Of a DNA stretch of 64,000 bases, positions 1 to 64,000 are shown piece by piece. The stretch's first letter is position 1. Each line of letters starts with the position of its first letter. This DNA comes from Candidatus Limnocylindrales bacterium (GTDB taxonomy: Bacteria > Desulfobacterota > Binatia > UBA1149 > CAITLU01). Under the pieces are notes generated by a model, which saw only the letters and a program-made list of their open reading frames with translations, searched no databases and was not told the DNA's origin. Location: assembly GCA_035571835.1 (NCBI GenBank), contig DATNBU010000044.1:62001-126000 (forward strand), given 5' to 3'. The position numbers were made by a program, and so were the translations under genes.

Positions 1-582
1 ATGTCGATCGTCGGCTACGTTGCAACCGCGCCCGCCAAGAACCGCGAAGGTCGCAGCTCTGCCGTTCGCGGCCTCGCGCTTTGCGCGATGGTGCTGGTCG
101 CGATCCTGGTTCCCGCGTCGAAAGGCCGCGGCGTGCCGCGCATCAACGACATCACCACCGACACCGAAGATCCGCCGAAGTTCGTCGCCGCGCTCAACGC
201 GAATCCCGGCCGCGACATGAGCTACCCGGAAGGGTTCGCTGCGCAGCAGAACGAAGGCTACCAGGATCTTGCGTCGCTGGTCCTCGGCTATCCGCCGGCG
301 GTTGCGTACGAGAAGGTGCGCGCTGCGCTCGCCAGCATGCCGCGCATGGAGATCATCGGCGAGAGCCGCGAAGAGGGCCGCATCGAAGCCACCGAGACGT
401 CGTCGCTGTTTCATTTCGCCGATGACGTCGTCGTGCGCCTGCGCCCGTATGCCGAGGGGGGAACGCGCGTCGACGTGCGCTCGAAGTCGCGCGTCGGCAA
501 AGGCGACCTCGGAGTCAACGCGAACCGCATCCGCGCGCTGTTCGCACGGATCCGCGCGAGCGATCCGCCGCCCGGGGACTGA
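1..582 (+). CDS. DUF1499 family protein with N-terminal membrane segment
   Basis: 193 aa. A hydrophobic stretch at about residues 21-40 looks like a signal anchor, so most of the protein should lie outside the cytoplasm. Residues 65-185 fit the DUF1499 family: a conserved YQDLASL-type start, a central segment on handling small molecular differences (MEIIGESREEGRIEATE) and a DVVVRLRP strand. The family has no established reaction. The ATG is the first base of the window, so a start further upstream cannot be excluded. Only 3 bp separate its stop from the TTG of the nuclease gene downstream, which suggests co-transcription. Family confidence is good; function is unknown. Confidence 0.7.
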   Translation: MSIVGYVATAPAKNREGRSSAVRGLALCAMVLVAILVPASKGRGVPRINDITTDTEDPPKFVAALNANPGRDMSYPEGFAAQQNEGYQDLASLVLGYPPAVAYEKVRAALASMPRMEIIGESREEGRIEATETSSLFHFADDVVVRLRPYAEGGTRVDVRSKSRVGKGDLGVNANRIRALFARIRASDPPPGD

Positions 583-585
583 CGC

Positions 586-3366
586 TTGCCCGACGCTGCC
601 CACGACGCAGAGCTGCTTCGCCTCGTCGACTCCGATCCGCCGGCCTGGATTGTCACGCCGACCCGAAGACTCGCGCGCGCGTTGACGCTTCGGGTCGCCG
701 AGCTTCGGGCCGCGGCGGGTCGCGAAGTCGGTGACGCCGCGTCCATCGATTCGGTCGACGACTGGATGCGGCGGCTCGGCCTCCAGCTCCTCGCACACCG
801 GGCGGCGAGCGGGCGTCCGGCCCGCGTACTTCTGTCACCGCAAGCCGAGCGGCTCGCGTGGGAGAAGATCATCTTTCGCATGCCGGGCGATCTTCCGCGC
901 GAGCTGCTCGACGTCAGCGCGCTCGCGGGCACGGCGGCGACGGCGTGGGAACGCTGCTGTCTTTGGGGTGAGCCGTCGTGGTCGGATCCGATGACACAGG
1001 ATGCCGAGGCATTTCGCGACTGGTTGCCGGCATTTCGCGCGTGGCTCGACGAACGCGACTTCGTCACGGCAGCCGAGCTGCCGGCTCTGATTGCCGATGC
1101 GATCGAGCACGACGATTTGGGCGCTCCGTTGCCGGCAATCCTCGTCGCGCCGGCGTTCGAAAAGCACGAGCCTGCGCTCGCGCGGATCGTCGCAGCACTC
1201 GGCGCGCGCGGCATCCAGATCCGCGACCGTATCACGCAACCGGCAAGAGCGGCCGCCGCTGCGCAGGTCTGGCGCGCGGCGACGCCGGCGTCCGAGCTGC
1301 GCACCGTTGCCGCCCGCATTCGGGAACGCCTCATTGCCGACCCCAATCTGCGCGTCGCCGTTCTTACGCCCGATCCGTCGGCCTACGGAGCGCGACTCGA
1401 GCGAATCTTCGAAGAAGAGCTCGATGCGCCGGGAATGCTCACAATCGGCGCCGTCTCCAGGCGCCGCTTCGACTACGCCGAGGCTCCGAAACTCGCCGAC
1501 TATCCGCTGGTCGCCGGGGCCCTCGAGCTGCTTGCGCTGCCTTCGCACGGCGTCGATTTCGGCGCGGCATCGCGCATCCTGCTCGGTGAGTTTCCGCGCA
1601 CGGTAAGCGCGGCCGGCGCCGGCGCGCCGATCGACAATGGCGCAGACGACCGCATCCGTCGCGGCACCATAGAAGCGCGCCTCAGGCGCGAGCGCGCTGC
1701 GGCGCTCAGGCTCGCGTTCAGCGAGACGAGTCTTGCGACTGCGCTTCGCAAGGGTGGACTGGAGCGGCGCGCACGCGCGCTCGAGACCATTTCGCGCAGG
1801 CTCGAAGCCGACAACGGCAAGAGGCGATCTCCGAGCGGCTGGCGCAGCGAATGGATCGATCGCCTCGAGATGTGCGACTGGCCGGGCCCGCTGCGCGGCG
1901 ACGTCGAGGGCCTGGTGTTCCGCCGCTGGCGGGACGCGATGGACGCGTTCGCGATGCTCGAGTTCGTCGAGCAGTCGATGGATGCGTCAGAAGCTCTGCG
2001 CCGTCTTCGCGAGATCTGCGAGCAGACGCCCGTGCAGCCGGCTTCCGAGCATCACAGCGTCCAGGTCATGAACCTGCTCGACGCCGCAGGGCTGGACTTC
2101 GACGTCGTCTACGCGATCGGGATGACGGCAAGCGTTTTTCCGGCAGCGCCGCGGCCGAATCCGCTGCTGCCCGTCCGCTGGCAGCGCGTGCAGCCGGGAA
2201 TGCCGCGGGTTTCCGTCGAAGCCGAGCGTGAGCTCGCCGACCGCGTGTGGCAGCGCGTGCTCCGATCGGCCGGGGAGGTGCATGCGAGCTATGCGAGCGC
2301 CGGAGACAGCGGCGAAGACAACGTCGCGTCCGCATGCATCGCCGGCCTCGAGCCGATGGATGCCGGCCGCAGCGAAGGAGTTGCGTGGTGGGCTGCTGCC
2401 TCGGCTGCATTGGAACCGAGGCCTGCGGAGAAACCTGTCGCGCCGCTGGTGCGAAGCGGAGGCGCATCGATCCTGCGCCATCAGAGCGACTGTCCGTTTC
2501 GTGCGTTCGCAGCCGTACGGCTCGGCGCCGAACCGCTCGACGCCATCGGCCCGCAGCCGAATGCATCCCAGCGCGGCACGCTCGTGCACGCCGCGCTCGC
2601 CGCTGCGTACCGGCTGATCCCGACCTCCGACGACCTCAAGGGACTGGGGAATGGAAATATCGACGAGCTTGCACGCGACGTTGCGCGGGAAACCGTCGAC
2701 GGCGCGGGCGACGTGTTCGACGACGCGCCCGATCTTGCCGCGTCCGCGCGCATGTGGCTCGCCGAGCTCGTCGCTTCGTGGATGCGTCACGAGCGCGACG
2801 ACCGCCGCGGACCGTGGGCAGTGGAATCGCTCGAAGCGGATTTCACCGGGACGTTCCCGCCGGACGCCGAGACGCCGCTGACTTTCCACTACCGGCCGGA
2901 CCGCATCGATCGCGTCGAAGACGGCGCGCTCGTCATCATCGATTTCAAGACTTCCGGTTCGGCCAAGACTCCGAGCGCGTGGAACGGCGACCGGCCGGCC
3001 GAGCCGCAGCTTCCGCTGTATCTCGCGCTGCGCATGGCTGCCGGCTACAGCGTCGACGGCATTGCGTTCGGCAATCTTTCGGCTCGCGACGCCTGCGTGC
3101 TCGCAGGCGCCGGGGCGCGTGAGTTCTCGGACAAGTTCGCGCCGCCGACCAGGAAGAAGCTGAGGACCAGGGCCGACTACGACACCGCGGTCTCGGCCTA
3201 TCTCGCCGCAACGAGCGAGCTCGCGCACGCCTATCTGCGAGGCGATGCCGGCGTCGATCCGCGCAAATCGGCCGTCTGCACGCTCTGTCGCGGACACGCG
3301 CTGTGCCGTGTGGGCGAGAGCGGCGCAGCCGACGACCAGAACGGCGAAGAGGAGAACGGCGAATGA
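586..3366 (+). CDS. AddB-like PD-(D/E)XK nuclease (probable DNA repair protein)
   Basis: 926 aa. The N-terminal two thirds resemble the inactivated helicase-like part of AddB-type proteins (TPTRRLARAL near the start). The C-terminal third carries a PD-(D/E)XK nuclease core with D786-F-K788 in VIIDFKTSG, followed by a PQLPLYLAL helix. Cys636 (DCPFRAF) plus Cys898, Cys901 and Cys907 have the layout of the 4Fe-4S staple that holds AddB nuclease domains together. The start is TTG at 586, three bases after the previous stop; it is the first sensible start in frame. The stop overlaps the ATG of the helicase-nuclease gene (ATGA), so the two should act as one complex in double-strand-break end processing. 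Confidence 0.85.
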   Translation: MPDAAHDAELLRLVDSDPPAWIVTPTRRLARALTLRVAELRAAAGREVGDAASIDSVDDWMRRLGLQLLAHRAASGRPARVLLSPQAERLAWEKIIFRMPGDLPRELLDVSALAGTAATAWERCCLWGEPSWSDPMTQDAEAFRDWLPAFRAWLDERDFVTAAELPALIADAIEHDDLGAPLPAILVAPAFEKHEPALARIVAALGARGIQIRDRITQPARAAAAAQVWRAATPASELRTVAARIRERLIADPNLRVAVLTPDPSAYGARLERIFEEELDAPGMLTIGAVSRRRFDYAEAPKLADYPLVAGALELLALPSHGVDFGAASRILLGEFPRTVSAAGAGAPIDNGADDRIRRGTIEARLRRERAAALRLAFSETSLATALRKGGLERRARALETISRRLEADNGKRRSPSGWRSEWIDRLEMCDWPGPLRGDVEGLVFRRWRDAMDAFAMLEFVEQSMDASEALRRLREICEQTPVQPASEHHSVQVMNLLDAAGLDFDVVYAIGMTASVFPAAPRPNPLLPVRWQRVQPGMPRVSVEAERELADRVWQRVLRSAGEVHASYASAGDSGEDNVASACIAGLEPMDAGRSEGVAWWAAASAALEPRPAEKPVAPLVRSGGASILRHQSDCPFRAFAAVRLGAEPLDAIGPQPNASQRGTLVHAALAAAYRLIPTSDDLKGLGNGNIDELARDVARETVDGAGDVFDDAPDLAASARMWLAELVASWMRHERDDRRGPWAVESLEADFTGTFPPDAETPLTFHYRPDRIDRVEDGALVIIDFKTSGSAKTPSAWNGDRPAEPQLPLYLALRMAAGYSVDGIAFGNLSARDACVLAGAGAREFSDKFAPPTRKKLRTRADYDTAVSAYLAATSELAHAYLRGDAGVDPRKSAVCTLCRGHALCRVGESGAADDQNGEEENGE

Positions 3367-6300
3367 GCGCCGCCGCGTCGATCGATGCGATCGAGGACGT
3401 CGAGCAGCGGCGCCTGGCGCTCGACGTCGGGCAGAGCTTCGTCGTGCAGGCTCCTGCAGGCAGCGGCAAGACGGGGCTTCTCGTGCAGCGTTTCCTCGCG
3501 TTGCTCGCGCGCGTCGAGCGCCCGGAAGCGGTGCTTGCGATCACGTTTACCCGCAAGGCTGCCGGCGAGATGCGCCGCCGCATCATCGATGCGCTGCGCG
3601 ACGCCGAGGAAAGCCGCATGCCGCCCGTGGACGACTTCGCGCGGCAGAGCCGCGAGCTTGCGAGCGCGGTTCTGGCGCGCGACGCGGCGCTCGGCTGGCA
3701 ACTGCTGCGCTCGCCGTCGCGGCTGCAGGTCTTCACCATCGACAGCTACTGCTCGCGGATCGTGTCGGGCACGCCGCTGCTGTCGCGACTCGGCAGCACG
3801 CCGCGTGTGGTCGAGCATCCGAACGCGCTCTACCGCGAAGCCGCACGCCGCACGCTGTCGTCGGAGGGACGCGCCGGGCTTGCCGAGCCGCTCGAGGTCC
3901 TGCTCGAGCGCTACGAGATGGGCCTCGACAGGCTCGAAGCGCAGCTGGTCGCAATGCTTTCCCGCCGCGACCAGTGGCTCGAGGGAGTGAGCGAGCACAG
4001 CGACGACGAAGCCGCGTGGGTCGCCCGCATCGAAGCTGCAATGACCAAAGCGCTCGCCGCCGAGGTCGCCGAGGTCGCCGCCGGCCTGGACGATGGTTTC
4101 TTCGATCGCATTCACGATGTCGCGGTCCGAAGCCGCGCGCAGCCTGACGCGCAGCCCGAGGACTGGCCGACGCTCGGCGCGACGCATTTTCTCGGCCCCC
4201 GGATCGAATCGGCACCGGCCTGGAAACAGGCCGCGGCACTGCTCGCGAAGAAAGGCGAGCTGCGCACGCCGCGAAGCAACAGCGACGACGTGCACGGCGG
4301 CGATCCGACGACGAAAGCGCTCCTCGACGGCCTGCTCGAGGAGATCGCCGGGCTCCCGGAGGCGCACGGCAAGGCCTGGCGCCGCGCGCTCAAGCGCTCG
4401 ACGAAGCTCGCGAGCTCGCCGCGGTTTGGCGAAGAAGGCCGCGCCGCGCTCGGCGCGTTCCTCGCCGTGCTCCGGCATGCGGCGGCGACCCTTTGGCTCG
4501 TGTTCCGCGAGCATCGCGAAGTGGACTTCGCGCAGGTTGCCCTCGCAGCGGTCGATGCGCTGCGTCCCGGCGAGACGCTCGAAAACCTCGACGCGCGCAT
4601 CGAGCACATTCTCGTCGACGAGTTCCAGGATACGAGCGTGCTGCAGTGCGGCCTGCTGCGCGGCCTGACGTCGGGATGGCAGCACGGCGACGGGCGCACG
4701 CTCTTTCTGGTCGGCGATCCGATGCAATCGATCTACCGCTTCCGCAAGGCGGAAGTCGGGCTGTTCCTGTCGGCGCGCCGTGATGCCGATTTCCTCGCGA
4801 CCTGTCCGCTGACCTCGCTCGGCCTGGTCGTCAACTTCCGCTCGACGCGAAGCATCGTCGGCTGGGTCAACGGCGCATTCTCGACGCTGCTCGGCGATCA
4901 CGACGATGCGGCGCGCTCGCTCGTTGCATTCGCGTCGGCTTCGACCCGCCCGCGAGCCGCCGAAGGCATAGCCGTCGATTTCGTGATGTGGGACTCGCCG
5001 TCGCTGCCGCGCGACGCCGATGCAGACGCTGTCGAAGCGGCGGGTCTCGCCGACTGGATCGCGGCCGACGCTCGCGAGCGCCGCACGCGCGGCGCGGCGT
5101 CGGCCGGCCACGCACCGATCGCAGTGCTCGTGCGCGGCCGCAGTCATGCGCTGCCATTGCTGCGGGCACTCGAGAGCCGCGCCCCCGACGTGCGGCTTCG
5201 CGCTCCGGGCCTCGACATGCTCGGCGACCGCGGGGTCGCGCAGGATCTCGAGGCGCTGACGCGCGCGATCGTTCATCCCGGTGATCGGCTGAGCTGGCTC
5301 GCCGTGCTGCATTCGCCTCAGGTCGGCCTGCCGTTTTCCGATCTCGCGCTGCTCGTCGAGCCCAGCGTTGCGGCGACGTCCGCGCGGCGCGCCACGGCGA
5401 TCCCGCTGCTGCTTCGCGATCGCGAAGCGCTGTCGCGGGTCGGCGACGATTCGCGCCGCCGCATCGCTCGCCTGCTCGGCATCCTCGACGCTGCGCGCGC
5501 GGAGCTCGCCACGCGCAGCATCGACTCGGTCGTACGCACCGCGTGGCTGCGTCTCGGCGGACTGGCGTCACCTTCGCAGACGACCGGTACGGCTGCACTC
5601 GACGCCGATGCGTTCTTCGATCTGCTCGCGTCGCATGCGCGTGGCGGCAGCGTCGATCTCGACGACCTCGCCGCGGCGCTGGCAGACACCGAAGCAGCGG
5701 TCGATCTCGATGCGGACGCGGACGTCGAGATCATGACGATGCACAAGGCCAAGGGGCTCGAGTTCGACACGGTGATCCTGCCGGCGCTCGGGCGCGGTAC
5801 CGGCGGCAACGACGGAATGCCGCTGGCGATGGAAACCAATGCGAAGACCGGCCTGCTGGCGATGGTCGCGCCGCGCGAGGCGCGCGGCCGCAACGACGAG
5901 GACGGCGACAAGTACGTCTTCCTGCAGCATCGCGAAAAGCGGCGCGGCGACAACGAGCGCCTGCGCGTGCTCTACGTTGCCGCGACTCGCGCGAAACATC
6001 GCCTGATCCTGTCGGCAGCGCACGGACGGCTGAGCAAGAAGACCGGGAAGCCGCACGTTGCGTCGTTGCTCGCGGCGCTCGAGCCGGCGCTGCCGTTGAC
6101 GAGTGCACGCATTGCGATGGTTGCCGACCCGCCGGCAGGCGTGCGGGCGCCGTCACTGCGACTCGGTGTCGAGCCGGCGCTGGCGAGCGTGCCGGCCGGC
6201 ATCGTCGATCGCTCGGTGTCTTCCGCGGCACCGTCGGCGCTGGCGGAGGTAACGCCGAAGTTCTTTTCCCACAGCCGCAAATCTGCGCACATCGGCACCG

Positions 6301-6890
6301 TCTACCACGCATTCGTGCAGCGCATCGCCGGTGACGGGCCCGACGCCTGGCCGCCGGCGCGCGTCACGGCCGAACGCACGGTGATCGCACATGCCCTTCG
6401 CAGCGCAGGCGTATTGCCGGTGGAGCTCGACGATGCGGTCGCACGCGTAAGCGCTGCGCTGGTCGCGACGCTCGAAGACGCCGACGGCCGGTGGCTTCTC
6501 GCGGCGCACGACGACGCACGGTCGGAGTGGGCGATGCTTGCCTACACCGACCGCGACCGGCGGCTCACCAGCGCAGCCGTCGATCGCAGCTTCGTCGAGA
6601 ACGGCACGCGATGGATCGTCGACTTCAAGACGGGCCGTCCCGGCGAGCCCACCGAGGATGACGAGACGCTCGTCCCGGCTGCCGACCCGGTCGACGCGGT
6701 GCGCCGCCAGTACGCGCCCCAGTTGGCTCGTTATCGCGATCTGGTGCGCGGGCGCTGCGGAGACGACCTCCCGGTTCGCGCGGTCCTCTATTTCGCCGAG
6801 TGGCCGTCCGGCCGACTGCAGGACGTCACCGGCCTGCTCGATCAGATGGCTGCGAATCCAGAGCATGCCGCAAGTAACCTTGCGCGCTGA
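3363..6890 (+). CDS. UvrD/AddA-like ATP-dependent helicase-nuclease
   Basis: 1175 aa. Superfamily 1 helicase: Walker A APAGSGKT at residues 30-37, motif Ia ITFTRKAAGEM, Walker B DEFQDTS from D419, GDPMQSIYRFRKAE (motif III), MTMHKAKGLEF (motif V) and LRVLYVAATRAK (motif VI). The C-terminus has a RecB-type nuclease core with D1087-F-K1089 in IVDFKTG and a following QYAPQLARYR helix. The ATG at 3363 overlaps the upstream stop by four bases and is preferred over in-frame codons further upstream. With its neighbour it forms a two-subunit AddAB/RecBCD-like machine that unwinds and resects DNA ends in the cytoplasm. Confidence 0.92.
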   Translation: MSAAASIDAIEDVEQRRLALDVGQSFVVQAPAGSGKTGLLVQRFLALLARVERPEAVLAITFTRKAAGEMRRRIIDALRDAEESRMPPVDDFARQSRELASAVLARDAALGWQLLRSPSRLQVFTIDSYCSRIVSGTPLLSRLGSTPRVVEHPNALYREAARRTLSSEGRAGLAEPLEVLLERYEMGLDRLEAQLVAMLSRRDQWLEGVSEHSDDEAAWVARIEAAMTKALAAEVAEVAAGLDDGFFDRIHDVAVRSRAQPDAQPEDWPTLGATHFLGPRIESAPAWKQAAALLAKKGELRTPRSNSDDVHGGDPTTKALLDGLLEEIAGLPEAHGKAWRRALKRSTKLASSPRFGEEGRAALGAFLAVLRHAAATLWLVFREHREVDFAQVALAAVDALRPGETLENLDARIEHILVDEFQDTSVLQCGLLRGLTSGWQHGDGRTLFLVGDPMQSIYRFRKAEVGLFLSARRDADFLATCPLTSLGLVVNFRSTRSIVGWVNGAFSTLLGDHDDAARSLVAFASASTRPRAAEGIAVDFVMWDSPSLPRDADADAVEAAGLADWIAADARERRTRGAASAGHAPIAVLVRGRSHALPLLRALESRAPDVRLRAPGLDMLGDRGVAQDLEALTRAIVHPGDRLSWLAVLHSPQVGLPFSDLALLVEPSVAATSARRATAIPLLLRDREALSRVGDDSRRRIARLLGILDAARAELATRSIDSVVRTAWLRLGGLASPSQTTGTAALDADAFFDLLASHARGGSVDLDDLAAALADTEAAVDLDADADVEIMTMHKAKGLEFDTVILPALGRGTGGNDGMPLAMETNAKTGLLAMVAPREARGRNDEDGDKYVFLQHREKRRGDNERLRVLYVAATRAKHRLILSAAHGRLSKKTGKPHVASLLAALEPALPLTSARIAMVADPPAGVRAPSLRLGVEPALASVPAGIVDRSVSSAAPSALAEVTPKFFSHSRKSAHIGTVYHAFVQRIAGDGPDAWPPARVTAERTVIAHALRSAGVLPVELDDAVARVSAALVATLEDADGRWLLAAHDDARSEWAMLAYTDRDRRLTSAAVDRSFVENGTRWIVDFKTGRPGEPTEDDETLVPAADPVDAVRRQYAPQLARYRDLVRGRCGDDLPVRAVLYFAEWPSGRLQDVTGLLDQMAANPEHAASNLAR

Positions 6891-6952
6891 GTGGCGTCTC
6901 ACGTGATGGCCCGAACGCTTTCGACCGCTGGCGGAGCACGATCGACTTGAGA

Positions 6953-7480
6953 ATGGGCGCAGACCTCGCGGCCCTGATGCTCGCGGCGCAGGCCGGCGAC
7001 CAGGACTCGTATCGCGTGCTTCTCGAGGAGCTGCAGCCGGTCCTGCGCTCGTACGTGAAACGCCGGATCCGCGACGAGGAGGCGGCAAACGACATCTGCC
7101 AGGACGTTCTTCTTACGATGCACCGCGTGCGACACACCTTCGAGCCCGGACGTTCCTTCGAGCCGTGGTTCTATGCGATCGCGCGCAGCCGCTTCATCGA
7201 TCATCTCCGCCGGCGCCGCCGGCGCGGCGACCTCGAAGTCGGCGACGATGCGGTCGCGGAAATCGTCGCCGAAGAGCCGAGCGCCGGCTGGGGACAATTC
7301 CTCGAGCTGCTCGAACGTCTGCCGGAATCGCAGCGCGAAGCATTCTCGATGCTGAAGATCGAAGGCCTGTCGGTCGAAGAGGCGGCCGAACGCGCCGGCG
7401 TCAGCATTTCCGCACTCAAGGTCCGCGCACATCGCGCTTATGGCGTGCTGCGGCGCGGCCTGCTCGGGAGCGAAGAATGA
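6953..7480 (+). CDS. ECF-type RNA polymerase sigma factor
   Basis: 175 aa from the ATG at 6953; a TTG six bases upstream, better spaced from a GGAG, is an alternative. Region 2 has the usual DEEAANDICQDVLL and FEPWFYAIARSRFIDHLRR segments. Region 4 has LPESQREAFSMLKIEGLSVEEAAERAG followed by the recognition helix ISALKVRAHRAY. The gene ends in ATGA, overlapping the start of a polytopic membrane protein of the NrsF/DUF1109 type, its expected anti-sigma factor. The pair probably responds to an envelope or oxidative signal and would regulate its own operon, but no promoter could be assigned. Confidence 0.9.
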   Translation: MGADLAALMLAAQAGDQDSYRVLLEELQPVLRSYVKRRIRDEEAANDICQDVLLTMHRVRHTFEPGRSFEPWFYAIARSRFIDHLRRRRRRGDLEVGDDAVAEIVAEEPSAGWGQFLELLERLPESQREAFSMLKIEGLSVEEAAERAGVSISALKVRAHRAYGVLRRGLLGSEE

Positions 7481-8154
7481 GCGATCCGCGCACATCGACT
7501 TCCGGCGATCTCGTCGGCCGGCTGGTTGCCGATCTCGCTCCGGTGCGCCCGGTCCGGTCCGGGCGCATGGTCGCTATAGCGGTCGCGCTCGAGATTGCCG
7601 TCGTGCTCGTCGTGGCCTGGCTGTTCGGGTTCCACATGGCGCGGCCGGAGCGCATCTTCGATCCGGCGTTTGCCGGGCTGCTCGGCGCGCTTGCTGCCGG
7701 CGCTGTGGCGAGTGCGCGCACGATGACGATGCTTTCGGTGCCGGGCCGGCCTGTCTCCCGTGCGCTTCGCGCATTCGTGCTCGCGCTTCCGCCCGTGCTC
7801 GCGGTCGCGATGATCGTATTCTCGCCATGGGGTGGGTCGTTCCACGGATTTGCAGCGGTGGTCGTCGAAGGGTTCGGCTGCACGAAGAACACGCTGCTCG
7901 TCGCGACGCCTGCGTGGCTTGCCGGTCTTCTGTTCCTGCGGCGGCTTGCGCCGCTCGACCCGCTGCGTGTCGGGCTCTTCAGCGCGTGCGCGGCGCTGCT
8001 CGCCGCGGCCGTCGTCGTGCAGATGGCGTGCCCGAGCTGCGACTCGTGGCACCTGGCGATCTCGCACTACGTGCCGCTGCTCGTGGCCGCGTGGGTAGCG
8101 GCGATGCTGTCGCCGGTCGTGCTGTCGCTGCGGGCGCCGGAATCCCGCTCGTAG
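7477..8154 (+). CDS. NrsF/DUF1109-type membrane anti-sigma factor
   Basis: 225 aa. A short cytoplasmic N-terminus (about 30 residues) is followed by six hydrophobic segments, the DUF1109/NrsF arrangement known to hold ECF sigma factors of the Caulobacter SigF type at the membrane. Cysteines occur in FGCTKN and in a CPSC pair late in the protein; cysteines are important in the characterised NrsF proteins, which suggests redox or metal sensing here. The ATG lies inside the stop of the sigma gene (ATGA), so the two are translationally coupled. The role is inferred from family and position. Confidence 0.8.
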   Translation: MSDPRTSTSGDLVGRLVADLAPVRPVRSGRMVAIAVALEIAVVLVVAWLFGFHMARPERIFDPAFAGLLGALAAGAVASARTMTMLSVPGRPVSRALRAFVLALPPVLAVAMIVFSPWGGSFHGFAAVVVEGFGCTKNTLLVATPAWLAGLLFLRRLAPLDPLRVGLFSACAALLAAAVVVQMACPSCDSWHLAISHYVPLLVAAWVAAMLSPVVLSLRAPESRS

Positions 8155-8219
8155 ACGACGGCGACCCGGCCGGCGACACTCGTTGTCTTCGAAGCCGGAC
8201 CTGTCTATCTGCGGTGCCC

Positions 8220-8915
8220 ATGAGCACCAGCGCAGTAACCGTAACGATCGAAAACACGACGGCCGTCGTCACCGTCGACGACGGCCGTGCAAACGCCTTG
8301 TCGGCCGACGTCCTCGACGGCCTCGGCGAGGCGCTCGACCGTGCGGAGACGGATGACGTCGCGGCGGTCGTGATGACCGGACGTGCCGGCCGCTTCTGTG
8401 CAGGTTTCGATCTGACGGTAATGATGGCCGGTGCGCGCGAGCGCCGCGTGCTCGTCGAAAAGGGCGCGCATCTGTTCCTTCGCATGGCCGAGTTTCCTCG
8501 CCCGATCGTGCTCGCGTGCAGCGGCCATGCGCTGGCGGCGGGAGCGGTGTGGCTGTGCTGCGTCGACTGGCGGATCGGGGCCGACATCGATGCCAAGATC
8601 GGCCTGAACGAAGTGGCCATCGGAATGCCGCTGCCGATTTTTGCGATGGAGGTCGCGCGCGAGCGGCTGTCGAAGCGGCATTTCCTTGCCGCCACGGCGC
8701 ACGCCCGCATCTACCAGCCGCGCGAAGCAGTCGATGCCGGCTATCTCGACGAGGTGGTGCCGGCCGCCGACCTGTTGAGCGCCGCGAAGGCGAAAGCCGC
8801 AGCCCTCGCACAGCTCAAGCAGCCCGCGTTCGCGCTCACCAAAAAGTCCGCGATGCGCGCAACGCTGCGCCACATCCGCGACACGCTCGAAGAAGACATG
8901 GACCGCGTCGGCTAG
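8220..8915 (+). CDS. Crotonase-fold protein, probable enoyl-CoA delta isomerase
   Basis: 231 aa, a single crotonase domain. FCAGFDL and SGHALAAGAV form the oxyanion hole. In the hydratase alignment the first catalytic Glu (GGGCEL) is replaced by hydrophobic residues (AAGAVWLCCVD), while the second is kept in GLNEVAIGMP. This one-Glu pattern, with WRIGAD and IGLNE, is that of delta3-delta2-enoyl-CoA isomerases, not hydratases. It would shift double bonds during beta-oxidation of unsaturated fatty acids. The start is the first ATG in a 65-base gap after the anti-sigma gene. The isomerase call rests on residue pattern alone. Confidence 0.78.
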   Translation: MSTSAVTVTIENTTAVVTVDDGRANALSADVLDGLGEALDRAETDDVAAVVMTGRAGRFCAGFDLTVMMAGARERRVLVEKGAHLFLRMAEFPRPIVLACSGHALAAGAVWLCCVDWRIGADIDAKIGLNEVAIGMPLPIFAMEVARERLSKRHFLAATAHARIYQPREAVDAGYLDEVVPAADLLSAAKAKAAALAQLKQPAFALTKKSAMRATLRHIRDTLEEDMDRVG

Positions 8916-8942
8916 GGGGACTGGAGGGATCTGGAGGGGACT

Positions 8943-9002
8943 GGTACGGATTTCCCAAAGCGAGGCGACAAGTACACATCTTCGCACCGGGAAATCTGTA
9001 CC
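8943..9002. other. 14-bp inverted repeat between isomerase and flavin-protein genes
   Basis: Arms at 8943-8956 and 8989-9002 (GGTACGGATTTCCC and GGGAAATCTGTACC) pair over all 14 positions with one G:U, leaving a 32-nt loop. It lies 28 bp downstream of the isomerase stop and 27 bp upstream of the next start. It could be an operator, a leader hairpin or a decayed repeat; there is no U-tract to support a terminator. Confidence 0.4.
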
Positions 9003-9028
9003 TGTGCCCGTTTTCGACCGGAGCAGAA

Positions 9029-9586
9029 ATGGAAGTTTTCGATCACATCTCCGAAGACCTGGCCGCGTTCATCGCCGAGCAGCCGATGTTTTTCGTGGCC
9101 ACGGCCCCGCTTTCCGGCGGACACGTCAACCTGTCGCCGAAAGGCCTCGATACGCTGCGCGTGATCGGACCGACGATGGTCGCGTACCTCGATCTTACCG
9201 GCAGCGGCAACGAAACCTCGTCGCATCTTGCCGAGAACGGCCGCCTTACGCTGATGCTGTGCAGCTTCGGTGCGAGGACGATGATCCTTCGCCTCTACGG
9301 CCGCGGACGCACCGTGCTGCCGGACGATCACGCCTACGGACTGCTGCGCCCGCATTTCGGTGACATCGTCGGCGAGCGCCAGATCATCGTGCTCGACGTC
9401 GAGCGCGTGCAGACGTCGTGCGGCTACGCGGTGCCGCGCATGGACAATCCGCGCCAGCGCGACACGCTGGTGCGCTGGGCCGAGAAGAAGGGCGACGAAG
9501 GCCTGAAGAACTACCGCGCCGAGAAGAACGCGCTCAGCATCGACGGACTTCCGGCACCGATCGGGCGCACGCGATCCACCGATTGA
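9029..9586 (+). CDS. Pyridoxamine 5'-phosphate oxidase-like flavin/heme-binding protein
   Basis: 185 aa. It matches the split-barrel PNPOx-like family: a MFFVATAP strand, a HVNLSPKG turn, the YLDLTGSGNETSSHL phosphate/flavin-contacting segment and the RLTLMLCSF strand, with a variable helical C-terminus. Members bind FMN, F420 or heme and mostly have no assigned substrate. The N-terminal barrel is complete. The ATG at 9029 is the first methionine matching the family start (EVFDHISEDLAAF). It stands alone between the isomerase and the thioredoxin-like gene. Confidence 0.75.
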   Translation: MEVFDHISEDLAAFIAEQPMFFVATAPLSGGHVNLSPKGLDTLRVIGPTMVAYLDLTGSGNETSSHLAENGRLTLMLCSFGARTMILRLYGRGRTVLPDDHAYGLLRPHFGDIVGERQIIVLDVERVQTSCGYAVPRMDNPRQRDTLVRWAEKKGDEGLKNYRAEKNALSIDGLPAPIGRTRSTD

Positions 9587-9683
9587 CCTGCGATTCCCTG
9601 CGATCGGCTTGGACGATCGGCGACCGGCGACGACCGACCTGCAACTGACCCGCGCGCGGCCGCCTTGAGGTCGCGCGACTGCG

Positions 9684-10364
9684 GTGCCACGATCCATCCG
9701 CGTGACGCTTCCACGAATTCGGTTCACCATCTGGTCCGATGTGCTGTGTCCGTGGTGTTACAACGCTGCGGTCTGCCTCGAACGCGTCCAGCACGACGTC
9801 CGCGACAAAGTCCGCCTCGATCTCGTCTACAAAAGCTATCTGCTGCGGCCGAATCCGGAGCCGAAGTCGCCGGAACGATTCCGCCGTTATACCGAATCGT
9901 GGCTGCGGCCGGCTGCGCAGCCCGATGCCGGCGAATTTCGCGTGTGGCAGACCGACGAGCCGCCGCCGTCGCATTCGCTGCCGCCGGCGATCGCCGTCAA
10001 GGCTGCCGCGCGACAGAAGAGCAGCGGTGAGAACGACACCTTCACGACGTATCATCGCGCGCTGATGCAAGCGTACTTCGCGCGCAATCTCGACGTGACG
10101 TCGCGCCGCAACATCCTCCTCGTCGCGCGCGAATGCGGACTCGACGAATCGGCGATGGAGCGTGATCTCGACGATCCGGCGCTCGCTGCGCTCGTCGTCG
10201 CCGAGCACAACGAAGCGTTCGAGCTCGGCATCTCCGGCGTGCCGTGCGTCGTCATCGATGGCGGGTTCCAGCTGCCCGGCAGCCAGGAACGCGCCGTGTA
10301 CGAACGCGTGATCGATCGTCTGCTGGCGCGCATTGCGTCGCCCGCAGATCAAGGAGTCCTATGA
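9684..10364 (+). CDS. DsbA-family thioredoxin-fold oxidoreductase (FrnE-like)
   Basis: 226 aa from GTG 9684; GTG 9702 is an equally possible start. A CPWC active site sits about 30 residues in (SDVLCPWCYNA), followed by a helical insertion and, near residue 190, the cis-Pro loop in GISGVPCVVIDGG. This is the FrnE/2-hydroxychromene-carboxylate-isomerase-like branch of DsbA proteins. It has no signal peptide, so a cytoplasmic dithiol oxidoreductase or isomerase role is likely. The stop overlaps the ATG of the M20 amidohydrolase gene (ATGA), so the two are coupled. Confidence 0.8.
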   Translation: MPRSIRVTLPRIRFTIWSDVLCPWCYNAAVCLERVQHDVRDKVRLDLVYKSYLLRPNPEPKSPERFRRYTESWLRPAAQPDAGEFRVWQTDEPPPSHSLPPAIAVKAAARQKSSGENDTFTTYHRALMQAYFARNLDVTSRRNILLVARECGLDESAMERDLDDPALAALVVAEHNEAFELGISGVPCVVIDGGFQLPGSQERAVYERVIDRLLARIASPADQGVL

Positions 10365-11566
10365 GCCTGCACACCACCGAACTGACGCTCATGCATGCGC
10401 TTCGCGCGGAAGCGGGCGAGCTTTCCCAGCGTATGGTCGCCAACCGCCGCCGCATCCACATGTTCCCGGAACTCGGGCTTCGCCTTCCGGCTACCGAAGC
10501 GGTGATCGTCGAAGAGCTGAAACGGATCGGTGTCGATTCGATCAAAACTGGCGAAGCGCTGAGCTCGGTAGTCGCCGAGATCAGAGGAATCGGCGGGACG
10601 GCGGGCCGGCCGCAGACGGTCGCGCTTCGTGCCGACATGGATGCGCTGCCGCTCGGCGAGCACAACGATCTCGACTTCGCGTCGAAGAACACGGGCTGCA
10701 TGCACGCCTGCGGCCACGACGCGCACATCTCGATGCTGCTCGGGGCGGCGGAGATTCTGGTTGCGCGGCGAGCGGGCTTCGGTGGAACGGTGCGTCTTCT
10801 GTTCCAGCCGGGCGAGGAAGGCTACGGCGGGGCGAGAATCATGATCGAGGAAGAAGCGCTTGCGGGCGTCGATGCGGCCTTCGCGCTGCACGTCGATCCG
10901 AGCTCTCCGGCCGGAACGCTGTGCGTGCGCAAGGGCACGATCATGGCGTCGGCCGATTCGTTCATGGTGACGTTCAAGGGCGCAGGCGGGCACGCATCGA
11001 TGCCTCATCACACGCGCGATCCCATCCCGGCCATCGGTCCGTTCGTCGACGGGCTTTCGCACGCGGCCGCACGGGAGACCGATCCGGACGATCGCGTGGT
11101 GCTCAGCGTGACGCAGGTTCGCGCGGGCACGACCAACAATGTGATTCCACCGATCGCCGAATGCGGCGGGACGATCCGCGCGCTCAGCGGACGCGGTCGT
11201 GCTGCTGCCCACGAGCAGCTTCGCCGGATCGCGCGCGGTGTTGCCGCGGCGCGCGGCATCCACGTCGACGTCAGCGTGCACGACGGATATCCGCCGACCG
11301 TGAACCATGATGCACCGGTCGAGCTCATGGAGCGTACGGCCGAGCGCGTCGGCCTTCGCGTGCTGCGGATGCCGAGCCCGGTCATGGGCGCCGAGGACTT
11401 CTCGTACATGCTCGAGCGCGTGCCCGGTGCGTTCGCGTTCCTCGGTGCTCGAACTGAAGGCGGCGGCCCGCTGCACTCGGACCTGATGAAGCTCGACGAA
11501 TCCGTGTTCGCGAGCGGGGCGGCGCTTCATGCCGCCGTCGCGATGTCCTATCTGGCAGGGAACTGA
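10361..11566 (+). CDS. M20D-family amidohydrolase (N-acyl-amino acid/hippurate hydrolase type)
   Basis: 401 aa. The metal-binding landmarks of M20D peptidases are all visible: MHACGHDAH, FQPGEEGYGGA, an ALHVDP strand, the lid/dimerisation domain starting GAGGHASMPH, and GAEDFSYMLERVPGAFAFLG near the end. The enzyme should hydrolyse N-acyl or aminoacyl conjugates in the cytoplasm using two Zn or Mn ions. A strong AAGGAG lies five bases before the ATG at 10361, which also overlaps the DsbA-like gene. The substrate cannot be deduced from sequence. A long palindrome begins just after the stop. Confidence 0.88.
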   Translation: MSLHTTELTLMHALRAEAGELSQRMVANRRRIHMFPELGLRLPATEAVIVEELKRIGVDSIKTGEALSSVVAEIRGIGGTAGRPQTVALRADMDALPLGEHNDLDFASKNTGCMHACGHDAHISMLLGAAEILVARRAGFGGTVRLLFQPGEEGYGGARIMIEEEALAGVDAAFALHVDPSSPAGTLCVRKGTIMASADSFMVTFKGAGGHASMPHHTRDPIPAIGPFVDGLSHAAARETDPDDRVVLSVTQVRAGTTNNVIPPIAECGGTIRALSGRGRAAAHEQLRRIARGVAAARGIHVDVSVHDGYPPTVNHDAPVELMERTAERVGLRVLRMPSPVMGAEDFSYMLERVPGAFAFLGARTEGGGPLHSDLMKLDESVFASGAALHAAVAMSYLAGN

Positions 11567-11571
11567 AGACC

Positions 11572-11627
11572 GGAAAAGCGGGGACAGACACCGATTTCCG
11601 GAAATCGGTGTCTGTCCCCGATTTTCC
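11572..11627. repeat. REP-like palindromic repeat, copy 1
   Basis: A perfect 42-nt palindrome at 11579-11620, centred on TTTCC/GGAAA, extends to 11572-11627 with one mismatch. The core GGGGACAGACACCGATTTCC is nearly identical to the copy near 26.6 kb, with one base changed and its partner base changed to match. It starts five bases after the M20 stop, so it may also terminate transcription. Such intergenic palindromes are typical of REP elements mobilised by RAYT/IS200-type transposases; no such gene is in the window. Confidence 0.85.
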
Positions 11628-11701
11628 CGTTCTCGATGAGGTCCGGAAATCGCCAGAGTCCTCGTGACGCGGCTGCTAAGGTCGGCGCATAGGAGATCCC
11701 G

Positions 11702-12520
11702 ATGACAACCAACGCCGACATCTTTCATTCGCTTCATGCGGGGCCCGGGCTGCTGCTGCTGCCCAACTGCTGGGATGCAGGAAGTGCCAGGCTGCTCGAG
11801 CATCTCGGCGCGCGCGCCGTTGCGACGACGAGCGCAGGGCTCGCATGGTCGCTCGGGTTTCCCGACGGCGACGCGCTGCCGGTCACGAAGCTCGCTGCGG
11901 CGGTCGAATCGATCGTTCGCGTGATCAGGATCCCGCTCAGCGTCGACATGGAAGGCGGTTATTCAGACGATCCGGCAGACGTCTCGGAAGCGGTCGCGGC
12001 GATTGCCGGCGCCGGCGGGGTGGGCATCAACCTCGAGGACGGCGCGATGCCTCCCGACCTTTTCGTGCGAAAGCTCGAAGCGGCGCGAAAGGGCGCCGAT
12101 CGTGCCGGCGTGCGCATGTTCGTCAACGCTCGCACGGACACATATCTGCGTGCGCTCGTGCCGGAGAACCGCCTGGTCGGCGAAACACTCGCGCGGGCCG
12201 GCATGTTCCGTGACGCAGGCGCCGACGGCTTCTTCGTTCCGAAGGTCGTCGCGGACGACGCGATCCGCGAGATCGCAGCGTCGTGCGGGCTGCCGCTGAA
12301 CGTGCTCGCGTGGCACGGTCTGTCGCCGTCTCGCGAGCTCGAAAAGCTCGGCGTGCGCAGGGTGAGCGCCGGCTCGTCGATCGCGCAGGCCGCGTGGGGA
12401 AGAGCACGAGACGCCGCGGCGACGTTTCTCGCCGACGGCTACACGCCGGCCCTGTTCGAGAACGCGATGCTGTACGGCGACATCAACCCGTTGTTCGCCG
12501 AGTCAGCTCGAGGCCGATGA
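11702..12520 (+). CDS. Isocitrate lyase/PEP mutase family protein
   Basis: 272 aa. It fits the PEP-phosphomutase/isocitrate lyase superfamily: LLPNCWDAGSARLLE at the start, TTSAGLAWSLG, the metal-binding DMEGGYSDDP, INLEDG and VNARTD, then a C-terminal helix with AWHGLSPSREL. The usual lyase active-site loop with the KRCGH-type Cys is not evident, so this belongs to the large group of oxaloacetate-decarboxylase or carboxyphosphonoenolpyruvate-mutase-like proteins of unknown substrate. A GGAGATCCCG leader precedes the ATG. The last 18 bp overlap the convergent flavoenzyme gene. Confidence 0.8.
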   Translation: MTTNADIFHSLHAGPGLLLLPNCWDAGSARLLEHLGARAVATTSAGLAWSLGFPDGDALPVTKLAAAVESIVRVIRIPLSVDMEGGYSDDPADVSEAVAAIAGAGGVGINLEDGAMPPDLFVRKLEAARKGADRAGVRMFVNARTDTYLRALVPENRLVGETLARAGMFRDAGADGFFVPKVVADDAIREIAASCGLPLNVLAWHGLSPSRELEKLGVRRVSAGSSIAQAAWGRARDAAATFLADGYTPALFENAMLYGDINPLFAESARGR

Positions 12521-14143
12521 CGCGCCGACGATAACACCGGGATTCATCACTCCTGCCGGGTCGAGCGCACGCTTGGCCGCCGCCAGCGCGTCGCCGAACA
12601 GCGCCGGCCGCTGGCGCTCGTACCACGGCATGTGATCTCGCCCGACCGCATGATGATGCGTGATCGTGCCGCCGAGGCGCAGCAGCGCCTCGGACGCGGC
12701 GCTCTTGATCGCGTCCCAGTCCTCGAGCTGACGCTCCGGCGACGACGGCGCAAGGATCGTGAAATACGGCGCCGGGCCGTCCGGATACACATGCGTGAAG
12801 CGGCACGTGACCGAGCCTCCGCCGCAGCGTCGCTCGAGCTCGCTCCTGACGGCTTCGGTCACACCCGAATGAAATGCTTCGAAGCGGTCCCACGTGATCG
12901 CGGTTTCGAACGTGTCGCTGATCATGCCGAGGCCGACCAGCGCGTCGCGCATGTACGGCGCGCGCAGGAACGCATCGCGCCACGCACCGGCGGCGCCTTC
13001 GCGCCCGGCGCGATCGTCGCTGCGCGTGCGGCCCGCACCTTCCGGGTACTGTCCGCCATGGTCGCGCACCATCTCGAGCGCACGCGCCATCCATGCGTCG
13101 AGCGGATGATCGGCCGACTCGAACGCGAGGATCAGGACGTGGTGCGTGCCGTCGCCGGCTCCGCTGGTCATGGCTTCGCCGGCATCGAGGAGACGAAGAT
13201 TGGTCGGATACAGCGAGGAGTGCGACAACGCGCGCACCGCGCGCGCCGCAGCGTAATAGTCCGTGAACGTTGCGCTCGCCGATGCGCGATACTTCGGCCG
13301 GTCCTGCAGCCGCATCCACGCTTCGGTGACGATGCCGATCGAGCCTTCGGATCCGATCACGTAGCGATCCGGGCTCGGCCCCGCGCCTGATCCCGGAAGG
13401 CGGCGGCTTTCGAGAACGCCGGCCGGCGTCACCGTGCGCAGCGACTCGACGAAATCGTCGATGTGCGTGTAAAGCGTCGCGTAGTGGCCCCCGGAGCGCG
13501 TCGCGATCCAGCCGCCGAGCGTCGAGAATTCGAACGACTGCGGGAAATGCCGCAGCGTGAGCTCGTGCGGCCTGAGCGCGTCTTCGAGCGCCGGCCCGTA
13601 GATGCCGGCCTGGATGCGCGCAGAGCGCGACGCGCGATCGATCTCGAGCACGCGGTCGAGCGCGCCGAGATCGATCGAGATGCTGCCGGCAAAATCGTCG
13701 AGGCCGCGCGCTTCGACGCCGCCGACGACCGACGAGCCGCCGCCATATGGAATGGCCGCGATGCGCGCCGATGAGCACCAGTCGAGAAGCCGCACGATGT
13801 CTTGTTCATTCTTCGGATACGCGACCAGGTCCGGAGCCGGCGAGAAGTCGCGGCGGAATGCGCGCACGACGTCGCGATACGCTTTGCCGTACGTGTGCGA
13901 TGCCCGGTCGAGCGGGCGTTCGGAGACGATCGCTGCGAGCGCCGAAGGAGCCGCTATGCGCGGCGCGCGCAGCGCGATCTCGTCGATCCGCGGCGGAGCG
14001 GCCGGCTCGCCGACGTCGAAGCCGAAGCGCGCGGCCAGCATCGCGCCGATCGCCTTCTGATGATCGATGCCCGGGGCTTCGTCCTCGTAGCCCCAGCCCC
14101 AGAATTTCCGTTCGCGTTCCGCCGGCCGCGCGTCTGTCGTCAT
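12503..14143 (-). CDS. FAD-linked oxidase resembling alkylglycerone-phosphate synthase
   Basis: 546 aa. The N-terminus has the KFWGWGYEDE signature seen in alkyl-dihydroxyacetone-phosphate synthases (AGPS). A PCMH FAD-binding domain follows (YPKNEQDIVRLL, IPYGGGSSVVGGVE, SFEFSTLGGWIATRSGGHY, YVIGSEGSIGIVTEAWM). The C-terminus has HHHAVGRDHMPWY, equivalent to the HHHGVG active-site loop of AGPS, and ends in a DPAGVMNPG motif. AGPS swaps a fatty acyl group for a fatty alcohol, making ether lipids. The start at 14143 gives the family N-terminus. It is divergent from the glycosyltransferase gene. An ether-lipid role is likely but other FAD oxidases share the fold. Confidence 0.8.
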   Translation of the reverse strand: MTTDARPAERERKFWGWGYEDEAPGIDHQKAIGAMLAARFGFDVGEPAAPPRIDEIALRAPRIAAPSALAAIVSERPLDRASHTYGKAYRDVVRAFRRDFSPAPDLVAYPKNEQDIVRLLDWCSSARIAAIPYGGGSSVVGGVEARGLDDFAGSISIDLGALDRVLEIDRASRSARIQAGIYGPALEDALRPHELTLRHFPQSFEFSTLGGWIATRSGGHYATLYTHIDDFVESLRTVTPAGVLESRRLPGSGAGPSPDRYVIGSEGSIGIVTEAWMRLQDRPKYRASASATFTDYYAAARAVRALSHSSLYPTNLRLLDAGEAMTSGAGDGTHHVLILAFESADHPLDAWMARALEMVRDHGGQYPEGAGRTRSDDRAGREGAAGAWRDAFLRAPYMRDALVGLGMISDTFETAITWDRFEAFHSGVTEAVRSELERRCGGGSVTCRFTHVYPDGPAPYFTILAPSSPERQLEDWDAIKSAASEALLRLGGTITHHHAVGRDHMPWYERQRPALFGDALAAAKRALDPAGVMNPGVIVGASSASS

Positions 14144-14198
14144 GCCACGGCCCTTCGCACTCAGGCCATCTCGTTGCAAGGCCGCGCGGTCTCCGCAA

Positions 14199-14219
14199 AA
14201 ACCGCGGCAGTCGCGGTTT
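14199..14219. promoter_or_regulatory. Inverted repeat in divergent promoter region
   Basis: AAACCGCG and CGCGGTTT (14199-14206 and 14212-14219) form a perfect 8-bp inverted repeat around GCAGT. It lies in the 108-bp gap between the divergent flavoenzyme and glycosyltransferase genes. An operator or a leader hairpin is possible; no function is shown. Confidence 0.3.
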
Positions 14220-14251
14220 GCCGAAAACCCCGGCCTGCCCCGGTTTCGCAG

Positions 14252-15298
14252 ATGATCCACCCGCCGCTTGTCTCGATCGCGCTTCCGGTGCGCAACGCGG
14301 GGCCCTGGCTCGGCGAATGCCTCGACTCGATCCTCGCGCAGAGCGAACCGCGCTTCGAGCTCGTCGCAGTCGATGACGGCAGCAGTGACTCGAGTCGCGC
14401 GATGCTCGACGGGCTCGCCGCGAGCGATGCGCGGGTTCGCGTGCTCGAGACTCGCGAAAGTGCGCGCGGCATTGCCGAAGCTCTCAACGTCGCGCTCGCG
14501 GCCGCGAGCGCTCCATACCTCGTGCGAATGGACGCCGACGACCGCATGCATCCCGAGCGCCTCGCGAAGCAGATCGCTGCGCTTGAGGCCGACCCGGCGC
14601 TGTTCGGCGTCGCGTCGCGCGCTGCGGCGTTCTCCGCCGATCCGATCCAGGACGGCATGCGGGCGTACGTCGACTGGCAGAATGCTCTGCTCACTCCCGA
14701 AGAGCTGGCGCGCGACCGCTTCATCGAAAGTCCGGTGCTTCACCCGTCGGTCGCGCTGCGTACGGACGTCGTGCGCGAAACGCTCGGCGGCTGGCGCTCG
14801 ACGGCGTGGCCGGAGGACTGGGAATTCTTCCTGCGCGCGTTCGAGGCGGGCCTTCGCATTGCGCGCTTGCCCGAAGTGCTCGTCGAGTGGCGGCTTCATT
14901 CGCTGCAGGCGACGCGCACGCATTCGCAGTACAGCGAAGATGCGCTGCTCGAGCTGCGTGCCGCGTATCTCGCGCGCTTCCTTCAGCGCGCCGCGACCAG
15001 TGACCGATCGCTGTGGATGCTCGGCGCGGGGCCGGTCGGCAAGGCGCTCGTCAAGGCGCTGTCGCGCCACGGCGTCGTGGCCAACGGGCTTGCCGACGTC
15101 GATGCACGCAAGATCGGCGGCATCGTGCGCGGCGCCGGGCATCGCTGGCGCGTCGCCGACTATCGCGATCTCGAGGCGATGACGCCGCGGCCGTTCGCCG
15201 TAAGCGCAGTGGCCGGGCCCGTCGCGCGCGAGAGGATTCGCGCCGTCCTGGCCGGATGGGGATGGGCAGAAGGCGACGATTTCGTCGTTGCCGCGTAG
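14252..15298 (+). CDS. Family 2 glycosyltransferase with C-terminal Rossmann-like domain
   Basis: 348 aa. Residues 1-230 are a GT-A fold glycosyltransferase: VSIALPVRNAGPWLGECLDSIL, VAVDDGSSD, the metal-binding MDADDRMHPERLAKQ near residue 94, and WPEDWEFFLRAFEAG as the catalytic-base region. From about residue 250 a second domain begins with WMLGAGPVGKALVKAL, a dinucleotide-binding-like glycine loop, followed by LADVDARKIG. The fusion is unusual for a plain GT2. It probably transfers a sugar to a lipid or polysaccharide at the cytoplasmic face. No membrane segment is seen. Donor and acceptor are unknown. Confidence 0.85.
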   Translation: MIHPPLVSIALPVRNAGPWLGECLDSILAQSEPRFELVAVDDGSSDSSRAMLDGLAASDARVRVLETRESARGIAEALNVALAAASAPYLVRMDADDRMHPERLAKQIAALEADPALFGVASRAAAFSADPIQDGMRAYVDWQNALLTPEELARDRFIESPVLHPSVALRTDVVRETLGGWRSTAWPEDWEFFLRAFEAGLRIARLPEVLVEWRLHSLQATRTHSQYSEDALLELRAAYLARFLQRAATSDRSLWMLGAGPVGKALVKALSRHGVVANGLADVDARKIGGIVRGAGHRWRVADYRDLEAMTPRPFAVSAVAGPVARERIRAVLAGWGWAEGDDFVVAA

Positions 15299-15461
15299 GC
15301 GTCGGCGGCCCGGGTTCCTTCGCCAATCCGACTCGTTTATTAGCTCGCGTCACGGCGTCCGGCGGAGCTCGTGATGCTGCGCCGGCGCGCGCTCGGAATC
15401 GTGAATAGCGCGCCCGGTTTTCGCATGACTCGCACGATCTGCACGCTTTGAGGGACCAGAC
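15299..15461. other. Intergenic region upstream of acyl-CoA ligase
   Basis: 163 bp without a gene. It contains a short A+T-richer patch (CTCGTTTATTAGCTC near 15330) that could hold the acyl-CoA ligase promoter, and a GAGGGACC Shine-Dalgarno-like stretch just before 15462. No clear -35/-10 pair was found. Confidence 0.3.
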
Positions 15462-17117
15462 ATGACCATGCAACGTACCCCGCTCCTGCTTTCGCGCCTG
15501 ATGGACCGCGGTCCGCACCTGAATCCGCACGAAGAGATCGTCACGCGCACGATGGCGGGCGGGCTCCATCGCCAGACGTACCAGGCGCTCAAGGCACGCG
15601 CATCGCAGGTCGCCAACGCGCTTCGCGCGGCGGGCATCCATCAGGGCGACCGGGTCGCGAGCTTCCAGTGGAACAACCATCGCCATCTTGAGCTCTACTA
15701 CGCGGTGCCGTCGATGGGCGCCGTGCTGCACACGCTCAACATCCGGCTGAGCCAGCGCGATCTCGAATACATCATCAACCACGCCGCCGATCGCGTGATC
15801 TTCGTCGACGAGGATCTGCTGAAGCTGGTCGAGCCTCTCGCTACGAAGGCGCCGACCGTCGAGCAGTGGGTCGTCTGCTCCGACAGTCCGAGCGGGACCT
15901 GGAAGACATCGCTGCCGGGTACGGTCGGCTATGAAGAATGGATTGCGTCGCAGCCGGCGACGTACGAATGGCCCGAGATCGACGAGCATTCGCCGATGGG
16001 TCTTTGCTACACGAGCGGCACCACCGGAAATCCGAAGGGCGTCATGTACACGCACCGCTCGACGTACCTTCACACGATGGCGCAGGCGATGACCGACTCG
16101 CTCGGTCTATCGGCAACCGACTGTGTGCTGCCGATCGTTCCGATGTTCCATGCGATGAGCTGGGGCCTTCCGTTCACGGCCACCATGCTCGGGTGCAAGA
16201 ACGTCCTTCCGAACTGTCACATGGACGCCAAGGACATTCTCGACCTGATGGCTGCCGAACAGGTGTCGGTCTCGGCCGGAGTGCCGACGATCTGGCAGGG
16301 ACTTCGCGCAGCGATCGAAGCCGAGCCGGGACGCTGGGAGCTTTCGCATCTGTCGCGCGTGACGTGCGGCGGCTCGGCGCCGCCGGTGTCGCTGATGCGC
16401 TGGTACTGGGACAAGCTCGGCGTCGAGATGATCCAGGGCTGGGGCATGACCGAGACCAACCCGCTCGGCACGATCTCGCGCAAGGTCGCCAAGCGCTCGC
16501 AGCGCCAGCTTTCGCTCGACGAGCAGTTCGCCAACGCCGCCAAGGCCGGGCTTACGCTTCCCGGTCTCGAGATCGAGATCGTCGACGAGCATTTCCAGCC
16601 GCTTCCGCACGACGGAGAAACCGTCGGCGAGCTGCTGATCCGCGGCCCGTGGATCGCGTCGGAGTACTACGCCAATCCACAGCCGGAAAAGTTTCACGAC
16701 GGCTGGCTGGTGACCGGTGACGTCGCGAAGATCGATGCGGAGCAGTACCTGATCATCGCCGATCGCTCCAAAGACCTCATCAAGAGCGGTGGCGAATGGA
16801 TCTCGTCGGTCGATATCGAGAACGACATCGTCGCGGTCCCGGGCGTCGCGCAGGCCGCGGTCGTCGCGCAGCCGCATCCGAAATGGGACGAGCGTCCGGT
16901 GGCGCTCGTCGTGCTGGCTCCGGACGCGATCGTGACCGCTGCCGATGTGACGAAGCACCTCGCGAAGACGTTCGCGAAGTGGCAGCTTCCGGACGAGATC
17001 CTGTTCGTTGCGAGCCTGCCGCTGACGTCGACCGGAAAGCTCGACAAGAAGGTCATTCGCGCCGATCTCCAGGAGAAGGGTTACCGGCTGCCGGACCTGC
17101 GTTCCGCGCTGCAGTAA
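15462..17117 (+). CDS. Fatty acid-CoA ligase (AMP-binding, medium/long chain type)
   Basis: 551 aa, full length for acyl-CoA synthetases. The ATP/AMP signature YTSGTTGNPKGVMYTH is at about residues 182-197, followed by PMFHAMSWGLPF, the GWGMTETNPLG adenine-binding motif, DGWLVTGDVAKID, RSKDLIKSGGEWIS and the C-terminal catalytic Lys in LTSTGKLDKKVIR. It activates a fatty acid to acyl-AMP and then acyl-CoA. The AlkK-like layout (MDRGP, RTMAGGLHRQTY) suggests medium to long chains. The stop shares a base with the galactokinase start, so the two are probably co-transcribed, although the functional link is unclear. Confidence 0.92.
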   Translation: MTMQRTPLLLSRLMDRGPHLNPHEEIVTRTMAGGLHRQTYQALKARASQVANALRAAGIHQGDRVASFQWNNHRHLELYYAVPSMGAVLHTLNIRLSQRDLEYIINHAADRVIFVDEDLLKLVEPLATKAPTVEQWVVCSDSPSGTWKTSLPGTVGYEEWIASQPATYEWPEIDEHSPMGLCYTSGTTGNPKGVMYTHRSTYLHTMAQAMTDSLGLSATDCVLPIVPMFHAMSWGLPFTATMLGCKNVLPNCHMDAKDILDLMAAEQVSVSAGVPTIWQGLRAAIEAEPGRWELSHLSRVTCGGSAPPVSLMRWYWDKLGVEMIQGWGMTETNPLGTISRKVAKRSQRQLSLDEQFANAAKAGLTLPGLEIEIVDEHFQPLPHDGETVGELLIRGPWIASEYYANPQPEKFHDGWLVTGDVAKIDAEQYLIIADRSKDLIKSGGEWISSVDIENDIVAVPGVAQAAVVAQPHPKWDERPVALVVLAPDAIVTAADVTKHLAKTFAKWQLPDEILFVASLPLTSTGKLDKKVIRADLQEKGYRLPDLRSALQ

Positions 17118-18208
17118 TGACCCGCATCGTCGCGCCCGCCGACACGCAGCTTCTCGACGTGCGCACGCGCCGCGGATTCGGCGCACGCTTCGGCCGCGCG
17201 GCCGAGTTCGTCATCACGGCACCGGGCCGCGCCAACCTGATCGGCGAGCACACCGACTACAACGACGGCTACGTGCTGCCGTTCGCGCTCGCGCGTCGTA
17301 CGGCCATCGCGGTTTCGCCGCGCGAGGGCAGGGCCGTGTGCTTTTCGAGCGCGCTCGCGCGCGGAGACGTCGAATTCTCGCTCGACGAACCGATCGTGCC
17401 GCGCGGCGAGCCGGCGTGGGGCGACTACGTGCGCGGCGTCGTTGCCGGTTGCCTGTCGGCCGGGCTCGACCCCGGCGGCTTCGATGCGTGGGTCGATTCG
17501 GACGTTCCGGTCGGTGCGGGCCTGTCGAGCAGCGCTGCGCTCGAGGTCGCCGCAGCGGGAGTCGTCGAACGCCTCGCCGGAGCATCGCTCGCGCCGCTCG
17601 CCAAAGCGCGGCTGTGCCAGCGCGCCGAGCACGAGTTTGCCGGCGTGCCGTGCGGAATCATGGACCAGATGGCCTCGATCCTGGCGACTACGGACGATCT
17701 GCTGCTGCTCGACTGCCGCGACAACTCGTGGCGCCAGGTTGCGCTTCCCGGCTCCGAGGTCGAAGTCGTCGTCGTCGATTCGGAGCTGCCGCACGATCTT
17801 GGCCAGGGCGAGTTCGCGCTTCGCGTCGAACAGTGCCGCGAGGCGGCGCGTAGGCTCGGCGTACGCTCCCTGCGCGACGCAACCCGTGAGCAGCTGTCCG
17901 CGCTCGCAGGGTACCCCGTGCTGCAGCGGCGCGCGCAGCACGTCGTCGAAGAAAACGCGCGCGTGCTGGCCGCCGTCGATGCGATCCGAACGAACGATTG
18001 GACGCACCTCGGCGTTCTTCTCGACGAAAGCCACCAATCGCTGCGCGACCTCTACGAAGTCAGTCGCCCGGAGATGGATGATCTCGCAGGCAGCCTGCGC
18101 TGCGCCGGCGCTCTCGGTGCGCGCATGACAGGGGGAGGATTCGGCGGATGCGCAGTCGCGTTGTTTCGAGCCGGCTCCCGGCCCGAGCGACTTTTTTCAG
18201 GAGAATAA
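17117..18208 (+). CDS. galK: Galactokinase
   Basis: 363 aa, GHMP kinase. The galactokinase signature GRANLIGEHTDYNDGYVLP is near residue 38, the ATP loop PVGAGLSSSAALEVA near residue 130, DQMASILAT carries the catalytic-base region and ARMTGGGFGGCAVAL is the C-terminal motif. It phosphorylates galactose at C1 with ATP. The start overlaps the acyl-CoA ligase stop by one base (TAATG). The usual galT and galE are not nearby, so it may feed sugar-nucleotide supply for glycosylation rather than catabolism. Closely related sugar kinases cannot be fully excluded. Confidence 0.9.
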   Translation: MTRIVAPADTQLLDVRTRRGFGARFGRAAEFVITAPGRANLIGEHTDYNDGYVLPFALARRTAIAVSPREGRAVCFSSALARGDVEFSLDEPIVPRGEPAWGDYVRGVVAGCLSAGLDPGGFDAWVDSDVPVGAGLSSSAALEVAAAGVVERLAGASLAPLAKARLCQRAEHEFAGVPCGIMDQMASILATTDDLLLLDCRDNSWRQVALPGSEVEVVVVDSELPHDLGQGEFALRVEQCREAARRLGVRSLRDATREQLSALAGYPVLQRRAQHVVEENARVLAAVDAIRTNDWTHLGVLLDESHQSLRDLYEVSRPEMDDLAGSLRCAGALGARMTGGGFGGCAVALFRAGSRPERLFSGE

Positions 18209-18241
18209 ACCCATATACAGACGCGGTTCGATTCGCCGCGC

Positions 18242-18892
18242 ATGGTAGCCCGATCGCGAAAGACTTCTCTTTTTTCCGCTTCGACCGATGGCGGGAAGCG
18301 ATTCACCGAGACCCTGCGCGCGATCGAGCGTCGCGCCGAGGATGGCCCGCTGACACTCGGCGAGCTGTTCGCGATCTGCGGTCCGCAGGGACACGCATTC
18401 GTGGCGATCTTTCTCGTGCTGCCGTTCCTGCAGCCGGTTCCGCTTCCAGGCATTTCGAGTGCGATCGGGATCGTGCTGGTAATCGTTGGTGCATTCGTCG
18501 CGCTGCAGCGGCCGCCGTGGCTGCCTCAGCGTCTTCGTTCGCTCGTCGTGCAGCCCGACGTGGTGCTTCGCATCTGCGCGCGGCTGGAGAGGCTGCTCGG
18601 ACGGCTCGAGAAGGTCGTGCAGCCGCGGGGGCAATGGCTGTTCCCGCAGCGCTGGTTCCGGCTTACCAACGGTACGATCTGGATCATCCATGCGCTGGTC
18701 TTCTCGCTGCCGCTGCCGATCCCGCTGACGAATTTCTTTCCGGCGGTCGTGATCCTGCTGCTGGCGGTCGGCACGCTGGAGGAGGACTTTCGCGTCATAG
18801 CGGTTTCTTACGTCGCTGCGCTTCTGAACGTTCTGTTCTTTGGCGGGCTCGTTGCGCTGCCGACGCTCGGGTGGAAAGCGCTCACTCCTTGA
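18242..18892 (+). CDS. ExoD-family membrane protein
   Basis: 216 aa. A polar N-terminus with LTLGELFAICGPQGHAFVAIFLVLPFLQPVPLPGIS is the ExoD signature. Four to five hydrophobic segments follow, with the basic RPPWLPQRLRS and a second NFFPAVVILLLAVG segment. ExoD proteins are inner-membrane proteins first linked to exopolysaccharide production and alkali tolerance in Rhizobium; their chemistry is unknown. It follows galK by 33 bp and the glycosyltransferase is close, giving a loose envelope-polysaccharide context. No clear ribosome-binding site precedes the ATG. Confidence 0.85.
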   Translation: MVARSRKTSLFSASTDGGKRFTETLRAIERRAEDGPLTLGELFAICGPQGHAFVAIFLVLPFLQPVPLPGISSAIGIVLVIVGAFVALQRPPWLPQRLRSLVVQPDVVLRICARLERLLGRLEKVVQPRGQWLFPQRWFRLTNGTIWIIHALVFSLPLPIPLTNFFPAVVILLLAVGTLEEDFRVIAVSYVAALLNVLFFGGLVALPTLGWKALTP

Positions 18893-19002
18893 TCCTGCCC
18901 GCCTCCGCGGCGCATCCGAAAAAGTATTGCCCCTGTTGAAGGCGCCGGCCTCGCGTGCGTCGAATGGCGCGGTACTCCCGTTGCGCCGGTTGCCAGAATT
19001 TT

Positions 19003-19092
19003 CCGACCTGTCCGGTCTTTCCGGTCTTTCCGATCTTGCCGATCTTGCCGATCTTGCCGATCTTTCCGATCTTTCCGATCTTTCTGATGTTG
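19003..19092. repeat. 9-bp tandem repeat (ten units)
   Basis: Ten consecutive 9-bp units run from 19003 to 19092, mostly CCGATCTTG or CCGATCTTT, with CCGGTCTTT variants at the left and a degenerate CTGATGTTG at the right. The array sits between the ExoD gene and the start of the Trp-rich protein, ending 31 bp before the ATG at 19124. The unit length of three codons keeps all frames open, but no start, ribosome-binding site or plausible protein goes with it. It may lie in the promoter or leader of the downstream gene, where copy-number change could alter spacing. Confidence 0.9.
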
Positions 19093-19123
19093 GCCCGATC
19101 TTTCCGTCCACAAGGAGATCCGG

Positions 19124-20932
19124 ATGAAATCAGCCCGTTGTTTCTCGCAGTCCGCCCTGCTCGCGTCGTTTCTCGGCATTTCGTTCGTCGGCGGAGCGGC
19201 CGTCGACTTCGTGGTCCCGGAAGAAGCCGACGCCGGCTACGATATCGACGAATCCTACTTCTACCTGTCGCTGTCTTCGGATGGCGGCTGGGTGAACAAC
19301 GCGCAATTCGGCTGGGTCTGGTATCCGTACCATCGCCCCGTCGGCTGGAGACCATACACGCTCGGACACTGGGTCTGGACCGACTACGGCGAATGGCTGT
19401 GGGTTTCCGACGAGCCGTTCGGCTGGGCGACGTATCACTACGGGCGCTGGTTTCTCGATCCGATTTACGGATGGGTCTGGCTGCCCGGACGCGTCTGGGC
19501 GCCGGCCTGGGTAAGCTGGCGTGACTGCGACGATTACATCGGCTGGGCGCCGATCGGTCCGTGGGGCTACTACGACCGTCACAACCATCGCTACAGCGAC
19601 TGGGATCGCTGGCACCACGACCATGACGACTGGGACGAGCATCGCGGCTACCGCCACGATCGCGACGACTCGGAAGACTGGAACTTCACGCGCAAGCGCG
19701 ACTTCGTAAGTCCGCGCATCGACCGCGTCGTGCTCGATCATCACCGCGCGGTCGACGTGATGCGCAGGTCGCGCGACCTTCCGCCTCCGAGCGAAGACGA
19801 CATGCGCATGGGCCGCGGCGTTTCGCGAGGCATCGGCAAGGACGTGATCGAGCGTGCCGCCGGCCGCCCGATCCGTCCCGTCAAGGTCGAAGATGCCGCC
19901 GAGCCGCCGCGCAGCGGCAAGGATTCCGCAGGCGCAGAGCATCATGGTGACCGCGGCGATCGCGTGCGCGTGTACCGTCCCGAAGTGCGCGAGCCGAAGC
20001 CGGACGCGACGCCCGATCGTCTCGGTGTCGCCAAGGCGCCCGGCAGGCCGAACGAAGCCGGCGTGCGCCACGAGCACGGCCGCGCGGCTCAGGCGGATCA
20101 GCCGCAGGGCCGCGATCCGATGAATCGTCCGCACGGTCGCGTCACCACCGATGAATCTCCGGCGCGCGAATCGAACGCGGGCCATCGCCATGGCGCGCAG
20201 CAGGACGCGGGTGAATCGGGCGGCCGCGCGCACGATGCGGCAGCGACGCCTTCGCGTGAAGCGCGGCAGCCGCGCGAACCGGAGGCGAACCGCGCTAACG
20301 ATGCGGCAACCCGGCCGCCGCGCGACGAGCCTCATACTTATGGCGGCCGCGGTTCCTACGGTGATCGTGCCATGCAGCCGCGAGGCGACACCAACCATGG
20401 CCGCGGCGCGGCACCGCAGTCGTCCGGTGAGATGGAGCGCGGCTATCCGCACCAGGCGAATACTCCGCGTAGCGACACGATGGAGCGCGGCAGCGAGCGT
20501 CCCGTGTCGCATCCTCACGATCGCGACGCGAGCCGATCGTATCCGTCGTCGTCGTCGCGGGCGCCGCAATACACTGCGCCCGAGCCGGCGCCGCGCGAGC
20601 ACGGACGCATGCCGCAGCACGAGGCACCGGCCGTATCACATGAGCGTGCTCCGGCGCCGCAGTACTCTCCGCAGGGAAACCATGGCGGTGGAAATCGTGA
20701 GAGCTCGTACGGCGCGCCGCCCCAGACCCACGCGCCGGCAGCGCACAGCGCGCCGCCGTCGTATCAGGGGCCTGCAACATACGGTGCGCACGGATCGGGA
20801 GCGCAGCCGTCCGCGCCAGCCGGTAGTCCGGGTGGCGGGTTCGGTGGTTACCAGGGCGGCGGTGGATTCGATTCGTCGCCGTCGCACGGTCACGGCGGTG
20901 GTGGAGGTGGCGGCGGCGGCCGTTATCACTGA
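19124..20932 (+). CDS. Secreted Trp/Tyr-rich DUF6600-like protein with long low-complexity tail
   Basis: 602 aa. A signal peptide spans about residues 1-37 (ending near EEADAGY). Residues 45-150 hold repeated WGW/YG elements (FGWVWYPYH, GHWVWTDYGEWLWVSDEPFGWATYHYGRW, YGWVWLPGRVWAPAWVSWR), the pattern of DUF6600-type exported proteins. Residues 170-560 are His/Asp/Arg/Pro-rich and probably disordered. The last 40 are Gly-rich, ending in a run of nine glycines before RYH. AAGGAG lies seven bases before the ATG. It is likely an envelope or periplasmic structural protein. The function is unknown. Confidence 0.75.
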   Translation: MKSARCFSQSALLASFLGISFVGGAAVDFVVPEEADAGYDIDESYFYLSLSSDGGWVNNAQFGWVWYPYHRPVGWRPYTLGHWVWTDYGEWLWVSDEPFGWATYHYGRWFLDPIYGWVWLPGRVWAPAWVSWRDCDDYIGWAPIGPWGYYDRHNHRYSDWDRWHHDHDDWDEHRGYRHDRDDSEDWNFTRKRDFVSPRIDRVVLDHHRAVDVMRRSRDLPPPSEDDMRMGRGVSRGIGKDVIERAAGRPIRPVKVEDAAEPPRSGKDSAGAEHHGDRGDRVRVYRPEVREPKPDATPDRLGVAKAPGRPNEAGVRHEHGRAAQADQPQGRDPMNRPHGRVTTDESPARESNAGHRHGAQQDAGESGGRAHDAAATPSREARQPREPEANRANDAATRPPRDEPHTYGGRGSYGDRAMQPRGDTNHGRGAAPQSSGEMERGYPHQANTPRSDTMERGSERPVSHPHDRDASRSYPSSSSRAPQYTAPEPAPREHGRMPQHEAPAVSHERAPAPQYSPQGNHGGGNRESSYGAPPQTHAPAAHSAPPSYQGPATYGAHGSGAQPSAPAGSPGGGFGGYQGGGGFDSSPSHGHGGGGGGGGGRYH

Positions 20933-21426
20933 CCGCTTCGAAGAAGTCCCAAAAGCTCGTCCGCATGCGTTGCCGGATCTACCTTCGGCAGCGCATGCCG
21001 GATGATCCCCGATTCATCGATCACGTACGTGATGCGCCTGGCATGTCCGGCCGACGGTGAATCGCACGCGCCGTACGCCATGCCGATGCGGCGGTCGGTG
21101 TCGCACAGCAGCGGATAGCCGAAGCCAAACTTCTCCGCGAAAGCTTTGTTCGCCGGCGGCGCGTCGAAGCTGACGCCGAGGATGACGGCGCCGAGCGCAT
21201 CGAACGCGGCCTGCTGCGCGCACAATCCTTTGCCCTCGACCGTGCATCCGGGGGTATCCGCTTTTGGATAGAACCACAGGATCACTTTGCGACCGCGCAG
21301 GTCGCTGAGCGCGATGGTGCGGCCATCGTGGGTCGGAGCGCGGAAATCGGGAGCCGGTGTGCCGGTATCGAGAAGCTTCGCAGGAGCAGGGGCGCCGCCT
21401 AGCAGCTTTTTAAGTTTTCCGAGCAT
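20926..21426 (-). CDS. BCP/PrxQ-type peroxiredoxin
   Basis: 166 aa. An AhpC/TSA fold: PAPDFRAPTHDGRTIALSDLRG, VILWFYPKADTPGCTVEG with the peroxidatic Cys, GVSFDAPPANKAFAEKFGFGYPLLCD and GIIRHALPKVDP. Classical PrxQ proteins have the resolving Cys five residues after the first; here that position is Lys and a Cys occurs eight residues after (GKGLCAQQ), so resolution may differ or use another thiol. It reduces peroxides using thioredoxin. GGAGAACCGC precedes the ATG. Its 3' end overlaps the stop of the Trp-rich gene by seven bases. The divergent upstream region has an inverted repeat. Confidence 0.88.
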   Translation of the reverse strand: MLGKLKKLLGGAPAPAKLLDTGTPAPDFRAPTHDGRTIALSDLRGRKVILWFYPKADTPGCTVEGKGLCAQQAAFDALGAVILGVSFDAPPANKAFAEKFGFGYPLLCDTDRRIGMAYGACDSPSAGHARRITYVIDESGIIRHALPKVDPATHADELLGLLRSGQ

Positions 21427-21494
21427 CTGCGGTTCTCCTTCTGTCTGCCTTGCTTCGTTGCGAGGGCCTGGCGGGCCCCGGCGCATCCTTCGGC

Positions 21495-21529
21495 GAATCT
21501 TCGGTCGAGTTTCGATTGTGCGAAGATTC
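21495..21529. promoter_or_regulatory. Inverted repeat in peroxiredoxin/vWA divergent intergenic region
   Basis: GAATCTTCG (21495-21503) and CGAAGATTC (21521-21529) form a perfect 9-bp inverted repeat with a 17-nt spacer, inside the 197-bp gap between the divergent peroxiredoxin and vWA genes. It could be an operator for either gene. No known regulator consensus was recognised. Confidence 0.35.
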
Positions 21530-21623
21530 ATCTCAACTGCTGCCCGCGGCCGTGCATCGCGAAGACCGGCTTGCCAGTTGCGCACTCGGCTTCTAACCTC
21601 CGGCACGGGACCCGCGCGCGTAG

Positions 21624-24600
21624 ATGTATACCTTCCAATCTGCATACGGGCGCCGTCCCGGACGCCTGCGCCTTCGGCGGCCAGCATGCCGGCGGCTCGC
21701 AGTCGTGGCTGGCGCGTTCGCCACTTTTGCCTCGCTCATCGTGTCGCGCCCGGCTGATGCGGGAAGGGCGTGGATCGAAGACCCGACCGGACGCACGGTT
21801 CTGCAGGTCGCGTTCCGCGGGCAGCCGACCTACCAGGATCTTGCCGAGACCGAAGCCGCTCTCACGCGGATGGCGTCGATCCTCTGCGACGCGACCGAAG
21901 GCCAGCTCCACATCGCCGAAATCCGCCTATTCACTTCACCGGCAAGCGAGGATCTTGCGGCGCTGTGGATCCACGATCGCGACGCGGCGTCGGGAGGTCC
22001 GTACGATGCGGGCGGTGCGGATCTTCGCCGGCTCGGCGCACACATGGACGTCTTCGAATCCGCGCGGCTTCGTCCGGACCGGCTCGCGCATCTGTTCGCG
22101 CATCATGCGTTCGGGCTCGGCGATCAGTACGACGACCAGCGGCGACGCGGAGAAGCTTGCGGGGTCGGTCCCGGGTTCGAACCGGGGCAGCTCGACGAAA
22201 AGAACCACTCGATCATGCAGGCGGCCGGCGGCATGCGTTGCGTCGATGGCCCGCTCATCGGACAGGATTGTATTCGCGACGACCAGTGCCGCGGATCGTC
22301 GTGCGAAGCGGCGCTCGCGAGCGAGTGGAGCACACCGTCCAACCACGACCGTGTGCGCGGCAGCGGCGAATCGTGCCCGCGGCCGAGCCCGGTCACGCGC
22401 GTGCGTCTTCGCGGCATTCTTCCGGCGAAGGCCGAACCGGTCGCGCCGTTCGATACGAACGACTACCTGTCGGCGCGCGCAACGTCGGTCTGGCAGCAGA
22501 GCGCCGAGCTGCTCGGTCCGGCCGGAACGCTTCCCGGCGTGCGCCTGCGGTTCTACCTGTCGCACACGTCGCGTCTTACCTGGCAGCTCAGCGTCGGCGC
22601 CGACGCAGGCGAATTCGGCGGCACGCCGGGAGAGCTCGTGCTGCTGCGTTCGTGGGAGTTGCTGTTCAATTCGGATTTCTCGCTTCGCAGCTCGGATCCG
22701 TCGGATCTGCTGCTCAAGCTGCCGCCCAGCGCCGGCCGTGGTCCTGCCGAGGTCGCGATCGACGTAGGGACGCGTAATCCCGATGCCGCCAACAATCCGG
22801 GGCAGGGATACGACGGCCTGCAGATGGTCGCCGCCGGCACCGCGAACGTCGAGCTTGCCACCGAGGGCGGCGTCGTCGGCTGTACGGCAGCGTGGTGCGC
22901 GTCGAGCTGGAATACGCTGACACGCCGCTGGGAGACGAGCGAGCAGAGCCTTCTTCATCGCGGCGCCAGCGACTGGCAGACACTCTCGACCAATCTGCCT
23001 TTCCTCATGACACCTCCGGGCGAGGTCAATCCCGATCCGCCTGCGCTCTGCCGGACACCGCCGCAGTTCGTCACCGACATCATGGGGCCGGAGCAGGTCG
23101 TCTTCATCCTCGATACGTCGCGCAGCATGGGGCTGCGCGTCGACGGCAAAAGCGGCGAAGTCTGCGCGAACGGCGTCGACGACGACGGCGACAAGGAAAC
23201 CGACGAAGCCGACTGCGCCGACTCGCGCCTCGAGTACGAGCGGGTTGCGGTGCGCGCGTTCCTCGCGCTTGCCGACGACCGCAAGCTGCAGGCAAGCCTG
23301 ATCGCGATGCACACCGATGCCGAGATCTCGAGCGAGCTTGCCGACGTCAATCCCGCCAGGCTCGCCGTGCTCGACGCGGTGCTCGGATCGTTTTCGGCCG
23401 AAGGCGATACCGCGATGGGAACTGCGCTGGAGCGCTCGCAGGAAGCGCTCCAGCAGATGCAGCAGGTCGGACGCAGCCGCACGGTGATCCTGCTGAGCGA
23501 CGGCGTCTCCAACATCGGCGTGGAACCGGGGCAGGAGACTCGCAGGCTCGATCCGCTGCTGTACCGTACGTTCACGATCGGCGTCGGAACGGCCGTCGAC
23601 GAGCTCACGCTGTCGGCCATTGCCGCGCGCAGCGGCGGAGTCGCTTACGCAACGCGCTCGGCGACCGGCGCTCCTGCGATCTACGCCGAGCTGGCTGCGC
23701 GCCACGGCGGCAATGCCCTGGTCTTTCCGCGGACCACGTTCGATCTTGCAAGGCCCGGCGAAGCCGCCGACAGCGGCGCCCCGGCCGGACGCACGTTCGA
23801 GATTCCGGTCGAAGGCAAGGCGCGCGAGCTCGTCATCTTCCTTGCGTCGCGCAACGACCGCATCGACGACTGGCATGTCCTGTACGACCTCGAGTCGCCG
23901 GAAGGCCAGCGTTTCGACGATGCCGCGGCCGAGAACCACGCCGAACGAGGATTTGCGATGCTGCGCATCTCGGACCCGAAGTCCGGAACGTGGAAGCTTC
24001 GCGTAGTGCCGCGCGCCGGCGGCGTCGTGCGCAGCGAGCTGGTGGTGTTCTCATCGCAGGACAATGCCGACTTCTTCATCGACGCCGACCCGCGCTTCGC
24101 AACCGTGAGACGCAGCGTCCACATCAGCGCACGTCCATCCTACGTAAGCGCGCTCGACGGCGACGTTGCCATCGATGGCAGCGTGCTGCGACCCGACGGC
24201 AGCGAAGAGCCGGTCACGCTCGTTCGGGACCCGCTTACCCAGGACTGGGGCGCCGACTTCGATCGTTTTGCCGGACGCGGCTACTACGAAGTCCGCCTTC
24301 GCCTTCGTGTCGGCAGCGGCGCCGTGCCGTCGCTCGGCGAGCCGATATTTCCCGGTCCGTCGCGCCTGCTGCTGCGCGTGGCTCCGTTCGTACGGTCCGC
24401 AACCGCTTCGTTCTTTGTCGCCGACGGACCGCAGCCGGTGTGCACCGCCGCCGACTGCGATGGGGACGGGCTCGCCGACAAGCTCGAATCGGTCTGTCCG
24501 CAGGGCGACGACGCCGATCGCGACGGCACGCCGAACCGGTTCGACGCCGATTCCGACAACGACGAGATCTTCGACGGCGAAGAGGGACTTGCCGACATCG

Positions 24601-24974
24601 ACAAGGACGGCGCGCCGGATTTCTGCGATCCGGAGACCACGCCGGATTCGCTCAGCTCGGCGATCGAGGCCGAGGAGGCCGCGACGCTTGCCGCCTGCGG
24701 CCCGGACGTCACGGCCAGCCGCGACGCGCTCAAGGCGTCGCTGTCGGCTGTCCGTCGCATCATGCAGGTGGTTCGCACGCACGCCGGGGTTCCGGCCGAC
24801 GCGCGCACCGAGATCGTGCAGAAGCTCGAGAAGGTCATCGGCCTCAAGAAGCAGGCTGTCGTCATCGCCGACGTCCTGCCCGAATTCTGCGAGAAATATC
24901 AGGCGCGCCTCAAAGAGGCGCTGGCCATCGAACGCGAGCTGAGAGTGCGCGTCGATCCGTACCTGGTGCGGTGA
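21624..24974 (+). CDS. Large secreted CLCA-like protein with vWA domain and TSP3-like repeats
   Basis: 1116 aa. A signal peptide lies near residues 24-47. Residues 50-330 resemble the N-terminal metzincin-like domain of CLCA proteins, with HLFAHHAFGLGDQY at 156-169. This has the spacing of the CLCA motif HExxHxxxGxxDE, but Leu replaces the catalytic Glu and Gln the last Glu. A vWA domain follows with the MIDAS D497-T-S-R-S501, interrupted by an acidic Cys-bounded insert (CANGVDDDGDKETDEADC). Then come beta-rich domains, thrombospondin-type-3-like Ca repeats from about residue 943 (DCDGDGLADKLE, DADRDGTPNRFD) and a helical C-terminus. It is probably an extracellular or outer-surface adhesion or protease-like protein. 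No strong ribosome-binding site precedes the ATG. Confidence 0.8.
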   Translation: MYTFQSAYGRRPGRLRLRRPACRRLAVVAGAFATFASLIVSRPADAGRAWIEDPTGRTVLQVAFRGQPTYQDLAETEAALTRMASILCDATEGQLHIAEIRLFTSPASEDLAALWIHDRDAASGGPYDAGGADLRRLGAHMDVFESARLRPDRLAHLFAHHAFGLGDQYDDQRRRGEACGVGPGFEPGQLDEKNHSIMQAAGGMRCVDGPLIGQDCIRDDQCRGSSCEAALASEWSTPSNHDRVRGSGESCPRPSPVTRVRLRGILPAKAEPVAPFDTNDYLSARATSVWQQSAELLGPAGTLPGVRLRFYLSHTSRLTWQLSVGADAGEFGGTPGELVLLRSWELLFNSDFSLRSSDPSDLLLKLPPSAGRGPAEVAIDVGTRNPDAANNPGQGYDGLQMVAAGTANVELATEGGVVGCTAAWCASSWNTLTRRWETSEQSLLHRGASDWQTLSTNLPFLMTPPGEVNPDPPALCRTPPQFVTDIMGPEQVVFILDTSRSMGLRVDGKSGEVCANGVDDDGDKETDEADCADSRLEYERVAVRAFLALADDRKLQASLIAMHTDAEISSELADVNPARLAVLDAVLGSFSAEGDTAMGTALERSQEALQQMQQVGRSRTVILLSDGVSNIGVEPGQETRRLDPLLYRTFTIGVGTAVDELTLSAIAARSGGVAYATRSATGAPAIYAELAARHGGNALVFPRTTFDLARPGEAADSGAPAGRTFEIPVEGKARELVIFLASRNDRIDDWHVLYDLESPEGQRFDDAAAENHAERGFAMLRISDPKSGTWKLRVVPRAGGVVRSELVVFSSQDNADFFIDADPRFATVRRSVHISARPSYVSALDGDVAIDGSVLRPDGSEEPVTLVRDPLTQDWGADFDRFAGRGYYEVRLRLRVGSGAVPSLGEPIFPGPSRLLLRVAPFVRSATASFFVADGPQPVCTAADCDGDGLADKLESVCPQGDDADRDGTPNRFDADSDNDEIFDGEEGLADIDKDGAPDFCDPETTPDSLSSAIEAEEAATLAACGPDVTASRDALKASLSAVRRIMQVVRTHAGVPADARTEIVQKLEKVIGLKKQAVVIADVLPEFCEKYQARLKEALAIERELRVRVDPYLVR

Positions 24975-24976
24975 TA

Positions 24977-25057
24977 ATGAACTGCCCAGCAGTGAATGCC
25001 GCAATGAACGGCGCAGCAGTGGATGCCGCAAGGAACTGCGCGGAAGTGAATCATCGA
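24977..25057. repeat. 27-bp imperfect direct repeat, three units
   Basis: Units at 24977-25003, 25004-25030 and 25031-25057. Units one and two differ at three bases; unit three shares the AACTGCGCGGAAGTGAAT-like core and diverges at its end. The array fills the whole gap between the vWA stop and the CDF transporter start and keeps one reading frame open. Confidence 0.8.
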
Positions 25058-25060
25058 TGA
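24977..25060 (+). CDS. Possible 27-aa peptide made of three 9-residue repeats
   Basis: An ATG two bases after the vWA stop opens a 27-codon frame: [27 protein letters not shown]. Its stop TGA overlaps the ATG of the CDF transporter gene (ATGA). The three 9-residue blocks come from a 27-bp DNA repeat. Placement between two genes with coupled start and stop suggests that ribosomes could pass from the vWA gene through this frame to the transporter. It has no obvious ribosome-binding site and no known homologue, so it may be only a translational spacer. Confidence 0.3.
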   Translation: MNCPAVNAAMNGAAVDAARNCAEVNHR

Positions 25061-26004
25061 ACGTTCGCAGCGCCCACCTTCACGATCGCTCCGACGCCTG
25101 CGGCGGATGCGACGATCCCGCGCCGCAGGGCGGCTCGCTTCTCGACTCGCGCCGCGAGTCGGCGTCGCGGCTTCGCATCGCGCTCGCGCTGGCCGCCGTC
25201 TACATGGTGGCCGAAGCCGTCGGTGGCTGGTGGACGAACTCGCTGGCGCTGCTTGCCGATGCCGGACACATGCTGTCGGACGTAGCGGCGCTCGGCATCT
25301 CGCTTGCCGCACTGCAGACCGCCGCGCGTGCACCGACGTCGTCGCGGACCTGGGGTTTCCACCGCGCCGAAGCGCTGGCCGCTCTCGCCAATGCGGTTTT
25401 CCTCTGCGTGGTCTCCGCCGGCATCTGCTGGCAGGCGGCCCATCGCCTTACGAGCCTGGAAGACGTCGCAGCGCCGCTCGCATTCGTGATCGCGACCGGC
25501 GGTCTTCTCGTCAACCTCGCAGGCATGGCGGTGCTCGGGCACGGTCACGACCACGGAATCGGCGTGCGCAGCGCGTGGCTGCACATGCTCGGCGATGCGC
25601 TCGGTAGCGCCGGAGCCATGGGGTCGGCCGCAGTGATCGCACTGTTCGGCTGGCGCTGGGCGGATCCGGTCGCTTCGCTGCTGATCGCGCTGCTGATCGT
25701 GCGATCCGCTTTTGCGCTGCTCATGGAAACGGTCGGAGTGCTGATGGAAGCCGCGCCGCACCACATCGACGTGGACACTGTGCGCGCGGAGCTTTCGGGC
25801 CTTGCGGGCGTCGAGGACGTTCATGATCTTCACGTCTGGACGATCACGTCGGGAATGGACGCGCTGAGCGGTCACATCAAGATTACGACCGGCACGGTCT
25901 CGCGTGAAGTGCTGGTTTCGGCGCGCGCGCTTTTGCATGAGCGTTTCCACATCGACCATGTCACGCTCCAGATCGAAGAGGTTCATGATCCTGTTCGCAG
26001 CTGA
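25057..26004 (+). CDS. Cation diffusion facilitator (CDF) metal transporter
   Basis: 315 aa. A short His/Cys/Asp-containing N-terminus ([14 protein letters not shown]) precedes six membrane helices. The transport site is visible as [15 protein letters not shown] in TM2 and [12 protein letters not shown] in TM5 (two HxxxD motifs), typical of Zn-type CzcD/ZitB exporters. A His-rich loop (GHGHDHG) lies between TM4 and TM5. The cytoplasmic C-terminal domain has [12 protein letters not shown] and HVTLQIE. It exports Zn2+ or a similar divalent metal by proton exchange. The start overlaps a short repeat-encoded frame (ATGA). Confidence 0.92.
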
Positions 26005-26114
26005 GCCGTCCCGCCCGGTGCGGGTCGACGGGCAGCGGGCTCCGCACTGGCACGCAGGCACCCGGTCCGGCCGGTAAGCATCCGGTCTGGCGAGGACCGG
26101 TAAGGAGACCGACC

Positions 26115-26561
26115 ATGTGGAAAGAATTCCGTGACTTCGCGATGCGCGGCAACGTCGTCGACATGGCCGTCGGCATCGTCATCGGCGCGGCGTTCGGAAA
26201 GATCGTCTCGAGCGTCGTTGCCGACGTGCTGATGCCGCCGATCGGGCTGCTGCTCGGCGGCGTCGACTTCAGCAACCTCTATCTGGTGCTCAAGGACGGC
26301 AAGCGGGCCGGGCCGTACCTGGCACTGACCGATGCGCAGGCGGCCGGCGCGGTGACGCTGAACTACGGGTTGTTCATCAACCAGATCATCAGCTTCATCA
26401 TCGTCGCGTTCGCGCTGTTCATGGTCATCAAGGTCATGAACCGGCTGAAGCGCGAGCAGCCCGCACCGGCGGCGGCGCCGACGACGAAAGACTGCCCGCA
26501 GTGCGCGATGTCCATTCCGGTCGCCGCCCGGCGCTGTCCGCACTGTACGTCAACGATCTGA
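26115..26561 (+). CDS. mscL: Large-conductance mechanosensitive channel with C-terminal zinc ribbon
   Basis: 148 aa. MscL signature at the N-terminus ([24 protein letters not shown]), TM1 about 15-45, a periplasmic loop, and TM2 about 82-108 ([18 protein letters not shown]). The pore opens under membrane tension to release solutes. After a Pro/Ala linker the protein ends in a two-knuckle zinc-ribbon-like tail with Cys127, Cys130, Cys141 and Cys144 (CPQC...CPHC). Most MscL proteins end in a helical bundle, but some in other bacteria carry such a tail. TAAGGAG sits before the ATG, and CCGGTCC/GGACCGG half-sites lie just upstream. A palindromic repeat follows the stop. Confidence 0.93.
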
Positions 26562-26570
26562 CGCCGCGGC

Positions 26571-26638
26571 GGAAATCGGGGACAGAGAAATCGGGGACAG
26601 ACACTGATTTCCGGAAATCAGTGTCTGTCCCCGATTTC
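26571..26638. repeat. REP-like palindromic repeat, copy 2
   Basis: A perfect 52-nt palindrome at 26587-26638, centred at 26612/26613, with the core GGGGACAGACACTGATTTCC. It differs from copy 1 at 11.6 kb by one base per arm, changed in a compensatory way. On the left, GGAAATCGGGGACAGA (26571-26586) duplicates the start of the arm. It lies 9 bp downstream of the mscL stop and 16 bp from the convergent next gene, so it may act as a terminator on both sides. No mobilising RAYT gene is in the window. Confidence 0.85.
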
Positions 26639-26654
26639 GTCGACGGGGGAAGGG

Positions 26655-27206
26655 TCAGCGCGTAAGCAGCCGCGCTTCGAGCGCGAAGACGTGCGGGTCG
26701 TGGGCTCCGAGCTCGCGAAGCGACTCGGCAAGCCGGCAGACATACTCGGCGTTCGGACCGCTTTCGCCGGCCGCCGCTCGCACCTGTTCGGCGATGGTCG
26801 GTACCGGCGCCGGTCCGAGGAAGTTCGGGTTGGTGCGGTCGGCCATGTAGATCACGCCGGGCACCACCTCGCGCTCGCTCACGAATAGATCGCTCGAGAT
26901 CCTCTGATAGCCGCCGCGCTCGCGGTGATCGAGGTGCGCGAGCACGTCGTCGCGCTCGTGATGCCGCAGGCGAAACGCGACGCCGTGACAGATTGCACGG
27001 ATCGATCGCACCAGCGTGACGACGCGTCCCGGAGCTTCGGGAACGCCGCGGTGGTCGGTCGAGCCCTGCCAGAAGCGCCTTTCCCAGCCTCGAACATACG
27101 CCGGGCGAGCTTCATCGAACGGGAAGTCCTGCTTCCACAAAAGGGAGCCGTACCCGAAAATCCACGTGGACTGCGACACGGAAGACTGCGACACGCGCGG
27201 CATCAT
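26655..27206 (-). CDS. ChaC-like gamma-glutamylcyclotransferase
   Basis: 183 aa. The family start WIFGYGSLLWK forms the substrate loop; RRFWQGSTDHRGVPEAPGRVVTL, GVAFRL and HRERGGYQR, which holds the catalytic Glu region, follow in order, as in ChaC glutathione-specific gamma-glutamylcyclotransferases. It would release 5-oxoproline from glutathione or gamma-glutamyl peptides in the cytoplasm. The start is a double ATG at 27201-27206. The codons just after it contain a 15-bp direct repeat (27169-27195) that gives SVSQSSVSQS, which the family does not need. A GTG or later start is possible. Confidence 0.85.
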   Translation of the reverse strand: MMPRVSQSSVSQSTWIFGYGSLLWKQDFPFDEARPAYVRGWERRFWQGSTDHRGVPEAPGRVVTLVRSIRAICHGVAFRLRHHERDDVLAHLDHRERGGYQRISSDLFVSEREVVPGVIYMADRTNPNFLGPAPVPTIAEQVRAAAGESGPNAEYVCRLAESLRELGAHDPHVFALEARLLTR

Positions 27207-27250
27207 ACCAGTCCGAACAGCGCGAGTCGCGCAGGCGCCCGCCGGAAATT

Positions 27251-28156
27251 TCAGGTTTTTGCGGGCTTCGCGCGGCGCGGCAGCGAATGTTCCCAGTCGG
27301 CAAGCACCGCCCGCAGCGCCGCAATGAACGCGAGCGGCTGATCGAGGATCAGGTGATGATGCGCCTGCGGGATCTCGATCACGGGCGCGTTGCGGTCGAG
27401 CAGCTCGTACATGTACTGGCCAGTCTCGGGCGGCACGAGCGGGCTGAACTCGCCGCGCAGGATCGCCACGCGGCAGTGCGTATCGGCGAGATAGTCGCTC
27501 ATCGGCTTGAGCGACACGCGCTCGAAGACCGCCGGGTCGAACTTCCACGTCCAGCCGTTCTCGATCGGCTTCAGCGAATGGCGCGCGACGTACTCGACGA
27601 TCCACGGGTTCTCGCACGGCTGGAACGGGATCAGGTGGAAATGCGTGATCGCCTCTTCGAGCGTCGGATAGACCTTCGGGTTGCGGAACGCGCGACCCTG
27701 GCGGCCCTCCTGGCTTTCGGGATCGGGGCGCTGCACCGGCGAATCGACGATGACCGCTCCGGCCATGCGATCACCGTAGAGCGACGCAGCGACGATCGTG
27801 ACGAGCCCGCCGAGACTGTGGCCGACGACGATCGGCGGGCCGCTCCTGCCAAGCTCGGCGTGGGTCGCGACCGAAACCGCTTCGAGTGCCCAGATCTCGC
27901 GCGGGTAGAGCTGTCGGCGCCCGCTGTCGCCATGCCCGCTCATGTCGAGCGCGGCCACGCAGTAGTCGCGCGCGAGCAGCGGCGCGAGGAAGCTCCACCA
28001 GCGGGAATGCGCGGCGCCGCCGTGCACGAGCAGCAGCCCGGGCTTGCCGACTTCGCCCCAGCGCAGGTAACGGATCGTGCAGCCTTCGACTTCGACGCTG
28101 CGCTCTTCGGGCGCGGCGGCGATCGAGTCGGTGAACCATTTCGGTGCTTCGGTCAT
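27251..28156 (-). CDS. Alpha/beta hydrolase
   Basis: 301 aa. Alpha/beta-hydrolase fold with LLVHGGAAHSRWW (oxyanion hole), DMSGHGDSGRR, the nucleophile elbow VVGHSLGGLVT, an acid in the ILRGEFSPLV region and the catalytic His in QAHHHLILDQP. A helical cap is inserted after the elbow. Members include esterases, haloalkane dehalogenases and C-C hydrolases; the Ser nucleophile argues against a dehalogenase. The start MTEAPKW at 28156 has a GAG seven bases upstream; another possible start at 28186 has none. The substrate is unknown. Confidence 0.85.
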   Translation of the reverse strand: MTEAPKWFTDSIAAAPEERSVEVEGCTIRYLRWGEVGKPGLLLVHGGAAHSRWWSFLAPLLARDYCVAALDMSGHGDSGRRQLYPREIWALEAVSVATHAELGRSGPPIVVGHSLGGLVTIVAASLYGDRMAGAVIVDSPVQRPDPESQEGRQGRAFRNPKVYPTLEEAITHFHLIPFQPCENPWIVEYVARHSLKPIENGWTWKFDPAVFERVSLKPMSDYLADTHCRVAILRGEFSPLVPPETGQYMYELLDRNAPVIEIPQAHHHLILDQPLAFIAALRAVLADWEHSLPRRAKPAKT

Positions 28157-28366
28157 CTGATTCTCGTGGCGGTCGCGGGCGCACATTCTGGTAGCGGAGC
28201 GCGCGCCCCAAAGCGAAGTAACCGCGAGCTGCTGGCGGCGTCAGTCAAGTCATTGGCGTCCGGGGTCAAGCGGCCAAGGCGACGGCCTCGTAGAGTTCCG
28301 ATCGTGACGTTCGATCTGCGGCGTCGCGCGATGATTCCGGGAAACGGGTCCGGCTCATCGATCGAA

Positions 28367-28384
28367 TCGGCGGCAATCCGCCGA
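28367..28384 (+). other. Small hairpin in leader of HTH-like gene
   Basis: TCGGCGG and CCGCCGA (28367-28373, 28378-28384) form a 7-bp stem with a CAAT tetraloop, 25 bp upstream of the ATG at 28409. It lies in the 252-bp divergent gap and may affect translation or mark a transcription signal. The rest of the gap shows no clear promoter. Confidence 0.3.
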
Positions 28385-28408
28385 GTCTCCGGACGAGGAG
28401 TCAAATTC

Positions 28409-28819
28409 ATGCTGCGTTTTGACGAAACAACAGTCGCAGTGGACAACGCGTCGGACGACAGGACGTCGTCGCCGCAGCACAAGCTGATGCTGGTCGAAGG
28501 CGCGCTGATGACGCTTCGGATAGGCCTGCGGTCGAGGAGCCCGGAGCTGCGTCGTCGCTGCTGCGAGGTCGAGCGCTGGATCTGCAGCCCGGACTCGAAG
28601 TCGCCGTTCTCGCTCGAGAGCGTCTGCACGACGCTTGGCCTCGACCCCGCTTACATCCGTTTTGTCTTGAAGCAGCTCAAACGCCACGCGGTCGGTGAGG
28701 AAGTTCGAAGAGACTGCGGCACAACCTCGCGGCAGCAACATCGCCCATCGCGCCCTGCGGCCTCGAAGGTAGTTCAAATCGCTGGCCGACGGGCCCGTGC
28801 GAGAAGCGGCATCGACTGA
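28409..28819 (+). CDS. Small HTH-like protein (LGLDP-Y-IR family)
   Basis: 136 aa. The central part, about residues 24-92, matches a small-protein pattern common in deltaproteobacterial genomes: a helix LMLVEGALMTLRIGL, then RRRCCEVERWICSPDSKSPFSLESVCTTLGLDPAYIRFVLKQL, which reads as a helix-turn-helix in which the SVCTTLGLDPAYIRFVL part is the DNA-recognition unit. No member is characterised to my knowledge. The basic 40-residue tail looks disordered. GAGGAG lies nine bases before the ATG. A DNA-binding regulatory role is inferred only from the helix-turn-helix. Confidence 0.6.
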   Translation: MLRFDETTVAVDNASDDRTSSPQHKLMLVEGALMTLRIGLRSRSPELRRRCCEVERWICSPDSKSPFSLESVCTTLGLDPAYIRFVLKQLKRHAVGEEVRRDCGTTSRQQHRPSRPAASKVVQIAGRRARARSGID

Positions 28820-28895
28820 AGCGGCCGGCAGCTGAAAGCTGACGTCCGGGTGGTGTGCCGCACCCGGCTGACGCAAACGGACGGCTCTTCTGTTG

Positions 28896-30203
28896 CTATT
28901 CGGCCGCCTCGAGAAACGTCGTCAACGCCCGGATCATCGGCGCCACGTCGGCCGTGCCGAGCATCTCGCGGCACGAATGCATCGACATCATCGGCGTGCC
29001 GACGTCGACCGTGCGGATGCCGACCCGCGCGGCGCTGACCGGGCCGATCGTCGATCCGCAGCCCATGTCGCTGCGCGTGACATACTGCTGGAGCTTCACG
29101 TCCGCGCGGCGACAGACGGATGCGAACATCGCAGCGGTCTCGGCGTCGGTCGCGTACGACTGGCCGGCGTTGAACTTGAGCACCGGGCCGCCGCCGATCA
29201 TCGGCCTGTGCCCGGCCTCATGGCGGTCCGCATAGTTCGGATGCAGCGCGTGCGCCATGTCGGCCGAAACCATGCGTGAGCGCGCAAGCGCGCGGGCCTT
29301 CGCTTCGGAGTCGTTCTTGCCGACTACAGCAGAGATCCGGTCGACGACGTCGAGCAGGAACGGGCCGCCGGCTCCGGTCGCGCTGCGGCTGCCGACCTCC
29401 TCGTGGTCGTGAAGCGCAATCACGCGTGTAAAAGGCGACTTCGCGGTCTTCTGGCTCGCGCGCACGATCGCGGTGATCGCCGAATGCGTCGAGCAGAGGT
29501 TGTCGAGCCGCGCCGAGAACAGGAAGTCGTCCGACGCTCCGCCGATCGCCGCCGTCTGCAGATCATAGAGCATCAGGTCGAAACCGAGGATGTCTTCGGC
29601 GTCGATCGCATCCTCGCCGGTGTTCTCGAATTGTTCGACGATGAGCGCGGCCAGCTCCGGCCCGCTTTCCAGACCCATCAGCGGAGGCAGGTGATTCTGC
29701 TCGTTCAGCTTGAGCCCGTCGCTTCGCAGCTCGCGGAACAGATGGATGGCGAGGTTCGGAATTCGCGCGATCGGGCGCCGGAAGTTGATGAGCACGGTAG
29801 CCGGCTCTTCGCCGGCAGCGACGCTCACGCGGCCCGCAAGGCCGAGATCGCGATCGAGCCACGTGTGCAGCAGCACGCCGCCATACGGCTCGACGGCGAG
29901 CTGGCGGTAGCCGTGCGACCGCACGTCGGCGTGCGGCTTGATGCGCAGGTTCGGCGAGTCGGTGTGCGTACCGATGATACGAAAGCCGGCATCGGCGGGG
30001 TCGGAGCTGCCGATCTCGAATGCGATCAGGCTCCCTCCTCCGCGCTCGACGTAGCAGCGATCGCCTGCGGCAACGTCCCACGAGTCTTCCTCGCGCAGGC
30101 GCCGGAAGCCCGCGGCTTCCAATCGCTGGGCGGCCTCGGCGACCGCGTGGTACGGCGTCGGCGAGTTGTCGAGGAACACCATGAGATCGACGACCTCGGA
30201 CAT
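28896..30203 (-). CDS. M18 family aminopeptidase
   Basis: 435 aa from the ATG at 30203; an in-frame ATG at 30260 has no ribosome-binding site. The M18 dinuclear zinc ligands are visible: GTHTDSPNLRIKP, FSARLDNLCSTHS, ALHDHEEVGSRS and MSMHSCREMLGTAD near the C-terminus. The N-terminal SPTPYHAVAEAAQRLEAAGF is the family start. These enzymes form cytoplasmic dodecamers and remove acidic or neutral N-terminal residues from peptides. The length is typical. It is divergent from the acetyltransferase gene, with a 169-bp shared promoter region. Confidence 0.92.
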   Translation of the reverse strand: MSEVVDLMVFLDNSPTPYHAVAEAAQRLEAAGFRRLREEDSWDVAAGDRCYVERGGGSLIAFEIGSSDPADAGFRIIGTHTDSPNLRIKPHADVRSHGYRQLAVEPYGGVLLHTWLDRDLGLAGRVSVAAGEEPATVLINFRRPIARIPNLAIHLFRELRSDGLKLNEQNHLPPLMGLESGPELAALIVEQFENTGEDAIDAEDILGFDLMLYDLQTAAIGGASDDFLFSARLDNLCSTHSAITAIVRASQKTAKSPFTRVIALHDHEEVGSRSATGAGGPFLLDVVDRISAVVGKNDSEAKARALARSRMVSADMAHALHPNYADRHEAGHRPMIGGGPVLKFNAGQSYATDAETAAMFASVCRRADVKLQQYVTRSDMGCGSTIGPVSAARVGIRTVDVGTPMMSMHSCREMLGTADVAPMIRALTTFLEAAE

Positions 30204-30372
30204 GCGGGAGGTGTCTCCATTGGACGGGGAGCGACCCGGACGGGATGCGTCGGATGACATGCCGGGAAAATAGCCGCGTCGATGGCCGATGGCGAAGCCT
30301 CGGCAGGCGGGCTATCAGTGATCCCTCGGCTCGCGTCATCGGGCGCGGGCGGCGGCTCGCGGCAAGATTACG

Positions 30373-31413
30373 ATGGGACTCAGTATTCGTACATTTCGTT
30401 CGGGCGACCTGGCGGCGGCTTCCGAGCTTCTGGCCGCGGCGCAGCGCCGCGCGCAGGCCGGCTGCCCGTCGGGCCTGCGACTTGGCAGCCGTTACCTCGA
30501 TGCGTCGGCCTGCCGGTCCGCGATCGAGCAGCTCGTTGCTGCGCCGCGTGCGACGTCGGTCGTTGCGGAATCGCACAGCCGCGTGGTCGGATTTCTCTGT
30601 GGTGAGAAGCAGCTGTTCGCACCGGAAGACTTCGCATCGATCTATGCCGAGCCGCGCTCGACCAACGTGCCGCTGCACGGACACGCCGTGGACGCGGAGT
30701 CCGATGTCGAGTCGATTTACGAGGCGATGTACGGCGCACTCGCGACCCGCTGGGTCGCCGACGGGTTTTTCATCCACAACATCGCCGTGAGCGCGCTCGA
30801 CCCTGGTATCGTCGATGCATGGATGCCGCTCGGTTTCGGCCGCAAATCGGTCTGCGCGGTGCGGCCGACGATGCGTCTCGAGAGCGACGCATTTTCGGTC
30901 ACCGGAGTCACGATCGAGGAGATCCGCGGGCGCGACGACGAAGCGCTCGACACGTTTCACCGTCACCTGATGACCTACCAGACCGGCGCTCCGATGTTCT
31001 GGCCGTACACCGGCGAGTCGGACGTGCGCGTGCGAGGCGTGCGCCGCGATGCGCTGCTGAGCGGGCAGGGATTTGCGTACATCGCCCGCAGCCGCAGCGG
31101 CGAAGCGCTGGGCTCGCTGCTGTTCGTGCCGTCGGTCTTTCTGTCGCCGCTGCTGGTCTGCGAAAAGATGATCTACCTCTGGGAAGGATTCGTCGAAGAA
31201 GGTCACCGGTCCGCCGGTGTCGGCTCGATGCTTCTCGACCATGCGATGGTGCGCCTCAACGAACGCGGCATCGAATGGTGTGCGCTGCATTTCGTGTCCG
31301 GCAATCCGCGCGGCGGGCATTTCTGGCCGTCCAAGGGTTTCCGCCCGGTCGAATACGTGCTGCACCGTCACGTGGACGAGCGTGTCGCGTGGGCGAGAGG
31401 TTTCGCGACCTGA
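30373..31413 (+). CDS. Tandem GNAT-type N-acetyltransferase
   Basis: 346 aa. Two GNAT halves are suggested. The N-terminal half runs from IRTFRSGDLAAASELL to VDAWMPLGFGRKSV. The C-terminal half, from about residue 180, has LWEGFVEEGHRSAGVGSMLLDHAMVRLNERGIEW, in which RSAGVGSMLL is the acetyl-CoA pyrophosphate loop, and HFWPSKGFRPVEYVLHR. The N-terminal half lacks a clear Q/RxxGxG/A loop and may be inactive. The substrate is unknown. The stop shares one base with the OYE-family gene start (TGATG), so the two are co-translated. Confidence 0.8.
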   Translation: MGLSIRTFRSGDLAAASELLAAAQRRAQAGCPSGLRLGSRYLDASACRSAIEQLVAAPRATSVVAESHSRVVGFLCGEKQLFAPEDFASIYAEPRSTNVPLHGHAVDAESDVESIYEAMYGALATRWVADGFFIHNIAVSALDPGIVDAWMPLGFGRKSVCAVRPTMRLESDAFSVTGVTIEEIRGRDDEALDTFHRHLMTYQTGAPMFWPYTGESDVRVRGVRRDALLSGQGFAYIARSRSGEALGSLLFVPSVFLSPLLVCEKMIYLWEGFVEEGHRSAGVGSMLLDHAMVRLNERGIEWCALHFVSGNPRGGHFWPSKGFRPVEYVLHRHVDERVAWARGFAT

Positions 31414-32633
31414 TGCAGATCGCAGTCCCGAGCGCCCGCGCCGAAGCGCGGCCGCTTCTCGCAAAAGCGCTCTCGCCGGCGTCGATCGGCGCCCTCGAGC
31501 TTCGCAACCGCATCATCAAGACCGCGACGTACGAAGGCATGACGCCGGGCGGCGCGCCGTCGCCGGATCTGGTGCGGCACCACGTCGAGCTGGCGCGCGG
31601 CGGCGTCGGCATGACGACCGTTGCGTACTGCGCCGTGTCGCCGAACGGTCGCACGTTCGCCGCGCAGATGTGGATGCGCGACGAGATCGTGCCGGCGCTC
31701 GCCGAGCTAGTCTCTGCGGTGCATGCGGAAGGCGCCGCGGTGTCGCTGCAGCTCGGGCACTGTGGATACTTCAGCCGCAACCAGGAGCTGCCGGGTCGGC
31801 GTTCGCTCGGGCCGTCGCGGCTTCTGAACGAGTATGGGCTGCTGTCGGGCATCCCGTTTTCGCGCGCGATGACCGAACAGGATCTTGCGACCACGGCGTC
31901 GGACTTTGCGGAAGCGGCGGCGCGCGCGAAACGCGCCGGGTTCGATGCCGTCGAGGTGCATTTCGGCCATGGCTATCTGCTGAGCCAGTTCCTTTCGCCC
32001 GCGACCAATCGGCGAAGCGATCGCTACGGCGGAAGTCTCGAGAACCGCCTGCGTTTCCCGCTCGAAGTTCTGTCCGCCGTGCGCCGCAGTGTCGGCGACG
32101 GATTTCCGATCATTGCGAAGACCAATTTACGCGACGGCTTCCGCGGCGGGCTCGAGCTCGAAGACGCGGTCGGCGTCTGCCGTGCCCTCGAGAGCGCCGG
32201 CATCGATGCCATCGAGCTGACCGGAGGCTTTACGAGCCGCACGCCGTTCTACCTGTTTCGCGGCAAAGCTCCGCTCAAGGAGATGATCGAGGTCGAGCAC
32301 AGCCGGCTGCACCGCATTGCGCTGCGGATGTTCGGGCGGCGCGCGATCCGCGACTATCCGTTCGAGGAGCTGTTCTTTCTTCCGCTGGCGAAGAAGGTCC
32401 GCGAGAGCGTGAGCGTGCCGCTCGTGCTGCTCGGCGGCTGCCTGTCGACCGAGAACCTCGAGACGGCGATGGCGGGTGGATTCGACTTCGTCGCGATGGG
32501 GCGCGCGCTGATCGCCGATCCCGATCTCGTCGTGCGCATGGCCGATGGACGGGCGGAGCGCTCGCGATGTATCTCGTGCAACCGCTGCGTGGCGGAGATG
32601 GATCGCGGCGGAGTTCGGTGCGTGCTGGGCTGA
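31413..32633 (+). CDS. Old-yellow-enzyme family NADH:flavin oxidoreductase with Fe-S-type Cys motif
   Basis: 406 aa TIM barrel. FMN/substrate signatures: LRNRIIKTATYEGMT, VSLQLGHCG, VEVHFGHGYLLSQFLSPATNRRSDRYGGSLENR, IIAKTNLRDG, PLVLLGGCL and VAMGRALIADPDLV. The C-terminus ends RCISCNRCVAEMDRGGVRC, a Cys cluster close to the 4Fe-4S motif of 2,4-dienoyl-CoA reductase (FadH), but the second Fe-S/FAD domains of FadH are absent. It may reduce enoyl or enone substrates. The start overlaps the GNAT stop. The single-domain length is compatible with plain OYE proteins. Confidence 0.85.
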   Translation: MQIAVPSARAEARPLLAKALSPASIGALELRNRIIKTATYEGMTPGGAPSPDLVRHHVELARGGVGMTTVAYCAVSPNGRTFAAQMWMRDEIVPALAELVSAVHAEGAAVSLQLGHCGYFSRNQELPGRRSLGPSRLLNEYGLLSGIPFSRAMTEQDLATTASDFAEAAARAKRAGFDAVEVHFGHGYLLSQFLSPATNRRSDRYGGSLENRLRFPLEVLSAVRRSVGDGFPIIAKTNLRDGFRGGLELEDAVGVCRALESAGIDAIELTGGFTSRTPFYLFRGKAPLKEMIEVEHSRLHRIALRMFGRRAIRDYPFEELFFLPLAKKVRESVSVPLVLLGGCLSTENLETAMAGGFDFVAMGRALIADPDLVVRMADGRAERSRCISCNRCVAEMDRGGVRCVLG

Positions 32634-32641
32634 TCTGCGTT

Positions 32642-32947
32642 TTACGTCGGCCGTCCCACCGGCGTAAGCGCCGCATCGCCGACCACGGTCGTCCACTCGC
32701 GGTAATGCCAGCGCGTCACCAGGCCGCCGCGAACATACGGATCGGTCTCGGCGAATTTCACGACGACGTCCGGCGATTCGGTCCGGAAATGGAAGACGGC
32801 GCCGTCGACCGGATTGGCGAACGCGCCGGCCAGCACCAACTCACCTCTCGCCTGGGCTTCCCACGCGCGTTCCAGATGCTCGGACCGCAATGGGCCTCGC
32901 CGTTCGAGAACGTCCGCGCAGTATTCGTAGAAGAGCAGGTAGTCCAT
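32642..32947 (-). CDS. YciI-like protein
   Basis: 101 aa. A ferredoxin-like alpha/beta fold typical of YciI: MDYLLFYEYCADVLERRGPLRSEHLERAWEAQARGELVLAGAFANPVDGAVFHF, ending in DPYVRGGLVTRWHYREWTTVVG. The family contains small dimeric enzymes such as muconolactone isomerase relatives, mostly uncharacterised. The two-base gap to the upstream acetyltransferase suggests a shared transcript. It is convergent with the OYE gene, eight bases apart. Confidence 0.82.
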   Translation of the reverse strand: MDYLLFYEYCADVLERRGPLRSEHLERAWEAQARGELVLAGAFANPVDGAVFHFRTESPDVVVKFAETDPYVRGGLVTRWHYREWTTVVGDAALTPVGRPT

Positions 32948-32949
32948 GC

Positions 32950-33459
32950 TTAGCGATCCTTCGTGAAGATGAGTTGCGGGCGCACTCGATACGGGTCGCC
33001 GGCGATTGGAGCAGAAATCTCGCCGACGCGCCGCGCTCCGCAGCGGACGTAGAAATTTTCGGCATTCGGATCAGCGTCCACGACGACGCCGGCGGCATTG
33101 CGATCAAAAGCAGTCGTCAGGGCGTGAGCCAGAAGCGCCCGACCGACGCCGCGATGCATGTACTGCGGCAAAACCCAGAAATGCTCCAGTGACCAGCTCT
33201 CGCCGGTTGACGGCATGAGGGCATAGAACCCCGCGATCTCGCCATTGATGGTCGCCACCTGGACAACCAGTTCGTCAAGTTCGCCAATGGTCAGAGTGAG
33301 ATCGTCGTGCCAGGACTCGATCGTTTCGTCCGGATATCCCCAGTGCGCCTTCGACTCTCGCGCGACCGCGGACAAAGACTCCACCTCGTCGGCGATGGCG
33401 GGACGTATCGTCAGGTTCGCGCTTGCGTGGGCCACACCGTTGCGGTTGTGCGCATGCAT
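32950..33459 (-). CDS. GNAT family N-acetyltransferase
   Basis: 169 aa. LTIRPAIADEVESLSAVARESK at the N-terminus, VQVATINGEIAGFYAL, and the acetyl-CoA loop LPQYMHRGVGRALLAHAL, followed by VVVDADPNAENFYVRCGARRVGE. This is the standard GNAT order. The substrate is unknown. The ATG at 33459 shares a base with the stop of the methyltransferase upstream (TGATG), and the YciI gene follows two bases later, so the three form one minus-strand operon. Confidence 0.87.
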   Translation of the reverse strand: MHAHNRNGVAHASANLTIRPAIADEVESLSAVARESKAHWGYPDETIESWHDDLTLTIGELDELVVQVATINGEIAGFYALMPSTGESWSLEHFWVLPQYMHRGVGRALLAHALTTAFDRNAAGVVVDADPNAENFYVRCGARRVGEISAPIAGDPYRVRPQLIFTKDR

Positions 33460-34283
33460 CAGTTCGGCTTTCGAGCGAGAGCCGCGACGTGAGTGAACGA
33501 CCAGAATGCATCGGGATGAAGCGCCCACGCCCGGAATGCACTGGCCATCTGTTCGAGATCGCTGCGGGTCGCATGACCGTACTCGACGGCGCGCTCGCCC
33601 ATCGGCGACGTCAGCAGGCGCTCGGCGTACGAGTTTCCCCATTCGATGGTTTCCGCAGGCGTCGCGTAGCACCACGTGCTCGCGGTGATCGTCAGGTCGG
33701 CAACGTTCGCGGCGTTGAAAAGCTCGCGCAGCTTGCGTCCCTGCCGCGGCTCGCCGCCGTTTCGAGACCACGTCGCAAGATGAACTTCGATGAAGCGGTC
33801 GATCCACGGATCGGCGGGCCAGTACGCCACCGTTCCCCAGTCGACGTCGCGAACGGCGAGCCAGCCGCCGCTGCGCAGCACACGCAGCATCTCGCGCAGC
33901 GCCGCCGCCGGCTCGCTCAGATGCTGGATGACCTGGTGGGCGAAGACCGCGTCGAATGAAGCATCGGGAAACGGAAGCTCGTAGATGCTTCCGCGCTCGT
34001 ACTGCAGGTTGTCGAGGCCGTGTTCCGCTGCATCCTCGCGCGCTGCGGCGAGCGTCTCGGTCGACAGATCGAGGCCGACCACCTGTCCCGGCGCGAGCCG
34101 CTCCGCGAATCCGCGCGTGATGCTTCCCGGTCCGCAGCCGACGTCGAGCAGCCGCATGCCGGGCGTGAGGTGCGGCAACAGAAACGCACCGGCTTCCTCG
34201 ACCGTTCGCTGGGCATGCTGCCGCACGGTCGCCGGTGCGTGACCGTGCGTGTACTTTTCACGGGTGAGACTGGCGTCGGTCAT
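33459..34283 (-). CDS. Class I SAM-dependent methyltransferase
   Basis: 274 aa. Rossmann-fold methyltransferase: LLDVGCGPGSITRGFAERL (motif I), VVGLDLSTETLAAAR, YERGSIYELPFPDASFDAVFAHQVIQHLSEPAAALREMLRVLRSGGWLAVRD (motifs II-III), like UbiE/COQ5-type enzymes. The C-terminal part is helical and likely binds the substrate, which cannot be deduced. The start MTDASLTREKY at 34283 is preferred over an in-frame ATG at 34307. It is the first gene of an operon with GNAT and YciI genes. Confidence 0.88.
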   Translation of the reverse strand: MTDASLTREKYTHGHAPATVRQHAQRTVEEAGAFLLPHLTPGMRLLDVGCGPGSITRGFAERLAPGQVVGLDLSTETLAAAREDAAEHGLDNLQYERGSIYELPFPDASFDAVFAHQVIQHLSEPAAALREMLRVLRSGGWLAVRDVDWGTVAYWPADPWIDRFIEVHLATWSRNGGEPRQGRKLRELFNAANVADLTITASTWCYATPAETIEWGNSYAERLLTSPMGERAVEYGHATRSDLEQMASAFRAWALHPDAFWSFTHVAALARKPN

Positions 34284-34333
34284 CTTTCTCAGGATCCTCT
34301 TCCACACCGGTCTACTCGGTGAAGGACATGTCC

Positions 34334-34765
34334 CTACTCCGGTTTCACCGCCGATTCACGAACGACGCGCTCGCAGCCAGCCGCCAGGACCCAGCCTGAG
34401 AGTCCGTACGACGAAGTGATCGAGAAGGCTTTGGTCCCGCCGCTGGTGAGCTTGGCGACTAGCGTGACGAGGTTGCCCGCATACTCGATGGGTGGCCACG
34501 CGAAGTGCCATGAGTCTTCGAAAAGGACCGCATTTTCACGAAGGAGTCGTTCCAGGGAGACTTCCTCGACGTCGAACAGGATGTTGCCCTTCAGGACATG
34601 CTCGAAGAAGTGAGCACAGACCTCACGGAAAACCACATCCGTGAACTCGTGAGGCATCTTGTCCCGAAACGCCGTATGCAGCACGAGTCGCCGCGCTTCG
34701 CAGTCGACGACATATGCGTAGACGTGGTTGTCGTGCACTGATGGCTCGTGTTGCATCTCGTCCAT
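34334..34765 (-). CDS. Hypothetical protein, 143 aa
   Basis: I do not recognise this protein. From the ATG at 34765 it has a VYAYVVDCEARRLVLHTAFRD strand pair, FTDVVFREVCAHFFEHVLKGNILFDVEEV and a mid-region LFEDSWHFAWPPIEYAG; the pattern is of a soluble alpha/beta protein, somewhat like small immunity-type proteins, but that is a guess. Acidic and basic residues are balanced and no signal peptide is seen. The next gene upstream ends 44 bp away on the same strand. The G+C is a little lower than its left neighbours. Confidence 0.55.
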   Translation of the reverse strand: MDEMQHEPSVHDNHVYAYVVDCEARRLVLHTAFRDKMPHEFTDVVFREVCAHFFEHVLKGNILFDVEEVSLERLLRENAVLFEDSWHFAWPPIEYAGNLVTLVAKLTSGGTKAFSITSSYGLSGWVLAAGCERVVRESAVKPE

Positions 34766-34809
34766 GGAAACCGCTCGAAGAACGGAATCGGCGGTCTGGT
34801 GATCGCGGA

Positions 34810-35232
34810 TTACGGCTCCGGGACGCATGCCTTGTCGCACGACCAGTCGGGATCGACGCCGCAGACGTCGCCATCGTCGCAGTCCGTATCGTGCAGGCAT
34901 GCGTAGTGGACGCTGCAGCTGAGAGGTTCGTGCGAGACGGCGGCGCGCAGGATCAGCAGCGCGTCACTCGAGGTAAGGTTGCGGTCGCTGCCGGGATCGC
35001 AGTTGCAGTTGTGAACGCACGGCGAGCTCAGGCCGACGGCGCCTCTCAGCGCCGCGAATGCATCGGAGGAAGTCACAATTCCGTTGCTATTCGCGTCGCC
35101 ACACGGAAAGAAAGCGGCCGTCGCGCTCTGCGGCGATAGGACGGCGAACAGTGCGAAAAGCGACGATGCGAGTCGGTGTAACCGGACTCCGGTGCGATTG
35201 CGGCCAGGCGCGGCCTCTGGGCTTGTCGACAT
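34810..35232 (-). CDS. Secreted Cys-rich protein with two dockerin-type repeats
   Basis: 140 aa from the ATG at 35232, preceded by GAGGAGGACAG. A signal peptide covers about residues 17-40 (LASSLFALFAVLSPQSATAA). Residues 43-95 contain two EF-hand-like dockerin units: CGDANSNGIVTSSDAFAALRGAVG and CDPGSDRNLTSSDALLILRAAV. The remaining 45 residues are Cys-rich with a CDDGDVCGVDPDWSC stretch. Dockerins normally bind cohesin modules on cellulosomes; no cohesin is in the window, and repeats of this kind are common in secreted proteins of deltaproteobacterial genomes as Ca-dependent units. Its role is unknown. Confidence 0.65.
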   Translation of the reverse strand: MSTSPEAAPGRNRTGVRLHRLASSLFALFAVLSPQSATAAFFPCGDANSNGIVTSSDAFAALRGAVGLSSPCVHNCNCDPGSDRNLTSSDALLILRAAVSHEPLSCSVHYACLHDTDCDDGDVCGVDPDWSCDKACVPEP

Positions 35233-35567
35233 CGGACTGTCCTCCTCGACGCGCGAGCGTGAGGACGGGTTTCTAACTCGGGCCGGCTCGGTTTGTCCAC
35301 TCAAGATCGGATCGACGACGTTGGAAGCACCTGCGGATTCGCTGGGGCCGCTAACTGTACCTTGGCGGTGCGGGAGGCGTATGCCTACGGCGGCGACGTG
35401 CTCGAGGAGCTCACCGCCGGTGACAATCCCGGAGCACCGGACGAATGCTACGAAGGCTGTGTCAGTAACAACGCGAGATGCGGCATAGTCACATTACTGT
35501 AGTCAGTTAGCGCATTGGAAAAACGTATTCCCGCACATTAATAGCTGTCTGCGGAAGTAGCTTGCCC
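35233..35567. other. Intergenic region at left edge of low-G+C island
   Basis: 335 bp. The left two thirds are G+C-rich and contain a plus-strand open frame at 35293-35502 (69 codons from a TTG, with CGFAGAANCTL and NPGAPDECYEGC); it has no ribosome-binding site and may be a gene remnant at the island edge. From about 35480 the sequence becomes A+T-richer (AGTCAGTTAGCGCATTGG, TTAATAGC) up to the stop of the NACHT gene. No attachment-site repeat was found. Confidence 0.4.
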
Positions 35568-38500
35568 CTATCCTTTCCTGTCGCGATCGGCCTTGTTGGC
35601 TGATGAACCGCGCTGCACATCCCAGCCTAGTCGCTCATTAACCTTTCGCAGCTCGGTCGTAAGTCGCGTTCCAACTAAACCAATTCGCATTGCAGCTTTC
35701 CCAATATGACGCACCGGTATTGGTTCACGCGGATTCAAGTAAGGCGGAAGTCCATCAAGATCCCTTGAGAACAATAGCCGGCCGAAGCTCCGTGACGTCC
35801 CTGATAGCAGACTGGCTGCGTGACCATCTATGTGCGCGCGTAGGCGCATCAGATTTCGGGTCTTCTCGTCGAGCCATTTTTCAGACAGGTATTGCCACGC
35901 GATGTCGCGAACTTCGTCAGATGGATCTGCAACAACTGCTTGGCTGACGGCATCTCGTGTTTCCTCGTCTGGCCAGGTGCTTACGATGGCTTGCAGTGCG
36001 GAGTGTCGAACGCCGCTGTGTGTATCGTGCAGCAAACGTTCAACAACGAGCGCGCGGCTGGCGCCGTCCGGACGTATTTTTGCAATTGTCAATATGGCTG
36101 CACCACGGACGATTGGATCCTCATCGTATTGCGCGTGATGCACTATCAGGTCTCTCGCTTTTCCATCCGGCCAATGCGCGGCCAGCAACTGCAGTGCATC
36201 GCTCCGGCTCGCGGCGTCGCCGTCGGCCATTATATTCTCGAGTAGCAGCCGGTGACTATCGTTCGGCCAAGTCTGCACGAGGGCTTGGAGCGCGGCAGCG
36301 TGGAGCTTCCAGAGATCAGCCTTTGGTGACAGAAGATCAGTAAGAAAAATGCGCGTCCGTTCGTCAGGCCAACGCTCGGACAGCGCGCGGACGCATGCAG
36401 CGCGAATTTCAAACTCGAATTTGGAGAACCGAATAATCGTCTCGAAGAGATCCCGCGCCACGCCACTACTGGGAGCTCGCCATGCTTCGATGCCCCCGAA
36501 AAGACTCTCCCACGTCATTCCGGAACCTGCCTCAAACTTTGAGCCGCAGCACAAATCGTCCGTGAGCCACCCCGCCATTCGAGACGAATCACGTCGAATG
36601 AGCGCAGAGAGATAGGTGCCAATCGGCGTAGCGCTACGGTCCTCGAGTATATGAACCATACTGAACAGCTCGTCATTTGAAAGATGGGGAAGCAGGAGAT
36701 CGATCGCGTCGCGTCGAACCTGATACAAGCTCGCTTTTGTCGCATCGATCAGCTGCGGTTTGACCGCCCCGCCGAGTTGTCCAAGTGCTGCTAGAATTTC
36801 AAGCTGAGTCGTGGCCGGAACGCGCGACCCCTGATTGAAAACGTCCAGGGTGGACTTAAGGGCGGCCTCGAATACTTTACGCGTATCGGGTCGCAACTCC
36901 GCCACTCCCGCAATGTCCCGAACGATGTTTGCGCATAGCGCGACTACAGGAGCCCGCTGCGCTATAGACTGACCTCGCTGCTGAAGAAGCCACTTAACAT
37001 ATCGATTCGCCTTCTCGTCGGACTCTTTTGCCCACTGTCCGCCAAGCAACTGAAGGGTCTCAAACCACTTCGCCAAACGGAGTCGGGGTTCGATGATTTT
37101 AGTAACGTCGTCAAATTCGAGATTCGAAAGTTGCCAAGCTGCCAAAAACTCCTGGAACGTCAGATGCACAAAGCGATAGCTCAGCGTGCGCCTGCTGACC
37201 AACAGACCGCTGGTCAGTTCCTGTCGCTGGAGGAATAGTTCTGCTCGCGCGGCCGCGTCGTCCTCGCTCTTTGCGCCTTGATCAATGAAACGTGGCGCTA
37301 AGAGCTTGATCATTTCCGCCTTTGAGGCCTCGTCGTGATCGGCATCCCGACAAAGAATGTGTAGAGCGATCTCTGCAAATCTCTTTCGAACCCATGCACG
37401 TCGCTCATGGATTTCGTCCTCTGATCGTTCGTCGAATATCCCGAACTTGCGACTGTGCTGAATGTGTTCAGCCTCTCTCCGTTGCCCTAGAAGCACATCC
37501 ACACATTCGTCGTATAAATCTACACGCTGTTCTGGAAGTCGCTTTCGGTTCCAATGAACGATGGCGACTACCGTCAGGAGCAGCGGGTTCACCGCCAGCG
37601 TTCGAATCCTATCGTTCTTTTCGACCCCTTCGAGAAGACTCGTAAATTCACGTTCTGCATCGCTGGTGGGGCTATTCACATCCTCCGGACGGATTCGAAA
37701 CAACAGTGCGACCCAGTTACGAACAAAATGGAGACGATCCTCAAGATCAAACGGCTGGATATCACAACGCGCGAACCCACCCTTAAGAATTGTATCCCCA
37801 GTATAAGCTCGGATTCTCGAGCTAACGACGAATCGGTTCTCGCTGTACCGGTGGACAAAATCTTCCGTCAGTCGACTGACTGTCGCGCGAGCAGCATCAG
37901 AAGGGACTTCATCGAGTCCGTCGAGCAGGATGCAGCAGCTTCCAGATTCGAGAATCGCTTCGACGTCAGCAGTGCCGACTTGAAAGTCATACGTAGTGAG
38001 TCGATCAGCGATGAACTCTACCAAGGTGCTGGCACGGGCATGTCCTTTTTGTTTCAAGAAATCAGACAGATCCCAACACGATACAAAGATCGGGATTGGT
38101 AGCGGTTCGACGAAAGAAAGCTTTTCGAGTGCTAGGGCAGAACTCTTAGTTAGGAATGATCGAGCCAGGATCAGGGCCACAAACTTCAGGAAGGTGGATT
38201 TGCCGCTTCCGGGATCGCCGACAATCACAAGCTTACGATACCGCGCCAGAGCGGTCTCAATATCAATCGCAGCTCCTTCGGAAGTCTCAGCGCTATCAGG
38301 CTGACCATTCGCATCTGGGTCGAACATGACCCGCAGCTTCACATAGATTTCGCTTAGCGGAATCTCGAAAGTGCGGTCGTTGTCGATTCCAGAAATATCC
38401 AACCGGTGGAAGTTCTGTTCTATGTGCCGGTAGTAGCTGGGAGACGGGAGCGGAGTGTTTGTTTCGACAGCAATCTGTGTCGGTGCCTCAATTGCCCAAG

Positions 38501-39074
38501 GCCTCGCGGGGTTGCTGAGCCACTGACTGAGGTCGCGATCAAATACATCTGCGAAGCCATCCTCTCCGGGGTAGTCTGCACTGAACACTCCAAGCTCACG
38601 AAGTCTTTCACGGAATCGAAGCACCTTCTCCCACTGGTCTGCGGCCGATCGAATCTCCACTAGATCGTTTGACTCTATTAAGAAGCGCTCGCTGTGTCGG
38701 AAAAACCACTTTATCTCAGGCCAACCGCCATGAGTTCGGTGCCATCCTAAAGCTGTATTGAATTCCTCTTCTGTTCCGGACTCTGCCTTGCCAGTGGGAG
38801 TGCCAAACCGTCGCCCCATGATGCCAATCACGAGCACTAGCGAATCTTTGAATCGCTCTAATGTTTGCGCCGTAATAAGCTCCTGCGGATGACCGATTCC
38901 TGTCGTCGCGTAGTTTTTCCAATCGACTACATCAAACCGCGCGCCCCAAACGTGCGCCGTGCCACGATTGTAGTGATCGAAGAATCGGTGCACATGCGCT
39001 CGCTCACCGTCTACATCCTTCGGCGACGCCAAAAATACGTGGTATTGTTTCAGCGCACGAGGAGTTAGAGCCAT
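35568..39074 (-). CDS. NLR-like defence protein: DUF4062-like, NACHT ATPase, HEAT-like repeats
   Basis: 1168 aa from the ATG at 39074, which has an AAGG ten bases upstream. Residues 10-190 match a DUF4062-like domain (YHVFLASPKDVDGERAHV, LVLVIGIMGRRFG, SGTEEEFNTAL), a putative effector. The linker LDISGIDNDRTFEIPLSEIYVKL is typical before NACHT. The NACHT ATPase has Walker A GDPGSGKST (286-294), Walker B ILLDGLDEVP (383-392) and RFVVSSRIRAY. FVHLTFQEFLAAWQL ends the helical part. The C-terminal third is helical repeats (PDERTRIFLTDLL, WPDGKARDLIV, WPDEETRDAVS), probably the sensor. Bacterial NACHT proteins of this design protect against phage by abortive mechanisms. The low G+C contrasts with the chromosome. 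Confidence 0.85.
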   Translation of the reverse strand: MALTPRALKQYHVFLASPKDVDGERAHVHRFFDHYNRGTAHVWGARFDVVDWKNYATTGIGHPQELITAQTLERFKDSLVLVIGIMGRRFGTPTGKAESGTEEEFNTALGWHRTHGGWPEIKWFFRHSERFLIESNDLVEIRSAADQWEKVLRFRERLRELGVFSADYPGEDGFADVFDRDLSQWLSNPARPWAIEAPTQIAVETNTPLPSPSYYRHIEQNFHRLDISGIDNDRTFEIPLSEIYVKLRVMFDPDANGQPDSAETSEGAAIDIETALARYRKLVIVGDPGSGKSTFLKFVALILARSFLTKSSALALEKLSFVEPLPIPIFVSCWDLSDFLKQKGHARASTLVEFIADRLTTYDFQVGTADVEAILESGSCCILLDGLDEVPSDAARATVSRLTEDFVHRYSENRFVVSSRIRAYTGDTILKGGFARCDIQPFDLEDRLHFVRNWVALLFRIRPEDVNSPTSDAEREFTSLLEGVEKNDRIRTLAVNPLLLTVVAIVHWNRKRLPEQRVDLYDECVDVLLGQRREAEHIQHSRKFGIFDERSEDEIHERRAWVRKRFAEIALHILCRDADHDEASKAEMIKLLAPRFIDQGAKSEDDAAARAELFLQRQELTSGLLVSRRTLSYRFVHLTFQEFLAAWQLSNLEFDDVTKIIEPRLRLAKWFETLQLLGGQWAKESDEKANRYVKWLLQQRGQSIAQRAPVVALCANIVRDIAGVAELRPDTRKVFEAALKSTLDVFNQGSRVPATTQLEILAALGQLGGAVKPQLIDATKASLYQVRRDAIDLLLPHLSNDELFSMVHILEDRSATPIGTYLSALIRRDSSRMAGWLTDDLCCGSKFEAGSGMTWESLFGGIEAWRAPSSGVARDLFETIIRFSKFEFEIRAACVRALSERWPDERTRIFLTDLLSPKADLWKLHAAALQALVQTWPNDSHRLLLENIMADGDAASRSDALQLLAAHWPDGKARDLIVHHAQYDEDPIVRGAAILTIAKIRPDGASRALVVERLLHDTHSGVRHSALQAIVSTWPDEETRDAVSQAVVADPSDEVRDIAWQYLSEKWLDEKTRNLMRLRAHIDGHAASLLSGTSRSFGRLLFSRDLDGLPPYLNPREPIPVRHIGKAAMRIGLVGTRLTTELRKVNERLGWDVQRGSSANKADRDRKG

Positions 39075-39566
39075 GATTCGCACCTTCTCGACTGACCTTG
39101 GTCGCCATGTATTCCAGACACACCCGGCATGTCTGCTCCGGCCTAACCAATCTCGATGACCTGCGCCAAGTCACGTCAACGGAATCTCCCCGGGTTCTAA
39201 AATCAGCGTCGCAAACCTTCGCCTGCCATTCGCAGCATGCGCTGGGGGGCATGGGCGTGACGAAATCGATCGTCAAGTTTCGTCATTGCGGTTATCACTC
39301 GGGGCCACTGGGGTAGACGCGAATTGCGCTTCAAGCGAGCTGGCTAGCAGTGCTAGAGGTTTAGCCGCCGTGAGATCGCCTCGACAGATGCGGCCGATAA
39401 GAACGCCGTGAAAAGCAGGACGGACAAATCCATAGCCACTTCACTCTCCATCGCCCTAGCCTAGTAGAGTCGGAGTGGAATGAAAGAAGATGCCCCAAGG
39501 CGTGCTGCCGCCAAGAAATTGCCTCGACTGACGCGGCAACTCTCGGTGTCGGCGATCACGCCTAGG
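39075..39566. other. 492-bp region between NACHT gene and four-gene operon
   Basis: No large gene. TGACGAAA and TTTCGTCA (39258-39265, 39278-39285) form a perfect 8-bp inverted repeat with a 12-nt spacer, 184 bp upstream of the NACHT start; it could be an operator or hairpin. A small hydrophobic open frame lies at 39353-39451 on the minus strand. The NACHT promoter must lie here, because the operon upstream ends at 39567. No terminator with a U-tract was recognised. Confidence 0.4.
39353..39451 (-). CDS. Candidate 26-32 aa hydrophobic small protein
   Basis: A minus-strand open frame of 32 codons starts at ATG 39451; a second ATG at 39433, preceded by GGAGAG, would give 26 residues. The shorter product is MDLSVLLFTAFLSAASV followed by a charged end (EAISRRLNL): one short hydrophobic helix and a basic tail. 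It stands alone, 278 bp upstream of the NACHT gene. Small membrane peptides of this kind can be type I toxins or leader peptides, but such frames also arise by chance. No homologue is known to me. Confidence 0.3.
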   Translation of the reverse strand: MESEVAMDLSVLLFTAFLSAASVEAISRRLNL

Positions 39567-40250
39567 TCAGCGCTGATAAAAAGATTCAATAATTTGATAG
39601 TTGCCGGTCCTTACCGTCGCATGCTCAGCTTTTATGACATGATTGAGCATGTCAGGAACTTGGTTCCGAATCGTTAGTTCGACAATGGCTGAGTAGTCAG
39701 GACTGCGCCGCCGCGATTCATATGGGTAGTCCGCTAGAGTTCTAAATGTCGATCTGCCGCGAGAATGCGCGAACGGTCGAGTATTCCCAGTATTCATATG
39801 AGTGATCTCAATACTCGGCTCGTACTTCGCAACCAGTGACGCGCTATCAACGTAAATAATCGTGTGAGTACGAGCCCGGTACTCTGCGGCCGACATGAGT
39901 GTGATCAGGCGCTGGAAATTCAGCCAGAAGAATACGCGCTCGTTCAATATGCGATACCACGTTGTCGCATCGCAGTCTGTTAGACATGATTTCAGCTTTT
40001 TTTCCGAAAGCGGTTTTTGATCACGCAGGACAGCGATTTCCCCTCCAGCGTTTGAAATTACCACCGACTCGCGACGCTGCATCGAAAGGAGCGCTGTCCG
40101 ATCCGGTTCGGAAATAGCGAACGAACTGGTGAGGGCTTCTGAACTCAAAAGTCCTAGTTTGGTGATTAGCGGCCACGAGCCTTCCCAAGCCATGTGGTAG
40201 AGCACTGGATAACGCCTAGTTAGATCTTCGATGCTGACTGACACGATCAC
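39567..40250 (-). CDS. DUF7002-like protein, possible ADP-ribosyltransferase-fold toxin
   Basis: 227 aa from GTG 40250, whose GTGA overlaps the stop of the kinase-PurA-like gene; GTG 40253 is an alternative. YPVLYHMAWEGSWPLITKLGLLS (about residues 14-36), VLRDQKPLS, WYRILNERVFFWLNFQRL (98-114) and YSAIVELTIRNQVPD with E191 fit a family I believe Pfam lists as DUF7002. The order YHM...GLLS, VFFWL...R, VEL resembles the H-, strand- and Glu-motifs of DarT/KptA-type ADP-ribosyltransferases. This link is inference, strengthened by a macrodomain encoded two genes upstream. It is the last gene of the operon. Confidence 0.65.
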   Translation of the reverse strand: MIVSVSIEDLTRRYPVLYHMAWEGSWPLITKLGLLSSEALTSSFAISEPDRTALLSMQRRESVVISNAGGEIAVLRDQKPLSEKKLKSCLTDCDATTWYRILNERVFFWLNFQRLITLMSAAEYRARTHTIIYVDSASLVAKYEPSIEITHMNTGNTRPFAHSRGRSTFRTLADYPYESRRRSPDYSAIVELTIRNQVPDMLNHVIKAEHATVRTGNYQIIESFYQR

Positions 40251-41860
40251 CACGCTCGCCGATCAATAATACTTTTCCAATGGAACCTGGTCGAAACCAG
40301 CGAGACTGGAGCCGAGGCAACTTTTTCGATCTCCTCCGCAAACCGAATCGTTTCTGGTGTCAGCTGCTCGAAGCGACGCGCGTCACTGTTCTTGCTCGCA
40401 ATGTAGTCCGCGAATGTAAGTGCAATATCCGTGGGTGCATTCAACGAAGCCGCTTTGCGTAGCAGCACCCAATCAAATTCGCCGACGCGTCGGCGCTTAT
40501 GGGAAACTGACCCAAGTTCGACCTTCTTCAATTCTGTTTCTGGAAGACCAGAGCGGTTGCTGATTTCTTTCCAAGTCAGTTCCCCCGCCCGTAGTGGGCC
40601 TGATGAATGGCCGCTCGGACTTTGAACTCTGATGACGTAGCTACGGCATACCATAACCACGCGCCTTACTCGGATCGGCGGTATTCCTGCTTCCGCTAGA
40701 CAGCCCGCGACTGTGGTATCGCGCGAGGTCACGTGCGGGTAGGTACCGTGGTAGATGCTAAGGCCAGTACCTTGCGTTCCTTCGAGGAGGACGCGTTTTC
40801 TCTTCGCATACGCCTCTTCCAGTTGCTCGGCGACCGGACGACAAAACGCTTTAAGTGTCGGGATGTCGCGAGCTAATGTGTGCTTGCTCTTAGCGCGATC
40901 AAGGATGCGCCGCGCTGCAGCGGCGCCGACGCCTTGTCCAGTAGAGCCAATTACATCTACAAGTCGCTTTTCATTGCGGCGGTCAGCTTCGTTGATAACC
41001 ATCGCTTGAGGGTCGATTGATAGGCGCTTGCTGTCAACGTCGCAGTCGGCGACTTCCTTCAGGAGAGTGTTGATATCAATTACCGCACCGGGGCCAATGA
41101 GAAGCTGCGCGTCGCAGAAGCGCGTTCCTGAAGGCAGTTGTCTGTGCGTGTATGGCTCGGGATCCTGAAAAACTTTGTGGCCGGCGTTTGGACCACCAAC
41201 TCTCACTAGCACGTCGTATTCCGGCGCAATGTAGGAACATATATGCCCTTTACCCTCGCTGCCGAATTGCCCGCCCACCACAACATCGACTACGCGATCA
41301 TGCTCTCGACCGTATAGCCCAAGGTGGCTTGCGACTCGGACAAGGACGTCTTCCACTTTGCTTTGGTCACTCTGTACCACAACGTCAGCGATATCCTTCA
41401 ATCTGCCAATTCTACTTTCTGTTTTACTGCCAGCGCGGACTTCTGAGTAGGATGGTAGCTCTCTGGCAACGCTCCCTTTCCTGCCAATATAGCGGTCAGC
41501 CAATTCGTCGTCGGAGGCGCTGAGGTGAATATGGACAACGCGCGGGCCATATGCACGTCGTAGGGCATCGACCTGCTCCGACTTACGAACCGCATCCACA
41601 ACGACAAGCGATTCCTGTAGCGCCCGATCATGTATGTACCTGCTGAGTTCCTGCTCGACCCAGCGGCCATTAGTTTTCGCGTCCAATCGATCGCCTAGGC
41701 GTTGAAGCTCACGACGCTCGCTCCGTGCGTCGGGGTAGCGCGACTGAATGATAGATTTTGTCTTTAGTATGTACGCTCCGAAGCGGTCTTGCAGGCCTTG
41801 GCACAGCGTGGATTTCCCTGCCGCCACGGGGCCCGAGATTAGAACGATCTGGAGTTTCAT
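40247..41860 (-). CDS. P-loop nucleotide kinase fused to PurZ/PurA-like adenylosuccinate synthetase
   Basis: 537 aa. Residues 1-183 are a nucleoside-monophosphate-kinase-like domain: Walker A GPVAAGKST (10-18), VVVDAVRKSEQVDALRRAYG and VHIHLSASDDELADRYIGRK. From 190 on the protein is an adenylosuccinate synthetase homologue: VVVGGQFGSEGKGHI, GGPNAGHKV with His228 (E. coli His41), LLEGTQGTGLSIYHGTYPHVTS and the aspartate loop SVSHKRRRVGEFDW. The catalytic Asp of PurA (GDEGKGK) is Ser201 here, as reported for phage PurZ, which makes succino-dGMP from dGMP and aspartate. The kinase could process the product or substrate. The start is three bases after the macrodomain gene stop. It is not a housekeeping PurA. 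Confidence 0.85.
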   Translation of the reverse strand: MKLQIVLISGPVAAGKSTLCQGLQDRFGAYILKTKSIIQSRYPDARSERRELQRLGDRLDAKTNGRWVEQELSRYIHDRALQESLVVVDAVRKSEQVDALRRAYGPRVVHIHLSASDDELADRYIGRKGSVARELPSYSEVRAGSKTESRIGRLKDIADVVVQSDQSKVEDVLVRVASHLGLYGREHDRVVDVVVGGQFGSEGKGHICSYIAPEYDVLVRVGGPNAGHKVFQDPEPYTHRQLPSGTRFCDAQLLIGPGAVIDINTLLKEVADCDVDSKRLSIDPQAMVINEADRRNEKRLVDVIGSTGQGVGAAAARRILDRAKSKHTLARDIPTLKAFCRPVAEQLEEAYAKRKRVLLEGTQGTGLSIYHGTYPHVTSRDTTVAGCLAEAGIPPIRVRRVVMVCRSYVIRVQSPSGHSSGPLRAGELTWKEISNRSGLPETELKKVELGSVSHKRRRVGEFDWVLLRKAASLNAPTDIALTFADYIASKNSDARRFEQLTPETIRFAEEIEKVASAPVSLVSTRFHWKSIIDRRAW

Positions 41861-41863
41861 AAG

Positions 41864-43291
41864 CTAAAAACTAGCGGCATACGGCAGATCAAGTTGAGAG
41901 CGCGGCTTGATGCTCGCGTTTGGAAGGTCATAGATCGTTACCGCGATCCCTCGCGCGCATAGTTCTTCGGAGATCAAATTGGCGACTAGGGGCCAGGATC
42001 CGCCGGCTTCACCACTACCAATTCTTGGCATATGTATGGCTGCGCGATTCTGAAGAGCGATGTCGGCCAGTTGTTTCAAGCAAACTCGCAGCGCCCCATA
42101 TTTTAAACGAACGGTTGATGATGGGCCGTAGCCGTGCTGGCAAATCATCTGAAAGGCCAAGGTATTGGTCTCAACTCTCGAGGCGTATGTTTGTCCGAGC
42201 CGTGATCCTCGCAAGGCCTCGAAGTGGAGGCGAAAAGCACGTTGCGCTTCCGGCCATCTTTCTTTCAGAGCTCGACCAAATCCAGCACCCCAATTGGGAG
42301 TCTTGTCGTTCACTATGTGTGCGATGATCTTTTCGCCAGATCCGCGAGGTGCCAGCGCGTTCCCGCGAAGAATCTCAACCGAAGGCCCCAAGTTACGAAC
42401 TGAACCGGGTCGCAACAGACCGGCGATGCGCGGCGCGACGCGTCCCAGGTAGGGCGAAATTCCAACCAGTTCGACTCGAAAGCGTTCTGCCGACGACCAA
42501 GTTTCTGTCGCCTTCGCCGTCTCGCCAATGGCTCTAATCTCGTTTGCTACGCTAGTCGCGGGCAAGCGGTATCCGCGTTTAATACCTGGATCCCAGCCAG
42601 CTGTGTGTTTAACGTACTCCACAACATAGGTTGGAGTATGAGTGGCACGAGTCTCGTCGCGGACAGCTGCAAATGCCGCGGCAGGAGATCCGGAAAGTCC
42701 TATGAGTCGCAATATCACGGCTTCGACTGAGGCTTCGTATCTTTTCCGAAGCGCGAGGGCTGTGTCGATGGAGAGATTGGATCTCGATAGGTCATCTTGG
42801 ATGCTGCCTATCGGGAGTAGTAGTTCAGCCGCCGCGAGATTACACAGCATTTCAAGTTCATATTCGGCCGGCGACGTTGCGGCGTGATGCCCGCGATTCC
42901 TGATCTCATCCGTGCAATCTGGGAAAAAAGTGTGAGCCAATTCATGGCACAAAGAGAAACGAACCCGACCGCGAGACCTGCTTGGATTGTATTCTATGAT
43001 CGGTCGGCCGTTCGGACCAGACACCGTTCGGGCATCTGGAATGTCTGCTCGCGAAACGACAGAAATCCCTCTTAATTCGGCCAGCTTGAACGGATCGACA
43101 GGGACTGTCAGCGCGCACTTGTCTACAGCGTCGAGCACTAACTGTCTTGCACTGTCCACGATCACGTCCATAGGGTCGCGATCACCTGCCAAGCGTAAGA
43201 CCGAGGGATGACTCCAAGCGCGGCTGATCGGATCGCGCTTAGTAGCGTACTTTCCGATAACAGCATTCGAAAAATCGTATTCTTTTCTCAT
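41864..43291 (-). CDS. ImmA/IrrE metallopeptidase fused to macrodomain, with BrnA-like N-terminus
   Basis: 475 aa. The first 20 residues (MRKEYDFSNAVIGKYATKRD) look like the start of BrnA-type antitoxins that follow brnT. Residues 45-200 are an ImmA/IrrE-type metallopeptidase with HELAH (116-120) in FSLCHELAHTFFPD and a downstream E-x-L-C-N-L-A-A-A-E-L-L-L-P helix. Residues 305-458 are an ADP-ribose-binding macrodomain: EILRGNAL, HIVNDKTPNWGAGFGRALKERWPEA, MICQHGYG, HMPRIGSGEAGGSWPLV and VTIYDLP. It resembles the TARG1/DarG type, but the TARG1 catalytic Lys position appears to be Gln. The ATG at 43291 lies six bases after the brnT stop with AAGG upstream; TTG 43294 is possible. Proposed role: antitoxin or sensor of the operon. 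Confidence 0.85.
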   Translation of the reverse strand: MRKEYDFSNAVIGKYATKRDPISRAWSHPSVLRLAGDRDPMDVIVDSARQLVLDAVDKCALTVPVDPFKLAELRGISVVSRADIPDARTVSGPNGRPIIEYNPSRSRGRVRFSLCHELAHTFFPDCTDEIRNRGHHAATSPAEYELEMLCNLAAAELLLPIGSIQDDLSRSNLSIDTALALRKRYEASVEAVILRLIGLSGSPAAAFAAVRDETRATHTPTYVVEYVKHTAGWDPGIKRGYRLPATSVANEIRAIGETAKATETWSSAERFRVELVGISPYLGRVAPRIAGLLRPGSVRNLGPSVEILRGNALAPRGSGEKIIAHIVNDKTPNWGAGFGRALKERWPEAQRAFRLHFEALRGSRLGQTYASRVETNTLAFQMICQHGYGPSSTVRLKYGALRVCLKQLADIALQNRAAIHMPRIGSGEAGGSWPLVANLISEELCARGIAVTIYDLPNASIKPRSQLDLPYAASF

Positions 43292-43297
43292 CAAGCC

Positions 43298-43582
43298 TTA
43301 CTCTCGATCTGCGCGGTACGCGGCACGTTCCGCCGCGCTGGGACGGCGCGCGCTGATAATTCGTGTCCTCTCGCCTCTGTCACAATGGCACACGACTATC
43401 AGCGTGCCGTGTCTCGAAGTGCCGATCGTAACGAACCGTTCTTCGTCCACAGAATGGTCTGGGTCGAAGACCGTTCTCGAAAGCATATCCGCGAAAATAG
43501 TACTTGCCTCATTGAACGAAACCCTGTGCTTGCGGAAGTTCGATTCTGCTTTCTTATCGTCCCATTCGAAACCTCTAGCCAT
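43298..43582 (-). CDS. brnT: BrnT-type RNase toxin
   Basis: 94 aa, typical length. FEWDDKKAESNFRKHRVSFNEASTIFADML, DPDHSVDEERFVTIGTSRHGTLIVVCHCDRGERTRIISARRPSAAERAAY match the BrnT toxin throughout, including the EERF and RxRIISAR motifs. BrnT folds like RelE and cleaves RNA until bound by its partner BrnA. Here the gene after it is not a simple BrnA but a peptidase-macrodomain fusion that starts with a BrnA-like stretch. It is the first gene of the four-gene minus-strand operon. Its own ribosome-binding site is weak. Confidence 0.88.
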   Translation of the reverse strand: MARGFEWDDKKAESNFRKHRVSFNEASTIFADMLSRTVFDPDHSVDEERFVTIGTSRHGTLIVVCHCDRGERTRIISARRPSAAERAAYRADRE

Positions 43583-43895
43583 AAGATAGAACTAAAGAAA
43601 ATCTTGTTGATTGCTGCGCATGATATATGTCGCTTGATCAGCCACTGCCAGAGTGTTGACCCAGTCGGCTTGCACTTCAGGCCTTCGGGCGCGGGTCGGC
43701 GCGACAGGAATGTTACTGCTGAGGACTGTCAGAACCGTACGCGTACTGGCTTTCGGTATGGTCAATTCTGATGAAAACTGCGCAGAGAGAGGTATTCTGG
43801 CCCAGACTTCTAGCCCGACCTGTCACAGCCAGCCTGGGCGCTCAGGGGTGGGCCCACCGCTGGTCATGGTGTCTGCCAGCGAGTACTGAATACCG
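43583..43895. other. Intergenic region at right edge of island
   Basis: 313 bp between the divergent brnT and amidohydrolase genes. The operon promoter must lie on the brnT side; a TATATC/ATGATATATG patch at 43619-43629 is the best -10-like candidate, without a good -35. G+C rises towards 43800, marking the return to chromosomal composition. An open minus-strand frame of about 70 codons (43600-43820) has no start and no known match. No direct repeat shared with the left edge was found. Confidence 0.35.
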
Positions 43896-45629
43896 ATGGC
43901 CGCGGGCCCGCATCCCTTCGACGTCGTCATTCGCGGCGGCACTGTTGCCGACGGCACCGGCGCCAAGCTGCGTGAGGCCGACGTCGCCATTCGCGGCGGG
44001 CGCATCGCGCAGGTTGGCCAGGTGCCGGGCTGCGGCGCCGAAGAGATCGACGCGCGCGGCCTCCTCGTCGCGCCCGGCTTCGTCGACATCCATACGCACT
44101 ACGACGGTCAGGCAACGTGGGATCACCGGATGACGCCGTCGTCCTGGCATGGCGTGACGACCGCGGTGATGGGAAACTGCGGCGTCGGCTTCGCACCGTG
44201 CCGCCCGGCCGATCACGACACGCTCGTGCGCCTCATGGAAGGCGTCGAAGACATCCCGGGCGTCGTTCTCGCCGAAGGTCTTCCATGGAACTGGGAGACG
44301 TTTCCGCAGTTCCTCGATGCGCTCGCCTCGCGGCACTACGACATCGACGTCGCGACCCAGCTGCCGCACGGCGCGCTGCGCGTCTATGTGATGGGCCAGC
44401 GCGGCGCCGACCTCGAAGCTGCCACCGCAGACGACATCGCGTCGATGGCACGGCTTGCACGCGAAGCTGTCGAGGCCGGCGCGCTCGGATTTTCGACGTC
44501 GCGCACGCTCAATCACCGCACCAGCGACGGCAAGCCGACGCCGACGCTCACGGCCGCCGAAGGCGAGCTGCTCGGCATTGCCGCAGCGCTCGGCGCCGCG
44601 GGAAAAGGCGTGCTGCAGTTCGTGTCGGATTTCCTCAACGCGGCCGAAGAGATGTCGATGCTGCGGCGCCTAGTCGAGAAATCCGGACGGCCACTGTCGG
44701 TGTCGCTCGTGCAGTCGGACTTCTCGCCGAACGCGTGGCAGCGCCTGCTTGGTGCGATCGAAAAGGCGGCTTCCGAAGGTCTTCCGATGCGAGCGCAGGT
44801 TGCGGGCCGGCCGGTCGGACTGATGCTCGGCCTCGAGACGACGCTCAATCCGTTCGGAGGTCACCCGAGCTGGCGCGAGATCGCGACGCTGCCGCTTGCC
44901 GTCAAGGTCGCGCGCCTGAGGGATCCGCAGTTTCGCGAGCGTCTGCTCGCCGAAGAACCGGCCGCGAACCGCTCACCGGTTCACGCGATGCTGCAGAACT
45001 TCGAGAAGATGTTCGTGCTCGGCGATCCGCCCGACTACGAGCAGCCCGTCGAGCAGTCGATCGCCGGCCGCGCGCGTGCGCTCGGCGTCCGTCCCGAGGA
45101 GCTCGTCTACGATGCGATGCTCGAGGGCGACGGCCGCGGCATGCTGTACTTTCCGTTTCTCAACTATACCGGCAACAACCTCGACCCGTCGCTCGAGATG
45201 ATGCGCAGCCCGAACACGGTGCTCGGCCTCGGCGACGGCGGCGCGCATCTCGGAACCATCTGCGACGCGAGCTTCACGACGCACATGCTCACGCACTGGA
45301 CACGCGACCGGCGGCGCGGCGAGAAGCTTCCGATCGAGACGGTGGTGCGCTGGCACGCGCGCGATACCGCCGAAGCCGTCGGGCTGTTCGACCGGGGACG
45401 TCTCGAGCCCGGCTACAAGGCCGACATCAACGTGATCGACTACGACCGCCTGCGCATGAAGCCGCCGCGTATCGTGCACGATCTTCCGGGAGGCGGCCGG
45501 CGTCTGATCCAGGAAGCCGACGGTTACTGCCTCGCGATGGTCGGCGGAATCGTCACGTACCGCGACGGTGCAGCAACTGCCGATCTGCCGGGACGGCTGC
45601 TTCGCGGGGCCCGGCCGGCGCCGGAATAA
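43896..45629 (+). CDS. Amidohydrolase of the N-acyl-D-amino-acid deacylase type
   Basis: 577 aa. Amidohydrolase superfamily with an N-terminal composite beta domain (FDVVIRGGTVADGTG, ADVAIRGGRIAQVG), the metal motif GFVDIHTHYDGQATWD, VTTAVMGNCGVGFAPC (Cys ligand region of D-aminoacylases), FSTSRTLNHRTSDGKPTPT and GLGDGGAHLGTICD near the C-terminus, followed by ADINVIDYDRL. D-aminoacylase-like enzymes cleave N-acyl-D-amino acids; the exact substrate is unclear. The ATG lies 314 bp beyond brnT. The dioxygenase gene follows after 11 bp with AAAGGAG, so the two probably form a catabolic pair. Confidence 0.88.
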   Translation: MAAGPHPFDVVIRGGTVADGTGAKLREADVAIRGGRIAQVGQVPGCGAEEIDARGLLVAPGFVDIHTHYDGQATWDHRMTPSSWHGVTTAVMGNCGVGFAPCRPADHDTLVRLMEGVEDIPGVVLAEGLPWNWETFPQFLDALASRHYDIDVATQLPHGALRVYVMGQRGADLEAATADDIASMARLAREAVEAGALGFSTSRTLNHRTSDGKPTPTLTAAEGELLGIAAALGAAGKGVLQFVSDFLNAAEEMSMLRRLVEKSGRPLSVSLVQSDFSPNAWQRLLGAIEKAASEGLPMRAQVAGRPVGLMLGLETTLNPFGGHPSWREIATLPLAVKVARLRDPQFRERLLAEEPAANRSPVHAMLQNFEKMFVLGDPPDYEQPVEQSIAGRARALGVRPEELVYDAMLEGDGRGMLYFPFLNYTGNNLDPSLEMMRSPNTVLGLGDGGAHLGTICDASFTTHMLTHWTRDRRRGEKLPIETVVRWHARDTAEAVGLFDRGRLEPGYKADINVIDYDRLRMKPPRIVHDLPGGGRRLIQEADGYCLAMVGGIVTYRDGAATADLPGRLLRGARPAPE

Positions 45630-45640
45630 AGGAGAACGCG

Positions 45641-46675
45641 ATGACTGCAACGCAGTGGACGCCGAGAGTTCTCGAACCCGAATGCGAATGGACGTCGGCC
45701 GACGTCGCCGACGAATCCGTCTGGACCGAGCACTTTGCTGCCGACGAGCTCGAAGAGCTCGATGCGGCGCTTCGCTGCGCGCTCGCGCGCTCGAACGACG
45801 TGCTCGAAGTCGGGCGCGACGACTTTCCGCTTCCGCGTCTTCGCGAGCGCCTGGTCGCGATCGAAAAGGAGCTGATCTCCGGTCGCGGCTTCGTCCGCCT
45901 GCGCGGCATCGAGCGCGAGCGCTACTCGCAGGCCGAGATGGAGATGCTGTACTGGGGCATCGGCATGCACCTCGGCACGCCGTGGGCGCAGAACCACAAG
46001 GGCCACGTGCTCGGCGACGTGACCGACCAGGGAAAGGCGATGAACGATCCGACCGCGCGCGGCAACGAGCTCGGCGGCATTGCGCTGCCGTTCCATTGCG
46101 ACGGCTCGGATCTGGTCGGGCTGATGTGTCTTCAGAACGGACTGCGCGGCGGCCTGTCGGCCGTTGCGAATTCGGTGACCATTCACAACCGCATGGTGCG
46201 CGAGGATCCCGAGCTTGCCGCCGAGCTGTACAAGCCGCTGCCGTACGATTACCGCGGCGAGCAGGCGCCGGGCACCAGGCCTTTTTATGCGCTTCCGGTC
46301 TTCACCGACTGGAACGGCCGGTTGTTCGTGCGCTGCATTCCGCCGTACATCCTCGCGTCGCAGCGTCATCCCGAAGCTCCGCGCATCGGCGAGCTCGGCA
46401 TGCGTGCGCTGACTCGCCTGGTCGAGCTCGCCGACGATCCGGTCAATCACGTGACGATGGAGTTCGTGCCCGGCGACATGCAGTTCATCAACAACTATCA
46501 CGTCATGCATGGCCGGACCGAGTATGCGGACGACCGCGCCGAAGGGCGCGTGCGGCATCTCAAACGCTTGTGGCTGGAGACCGACGTTCTCGATGACCGC
46601 CCGCCGTATTTCGCCAACAACGTCAGCTCGCACTGGAACGGGCGGCGAAGCGCCAGCCGGATGGTCGTGAACTAG
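45641..46675 (+). CDS. TauD/TfdA-type Fe(II)/2-oxoglutarate-dependent dioxygenase
   Basis: 344 aa. The iron site is visible: PFHCDGSDLVGLMCLQ supplies the HxD pair and NNYHVMHGRTEY the distal His; an Arg in RHLKRLWLE would bind 2-oxoglutarate. The segment GRGFVRLRGI and NHKGHVLGDVTD precede it, as in TauD-like proteins. It would hydroxylate an organic acid or amine in the cytoplasm. The ATG has AAAGGAG seven bases upstream. Its position 11 bp after the amidohydrolase suggests that the two act on one substrate class. Confidence 0.87.
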   Translation: MTATQWTPRVLEPECEWTSADVADESVWTEHFAADELEELDAALRCALARSNDVLEVGRDDFPLPRLRERLVAIEKELISGRGFVRLRGIERERYSQAEMEMLYWGIGMHLGTPWAQNHKGHVLGDVTDQGKAMNDPTARGNELGGIALPFHCDGSDLVGLMCLQNGLRGGLSAVANSVTIHNRMVREDPELAAELYKPLPYDYRGEQAPGTRPFYALPVFTDWNGRLFVRCIPPYILASQRHPEAPRIGELGMRALTRLVELADDPVNHVTMEFVPGDMQFINNYHVMHGRTEYADDRAEGRVRHLKRLWLETDVLDDRPPYFANNVSSHWNGRRSASRMVVN

Positions 46676-46708
46676 CCGGGTTTCGTTCGCAGGCGTCGGC
46701 GCACTTCG

Positions 46709-47467
46709 TCAATGGCTCTCGGTTGCGGCTTCCTGCCGGAACACGACGAGGCAGCCCGCAATCGCGACCAGAAGAACCGCCGTTGCGGTGTAGCGGCTGA
46801 GCGCCAGCCCACCGCTGGCCACGGGCTTGTCGAGGAAGTCGCCGACGACGGCGCCGAGCGGACGCGTCAGCACGAACGCCGCCCAGAACAGCAGCGTGCG
46901 CGAGATGCTCGTCCACAAGTACGCGGCTGCGACGATCGCGAGCAGCGCGCCGAAGACCATCGCCGCGCCGGTGTAGCCAAGGTCGGCCGAGTCGGCCGTC
47001 CAGTCGCCGAGCGCGGTTCCGAGGGTCTGCGACAGCATGATCGTCAGCCAGTAGAACATCTCGGCTTTCGGCGAGCTCACGGAATCGACCGACACCGTGC
47101 CGAGCGTGCGATACCAGAGCGCGAACGACCCGACGAGCAGCGTGATCAGCAGCACCACGCCGCCGGCATAGCCGATGCCGAGCGATCGGTCGGCAAAATC
47201 GGCCAGCGTGGTTCCGACGGTGGTCGTCGCGATGATCGTCGTCCAGTACAGGTACGGGTTGAATCGCCTGGCCGAGATCTGGGCGCCGGCGGCAGCGACA
47301 AAGATCACCGTGAAGATGACGGTCGCGGCGAGGTAGCCGAGGTCCATCGACATCGACACCGCGTCGCCGCCGGTTTCACCGAGCGTCGTCGCGAGGATCT
47401 TCAGGGCCCAGAAGAGCAGGGTCACCTGCGGTACCTTGCTCACCTGCTTCTCGGTCGCGTCGTTCAT
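46709..47467 (-). CDS. Polytopic membrane protein of the COG4705 type
   Basis: 252 aa. Eight hydrophobic segments arranged as four similar units, each with a TLGETGGDA, TTVGTTLADFAD, TLGTALGDWTAD or PLGAVVGDFLDKP element at the membrane boundary, followed by a LGYLGY-type segment. This repeat of TLGT-x-x-GD motifs is the hallmark of the COG4705 uncharacterised membrane family. The start MNDATEKQ at 47467 has GAGGG upstream. It is a stand-alone gene, divergent from a lipoprotein; function unknown. Confidence 0.82.
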   Translation of the reverse strand: MNDATEKQVSKVPQVTLLFWALKILATTLGETGGDAVSMSMDLGYLAATVIFTVIFVAAAGAQISARRFNPYLYWTTIIATTTVGTTLADFADRSLGIGYAGGVVLLITLLVGSFALWYRTLGTVSVDSVSSPKAEMFYWLTIMLSQTLGTALGDWTADSADLGYTGAAMVFGALLAIVAAAYLWTSISRTLLFWAAFVLTRPLGAVVGDFLDKPVASGGLALSRYTATAVLLVAIAGCLVVFRQEAATESH

Positions 47468-47703
47468 GGCGGTAGTGACCCTCGCCGGGCGAGGACATGT
47501 CGTCCGAGTTCCAGTTGAGTGAAGCGCCGGGCTTGACGCAATGCAACGCTTCACGAAAGTGGCTTGTTGTTTCCGTCCTCACCCGCGACGATGGGTGACA
47601 TTGTGTGGGTCGCACGGTCCGTGTGTTTCGGTCCCGGACCGGTAGCTCCGCCTTTATGATCCATCGCGCGCGACGATGTCGCGCGGCGCAAACGGAGGTT
47701 TTC

Positions 47704-48687
47704 ATGAGTCGCTGTCTTCACGGAATCCGCATGGGCGCCCTGGCGCTTACGTTCGCCGCAATGCTCGTCAACTGCGGTGGGGACGATGATGGCAACGGCG
47801 GCGGCGGCGGCGGTGCGATTACGCTGCGGCGGTTCTTCGGCATGAACGGTGACGGCAATTGCACGAACGTCGTCGTGACCGTCGACCTTGCGGCTGCAGG
47901 CGCGGTACTGGCGCGCAGTGACGGAGATCTCGATTGCGCGATCGATGCCGTCCTGGCCGGAAACGGATGCCATGGGACCTTCACCGAGCTCGAAAACGGC
48001 GACACGCTGCGGGTCACGATCAGCGGCTGCACGATTCCGGCGACGACCAACCTGTTCATCTGCGGCTTCGAAGACGCCGATCTTTCCGAGCTGACGTCCG
48101 AGAGCAGCGCCCAGTGCACGTGCGCCACGGCCGGCTGTGACAACAGCCCGCCGCTTTGCATCGACGACAACCTCGATCCGCGCTCGTGCGAGGATTGCGA
48201 CAACAACAAGGACGACGACGGCAACGGTCTCAAAGACTGCGCGGATCCGAACTGCGAGCACTCGCCGCTTTGCGAGGGCTCGCCGGCGACCACGATCGAG
48301 ACGGTGACGACCTCGACTCTCCCGTCCGAGCCGCTTTCGATCAATTTCCTGCTCACATCGTCGAGCGCTCCGGTCGGCGCGCTTCAGCTCACCGTCAACT
48401 ACGCTTCGGCTCCGGGGCAATTCGAGGGTATTGGCGGGGACGTGGAATGCGTCAGCAACGTTCCCGGCGCGCTGTTCGCGCCGAACGACAATGACGCGAC
48501 CCGACGGCTTTCGCTCGGGCTGATCTCGCTGTCGGGATTCAGTGCGCCGGCCGATCTGGTGTCGTGCAGCTTCCTGCCGGGAACTCCGGTGCCGGTGCCG
48601 CACAACTTCACGATCGTCGTCAACGATGCGTCGGACACCGACGGTAACCCGATCGACGTCGACGTCGATGTAACGGTTACGCAGTAA
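47704..48687 (+). CDS. Lipoprotein with acidic Cys-bounded motif
   Basis: 327 aa. A lipobox MLVNC near residue 24 after a hydrophobic h-region predicts lipidation, followed by a Gly/Asp linker. Residues 45-135 are Cys-rich. A CEDCDNNKDDDGNGLKDC motif, resembling the acidic insert of the large vWA protein in this window, sits at about residues 161-178. The C-terminal half is a beta-rich module (SSSAPVGALQLTVNYASAPG) like cohesin or Ig-type domains. CGGAGG lies before the ATG. Surface attachment is likely; function unknown. Confidence 0.7.
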   Translation: MSRCLHGIRMGALALTFAAMLVNCGGDDDGNGGGGGGAITLRRFFGMNGDGNCTNVVVTVDLAAAGAVLARSDGDLDCAIDAVLAGNGCHGTFTELENGDTLRVTISGCTIPATTNLFICGFEDADLSELTSESSAQCTCATAGCDNSPPLCIDDNLDPRSCEDCDNNKDDDGNGLKDCADPNCEHSPLCEGSPATTIETVTTSTLPSEPLSINFLLTSSSAPVGALQLTVNYASAPGQFEGIGGDVECVSNVPGALFAPNDNDATRRLSLGLISLSGFSAPADLVSCSFLPGTPVPVPHNFTIVVNDASDTDGNPIDVDVDVTVTQ

Positions 48688-48692
48688 GCGCG

Positions 48693-49565
48693 TCAGCGGA
48701 CCAGCCCGGCCCGGTAGTCCGGATAGACCGGCGACCATGCCAGCAGATCGCGTGCTCGCTTGTTGGTCACGCGAAACGACGGCATGAGCGAACGTCCGCC
48801 GGGCTGCGGCGGGCTGGTTCCGGCAAGCGCGCACACGTAGCTGAGGACATCGCGCCACGTTGCCGGCTGATCGTCGGCGACGATCAGCGCCTGCCGCGAC
48901 GGCCAGCGCTCGATGGCCGCGACCGTGGCCGCCGCCATGTCGGCGATGTGGACGAGCGAGACATAGTCGTTTCCTTCGTCGGGAAGTCTGAGCTTCCCGG
49001 CGTTCGCGCGGGCGAACCAGTCCTCGTCGAAACCGGTGCCCGGGCCGTAGAAGAGCGCGCCGCGCAGAACGAGCCAGTCGAGCTCCGATTCTTCGATCGA
49101 CCGCTCCATGGCGCGCACGGCAGAAATCGCCGCGCCCGCGATGCCGTCGTCGGCGACAGGATGGAACGTCGTCTCGTCGGCCCACGCATCGCCGCCGCCG
49201 GCGTGCGTCATCGCGATGCTCTGCTGGAGGATTCGCGCGACGCCCGCATCGCGGCATGCACGCACGAAGACTGGTGTGCCTTCGCGGCGCAGCTCATCGT
49301 TCTTTGCGTAGTCGCCTTTCGAGCTCGGGCCGGGAAGGCTCGTGGCGAGATTGATCGCGACGTCGCAGCCGTCGAGGCCGCTTCGCAGCGACGCCTCGTC
49401 GAAGATGTCGGCGGCGAGTACGTCGGCGCCGCACGCATTGGCGATCGCTGCAGCCTCGGGACGCCGCACGAGCGCGCGGACGCGATAGCCGGCAGCGACG
49501 AGGCGCGGCACCAGATGACGCCCGTACACTCCGGACGCGCCGAGGACGGCGATTCGCTGATTCAT
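48693..49565 (-). CDS. NAD(P)-binding epimerase-like oxidoreductase
   Basis: 290 aa. An N-terminal Rossmann motif GASGVYGRHLVPRLVAAGYRVRALVRRP and DVLAADIFDEASL with the acidic contact; AINLATSLPG and YVSLVHIADMA follow. It belongs to the atypical short-chain dehydrogenase/NmrA-like epimerases; the canonical YxxxK catalytic pair is not seen in the usual place. The start MNQRIAVLGAS at 49565 gives the nucleotide-binding loop at the N-terminus. Another gene, a methyltransferase, ends 52 bp upstream on the same strand. The substrate is unknown. Confidence 0.83.
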   Translation of the reverse strand: MNQRIAVLGASGVYGRHLVPRLVAAGYRVRALVRRPEAAAIANACGADVLAADIFDEASLRSGLDGCDVAINLATSLPGPSSKGDYAKNDELRREGTPVFVRACRDAGVARILQQSIAMTHAGGGDAWADETTFHPVADDGIAGAAISAVRAMERSIEESELDWLVLRGALFYGPGTGFDEDWFARANAGKLRLPDEGNDYVSLVHIADMAAATVAAIERWPSRQALIVADDQPATWRDVLSYVCALAGTSPPQPGGRSLMPSFRVTNKRARDLLAWSPVYPDYRAGLVR

Positions 49566-49617
49566 CTCGAGGATACCTTCTTCGGATCGATTCGCCGGCT
49601 CGCGCTTTCGAGCGAGG

Positions 49618-50265
49618 CTACCGATTCGGCCGGGATGCTTGGCTTTTTCGCCATACGCTCGCAAGCCATGGCTGCCGGTCGCGCGGCAGGCCCGGCGGCC
49701 GGTAGTAGTGCTCGAGCTCGGTGAAGCCGGCCGCGTCGAGAAACGCGCGCCACGATGCGAGGTCGTGATAGGTCCCGTAGCGTCCGTGGTTCCATCCTTC
49801 GTCGTTGTTTCCGCGCGGATTCGAGCTGAACAGCACGCCGTCTGGCTTGAGCGCCGCGCGGAGCTCGCCGAGCACGCGCGGCAGCTCCTGGCTCGGCACG
49901 TGAAACAGCGACGCGTTGGCAAAGATGCCGTCGAAGTATTCGGCGGGAAGCTCGAGCGCGAGGAAATCCTGCTCCCAGACGTCGCAGCCGCTGTGCTCGC
50001 GCGCCATCGCCGCGAGCGGCGGCGAGCCCTCGAGTCCGATCGGCTCGTGCCCGAGCGCGCGCAGCGCAATCAGGTCGCGGCCGGGGCCGCAGCCGAAATC
50101 GAGAATCCGCAGAGGCGGCGCGCCGTGAATGTGGCGCAGCAGCGCGTCGATGTTCTGCGAGACGTCGTGGTCGCGCGTGCCTTCCCAGAAATCACGAGCC
50201 GACTGGTTGTAGTGATCGAGAGTCCGCGCGGTGATGGTCGCGAGCTCGTCGGGCGTCTGCGTCAT
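49618..50265 (-). CDS. Class I SAM-dependent methyltransferase
   Basis: 215 aa. Motif I ILDFGCGPGRDLIALRALGHEPIGLEGSPPLAAMAR, then FANASLFHVPSQELPRVLGELRAALKPDGVLF, typical of small-molecule methyltransferases. A GNNDEGW segment and a Tyr/Arg-rich C-terminus follow. The start at 50265 overlaps the stop of the next gene upstream by four bases (ATGA), suggesting coupling with a secreted hypothetical protein. The substrate is unknown. Confidence 0.87.
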   Translation of the reverse strand: MTQTPDELATITARTLDHYNQSARDFWEGTRDHDVSQNIDALLRHIHGAPPLRILDFGCGPGRDLIALRALGHEPIGLEGSPPLAAMAREHSGCDVWEQDFLALELPAEYFDGIFANASLFHVPSQELPRVLGELRAALKPDGVLFSSNPRGNNDEGWNHGRYGTYHDLASWRAFLDAAGFTELEHYYRPPGLPRDRQPWLASVWRKSQASRPNR

Positions 50266-51092
50266 TTCGGCACTTTCGATTTGGCCGAGGCTTGTTCCTC
50301 TTTGCGCAGGACTTCGCGCAGCTGGCCAAGCGTCTTGACCGCAACCGGTTTGGTCTGCGCGCCGAAGTCGAGGATCGAGTTGCCTTCCTGTTTGAGCACC
50401 ATCGGTCCGAGCGCGTACAGGCGCCATCCTTCGACGCTCATTTTCCCGTCCATGACTGGAGGTCTCTTCGATCTGCCCCACGTTCCGTGGAGCGGGACCT
50501 TCCGGCGGCGGTCCTGGTCCGTGTAATCGAGTATCAGCGAGTACTTGATGGTGGTGCTGTTCTGACGCTCGACGGTGCCGGTGATGGACCAGGGTGCAGC
50601 GAAATCGCCTTCGGCGCTCGCGGTTGCCACGTGAATCCTTCGCGTGGCTTCGCTGACGTCGATCTTGCGCGAAGACTGCACTTGATCGGGTCCTTCCGGA
50701 ATGGCCTGGTCGAGCAGCGTGATCGCCAGCTTGTAGATGAGCAGCGGCGCGTCGATTGCGTCGATTGCGTATCGGTCTTCCACCGCAAGATCCTTGATGA
50801 GCAAAGCGCGGCCCGAGACGAGCATCAGCGTCCCGTGTTCGGTCTTTTCACCGTGCCGGCTATCGACGTCGATTCTCATGTCGCGGTCGCTTGCGAACGT
50901 GAGCTTCCATTCGGCGAAGTCGGGGCTGTCCGGATGGTCGGCGCGCAGGGTCGCGCTGGTCGCGGTGTACCATGCGGAGCTGTCGCTGCAGACGATCGCG
51001 GCTTGCGGGTCGTCGGCCGCGGCTGCGAGGCGCGCGCAACAGAGCAAGACAAGGAGCCTCGCGATGATTCTGGAAATCTTGCTCATGGGCAT
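50262..51092 (-). CDS. Secreted DUF2092-like hypothetical protein
   Basis: 276 aa. A signal peptide spans residues 1-26 (ARLLVLLCCARLAAAADD). The mature part has a LRADHPDSPDFAEWKLTFASDRDMRIDVDSRHGE, GTLMLVSGRALLIKD beta pattern and IDAPLLIYKLAITLLDQAI, reminiscent of DUF2092/LolA-like outer-membrane lipoprotein carriers. No lipobox is evident. The stop is coupled to the methyltransferase start (ATGA). ATG 51086 is an alternative start. Function is unknown. Confidence 0.55.
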   Translation of the reverse strand: MPMSKISRIIARLLVLLCCARLAAAADDPQAAIVCSDSSAWYTATSATLRADHPDSPDFAEWKLTFASDRDMRIDVDSRHGEKTEHGTLMLVSGRALLIKDLAVEDRYAIDAIDAPLLIYKLAITLLDQAIPEGPDQVQSSRKIDVSEATRRIHVATASAEGDFAAPWSITGTVERQNSTTIKYSLILDYTDQDRRRKVPLHGTWGRSKRPPVMDGKMSVEGWRLYALGPMVLKQEGNSILDFGAQTKPVAVKTLGQLREVLRKEEQASAKSKVPK

Positions 51093-51144
51093 GCTGTAGC
51101 TCGTCGCATGTTCTCGAACCAGCGGCCTCAGGCGATGCGTTCGT

Positions 51145-51501
51145 CTAGTTGCCGGGCTTCCACCACAGCGGGTCTGACGAGACGCTCGCTTCGAAACCGG
51201 AACGGTGCGCGATCTCCATATACTTCAGAAATTCCGTCCGATCCGGCGGCGAGTCAGGCCCGCCGGTCGATAGCGCGGTTGCGAGGTTGTGAGCTGCATG
51301 TCCGTAACCGATGTCGGCGGCCGTCCTGAGCCAGCGCACGCCTTCTGTATAGGAGGTCTGGTCTCCCGTCAGCGTCAGATACGTCCCCAGCGCTGTCTGC
51401 GCCTCGAGATCGCCCTGGCTCGCGAGAGGCTCCAGCAGTTTTCGAACTTCATCGAACGCGTTGCGGTGGTAGGCACCGCGAGCCTCGTCGTAGATGGACA
51501 T
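51145..51501 (-). CDS. Small Sel1/TPR-like repeat protein
   Basis: 118 aa from the ATG at 51501, preceded by GAGGTTGCG. Helical repeat units read EARGAYHRNAFDEVRKLLEPLASQGDLEAQTALGTYL and TEGVRWLRTAADIGYGHAAHNLATALS, the Sel1-like pattern (A-x-x-G-x-x-x-A). These mediate protein contacts. No signal peptide is seen. It is a short stand-alone unit, so it might be a trimmed copy of a larger family. Confidence 0.7.
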   Translation of the reverse strand: MSIYDEARGAYHRNAFDEVRKLLEPLASQGDLEAQTALGTYLTLTGDQTSYTEGVRWLRTAADIGYGHAAHNLATALSTGGPDSPPDRTEFLKYMEIAHRSGFEASVSSDPLWWKPGN

Positions 51502-51614
51502 CGCAACCTCGGTAGGTTCGATGCTACGATTCCGGGTTCCGGTCAAGAAGCAGGCCGCTCGTGGTGTCCGGGCCCAGAAATAACCTGTGGCGGGAGGATG
51601 CGTCGTCCGACATG

Positions 51615-52760
51615 TCATCTCTCTTTTGTTATCGCGGCCTGGAGAGTAGCCGCGGAAGCCAGGACGTCCGCCTGCTTGAGATGTTCGTGCGCCGAGCAGT
51701 TCGTAAATCCGATCTGGTGAACTGCCTGGCCCGGACCGACCAGAATCACGTCGATGGATTCTTTCTCATGGTCGAGTGATCCAAACTGGAAGCCCTGCAC
51801 CATTCCGGTCAGCTCGTAAAGATCCCGTTTACCGAGAAGCAGGATCTCCTTCACCCGGAGCAGGAACCGGATCGTATTGTTCGCCCACGGAGTGGACCAG
51901 CGAAGATCCTTCGGTGTCAGCGACAGCCACGCCCGCATCAGCGCGAAAGGTTCATCGGTACCCGCTGCTTTTACGAGATAGTCCCGGACGTACGGGGCCA
52001 TTTCTCCTTCACCAAGCCAGGGCGCGGCAATTCGTCGATCGGGATCATCGATGATGATGGCGTTGCCGTTCGTGCAGAAGATGTACGTCGCACTTTTCGC
52101 GCGCGTCGGTTCTTTTCTGATCGTGCACGGAACGCCGAAGGTCATGCCGTAAGCCGTCACCGGCGTGAGCTCGAATGACGGTGCGTCGATAGGAGTTGGA
52201 AGAGGGGCGATCCGGAGCGCCATCTCCGGCGCGTCGGAGTGAAACAGCACGTGCGCCGCGAGCCAGTAGCGGGCGGCGGCATTGGCCAGCCAGATGGCGG
52301 CGAACAGAAGGATCACCATCCACGGGGTTCCCGCACGTATGATCGCGACATCGCCCGAAGGCGTCGTGAGCGCGTCGCGAATCGGACTCCCGGGCGGTGA
52401 CTTTTCCAGAAGAACTTCTGCGACGCTCCGGCCGTTGTCCAGATCGAGCGGAATCGACCATCGAATTCCGCGCTTGCGCTGAACCGTGAGGTAGTTCTGA
52501 CCGAGACGCCTCCGGAGTTTCGCGCGGCGCACGTTGTCCCACGGCAGTCGGAATATGCGGCTGATCCGGATCTCGTCGGCCGTGACGGCAACGTGTGGAA
52601 CGAACGTGATGAAAAGCGCAAAAGCGCTCGTGCAGAGGCCGAAGAATAGCTTGTCCGGCTGCACGTAAGCGAGCCACAGGGCCAAGGGAATGACGACAAG
52701 CGGGATCCGCCCGAGACGCGGGGCGGCGTAGAAATTTTCCTGGGATGGAGGGCTGGTCAC
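51615..52760 (-). CDS. Membrane protein with PH-like domain, unknown function
   Basis: 381 aa. Two N-terminal hydrophobic segments (about 17-55) are followed by VTADEIRISRIFRLPWDNVRRAKLRRRLGQNYLTVQRKR, like bacterial PH domains of the DUF304/bPH type. A third membrane helix (WMVILLFAAIWLANAAARYWLAAHVLF) is near residue 150. The C-terminal half is a soluble domain with YIFCTNGNAIIIDDP. The start is a GTG at 52760. I cannot name it; an envelope-associated protein is likely. Confidence 0.6.
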   Translation of the reverse strand: MTSPPSQENFYAAPRLGRIPLVVIPLALWLAYVQPDKLFFGLCTSAFALFITFVPHVAVTADEIRISRIFRLPWDNVRRAKLRRRLGQNYLTVQRKRGIRWSIPLDLDNGRSVAEVLLEKSPPGSPIRDALTTPSGDVAIIRAGTPWMVILLFAAIWLANAAARYWLAAHVLFHSDAPEMALRIAPLPTPIDAPSFELTPVTAYGMTFGVPCTIRKEPTRAKSATYIFCTNGNAIIIDDPDRRIAAPWLGEGEMAPYVRDYLVKAAGTDEPFALMRAWLSLTPKDLRWSTPWANNTIRFLLRVKEILLLGKRDLYELTGMVQGFQFGSLDHEKESIDVILVGPGQAVHQIGFTNCSAHEHLKQADVLASAATLQAAITKER

Positions 52761-52839
52761 GACGACTCAATCACTACCATACGATGCCCGCCACCGTCAC
52801 CGTCCACACGTGACGGATCTTACCAGTTCGAATCGATCT

Positions 52840-53229
52840 TCAGTTATCGTCCGCGACGCAGTCCACTTCGAGCTCTACCAGCCACTCGGCGTTGATGAAG
52901 CCGACAACCTGAACGAACGTATTGGCGGGCTTGATCGACGAGAACACCTCGCCGTGGGCGCGCGCAGCCTCCTCCCATCTCGAAATGTCCGTCAGCATCA
53001 CGCGAGTTCGAACGACGCTGTCCAGCGTGAGCCCGGCATCGGCGATGGCCTGAGAGACAATCTCGAGACATCGCCTGGTCTGACCATACATGTCGCCGAC
53101 AGCGGCGACCCCGCCGTCGGGCGCAATAGGTGCAGTCCCGGCGACCGCTACGACGTTGCCCACGCGCACGGCCCGCGAGAAGCCGATACGGGATTCAAAA
53201 GGTGATCCGGAAGAAACCAGTTTCCGCAT
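52840..53229 (-). CDS. Rid family protein (non-RidA type)
   Basis: 129 aa. YER057c/RidA-like fold: VGNVVAVAGTAPIAPDGG, DMYGQTRRCLEIVSQAIADAGLTLDSVVRTRVMLTDISRWEEAARAHGEVFSS, ANTFVQVVGFINAEWLVELEVDCVA. In RidA the Arg of the PARS motif binds the imine substrate; here the matching site is Asn (ANTF), so deaminase activity is unlikely and it belongs to another Rid subgroup. It may bind small ligands or act in a degradation pathway. The next gene downstream is on the opposite side of an 80-bp gap. Confidence 0.85.
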   Translation of the reverse strand: MRKLVSSGSPFESRIGFSRAVRVGNVVAVAGTAPIAPDGGVAAVGDMYGQTRRCLEIVSQAIADAGLTLDSVVRTRVMLTDISRWEEAARAHGEVFSSIKPANTFVQVVGFINAEWLVELEVDCVADDN

Positions 53230-53234
53230 GTCTG

Positions 53235-53651
53235 TTATTCCGGCAGGCCCTGAAGCTGGTCATTGAACGTGATGGTCGCGAGAAACCAGACGTCGTGAGG
53301 CTTGTAGAACCAGAATTTCAATACGAGGGGATGCTGCTCCAGCCTCAGGATGTACGTCAGTGAAACGACCGAAGTGCCGAACGGCTTCTCTTGGATGAGC
53401 TCGGAATCGAGGATCTTGCCGTATACGGGCAGTGCTGCCTCGGTCTGCCGCTTGAGTGCATCGACGGCCTGCGGTTTCTGCGCGGGAATGCTCGATCCCT
53501 GGAAGAGCAGGTCGAACGCCGGCCCCGTGCCTTTGTCGGAGAGCGCCTTGAAGAACTGCTCGGCGCGCTGCCGGGGAAGCATCGGCTCATCGGCAGATGC
53601 GGCAGAGATCGAGAAGGCGACGAGAACCCCGGCGAGTAGTAGTTTTCGCAT
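53235..53651 (-). CDS. Small secreted hypothetical protein
   Basis: 138 aa. GGGAGG lies before the ATG at 53651. The signal peptide is MRKLLLAGVLVAFSISAASA. The mature protein has RAEQFFKALSDKGTGPAFDLLFQGSSI, AALPVYGKILDSEL and a C-terminal strand pair VVSLTYILRLEQHPLVLKFWFYKP, WFLATITFNDQLQ, suggesting a SnoaL/NTF2-like or cystatin-like fold. I do not recognise the family. It precedes the Rid gene by six bases, so the two are co-transcribed. Confidence 0.6.
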   Translation of the reverse strand: MRKLLLAGVLVAFSISAASADEPMLPRQRAEQFFKALSDKGTGPAFDLLFQGSSIPAQKPQAVDALKRQTEAALPVYGKILDSELIQEKPFGTSVVSLTYILRLEQHPLVLKFWFYKPHDVWFLATITFNDQLQGLPE

Positions 53652-53787
53652 GTTCCTCCCGACAGAAAGAGACCGAGTCATTGGCGTTCTATAGACCGGC
53701 CATACAGCACTGTTAAGCGCCTTCACTGAAATCCGTTCAAGCGCTCTGTGACGATCGCCGCACTCATTGATCGAGCACGTCCGCTCT

Positions 53788-54219
53788 TCATCGAAAGTAC
53801 GCTGTTGGCGCACGATCTCGCATTCTTTGCGCGAACCGTTCGCGTTCCTCGCGGCGAGCTCGTGCCGAAATCTGTTCAGCCCGGTATCGCTCGAGCCGGA
53901 TCTCGTCTTGTGTACGCATCGGAAGATCGTCCAGCTCGTGAGCATCGAACCAGACGAACTGGCAGCCGCGGCACAGATCGACCTCGGGTCCAGCGGTGGG
54001 AACGACATGCATGAAACCCGAACATGACGGACACCTACGGTCGGCCCTTCGCGAAGCTCCGAGCGAGCGCTGCCACATCCGCTGGACGAAATCGTGGCGT
54101 ACTGCCGTTCGAAGGTTAGCCATCGTCACCGCGCAGCCTTCGCATCGGCGACAGCGCCATACCGCGAATGGCGTGCCTTTCTCCTGGAGAAGCGGCAGAT
54201 GGCAACATGGGCAATTCAT
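53788..54219 (-). CDS. Zinc-ribbon (zf-TFIIB-type) protein
   Basis: 143 aa from the ATG at 54219; a TTG at 54234 is possible. Two zinc knuckle pairs: CPCC...CRRCEG near the N-terminus and CPSCSGFM...LCRGCQFVWFDAHEL in the middle, the pattern of zf-TFIIB proteins (C-x-x-C, then C-x-x-C-x-G-x-W-x-D-x-x-E). A basic helical tail follows. Function is unknown; such proteins are often membrane-adjacent or regulatory. Confidence 0.75.
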   Translation of the reverse strand: MNCPCCHLPLLQEKGTPFAVWRCRRCEGCAVTMANLRTAVRHDFVQRMWQRSLGASRRADRRCPSCSGFMHVVPTAGPEVDLCRGCQFVWFDAHELDDLPMRTQDEIRLERYRAEQISARARREERERFAQRMRDRAPTAYFR

Positions 54220-54307
54220 CTGGATCAAGTTCAAACACCGACGGAGTTTCTGAGTTTGTAGGCAGAGCCCATCTGTCGAACTGACAACTGTGTGTGCCCT
54301 TTGTCGG

Positions 54308-55957
<1,650 letters not shown>

Positions 55958-56126
55958 TTACTTCCTGCAGACTTTTCAAAGCAGCAGGAGAATGCGTATC
56001 CCGCACGATCACGTCCCGCGCGAATAGAAAATGCAGACGGTGGAGAGCGCGAGCAGTAAGAACTCGATCGTAGGCGCATGCTCGCGCCCTCCACCGAACC
56101 AGGGAGTTTTGTCCAGGCCCGGCGCG

Positions 56127-56651
56127 TCAGGTGGATCGTGCTGCGGCCAGCGTCGATTTGAGATAGCCGGACGATCGCGTTCGTGCCCGCAGCAGCGCGT
56201 CCAGCGACAGACGGCCTGGTCCGTTGATGAGCAGGAAAAGGCACGTGGCGAGCTGCGCGTATTCCGACCGGATCTCGTGCAGCACGGCCCACATGCCGAT
56301 CTGCGGCAGCGAAGCCGGAAGCGGTAGTGGCGATGTTCCCAGATACATCGTGATTTTCGTCGACAGCATCGCCACGATCATCTCGATGATGAACGGAACC
56401 GCAATGAGCCGGGTCACAAGCCCGGCCAGCAGAAGAACGCCGCCCACGATCTCGAGTGTCCCGACCGCCCCGGCCGTCAGCTCCGGAAACGGGAATCCGA
56501 GCTTTGTAAATCGGCCGGCTCCTTGATTGACGAAGACAAACTTGAGAATGCCTTCCCAGAGAAAAACTCCCCCGGCCATCAGCCGAAGAAGGAGAATCGA
56601 TGCCGGCCCATCGACGGGCGGCTCGCTGAGCCATTGAATCAAGCTGCGCAT
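56127..56651 (-). CDS. DoxX family membrane protein
   Basis: 174 aa from the ATG at 56651, eleven bases after a GGAGG. Four membrane segments with LLRLMAGGVFLWEGILKFVFVNQG, GFPFPELTAGAVGTLEIVGGVLLLAGLVTRLIAVPFIIEMIVAML and ATCLFLLINGPGRLSLDALL, the DoxX pattern. DoxX proteins are linked to redox or thiol stress and quinone chemistry, without a fixed reaction. The divergent ECF sigma factor lies 105 bp away and may control it. Confidence 0.88.
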   Translation of the reverse strand: MRSLIQWLSEPPVDGPASILLLRLMAGGVFLWEGILKFVFVNQGAGRFTKLGFPFPELTAGAVGTLEIVGGVLLLAGLVTRLIAVPFIIEMIVAMLSTKITMYLGTSPLPLPASLPQIGMWAVLHEIRSEYAQLATCLFLLINGPGRLSLDALLRARTRSSGYLKSTLAAARST

Positions 56652-56756
56652 GGTTTTCGTACCTCCGTGTCGATGAGACCGAAGACTTGTCGAAAACATT
56701 CCCGGGAATAATCGACGCTCGCCGCCGGTCTACCCGAATCAGGGACTTCTCCAGTC

Positions 56757-57257
56757 ATGGCGGAACGTGAGATCGAGACGACACTGCTGCCGCACCTGGA
56801 CTCGGCCTACAATCTTGCGCGCTGGCTGTCCCGGAGCGAAGACGATGCGAAAGACATCACCCAGGAAGCGTTCGCGCGGGCGCTGCGGTTCTTTCCCTCG
56901 CTCAAAGGCAGCGCCAAACCATGGCTCCTCAGCATCGTTCGCAACACGTTCTACACGTCGATCGAGCAAAACCGACGCACGCAGCATGAGCCGTTCGACG
57001 AAGAACAGCATGGCGCGGCGGATGACGCCCTGGGACCTGAGTTGCTGTCGATGCGCAATGCCGACGTCGTGCGCATGCGCAGCGCGGTCGAAGCGCTTCC
57101 GGCTGAATATCGCGAAGCCATCGTCCTGCGCGAGCTCGAGGGTTTTTCCTATGCCGAGATTGCCGAGATCACCGGAGTGCCGATCGGCACTGTGATGTCA
57201 CGCATTTCTCGCGCGCGCGCGAAGGCCGAAACACTCTTGCGAAGAGGTGGCAAGTGA
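56757..57257 (+). CDS. ECF-type RNA polymerase sigma factor
   Basis: 166 aa. Region 2: YNLARWLSRSEDDAKDITQEAFARALRFFPSLKGSAKPWLLSIVRNTFYT. Region 4: LPAEYREAIVLRELEGFSYAEIAEITGVPIGTVMSRISRARAKAETLL, with a complete recognition helix. The DDA in the loop and the short linker are normal for group IV factors. The stop overlaps the GTG of the next gene (GTGA), a putative anti-sigma factor. It is divergent from DoxX, a likely target. It is a second pair, distinct from the one at 7 kb. Confidence 0.92.
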   Translation: MAEREIETTLLPHLDSAYNLARWLSRSEDDAKDITQEAFARALRFFPSLKGSAKPWLLSIVRNTFYTSIEQNRRTQHEPFDEEQHGAADDALGPELLSMRNADVVRMRSAVEALPAEYREAIVLRELEGFSYAEIAEITGVPIGTVMSRISRARAKAETLLRRGGK

Positions 57258-57865
57258 CACCACAGGAGAAAGAAGCATTCTCGTACGCGGCTCCTGCGGA
57301 TCTGCGGGCATGCATCACGGGCGAATTGCGCAAGGCGGATCTTTCCGCCACGGAGTCGGTCCGGCCGTCTTCGCGCTTTTTCTATGTCGCCCTCGGTCTT
57401 GCGTGGGCCGCGTCCCTCGTCTTCGTCGCAGGTCTGTCCTCTCTCCAGTCCGTGGCAGATCCGGTCATGCAGCAGGTCGTCTCCAGCCACGTGCGCTCGA
57501 TGATGGCCGAGCACCTGACGGACGTCGATTCGTCGGACCGGCACACCGTCAAGCCGTGGTTTGGCGGCAAGCTGGATTTCTCGCCACAAGTCGAAGATCT
57601 CTCGGCCGAAGGTTTTCCGCTCGTCGGCGGCAGGCTCGACTATGTTGCGTCGAGGCCGGTCGCGGCACTCGTCTACCGGCGGCAGCAGCACACGATCAAT
57701 CTGTTCATCTGGCCGTCGAGCGGCGCAGCGACGAGGCCGCGGCTGCACATGCAGCAGGGCTACCAGGTCTTCGACTGGTCGAAGGATGGGATGCAGTACT
57801 GGCTGATCTCGGACCTGAACGCATCCGAGCTGCAGATGATGGCCGAGCGGCTTCGCGGGCAGTAA
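57254..57865 (+). CDS. Single-pass membrane anti-sigma factor candidate
   Basis: 203 aa from the GTG at 57254, which overlaps the sigma gene stop. A short N-terminal cytoplasmic helix (about 40 residues) precedes one membrane segment (FFYVALGLAWAASLVFVAGL). The extracytoplasmic part has a KPWFGGKLDFSPQVEDL, DYVASRPVAALVYRRQQHTINLFIWP fold of the kind seen in RsiW-like anti-sigma sensors, ending with a DWSKDGMQYWLISDLNASEL strand pair. The zinc HxxxCxxC motif is not present. The role is inferred from position and topology. Confidence 0.75.
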   Translation: MTPQEKEAFSYAAPADLRACITGELRKADLSATESVRPSSRFFYVALGLAWAASLVFVAGLSSLQSVADPVMQQVVSSHVRSMMAEHLTDVDSSDRHTVKPWFGGKLDFSPQVEDLSAEGFPLVGGRLDYVASRPVAALVYRRQQHTINLFIWPSSGAATRPRLHMQQGYQVFDWSKDGMQYWLISDLNASELQMMAERLRGQ

Positions 57866-57898
57866 CTCGCGCGCGAAGGCTTCCGCGAGTAACGCGAC

Positions 57899-58591
57899 TT
57901 ATCTGCGAAGGGCGGATACGCCGATTCCGACGCCGACGAACTCGACCGCAGCCATCAGTCCAGCGGTTGCCCGGAATACATCCTGGCCGTCGCCCGCCGG
58001 CAGATGATGAACGTGATCGGGAGAGATGAGGATGTAGTGGTGGTAGACGCCGAAGAGGAGTGCCCCGAACATCGAGATCGCGAGAAGCATGTAGCCGCTT
58101 CTTGCAAACCGCGTAAAGACAGCCACTGCGGAAATGACCGGGGCGGTAACGATCACGGAGTACGCGAAGACGATCTGCCACGGTGCAAGGTCGACGCCGA
58201 GGCTGCGGTGCGCCCAGTCGTGGGCGAGGAGGATCGCGGCGTGCAGGACCACGATCGCGACAGCGGCTGTTCGCATGGATGGGTTCTCGTTTATCGCAAA
58301 TGGTGTGGTCAGGTTGATCCGAGCACGCTCCCTGAGCCATGTCGTCAGCTCTGTAGGTGTCGAGATGACGGCGTCGTTGGTGCTCAACGCAGGATGAATT
58401 TGATCGCGTGAGTATCCGGACGGCAGGTGGGTATCAGCGGCCACCACCCAGGAGTTACGTGGATTCTTTTCGCGTCCGTACATCAGTGACCGTGCAGGAA
58501 GTCCCACCACTCCGCCGACCGCCCCGTACGTCGCACGTTGCGAGTGTCGCTCAAGCACTTCTACGATTCGATCGATTTCTTCGACGGCCAT
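57899..58591 (-). CDS. In-frame fusion: MGMT-like small protein plus membrane protein
   Basis: 230 aa from the ATG at 58591, preceded by GAGGAAG. Residues 1-90 match a small soluble family: MAVEEIDRIVEVLERHSQRATYGAVGGVVGLPARSLMYG, NSWVVAADTHLPSGYSRDQIHPAL, TPTELTTWLRERA. After a linker of about 14 residues (INLTTPFAINENPS), residues 106-230 are a four-helix membrane protein with HDWAHRSLGVDL and HHYILISPDHVHHLP. The linker looks like former intergenic sequence, and an ATG at 58276 with a GAG upstream could start the membrane part separately. It is either a real fusion or a lost stop codon. Confidence 0.6.
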   Translation of the reverse strand: MAVEEIDRIVEVLERHSQRATYGAVGGVVGLPARSLMYGREKNPRNSWVVAADTHLPSGYSRDQIHPALSTNDAVISTPTELTTWLRERARINLTTPFAINENPSMRTAAVAIVVLHAAILLAHDWAHRSLGVDLAPWQIVFAYSVIVTAPVISAVAVFTRFARSGYMLLAISMFGALLFGVYHHYILISPDHVHHLPAGDGQDVFRATAGLMAAVEFVGVGIGVSALRR

Positions 58592-58638
58592 CGCTTCTTC
58601 CTCTACGTTACAATCGTGTCTGGCCGCGGTCGGCCTGC

Positions 58639-59655
58639 CTACCGTCCCATCGTGAGGACGACCCGAAACCGCGCCTTCCCGCTCATCATGCGATCGTAAG
58701 CGTCGGCGACGCGCTCCAGCGGATAGATCTCGTTCATCGACTGAACGCCGCATCGTTTGCTGAACGCGAGCGTATCCTGCGTGTCGATCGACGTGCCGGA
58801 ATACCAGCCCTTGACCGAGCGGCACCCCACGATCAGCGACACGGGAGAGACCTGAATCGAGTCGGCTACTCCGAGCACGAGAAGCGTTCCGTTGACGGCG
58901 ACGCCGCCCTGCGCGGCGCCGATCGCCTCGCCACTGGTTGCGGTTGCCAGAACGACTCGCGCGCCTCCGAGTTTCTGAAGCTCTGCCGCCGGATCCTGCG
59001 ACTGGCTGTCGATGTACACCGAGGCACCGAGCTTGCGCGCAAGCGGCTCCTTGTCGCTGCCGCGCGCGATGCCGACGGTATGAAAGCCCATCTTCGCCGC
59101 GTACTGAACGCCGAGGTGTCCGAGGCCGCCGAGGCCGAGCACGGCGACGACGTCGCCCGGCCGCGCGCCGCTGTTGCGTAGCGCATTGAACGTGGTGACG
59201 CCCGCACACATGAGCGGCGCCGCTTCGACCGCCGGCAAATCATCGGGCATGAGCGCTACCGCGCTTGCCGGTGCGATCATGTACTCGGCATAGCCACCGT
59301 CATACGAGACGCCTGTTGTCTGGGTGCGCACGCACGCAAAGAAGTCTCCACGACGGCACGGGTCGCAGTAGCCGCAGTAACCGCCGTTCCATCCGACGCC
59401 GACTTTCTGACCGGGCTGCCATGCGACGACGCCGTCACCAACCGCGTCGATCACTCCTGCGACCTCGTGGCCGGGAACTCTCGGGTACGAGATCCCCGGA
59501 AACAGTCCGTCCTTGGTTACCGAATCGCTGTGGCACACGCCGCAGGCTTGGACCTTGATTCGGACCGAGCCTGCGGTCGGCTGCGGAATCGGGCGTTCGA
59601 CGATCTCAAAAGCGGCCTTGGGTTGAGGTACGTGCACGACGCGCATTGTGGCCAC
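58639..59655 (-). CDS. Zinc-dependent alcohol dehydrogenase (MDR family)
   Basis: 338 aa. The catalytic zinc site is CGVCHSDSVTKDG (Cys and following residues) with GHEVAGVIDAVGDGV. The structural zinc site is in the CGYCDPCRRGDFFAC loop with four Cys. The NAD loop is VLGLGGLGHLGVQYAAKMGF. This is the class with alcohol and aldehyde dehydrogenases such as AdhA. The start GTG at 59655 has GGAGG five bases upstream; ATG 59646 is an alternative. The upstream MBL gene is 50 bp away, same strand. Confidence 0.92.
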   Translation of the reverse strand: MATMRVVHVPQPKAAFEIVERPIPQPTAGSVRIKVQACGVCHSDSVTKDGLFPGISYPRVPGHEVAGVIDAVGDGVVAWQPGQKVGVGWNGGYCGYCDPCRRGDFFACVRTQTTGVSYDGGYAEYMIAPASAVALMPDDLPAVEAAPLMCAGVTTFNALRNSGARPGDVVAVLGLGGLGHLGVQYAAKMGFHTVGIARGSDKEPLARKLGASVYIDSQSQDPAAELQKLGGARVVLATATSGEAIGAAQGGVAVNGTLLVLGVADSIQVSPVSLIVGCRSVKGWYSGTSIDTQDTLAFSKRCGVQSMNEIYPLERVADAYDRMMSGKARFRVVLTMGR

Positions 59656-59705
59656 TGTTGCCTCCGAAACTCGGGATCAGAAGATGTCGGAAATCAATCT
59701 CGTCG

Positions 59706-60443
59706 TTACGGCTGTCCGCAGACGGATCTGGCGAGTTCCCGCAGCAGCGCCCCGCCATCCCCCCGCCACGCACTCCCGTGCATACACGCGAGCAGCTCCG
59801 GCGATGTCGCTGCCAGCCGCTCCAGCATCGCCTCCGTCCCGCGCGTATTCGCGAAGTAATCCAGCGCATGCCGGAACGCTTCACTCGGCCCGAGAATGTC
59901 GCCTTCGGTAACCGCGGGCTGCGTCGACCCGGGTTGCGTCAGCAGATCCCCGCAGAACAACGTGCGCGACGTCTCGTCGAACAGATGCCCGCACTCCCAC
60001 GCATGCGGAAGATGGGGAGTATCGAACCAGCGCAGCGTATGCGTGCCGATCGTGATCGTCTCGCCGTCGCATAGCGCGCGCGGCGGCCGGTCGGACATGT
60101 CGCCGACCGATGTCATCGCTGCAATCGTTCCGCACAGCGGCTCGGCACCCGGTGCCGCGGCGAGCCAGTCGTTGAGCGATCCGCATTCGTCTGCCTCGTA
60201 GTGCGAAAACGAAACGTACCGGAGCGAATCGACCAGCATCACGCTCGCGACCGCTTCGCGGATCAATGGAAACATCCGCCGCGGGCCGGAGTGATACAGC
60301 AGCGGCTCATCGTCGAGGATCAGGAACTGGTTGAACGAGAAACCGAACGGATCGCCGGGTATCGAAAGCGGCGTGTTGATGCGGAAGATGCCGTCGGCGA
60401 TCTCGACGACGTTCGTTCCCGATTCGGAGTTCGTGACGGTCAT
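59706..60443 (-). CDS. MBL-fold diiron-type protein (flavodiiron-like)
   Basis: 245 aa. A metallo-beta-lactamase fold with the FprA-type metal motif in FSHYEADECGSLNDW (HxExD, as in flavodiiron O2/NO reductases), RWFDTPHLPHAWECGHLFDE and LFCGDLLTQPG. No C-terminal flavodoxin domain is present, so it is like the stand-alone ODP proteins that bind O2 or act with a separate redox partner. GGAGG lies before the ATG at 60443. It may be co-transcribed with the alcohol dehydrogenase. Confidence 0.82.
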   Translation of the reverse strand: MTVTNSESGTNVVEIADGIFRINTPLSIPGDPFGFSFNQFLILDDEPLLYHSGPRRMFPLIREAVASVMLVDSLRYVSFSHYEADECGSLNDWLAAAPGAEPLCGTIAAMTSVGDMSDRPPRALCDGETITIGTHTLRWFDTPHLPHAWECGHLFDETSRTLFCGDLLTQPGSTQPAVTEGDILGPSEAFRHALDYFANTRGTEAMLERLAATSPELLACMHGSAWRGDGGALLRELARSVCGQP

Positions 60444-60501
60444 GGCGGCCTCCGTAGAGCGGTCGATCCGCAGACACGCGGCCGACCGGCCTTCGAAAGG
60501 C

Positions 60502-61305
60502 TTACTTCCGGACGGCGTCCGGGTCCACCGGCTCGACGGCGGCTTTCGCCACCCACGCGTCGCGGCCGTTGGCGAGCACGATGCGCGCCCAGTCGCCGCG
60601 CACTTCTGCGATCGTGACCTCTGTGCCGGCCGGCAGCGGCTCGGCGAAGCGCGCAGGTGCGTTTCGTGAATCGGCGGCGCGAGCAACCGTGTCGGGCGCC
60701 GTCAGCACACCGGCACGCTCGGTGGTCGCGAGCGTTTCCGATCCGACGAGGATCGCCCACACGACGAGCGCGAGGGCAGACAGAAAGCGCAGCGCCGCGC
60801 TTCCGGAAGCGATTGCGCCGCCGAGCATCGCGGCGCCGATGAAAAACGCAACGGCCGCACCGCCGCGTCGCTCGCCGCTCGACATCGAATGCTGCCACGC
60901 AAGAAAGCTGTCGAAGAAACTTCCCGACTCGGGCCGCGGAACCGACGGCGGCAGCAGCGTGCGAGCGTGCGCCAGATTCTGGATGGCATGATGGTTGTCG
61001 GGGTCGAGCGCGAGCGCACGTCGATACGCGAGGATCGCGGTCCCGAGATGCTCGGCCTGAAGCGCCGCCGTTCCGAGATCGGTCCAGAGCTCGGGCCCAG
61101 CGCTTCCCGACGACGTTGCGGCAGCGAACAACCGCTCCGCACGCGCGAACGCTGCCGGGCGGTCGGCAGCAGACGACGTCTCCTGCGCGGCGCGATACGC
61201 GGCCAGTGCCTGATCGAGCGTCGCATCGCCCGCGGCCGCCGAAGCAAACGCCGCAACCGACAGCGAGAGCACGATACCCGTGACGATGCGGCGGAACGCG
61301 CTCAC
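60502..61305 (-). CDS. BatE-like TPR/SH3 protein
   Basis: 267 aa. Signal peptide at residues 1-23. A TPR pair reads LWTDLGTAALQAEHLGTAILAYRRALALDPDNHHAIQNLAHARTLLP; two membrane helices follow (AVAFFIGAAMLGGAIASG, FLSALALVVWAILVG), then an SH3b-like C-terminal domain GTEVTIAEVRGDWARIVLANGRDAWVA. This matches BatE proteins of the Bacteroides/Leptospira aerotolerance locus. The GTG at 61305 overlaps the BatD-like stop (GTGA). The Bat proteins are thought to protect against oxidative or envelope stress; the mechanism is not settled. Confidence 0.8.
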   Translation of the reverse strand: MSAFRRIVTGIVLSLSVAAFASAAAGDATLDQALAAYRAAQETSSAADRPAAFARAERLFAAATSSGSAGPELWTDLGTAALQAEHLGTAILAYRRALALDPDNHHAIQNLAHARTLLPPSVPRPESGSFFDSFLAWQHSMSSGERRGGAAVAFFIGAAMLGGAIASGSAALRFLSALALVVWAILVGSETLATTERAGVLTAPDTVARAADSRNAPARFAEPLPAGTEVTIAEVRGDWARIVLANGRDAWVAKAAVEPVDPDAVRK

Positions 61306-63110
61306 GACGCCTGCTCCATCAGCGCATCGGCAACCGACACGGCCTGGTTGCGCAGCACCTCGGTGATGATCGTGTCGCCGCCTCCGGGCGCGAACGCAGC
61401 TTCGTCGAGCCCGGCGAGCACGTCGTCGAGCTCGGGCGGCCGCGCATCGCCGCGGATCGTCAGCGCGGCCATCTTGCGAAGCGCGTCGGCGATCTTCTTC
61501 GGGTTGCGGTCGAACGTGACGTGACCGCGCAGGTCACGAAGCTCGCGGCGAAGCTTTGCCTTGACCGGATCGATGCTGCGACGCCTGCGCACGAACAGGC
61601 CGGCGCCGATCGCAAGCAGTCCGAAGCCGTAGCCTCCCCATGTCACCGCAGGGGTCGCGAGCAGCGACGGCGCCGAGGAACGCAGCCTGGCAACGTCGGT
61701 TTCGATCGAGAGATCCGCGCCAGTCAGCGTAAAGGCCGGCGCGCGACCGGGCGCTGCAGGCTTGGCCGCATCCTTCTTCTCTTCGGGCGGCTTCTCGGCC
61801 GGCGCGGCGCTGACGACGTCGCCGGCGCCGACGACGTTGGCCGCACGCACCGACAGCGCGATCGGTTTCGAATGCGTGCTCTCGAACTTGCCGGTCTCCG
61901 GATTGAACCACGAGTACTCGATCGGCGGGATCTCGCGCACCGCCGGATCGATCACGCGTACGCTCACGTCGAAATGCTTGCCGGTAGCGTCCGAGATCCC
62001 GGCGACTTCGCCGTCGGGCAGGCGGAACTGTCTGGGAGAAAGTCCGGCGGCATCGAGCGGCGGCAGCGATGCGCTGTCGAGCGATCCGTCGCCGTGGATC
62101 GTAAAGGTGAGCTTCACCGGATCGCCGGTCTGCAGCACGGTGCGGTCGGCGGCCACGTCCATCGTGAAACCCTGTCCGATCGCTCCGGCGAAGCTCGCCG
62201 GACGACCGGCGGCGGGAACGTTCTGTACGTCGAGCACGATGCTGTCGCCCGAGATCCGGACCTTGCGCGCCTGCGACGGCACGCGCGATCCGAAGATGTC
62301 GCGCCGGAACGCGGTGGCCTCGTCGCAGTACAGAGTCGGCTGACCGAGATCGAAGTGCCCGGGCGCAACTGGAATCAGCGTGCGCTTGAAGCTGCGGATC
62401 ACCCACTCCCGGCCGCCCTCGCTGGTCTGCCTCACGTCGGCCGGAACTTCGGTCACGCCGCCCGGCATCTCCACGTTGATCGTGATGCGCGACTTGTCGT
62501 GCTCCTCGTCGAGGAATTGGAAGTTGGTGGTGTCGAGGAACAGCGGCACGCTCAGGCGCTCGTCGTAGAGCCGGTCGGCGAGGCCGCGCTCGGTCCACCA
62601 TTCCACGGTCACCGGCACGCGCTGTCCGACGACGATCGGACGATCGGGGAACACCACGCGGATCTTCTGGCCGCTTCCCTCGGGAACGTCGGCCACCGTG
62701 ATCACCCGCGACGCCGTCTTTGCAGTCTTTCCGTTCTGAGTGACGGTGAACGGACCGACCGAGTAGCGGCCTGCTGCCTGCGCGGTCAGCTGGTAGACGA
62801 AACCGAAACGGACCGAGCGGCTCTGGGTCACCTTGCCGTTGATGATCTGCATCATGCTCGAGATCTGCGGCCTCGCCTGCACGAACGCGAGACTCGCTCC
62901 GGGAGGCGGTTCACCGGTGACGTCGGGCGTAGGATCTTCGTCGAATCCGTCGGCGACGATCTGGATGTCGATCGGGGAGCCGGTGTAGTACGGGCCCTGC
63001 GCCATCTGCAGCTGGGCTTCCTGCGCAAAGGCTGCGCCGGCGAATGCGAGCGAACAGACGAGTGCCGCAAAGGCGCGTCCGATCGTCGTGCTCGCGATTC
63101 GCCTGGCCAT
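61302..63110 (-). CDS. BatD-like oxygen-tolerance protein
   Basis: 602 aa. A signal peptide (GRAFAALVCSLAFAGAAFA) is followed by several beta-sandwich domains with GRYSVGPFTVTQNGK, PIVVGQRVPVTVEWW, RTLIPVAPGHFDLGQPTLYCDEA and DPAVREIPPIEYSWFNPETGKFES: the BatD domain pattern. A membrane helix (about residues 510-527) with an Arg-rich cytoplasmic tail ends the protein. BatD acts with BatA/B/C. The ATG at 63110 overlaps the stop of the Gln-rich gene (TGATG); GTG 63113 is an alternative. Adjacent BatE supports the call. Confidence 0.85.
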   Translation of the reverse strand: MARRIASTTIGRAFAALVCSLAFAGAAFAQEAQLQMAQGPYYTGSPIDIQIVADGFDEDPTPDVTGEPPPGASLAFVQARPQISSMMQIINGKVTQSRSVRFGFVYQLTAQAAGRYSVGPFTVTQNGKTAKTASRVITVADVPEGSGQKIRVVFPDRPIVVGQRVPVTVEWWTERGLADRLYDERLSVPLFLDTTNFQFLDEEHDKSRITINVEMPGGVTEVPADVRQTSEGGREWVIRSFKRTLIPVAPGHFDLGQPTLYCDEATAFRRDIFGSRVPSQARKVRISGDSIVLDVQNVPAAGRPASFAGAIGQGFTMDVAADRTVLQTGDPVKLTFTIHGDGSLDSASLPPLDAAGLSPRQFRLPDGEVAGISDATGKHFDVSVRVIDPAVREIPPIEYSWFNPETGKFESTHSKPIALSVRAANVVGAGDVVSAAPAEKPPEEKKDAAKPAAPGRAPAFTLTGADLSIETDVARLRSSAPSLLATPAVTWGGYGFGLLAIGAGLFVRRRRSIDPVKAKLRRELRDLRGHVTFDRNPKKIADALRKMAALTIRGDARPPELDDVLAGLDEAAFAPGGGDTIITEVLRNQAVSVADALMEQAS

Positions 63111-64000
63111 CACCAGTCCTTCTCGACAGGTTCGTATCTCTGCTTCTCGGCCTTGTCCTTGCTCGCGCGGCGCTCGGCTTCGCGATCACGGATGCCCTGC
63201 AGGAGCTGCGCAGGATCGGTCTTTTCCTTGTCTTCCTGTTTGGCCTTCTGCCCGCCGGGCTGCTGCTGGCCGCCCTGCTGCTGTTGCTGCTGCTGATCCG
63301 TTTGATCCTGCTGCTGCTGGTCTTCCTTCTTCTGTTCGTCCTTTTTCTGTTGATCCTGTTTCTGCTGGTCCTGCTTGTCCTGGTCCTGCTTCTGCTGCTC
63401 AGGAGGAGTCAGCAGCTGGATCGCAGCGGCAAGCTCCTCGAGCGCGGTCGTCTGCGCGGAGCGCGTGTCGGCGAAAGCCGGCGGATTGATGCCGAGGCTC
63501 TGCACGGCGCTGTCCATCGACGAGCGTGCACTGTCGACGTGGGTGGCGGCCTCTCCGAGACGCTGCGGCAGATCTTCGGGAACCTTTCCCTTCGCTTCGG
63601 GTGGGATCGGCTGCTTGGCCTGCTCGCGCAGCGCATCGGCGATCGGCTGCGCATTGTTCGACAACGTCTGCTGGCGCGCACCGAGCGGGCCGGCTTTCTC
63701 CGACCAGTCCTTGTCCGGCGCGGCGCTCGCCATCGCGGACGTTTCTTCGGTCTGGTCACCGAGCTCGAGCTGGCGCTGCGCAAGCTCCTTCAGATGATCG
63801 ATCACGCTGAAGAACAGACGCCTCAGGTCTTCGATCCTTTCGATGGCTTCCTTCACGGCTGCCTGCGACGGCTGCCACGCCTCGGCCGGGAGCGCATCGC
63901 CTTTGCTCGACGCTTCCTGGGCAAGCGCGTCGAGCTTGCTCGATGCCTCGTCGAGCGCGCCGCGCGCTGCCGTGAGATAGGTCGCGGCGAGATCGAGCCT
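63110..64000 (-). CDS. Gln-rich coiled-coil protein of the Bat locus (partial)
   Basis: 296 codons are visible; the frame is open through the right edge of the window, so the N-terminus is missing. The visible part is helical (RRLFFSVIDHLKELAQRQLELGDQTEE, LEELAAAIQLLTPPEQ) and then strongly Gln/Lys/Asp-rich with QQQ/KQD runs, ending in ERRASKDKAEKQRYEPVEKDW. Similar Gln-rich tails occur in BatC-type and DUF4175-like proteins beside BatA/B. The gene lies directly upstream of BatD with a one-base overlap. Family assignment is tentative. Confidence 0.6.
   Translation of the reverse strand, partial: RLDLAATYLTAARGALDEASSKLDALAQEASSKGDALPAEAWQPSQAAVKEAIERIEDLRRLFFSVIDHLKELAQRQLELGDQTEETSAMASAAPDKDWSEKAGPLGARQQTLSNNAQPIADALREQAKQPIPPEAKGKVPEDLPQRLGEAATHVDSARSSMDSAVQSLGINPPAFADTRSAQTTALEELAAAIQLLTPPEQQKQDQDKQDQQKQDQQKKDEQKKEDQQQQDQTDQQQQQQQGGQQQPGGQKAKQEDKEKTDPAQLLQGIRDREAERRASKDKAEKQRYEPVEKDW

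Follow-up and report, generated by a model that had tools for sequence, protein, structure and literature searches.

A peptidase-macrodomain protein behind brnT is a candidate sensor-antitoxin of a DarTG-like three-gene operon

We identified a toxin-antitoxin-like operon of three genes that occurs in several phyla and is apparently undescribed. Its first gene encodes a protein that has an ImmA/IrrE (M78) peptidase and then a macrodomain (M78-macro; P0001 in the DNA analysed here), the second a P-loop nucleotide-kinase-like domain joined to an adenylosuccinate synthetase (kinase-AdSS), and the third a DUF7002 protein (P0004). We give a somewhat better than even chance to the reading that P0001 is the sensor-antitoxin of a DarTG-like stress or anti-phage module that works by the mechanism proposed below. 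In the stretch of 64,000 nucleotides that was analysed (the window), P0001 is encoded behind brnT and begins with a peptide like those at the N-termini of BrnT partners. The link to BrnT is private to this window, and is a separate fact from the conserved operon. A literature search (few subscription papers covered) found no paper on the M78-macro / kinase-AdSS / DUF7002 operon, none naming DUF7002, and and none joining adenylosuccinate synthetase with a macrodomain in anti-phage defence, with PurZ in anti-phage defence, or with DarT and a macrodomain.

The features of the window that are needed for the argument are as follows.

35568-39083, NACHT/HEAT gene adjoining the module, matching a candidate defence family (PADLOC E 2.2e-21)
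39567..40253 (-), DUF7002 gene, presumed toxin (PF22531 E 1.3e-57)
40256..41290 (-), adenylosuccinate synthetase domain of kinase-AdSS, PurZ-type serine in QFGSEGKG (PF00709 E 8.8e-55)
41321..41860 (-), P-loop domain resembling nucleotide kinases, at the N-terminus of kinase-AdSS (AAA_18 E 2.8e-8)
41864-43291 (-), P0001 open reading frame, 475 aa
41921..42382 (-), macrodomain of BT1257/SCO6735 type, residues 304-457 of P0001
42404..42679 (-), central beta domain, located where CapP/PprI have a GAF-like sensor domain, residues about 205-296
42692..43216 (-), M78/ImmA-IrrE peptidase domain with HELAH, residues about 26-200
43220..43291 (-), BrnT-partner-like N-terminal peptide, residues 1-24 of P0001
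43298..43582 (-), brnT, intact BECR-fold RNase toxin gene, 94 aa (PF04365 E 1.1e-25)

The gene order is M78-macro, kinase-AdSS, DUF7002, which places the macrodomain two genes upstream of DUF7002. The kinase-AdSS gene (40247-41860) starts 3 nt after P0001, and the DUF7002 gene (39567-40253) overlaps it by 7 nt.

Domains and conserved residues of P0001

The first-pass annotation, made from the sequence alone, had described this gene as a HELAH peptidase fused to a macrodomain, and both domains are confirmed. Residues 78-196 match Pfam PF06114 (E 2.4e-11), with HELAH at 116-120, and residues 304-457 match solved macrodomains in a phmmer search (2afc, E 8.6e-32; 5e3b, E 1e-27). The PADLOC capP model spans residues 48-264 (E 3.1e-24). 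In an alignment of 22 rows (window counted), the catalytic residues His116 (22/22), Glu117 (21/22) and His120 (22/22) are kept, as is Glu147, a candidate for the third ligand (22/22). Arg109 is also invariant (22/22), and lies seven residues ahead of the first metal His, the same spacing as Arg85 of PprI. Single-stranded DNA is described as activating PprI via Arg85 (ssDNA patch 1), Arg207 and Arg267 (PMC10904395, excerpt).

An AlphaFold model of P0001, built with 21 homologues, has a mean pLDDT of 84.4, with residues 1-24 below 50. Compared by VIA-align, the model over residues of about 34-300 superimposes on CapP residues 6-279 (Z 16.7, 4.9 A, 233 residues) and on the PprI-ssDNA structure 8sln (Z 16.0, 6.9 A, 224 residues). 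Like CapP (a CBASS regulator) and PprI/IrrE, P0001 thus has an M78 peptidase and then a sensor-like domain in residues 34-300. Unlike these proteins, it continues into a macrodomain, and a repressor for the peptidase (CapH/DdrO type, HTH) is absent from the three operon genes, which counts against the mechanism proposed below.

Pfam gave no match for the macrodomain at E 1. In VIA-align, it matches BT1257 (2fg1; Z 26.3, 1.6 A, 155 residues), 5e3b (Z 23.3) and the DarG structure 5m3e (Z 19.2); fold families missing from the match lists of VIA-align or Foldseek are not thereby excluded. The entry 5e3b is a Streptomyces coelicolor macrodomain protein, which we take to be SCO6735. The likeness to SCO6735 and BT1257 is close (40% identity in the structure alignment, Z 23.3-26.3). 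Unlike P0001, the solved chains are macrodomain only, of 148-157 residues. Gln385 of P0001 is invariant (22/22 rows) and falls at residue 85 of 5e3b (phmmer alignment, residue offset 20). In the excerpt of PMC9967889 that we used, SCO6735 strips ADP-ribose from thymidine and from Asp/Glu, and its Gln85 replaces the catalytic Lys of DarG (Lys80) and TARG1. P0001 accordingly has Gln385 where a DarG-type macrodomain has its catalytic Lys, an equation to DarG that runs via SCO6735. The DarG models match the P0001 macrodomain weakly (E 0.0077 in PADLOC, 0.055 in NCBIfam), and this counts against the DarTG-like reading.

Distribution of the operon

A DUF7002 alignment was searched against one genome per species (84,980 species). 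We retained the best 80 of the 108 relatives found, and viral contigs added one DUF7002 locus (alignment A1), for 81 loci in all. The complete M78-macro / kinase-AdSS / DUF7002 operon is present in 21 of these 81 loci, a sample (best 80 of 108, plus one viral) that is biased to window-like loci. In a further 29 of the 81, kinase-AdSS and DUF7002 are accompanied by an HD protein and a 450-aa protein (P0007), and one locus has P0007 without the HD protein. Six of the 81 have AdSS and DUF7002 without either partner set; among these, two are cut by the contig end (L071, L078), one has no kinase match (L074) and one retains the AdSS end only (L111). DUF7002 is alone in the remaining 24, three of which have little upstream sequence. 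Clustering of the genes near DUF7002-only loci merged overlapping frames into one cluster and pointed to no clear partner; it was set aside.

The M78-macro set (21 loci) and the HD and P0007 set (29 loci, plus the one with P0007 only) never co-occur among the 81 loci (best 80 of 108, plus one viral), the pattern expected of alternatives for a single role. Neither Pfam nor NCBIfam matches P0007 at E 0.01. The HD protein weakly resembles the 5'-deoxynucleotidase YfbR, below the Pfam cut-off. Three loci of the HD/P0007 type (L059, L075, L082) have an M78 gene without a macrodomain in their flanks.

The 21 whole operons are from records titled Acidobacteria, Verrucomicrobia, Planctomycetes, Alpha-, Gamma- and 'Delta'proteobacteria, and Actinomycetota. 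Within the window's class, a full-length P0001 homologue was found in three of 147 other genomes (148 with the window's own), each time with both other genes (3/3). One of the three (L174) is identical to a member of the 21 (L088), hence two are new cases. In a 395-genome sample of the phylum, the window's genome included, there was no other full-length P0001 homologue; the operon is rare there, which counts against our reading.

When viral contigs were searched with the macrodomain-peptidase alignment, 30 loci matched, 28 of which did so in the macrodomain alone. Both of the others are full-length and have the whole operon. They were dropped as independent cases, one being a duplicate (L196 of L090, 100%) and the other a near-duplicate (L197 of L060, 97%). 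With P0003 or P0004 alone as the query, no match in the viral contigs was confirmed, and DUF7002 had no match in phage records at E 0.01. On plasmids, full-length kinase-AdSS occurs in eight records and DUF7002 in 10, which include all eight.

DUF7002 as a predicted ADP-ribosyltransferase

At E 1, Pfam matches P0004 to the DUF7002 family alone, and there is no PADLOC or NCBIfam match at E 0.1, whatever DarT models those collections hold. A structure model built from 41 rows (mean pLDDT 94.3) is predicted to have a DarT-type ADP-ribosyltransferase (ART) fold. In a Foldseek search of the PDB, the single match below 0.001 was E. coli C7 DarT1 with NAD (E 3.1e-4), and the next rows were other ART toxins. 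The DarT1 match is remote (TM-score 0.39-0.42, rmsd 9.6 A), and this counts against the assignment. The first six VIA-align rows are DarT structures, with Z from 10.7 (161 residues) to 8.3, where values below 8 are common by chance and 10.7 is moderately higher. His20 and Arg60 are conserved in 41/41 rows and Glu192 in 40/41 (the remaining row is gapped there). By sequence order and surroundings, these three residues recall H13, R51 and E160 of DarT (PMC9967889, excerpt).

Tpt1/KptA structures align with the DUF7002 model as well (Z 8.3 over 99 residues), level with the lower DarT rows. DUF7002 could on this basis be a Tpt1-like, ART-fold processor of nucleic acids or nucleotides rather than a toxin, with the operon repairing or recycling damaged nucleotides under an IrrE-like regulator. 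The occurrence of DUF7002 without partners would fit, and 14 aligned proteins from the 24 partnerless loci keep the catalytic residues. This counts against the DarTG-like reading: DUF7002 may be non-toxic, or other antitoxins may act on it. We nevertheless find a repair function improbable: the top DarT structure outscores Tpt1/KptA and aligns over a larger part of the model (161 residues), the first six rows are DarT, and the module is patchy, lies in a low-GC stretch and has relatives on plasmids.

In the excerpts consulted, DarT1 targets guanine in ssDNA and its counterpart is NADAR, and DarT2 targets thymidine and its counterpart is the macrodomain protein DarG (PMC12255303, PMC11543638). 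The nearest fold, DarT1, is therefore one that is paired with NADAR and not with a macrodomain (PMC11543638, excerpt), which counts against the DarTG-like reading. As in DarTG1 and DarTG2, a protein with a modelled DarT-type ART fold and a domain of the ADP-ribose-removing type would be encoded in one operon. The operon is unlike DarTG in that DUF7002 has no PADLOC or NCBIfam match, a kinase-PurZ-like gene lies between the two, and the macrodomain is of SCO6735/BT1257 type and is joined to an IrrE/CapP-like peptidase. The first-pass annotation had suggested that P0001 is a sensor-antitoxin for both BrnT and the DUF7002 protein. The DUF7002 half of that suggestion is strengthened, because the two genes share one operon in many genomes and the model has a DarT-type fold, that of a toxin type whose modification can be undone by a macrodomain. 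DUF7002 thereby gains a testable function.

The kinase-synthetase gene

PurZ, a 2-aminoadenylosuccinate synthetase, is known from phages that replace adenine. The first-pass annotation had included neither the kinase-AdSS gene nor the conserved three-gene operon, in which a PurZ-type enzyme is now placed in a bacterial, toxin-antitoxin-like setting. In the kinase part, Gly15 and Lys16 are present in 56/56 sequences. In the synthetase part, Ser201 (Asp in the GKG loop of PurA), Lys204 and His228 are each present in 56/56. In a motif comparison, five phage genes (L155-L159) have the Ser and two PurA genes have the Asp. The NCBIfam model PRK04293.1, for the archaeal-type synthetase, gives a better score (E 1.3e-88) than the PurZ model (E 1.6e-61), and both scores are below the curated cut-offs. 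A quick tree of 28 rows, whose long branches call for caution, places the kinase-AdSS proteins in their own clade (SH-aLRT 99), apparently apart from the phage PurZ group. Given the higher PRK04293.1 score and the separate clade, a PurZ-like substrate for this enzyme is hypothetical, and any part that it may play in the module is a guess. The kinase-AdSS proteins resemble phage PurZ in the Ser that takes the place of the PurA Asp; unlike PurZ, they carry a P-loop kinase, form a clade of their own in the quick tree and belong to a bacterial module with an ART.

The enzyme could also be the main effector. It would then convert dGMP or another guanine nucleotide, and starve or poison phage replication, much as anti-phage dCTP deaminases do, with DUF7002 modifying a nucleotide or the enzyme, and P0001 acting as the switch. 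Several observations agree with this possibility. Residues 6-171, in the kinase part, match the dCTPase model of PADLOC (E 7.5e-8), full-length kinase-AdSS is accompanied by DUF7002 in 8/8 plasmid records, and one of the two module types includes the HD protein with its weak, sub-cut-off likeness to YfbR. The PurZ-type Ser is in 56/56 sequences, as it is in 100% of 147 phage PurZ (PMC12884076, excerpt). As in the anti-phage deaminases, which have an N-terminal kinase-like part, a nucleotide enzyme is combined with a P-loop domain; unlike them, kinase-AdSS has a synthetase in place of the deaminase. The PRK04293.1 model outscores PurZ with neither cut-off reached, and the AdSS part appears to fall outside the phage PurZ group in the quick tree, both of which speak against nucleotide conversion as the main effect. 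We regard it as unlikely, and as deserving of some weight.

The N-terminal peptide and BrnT

The gene for P0001 was originally noted as occupying the antitoxin position behind brnT, and this holds: brnT ends 6 nt upstream and is intact, keeping 34/36 conserved positions (30 rows, window counted). We compared the N-terminus of P0001, MRKEYDFSNAVIGKYATKRD, with proteins encoded behind brnT in the same class. A profile of 20 columns was made from 27 of 29 BrnT-partner proteins (two without the core pattern were left out, and the window was outside the training set). The window scores 29.9; the highest score among 4256 control ORFs is 13.6, and that among 21 M78-macro homologues is -2.9. The 27 partners score 7.6 to 46.6 when each is left out in turn, two of them below 13.6. 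The earlier impression of a BrnA-like start is thus borne out by profile search as likeness to BrnT partners. A six-frame scan of the whole window found only the P0001 N-terminal stretch above 14, and no second BrnT-partner-like N-terminus. P0001 as a whole is not BrnA. It shares the N-terminal peptide alone, and had no match to PF14384 (BrnA) at Pfam E 1. The genome's single BrnA-family match sits on another contig, without a BrnT match beside it.

The bodies that follow the peptide in the 27 partners (66-104 aa in length) were sorted by motif. Fifteen have 'VVLxPDVA', eight are BrnA ribbon-helix-helix proteins, two have 'LPIYL' and two are other. With at least three kinds of body under one peptide, the peptide appears to be a portable front piece of BrnT partners, and we infer that it is the toxin-binding part. 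The window adds a natural test case for the construction of BrnT antitoxins, in which one short N-terminal peptide is found on several unrelated bodies. Like BrnTA, the window has an intact brnT with a partner 6 nt downstream that starts with the BrnT-partner peptide. Unlike BrnTA, the partner is a 475-residue peptidase-macrodomain protein and not an antitoxin of 66-104 residues.

The peptide is absent from the 21 P0001 homologues, and these start at about residue 26 of P0001. There is no in-frame ATG, GTG or TTG between codon 1 and codon 34 of P0001. If the conserved peptidase start (Trp26, Ser30) is produced from such a codon, translation must therefore include the peptide. Capture of an antitoxin tip is the probable origin of the peptide, and P0001 may plausibly neutralise BrnT.

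We did not find brnT at the 81 DUF7002 loci (best 80 of 108, plus one viral; E 1e-3), in the four same-class stretches, at seven plasmid loci (L031-L037) or at viral loci L196-L225 (E 1e-5). Across these loci, we therefore rejected BrnT as a regular partner of the module. Given also that the 21 homologues have no such N-terminus, the BrnT link is a private addition to the DarTG-like module, and the earlier suggestion does not stand for BrnT as a general design. At one locus (L024), a BrnT-like ORF is near an ImmA/IrrE-type gene without a macrodomain.

A chance fusion has to be considered here. The module may have inserted behind brnT and gained a meaningless N-terminal tail from the opening codons of the former antitoxin gene, with BrnT silent or tolerated and P0001 working only with kinase-AdSS and DUF7002. 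Because brnT is common in the class (95/145 genomes), adjacency to it by chance is easy, the tail is missing from all 21 other peptidase-macrodomain proteins, and it is disordered in the model. What makes the peptide of interest is that it is joined in frame and that the window has no second partner-like N-terminus. An accident is also harder to reconcile with a conserved peptide that has been kept with no inner start codon (ATG, GTG or TTG) before codon 34, and with an intact brnT (34/36). The same peptide on at least three bodies behind brnT (15, 8 and 2 of 27) suggests that the peptide itself matters. We place an accidental fusion a little short of an even chance.

Proposed mechanism

For P0001 as a sensor-antitoxin, we infer the following activities, roles and order of events. 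As an ADP-ribosyltransferase, DUF7002 would use NAD to mark nucleic acid (or else a nucleotide or a protein). The macrodomain would take the mark off, hold DUF7002, or both, and the cell would survive. The CapP/PprI-like front part may sense single-stranded DNA or a related signal, and then cut a target. This target is most simply placed within the module, so that its cleavage would cause protection to fail and the toxin to act. The kinase-PurZ-like enzyme may make or remove a purine nucleotide, as a second arm or as a trigger. In the window, arrival of the module downstream of brnT would have joined the beginning of the brnT antitoxin gene in frame to P0001 as its N-terminus. The captured N-terminus may let the same sensor also hold BrnT. 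The mechanism proposes how a DarTG-like toxin could be tied to a protease of the ssDNA-sensor type.

A bolder version is doubtful. In it, the one P0001 sensor would restrain two toxins (the DarT-type ART via the macrodomain, and BrnT via the borrowed peptide), a DNA-damage or phage signal would free both, and the PurZ-like enzyme would alter the guanine nucleotide pool. The core would then be an undescribed defence or stress system of at least five phyla.

Genomic setting

The module adjoins the NACHT/HEAT gene. PADLOC models matched number 129 for 130 neighbour ORFs (of 180) and 24 for 130 control ORFs (of 200), figures that count models and not proteins (one protein can match many), with controls taken from other genomes, and they are at most suggestive of a defence context. 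The G+C content is 52-58% across 35-43.6 kb, compared with mostly 63-68% outside, and the low value fits acquisition of this stretch from elsewhere.

Proteins encoded behind brnT

At least three unrelated protein bodies encoded behind brnT (loci L126-L154, from other genomes) bear a single type of N-terminal peptide, EYDFSxAxRGKYA-like. BrnT antitoxins seem to be modular in build. Another genome of the window's phylum (L024) encodes, about 600 nt apart:

L024:82-303, BrnT-like ORF (58% over 55 residues)
L024:895-2046, ImmA/IrrE-type gene without a macrodomain

Carriers and variants of the operon

The complete three-gene operon (M78 peptidase-macrodomain, kinase-AdSS and DUF7002 genes) was identified in two IMG/VR contigs, L196 (the same as L090) and L197 (close to L060), and may be carried by predicted proviruses. 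The low-G+C stretch of the window also holds:

35568-39083, minus strand, DUF4062/NACHT/HEAT-repeat protein, 1171 aa (match to PADLOC candidate PDC-S60, E 2.2e-21)

A second module type, in which an HD protein and a 450-aa protein are encoded alongside kinase-AdSS and DUF7002, is present in L048-L052, L055, L058, L061, L066 and others, for the most part in Alphaproteobacteria (taxa from record titles). The HD protein shows weak likeness to the 5'-deoxynucleotidase YfbR, and no family was assigned to the 450-aa protein. Four Rubellimicrobium genomes (L053, L063, L097, L103) encode DUF7002, the presumed toxin, partnerless and in a chromosomal setting common to all four; its catalytic residues are conserved in L053 and L063, the two of the four that were aligned.

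Genes for AdSS are also encoded on plasmids:

L036:5995-8057, Sinorhizobium medicae plasmid, AdSS without the kinase part, PurZ-type serine present
L037:5363-11617, Rhizobium plasmid, cluster annotated FolE, AdSS, PurB, QueE, IMP dehydrogenase and QueC

The Rhizobium cluster perhaps encodes a deazapurine-type pathway. In the Sinorhizobium medicae plasmid, AdSS is followed by a dCTP-deaminase-like protein (a weak match).
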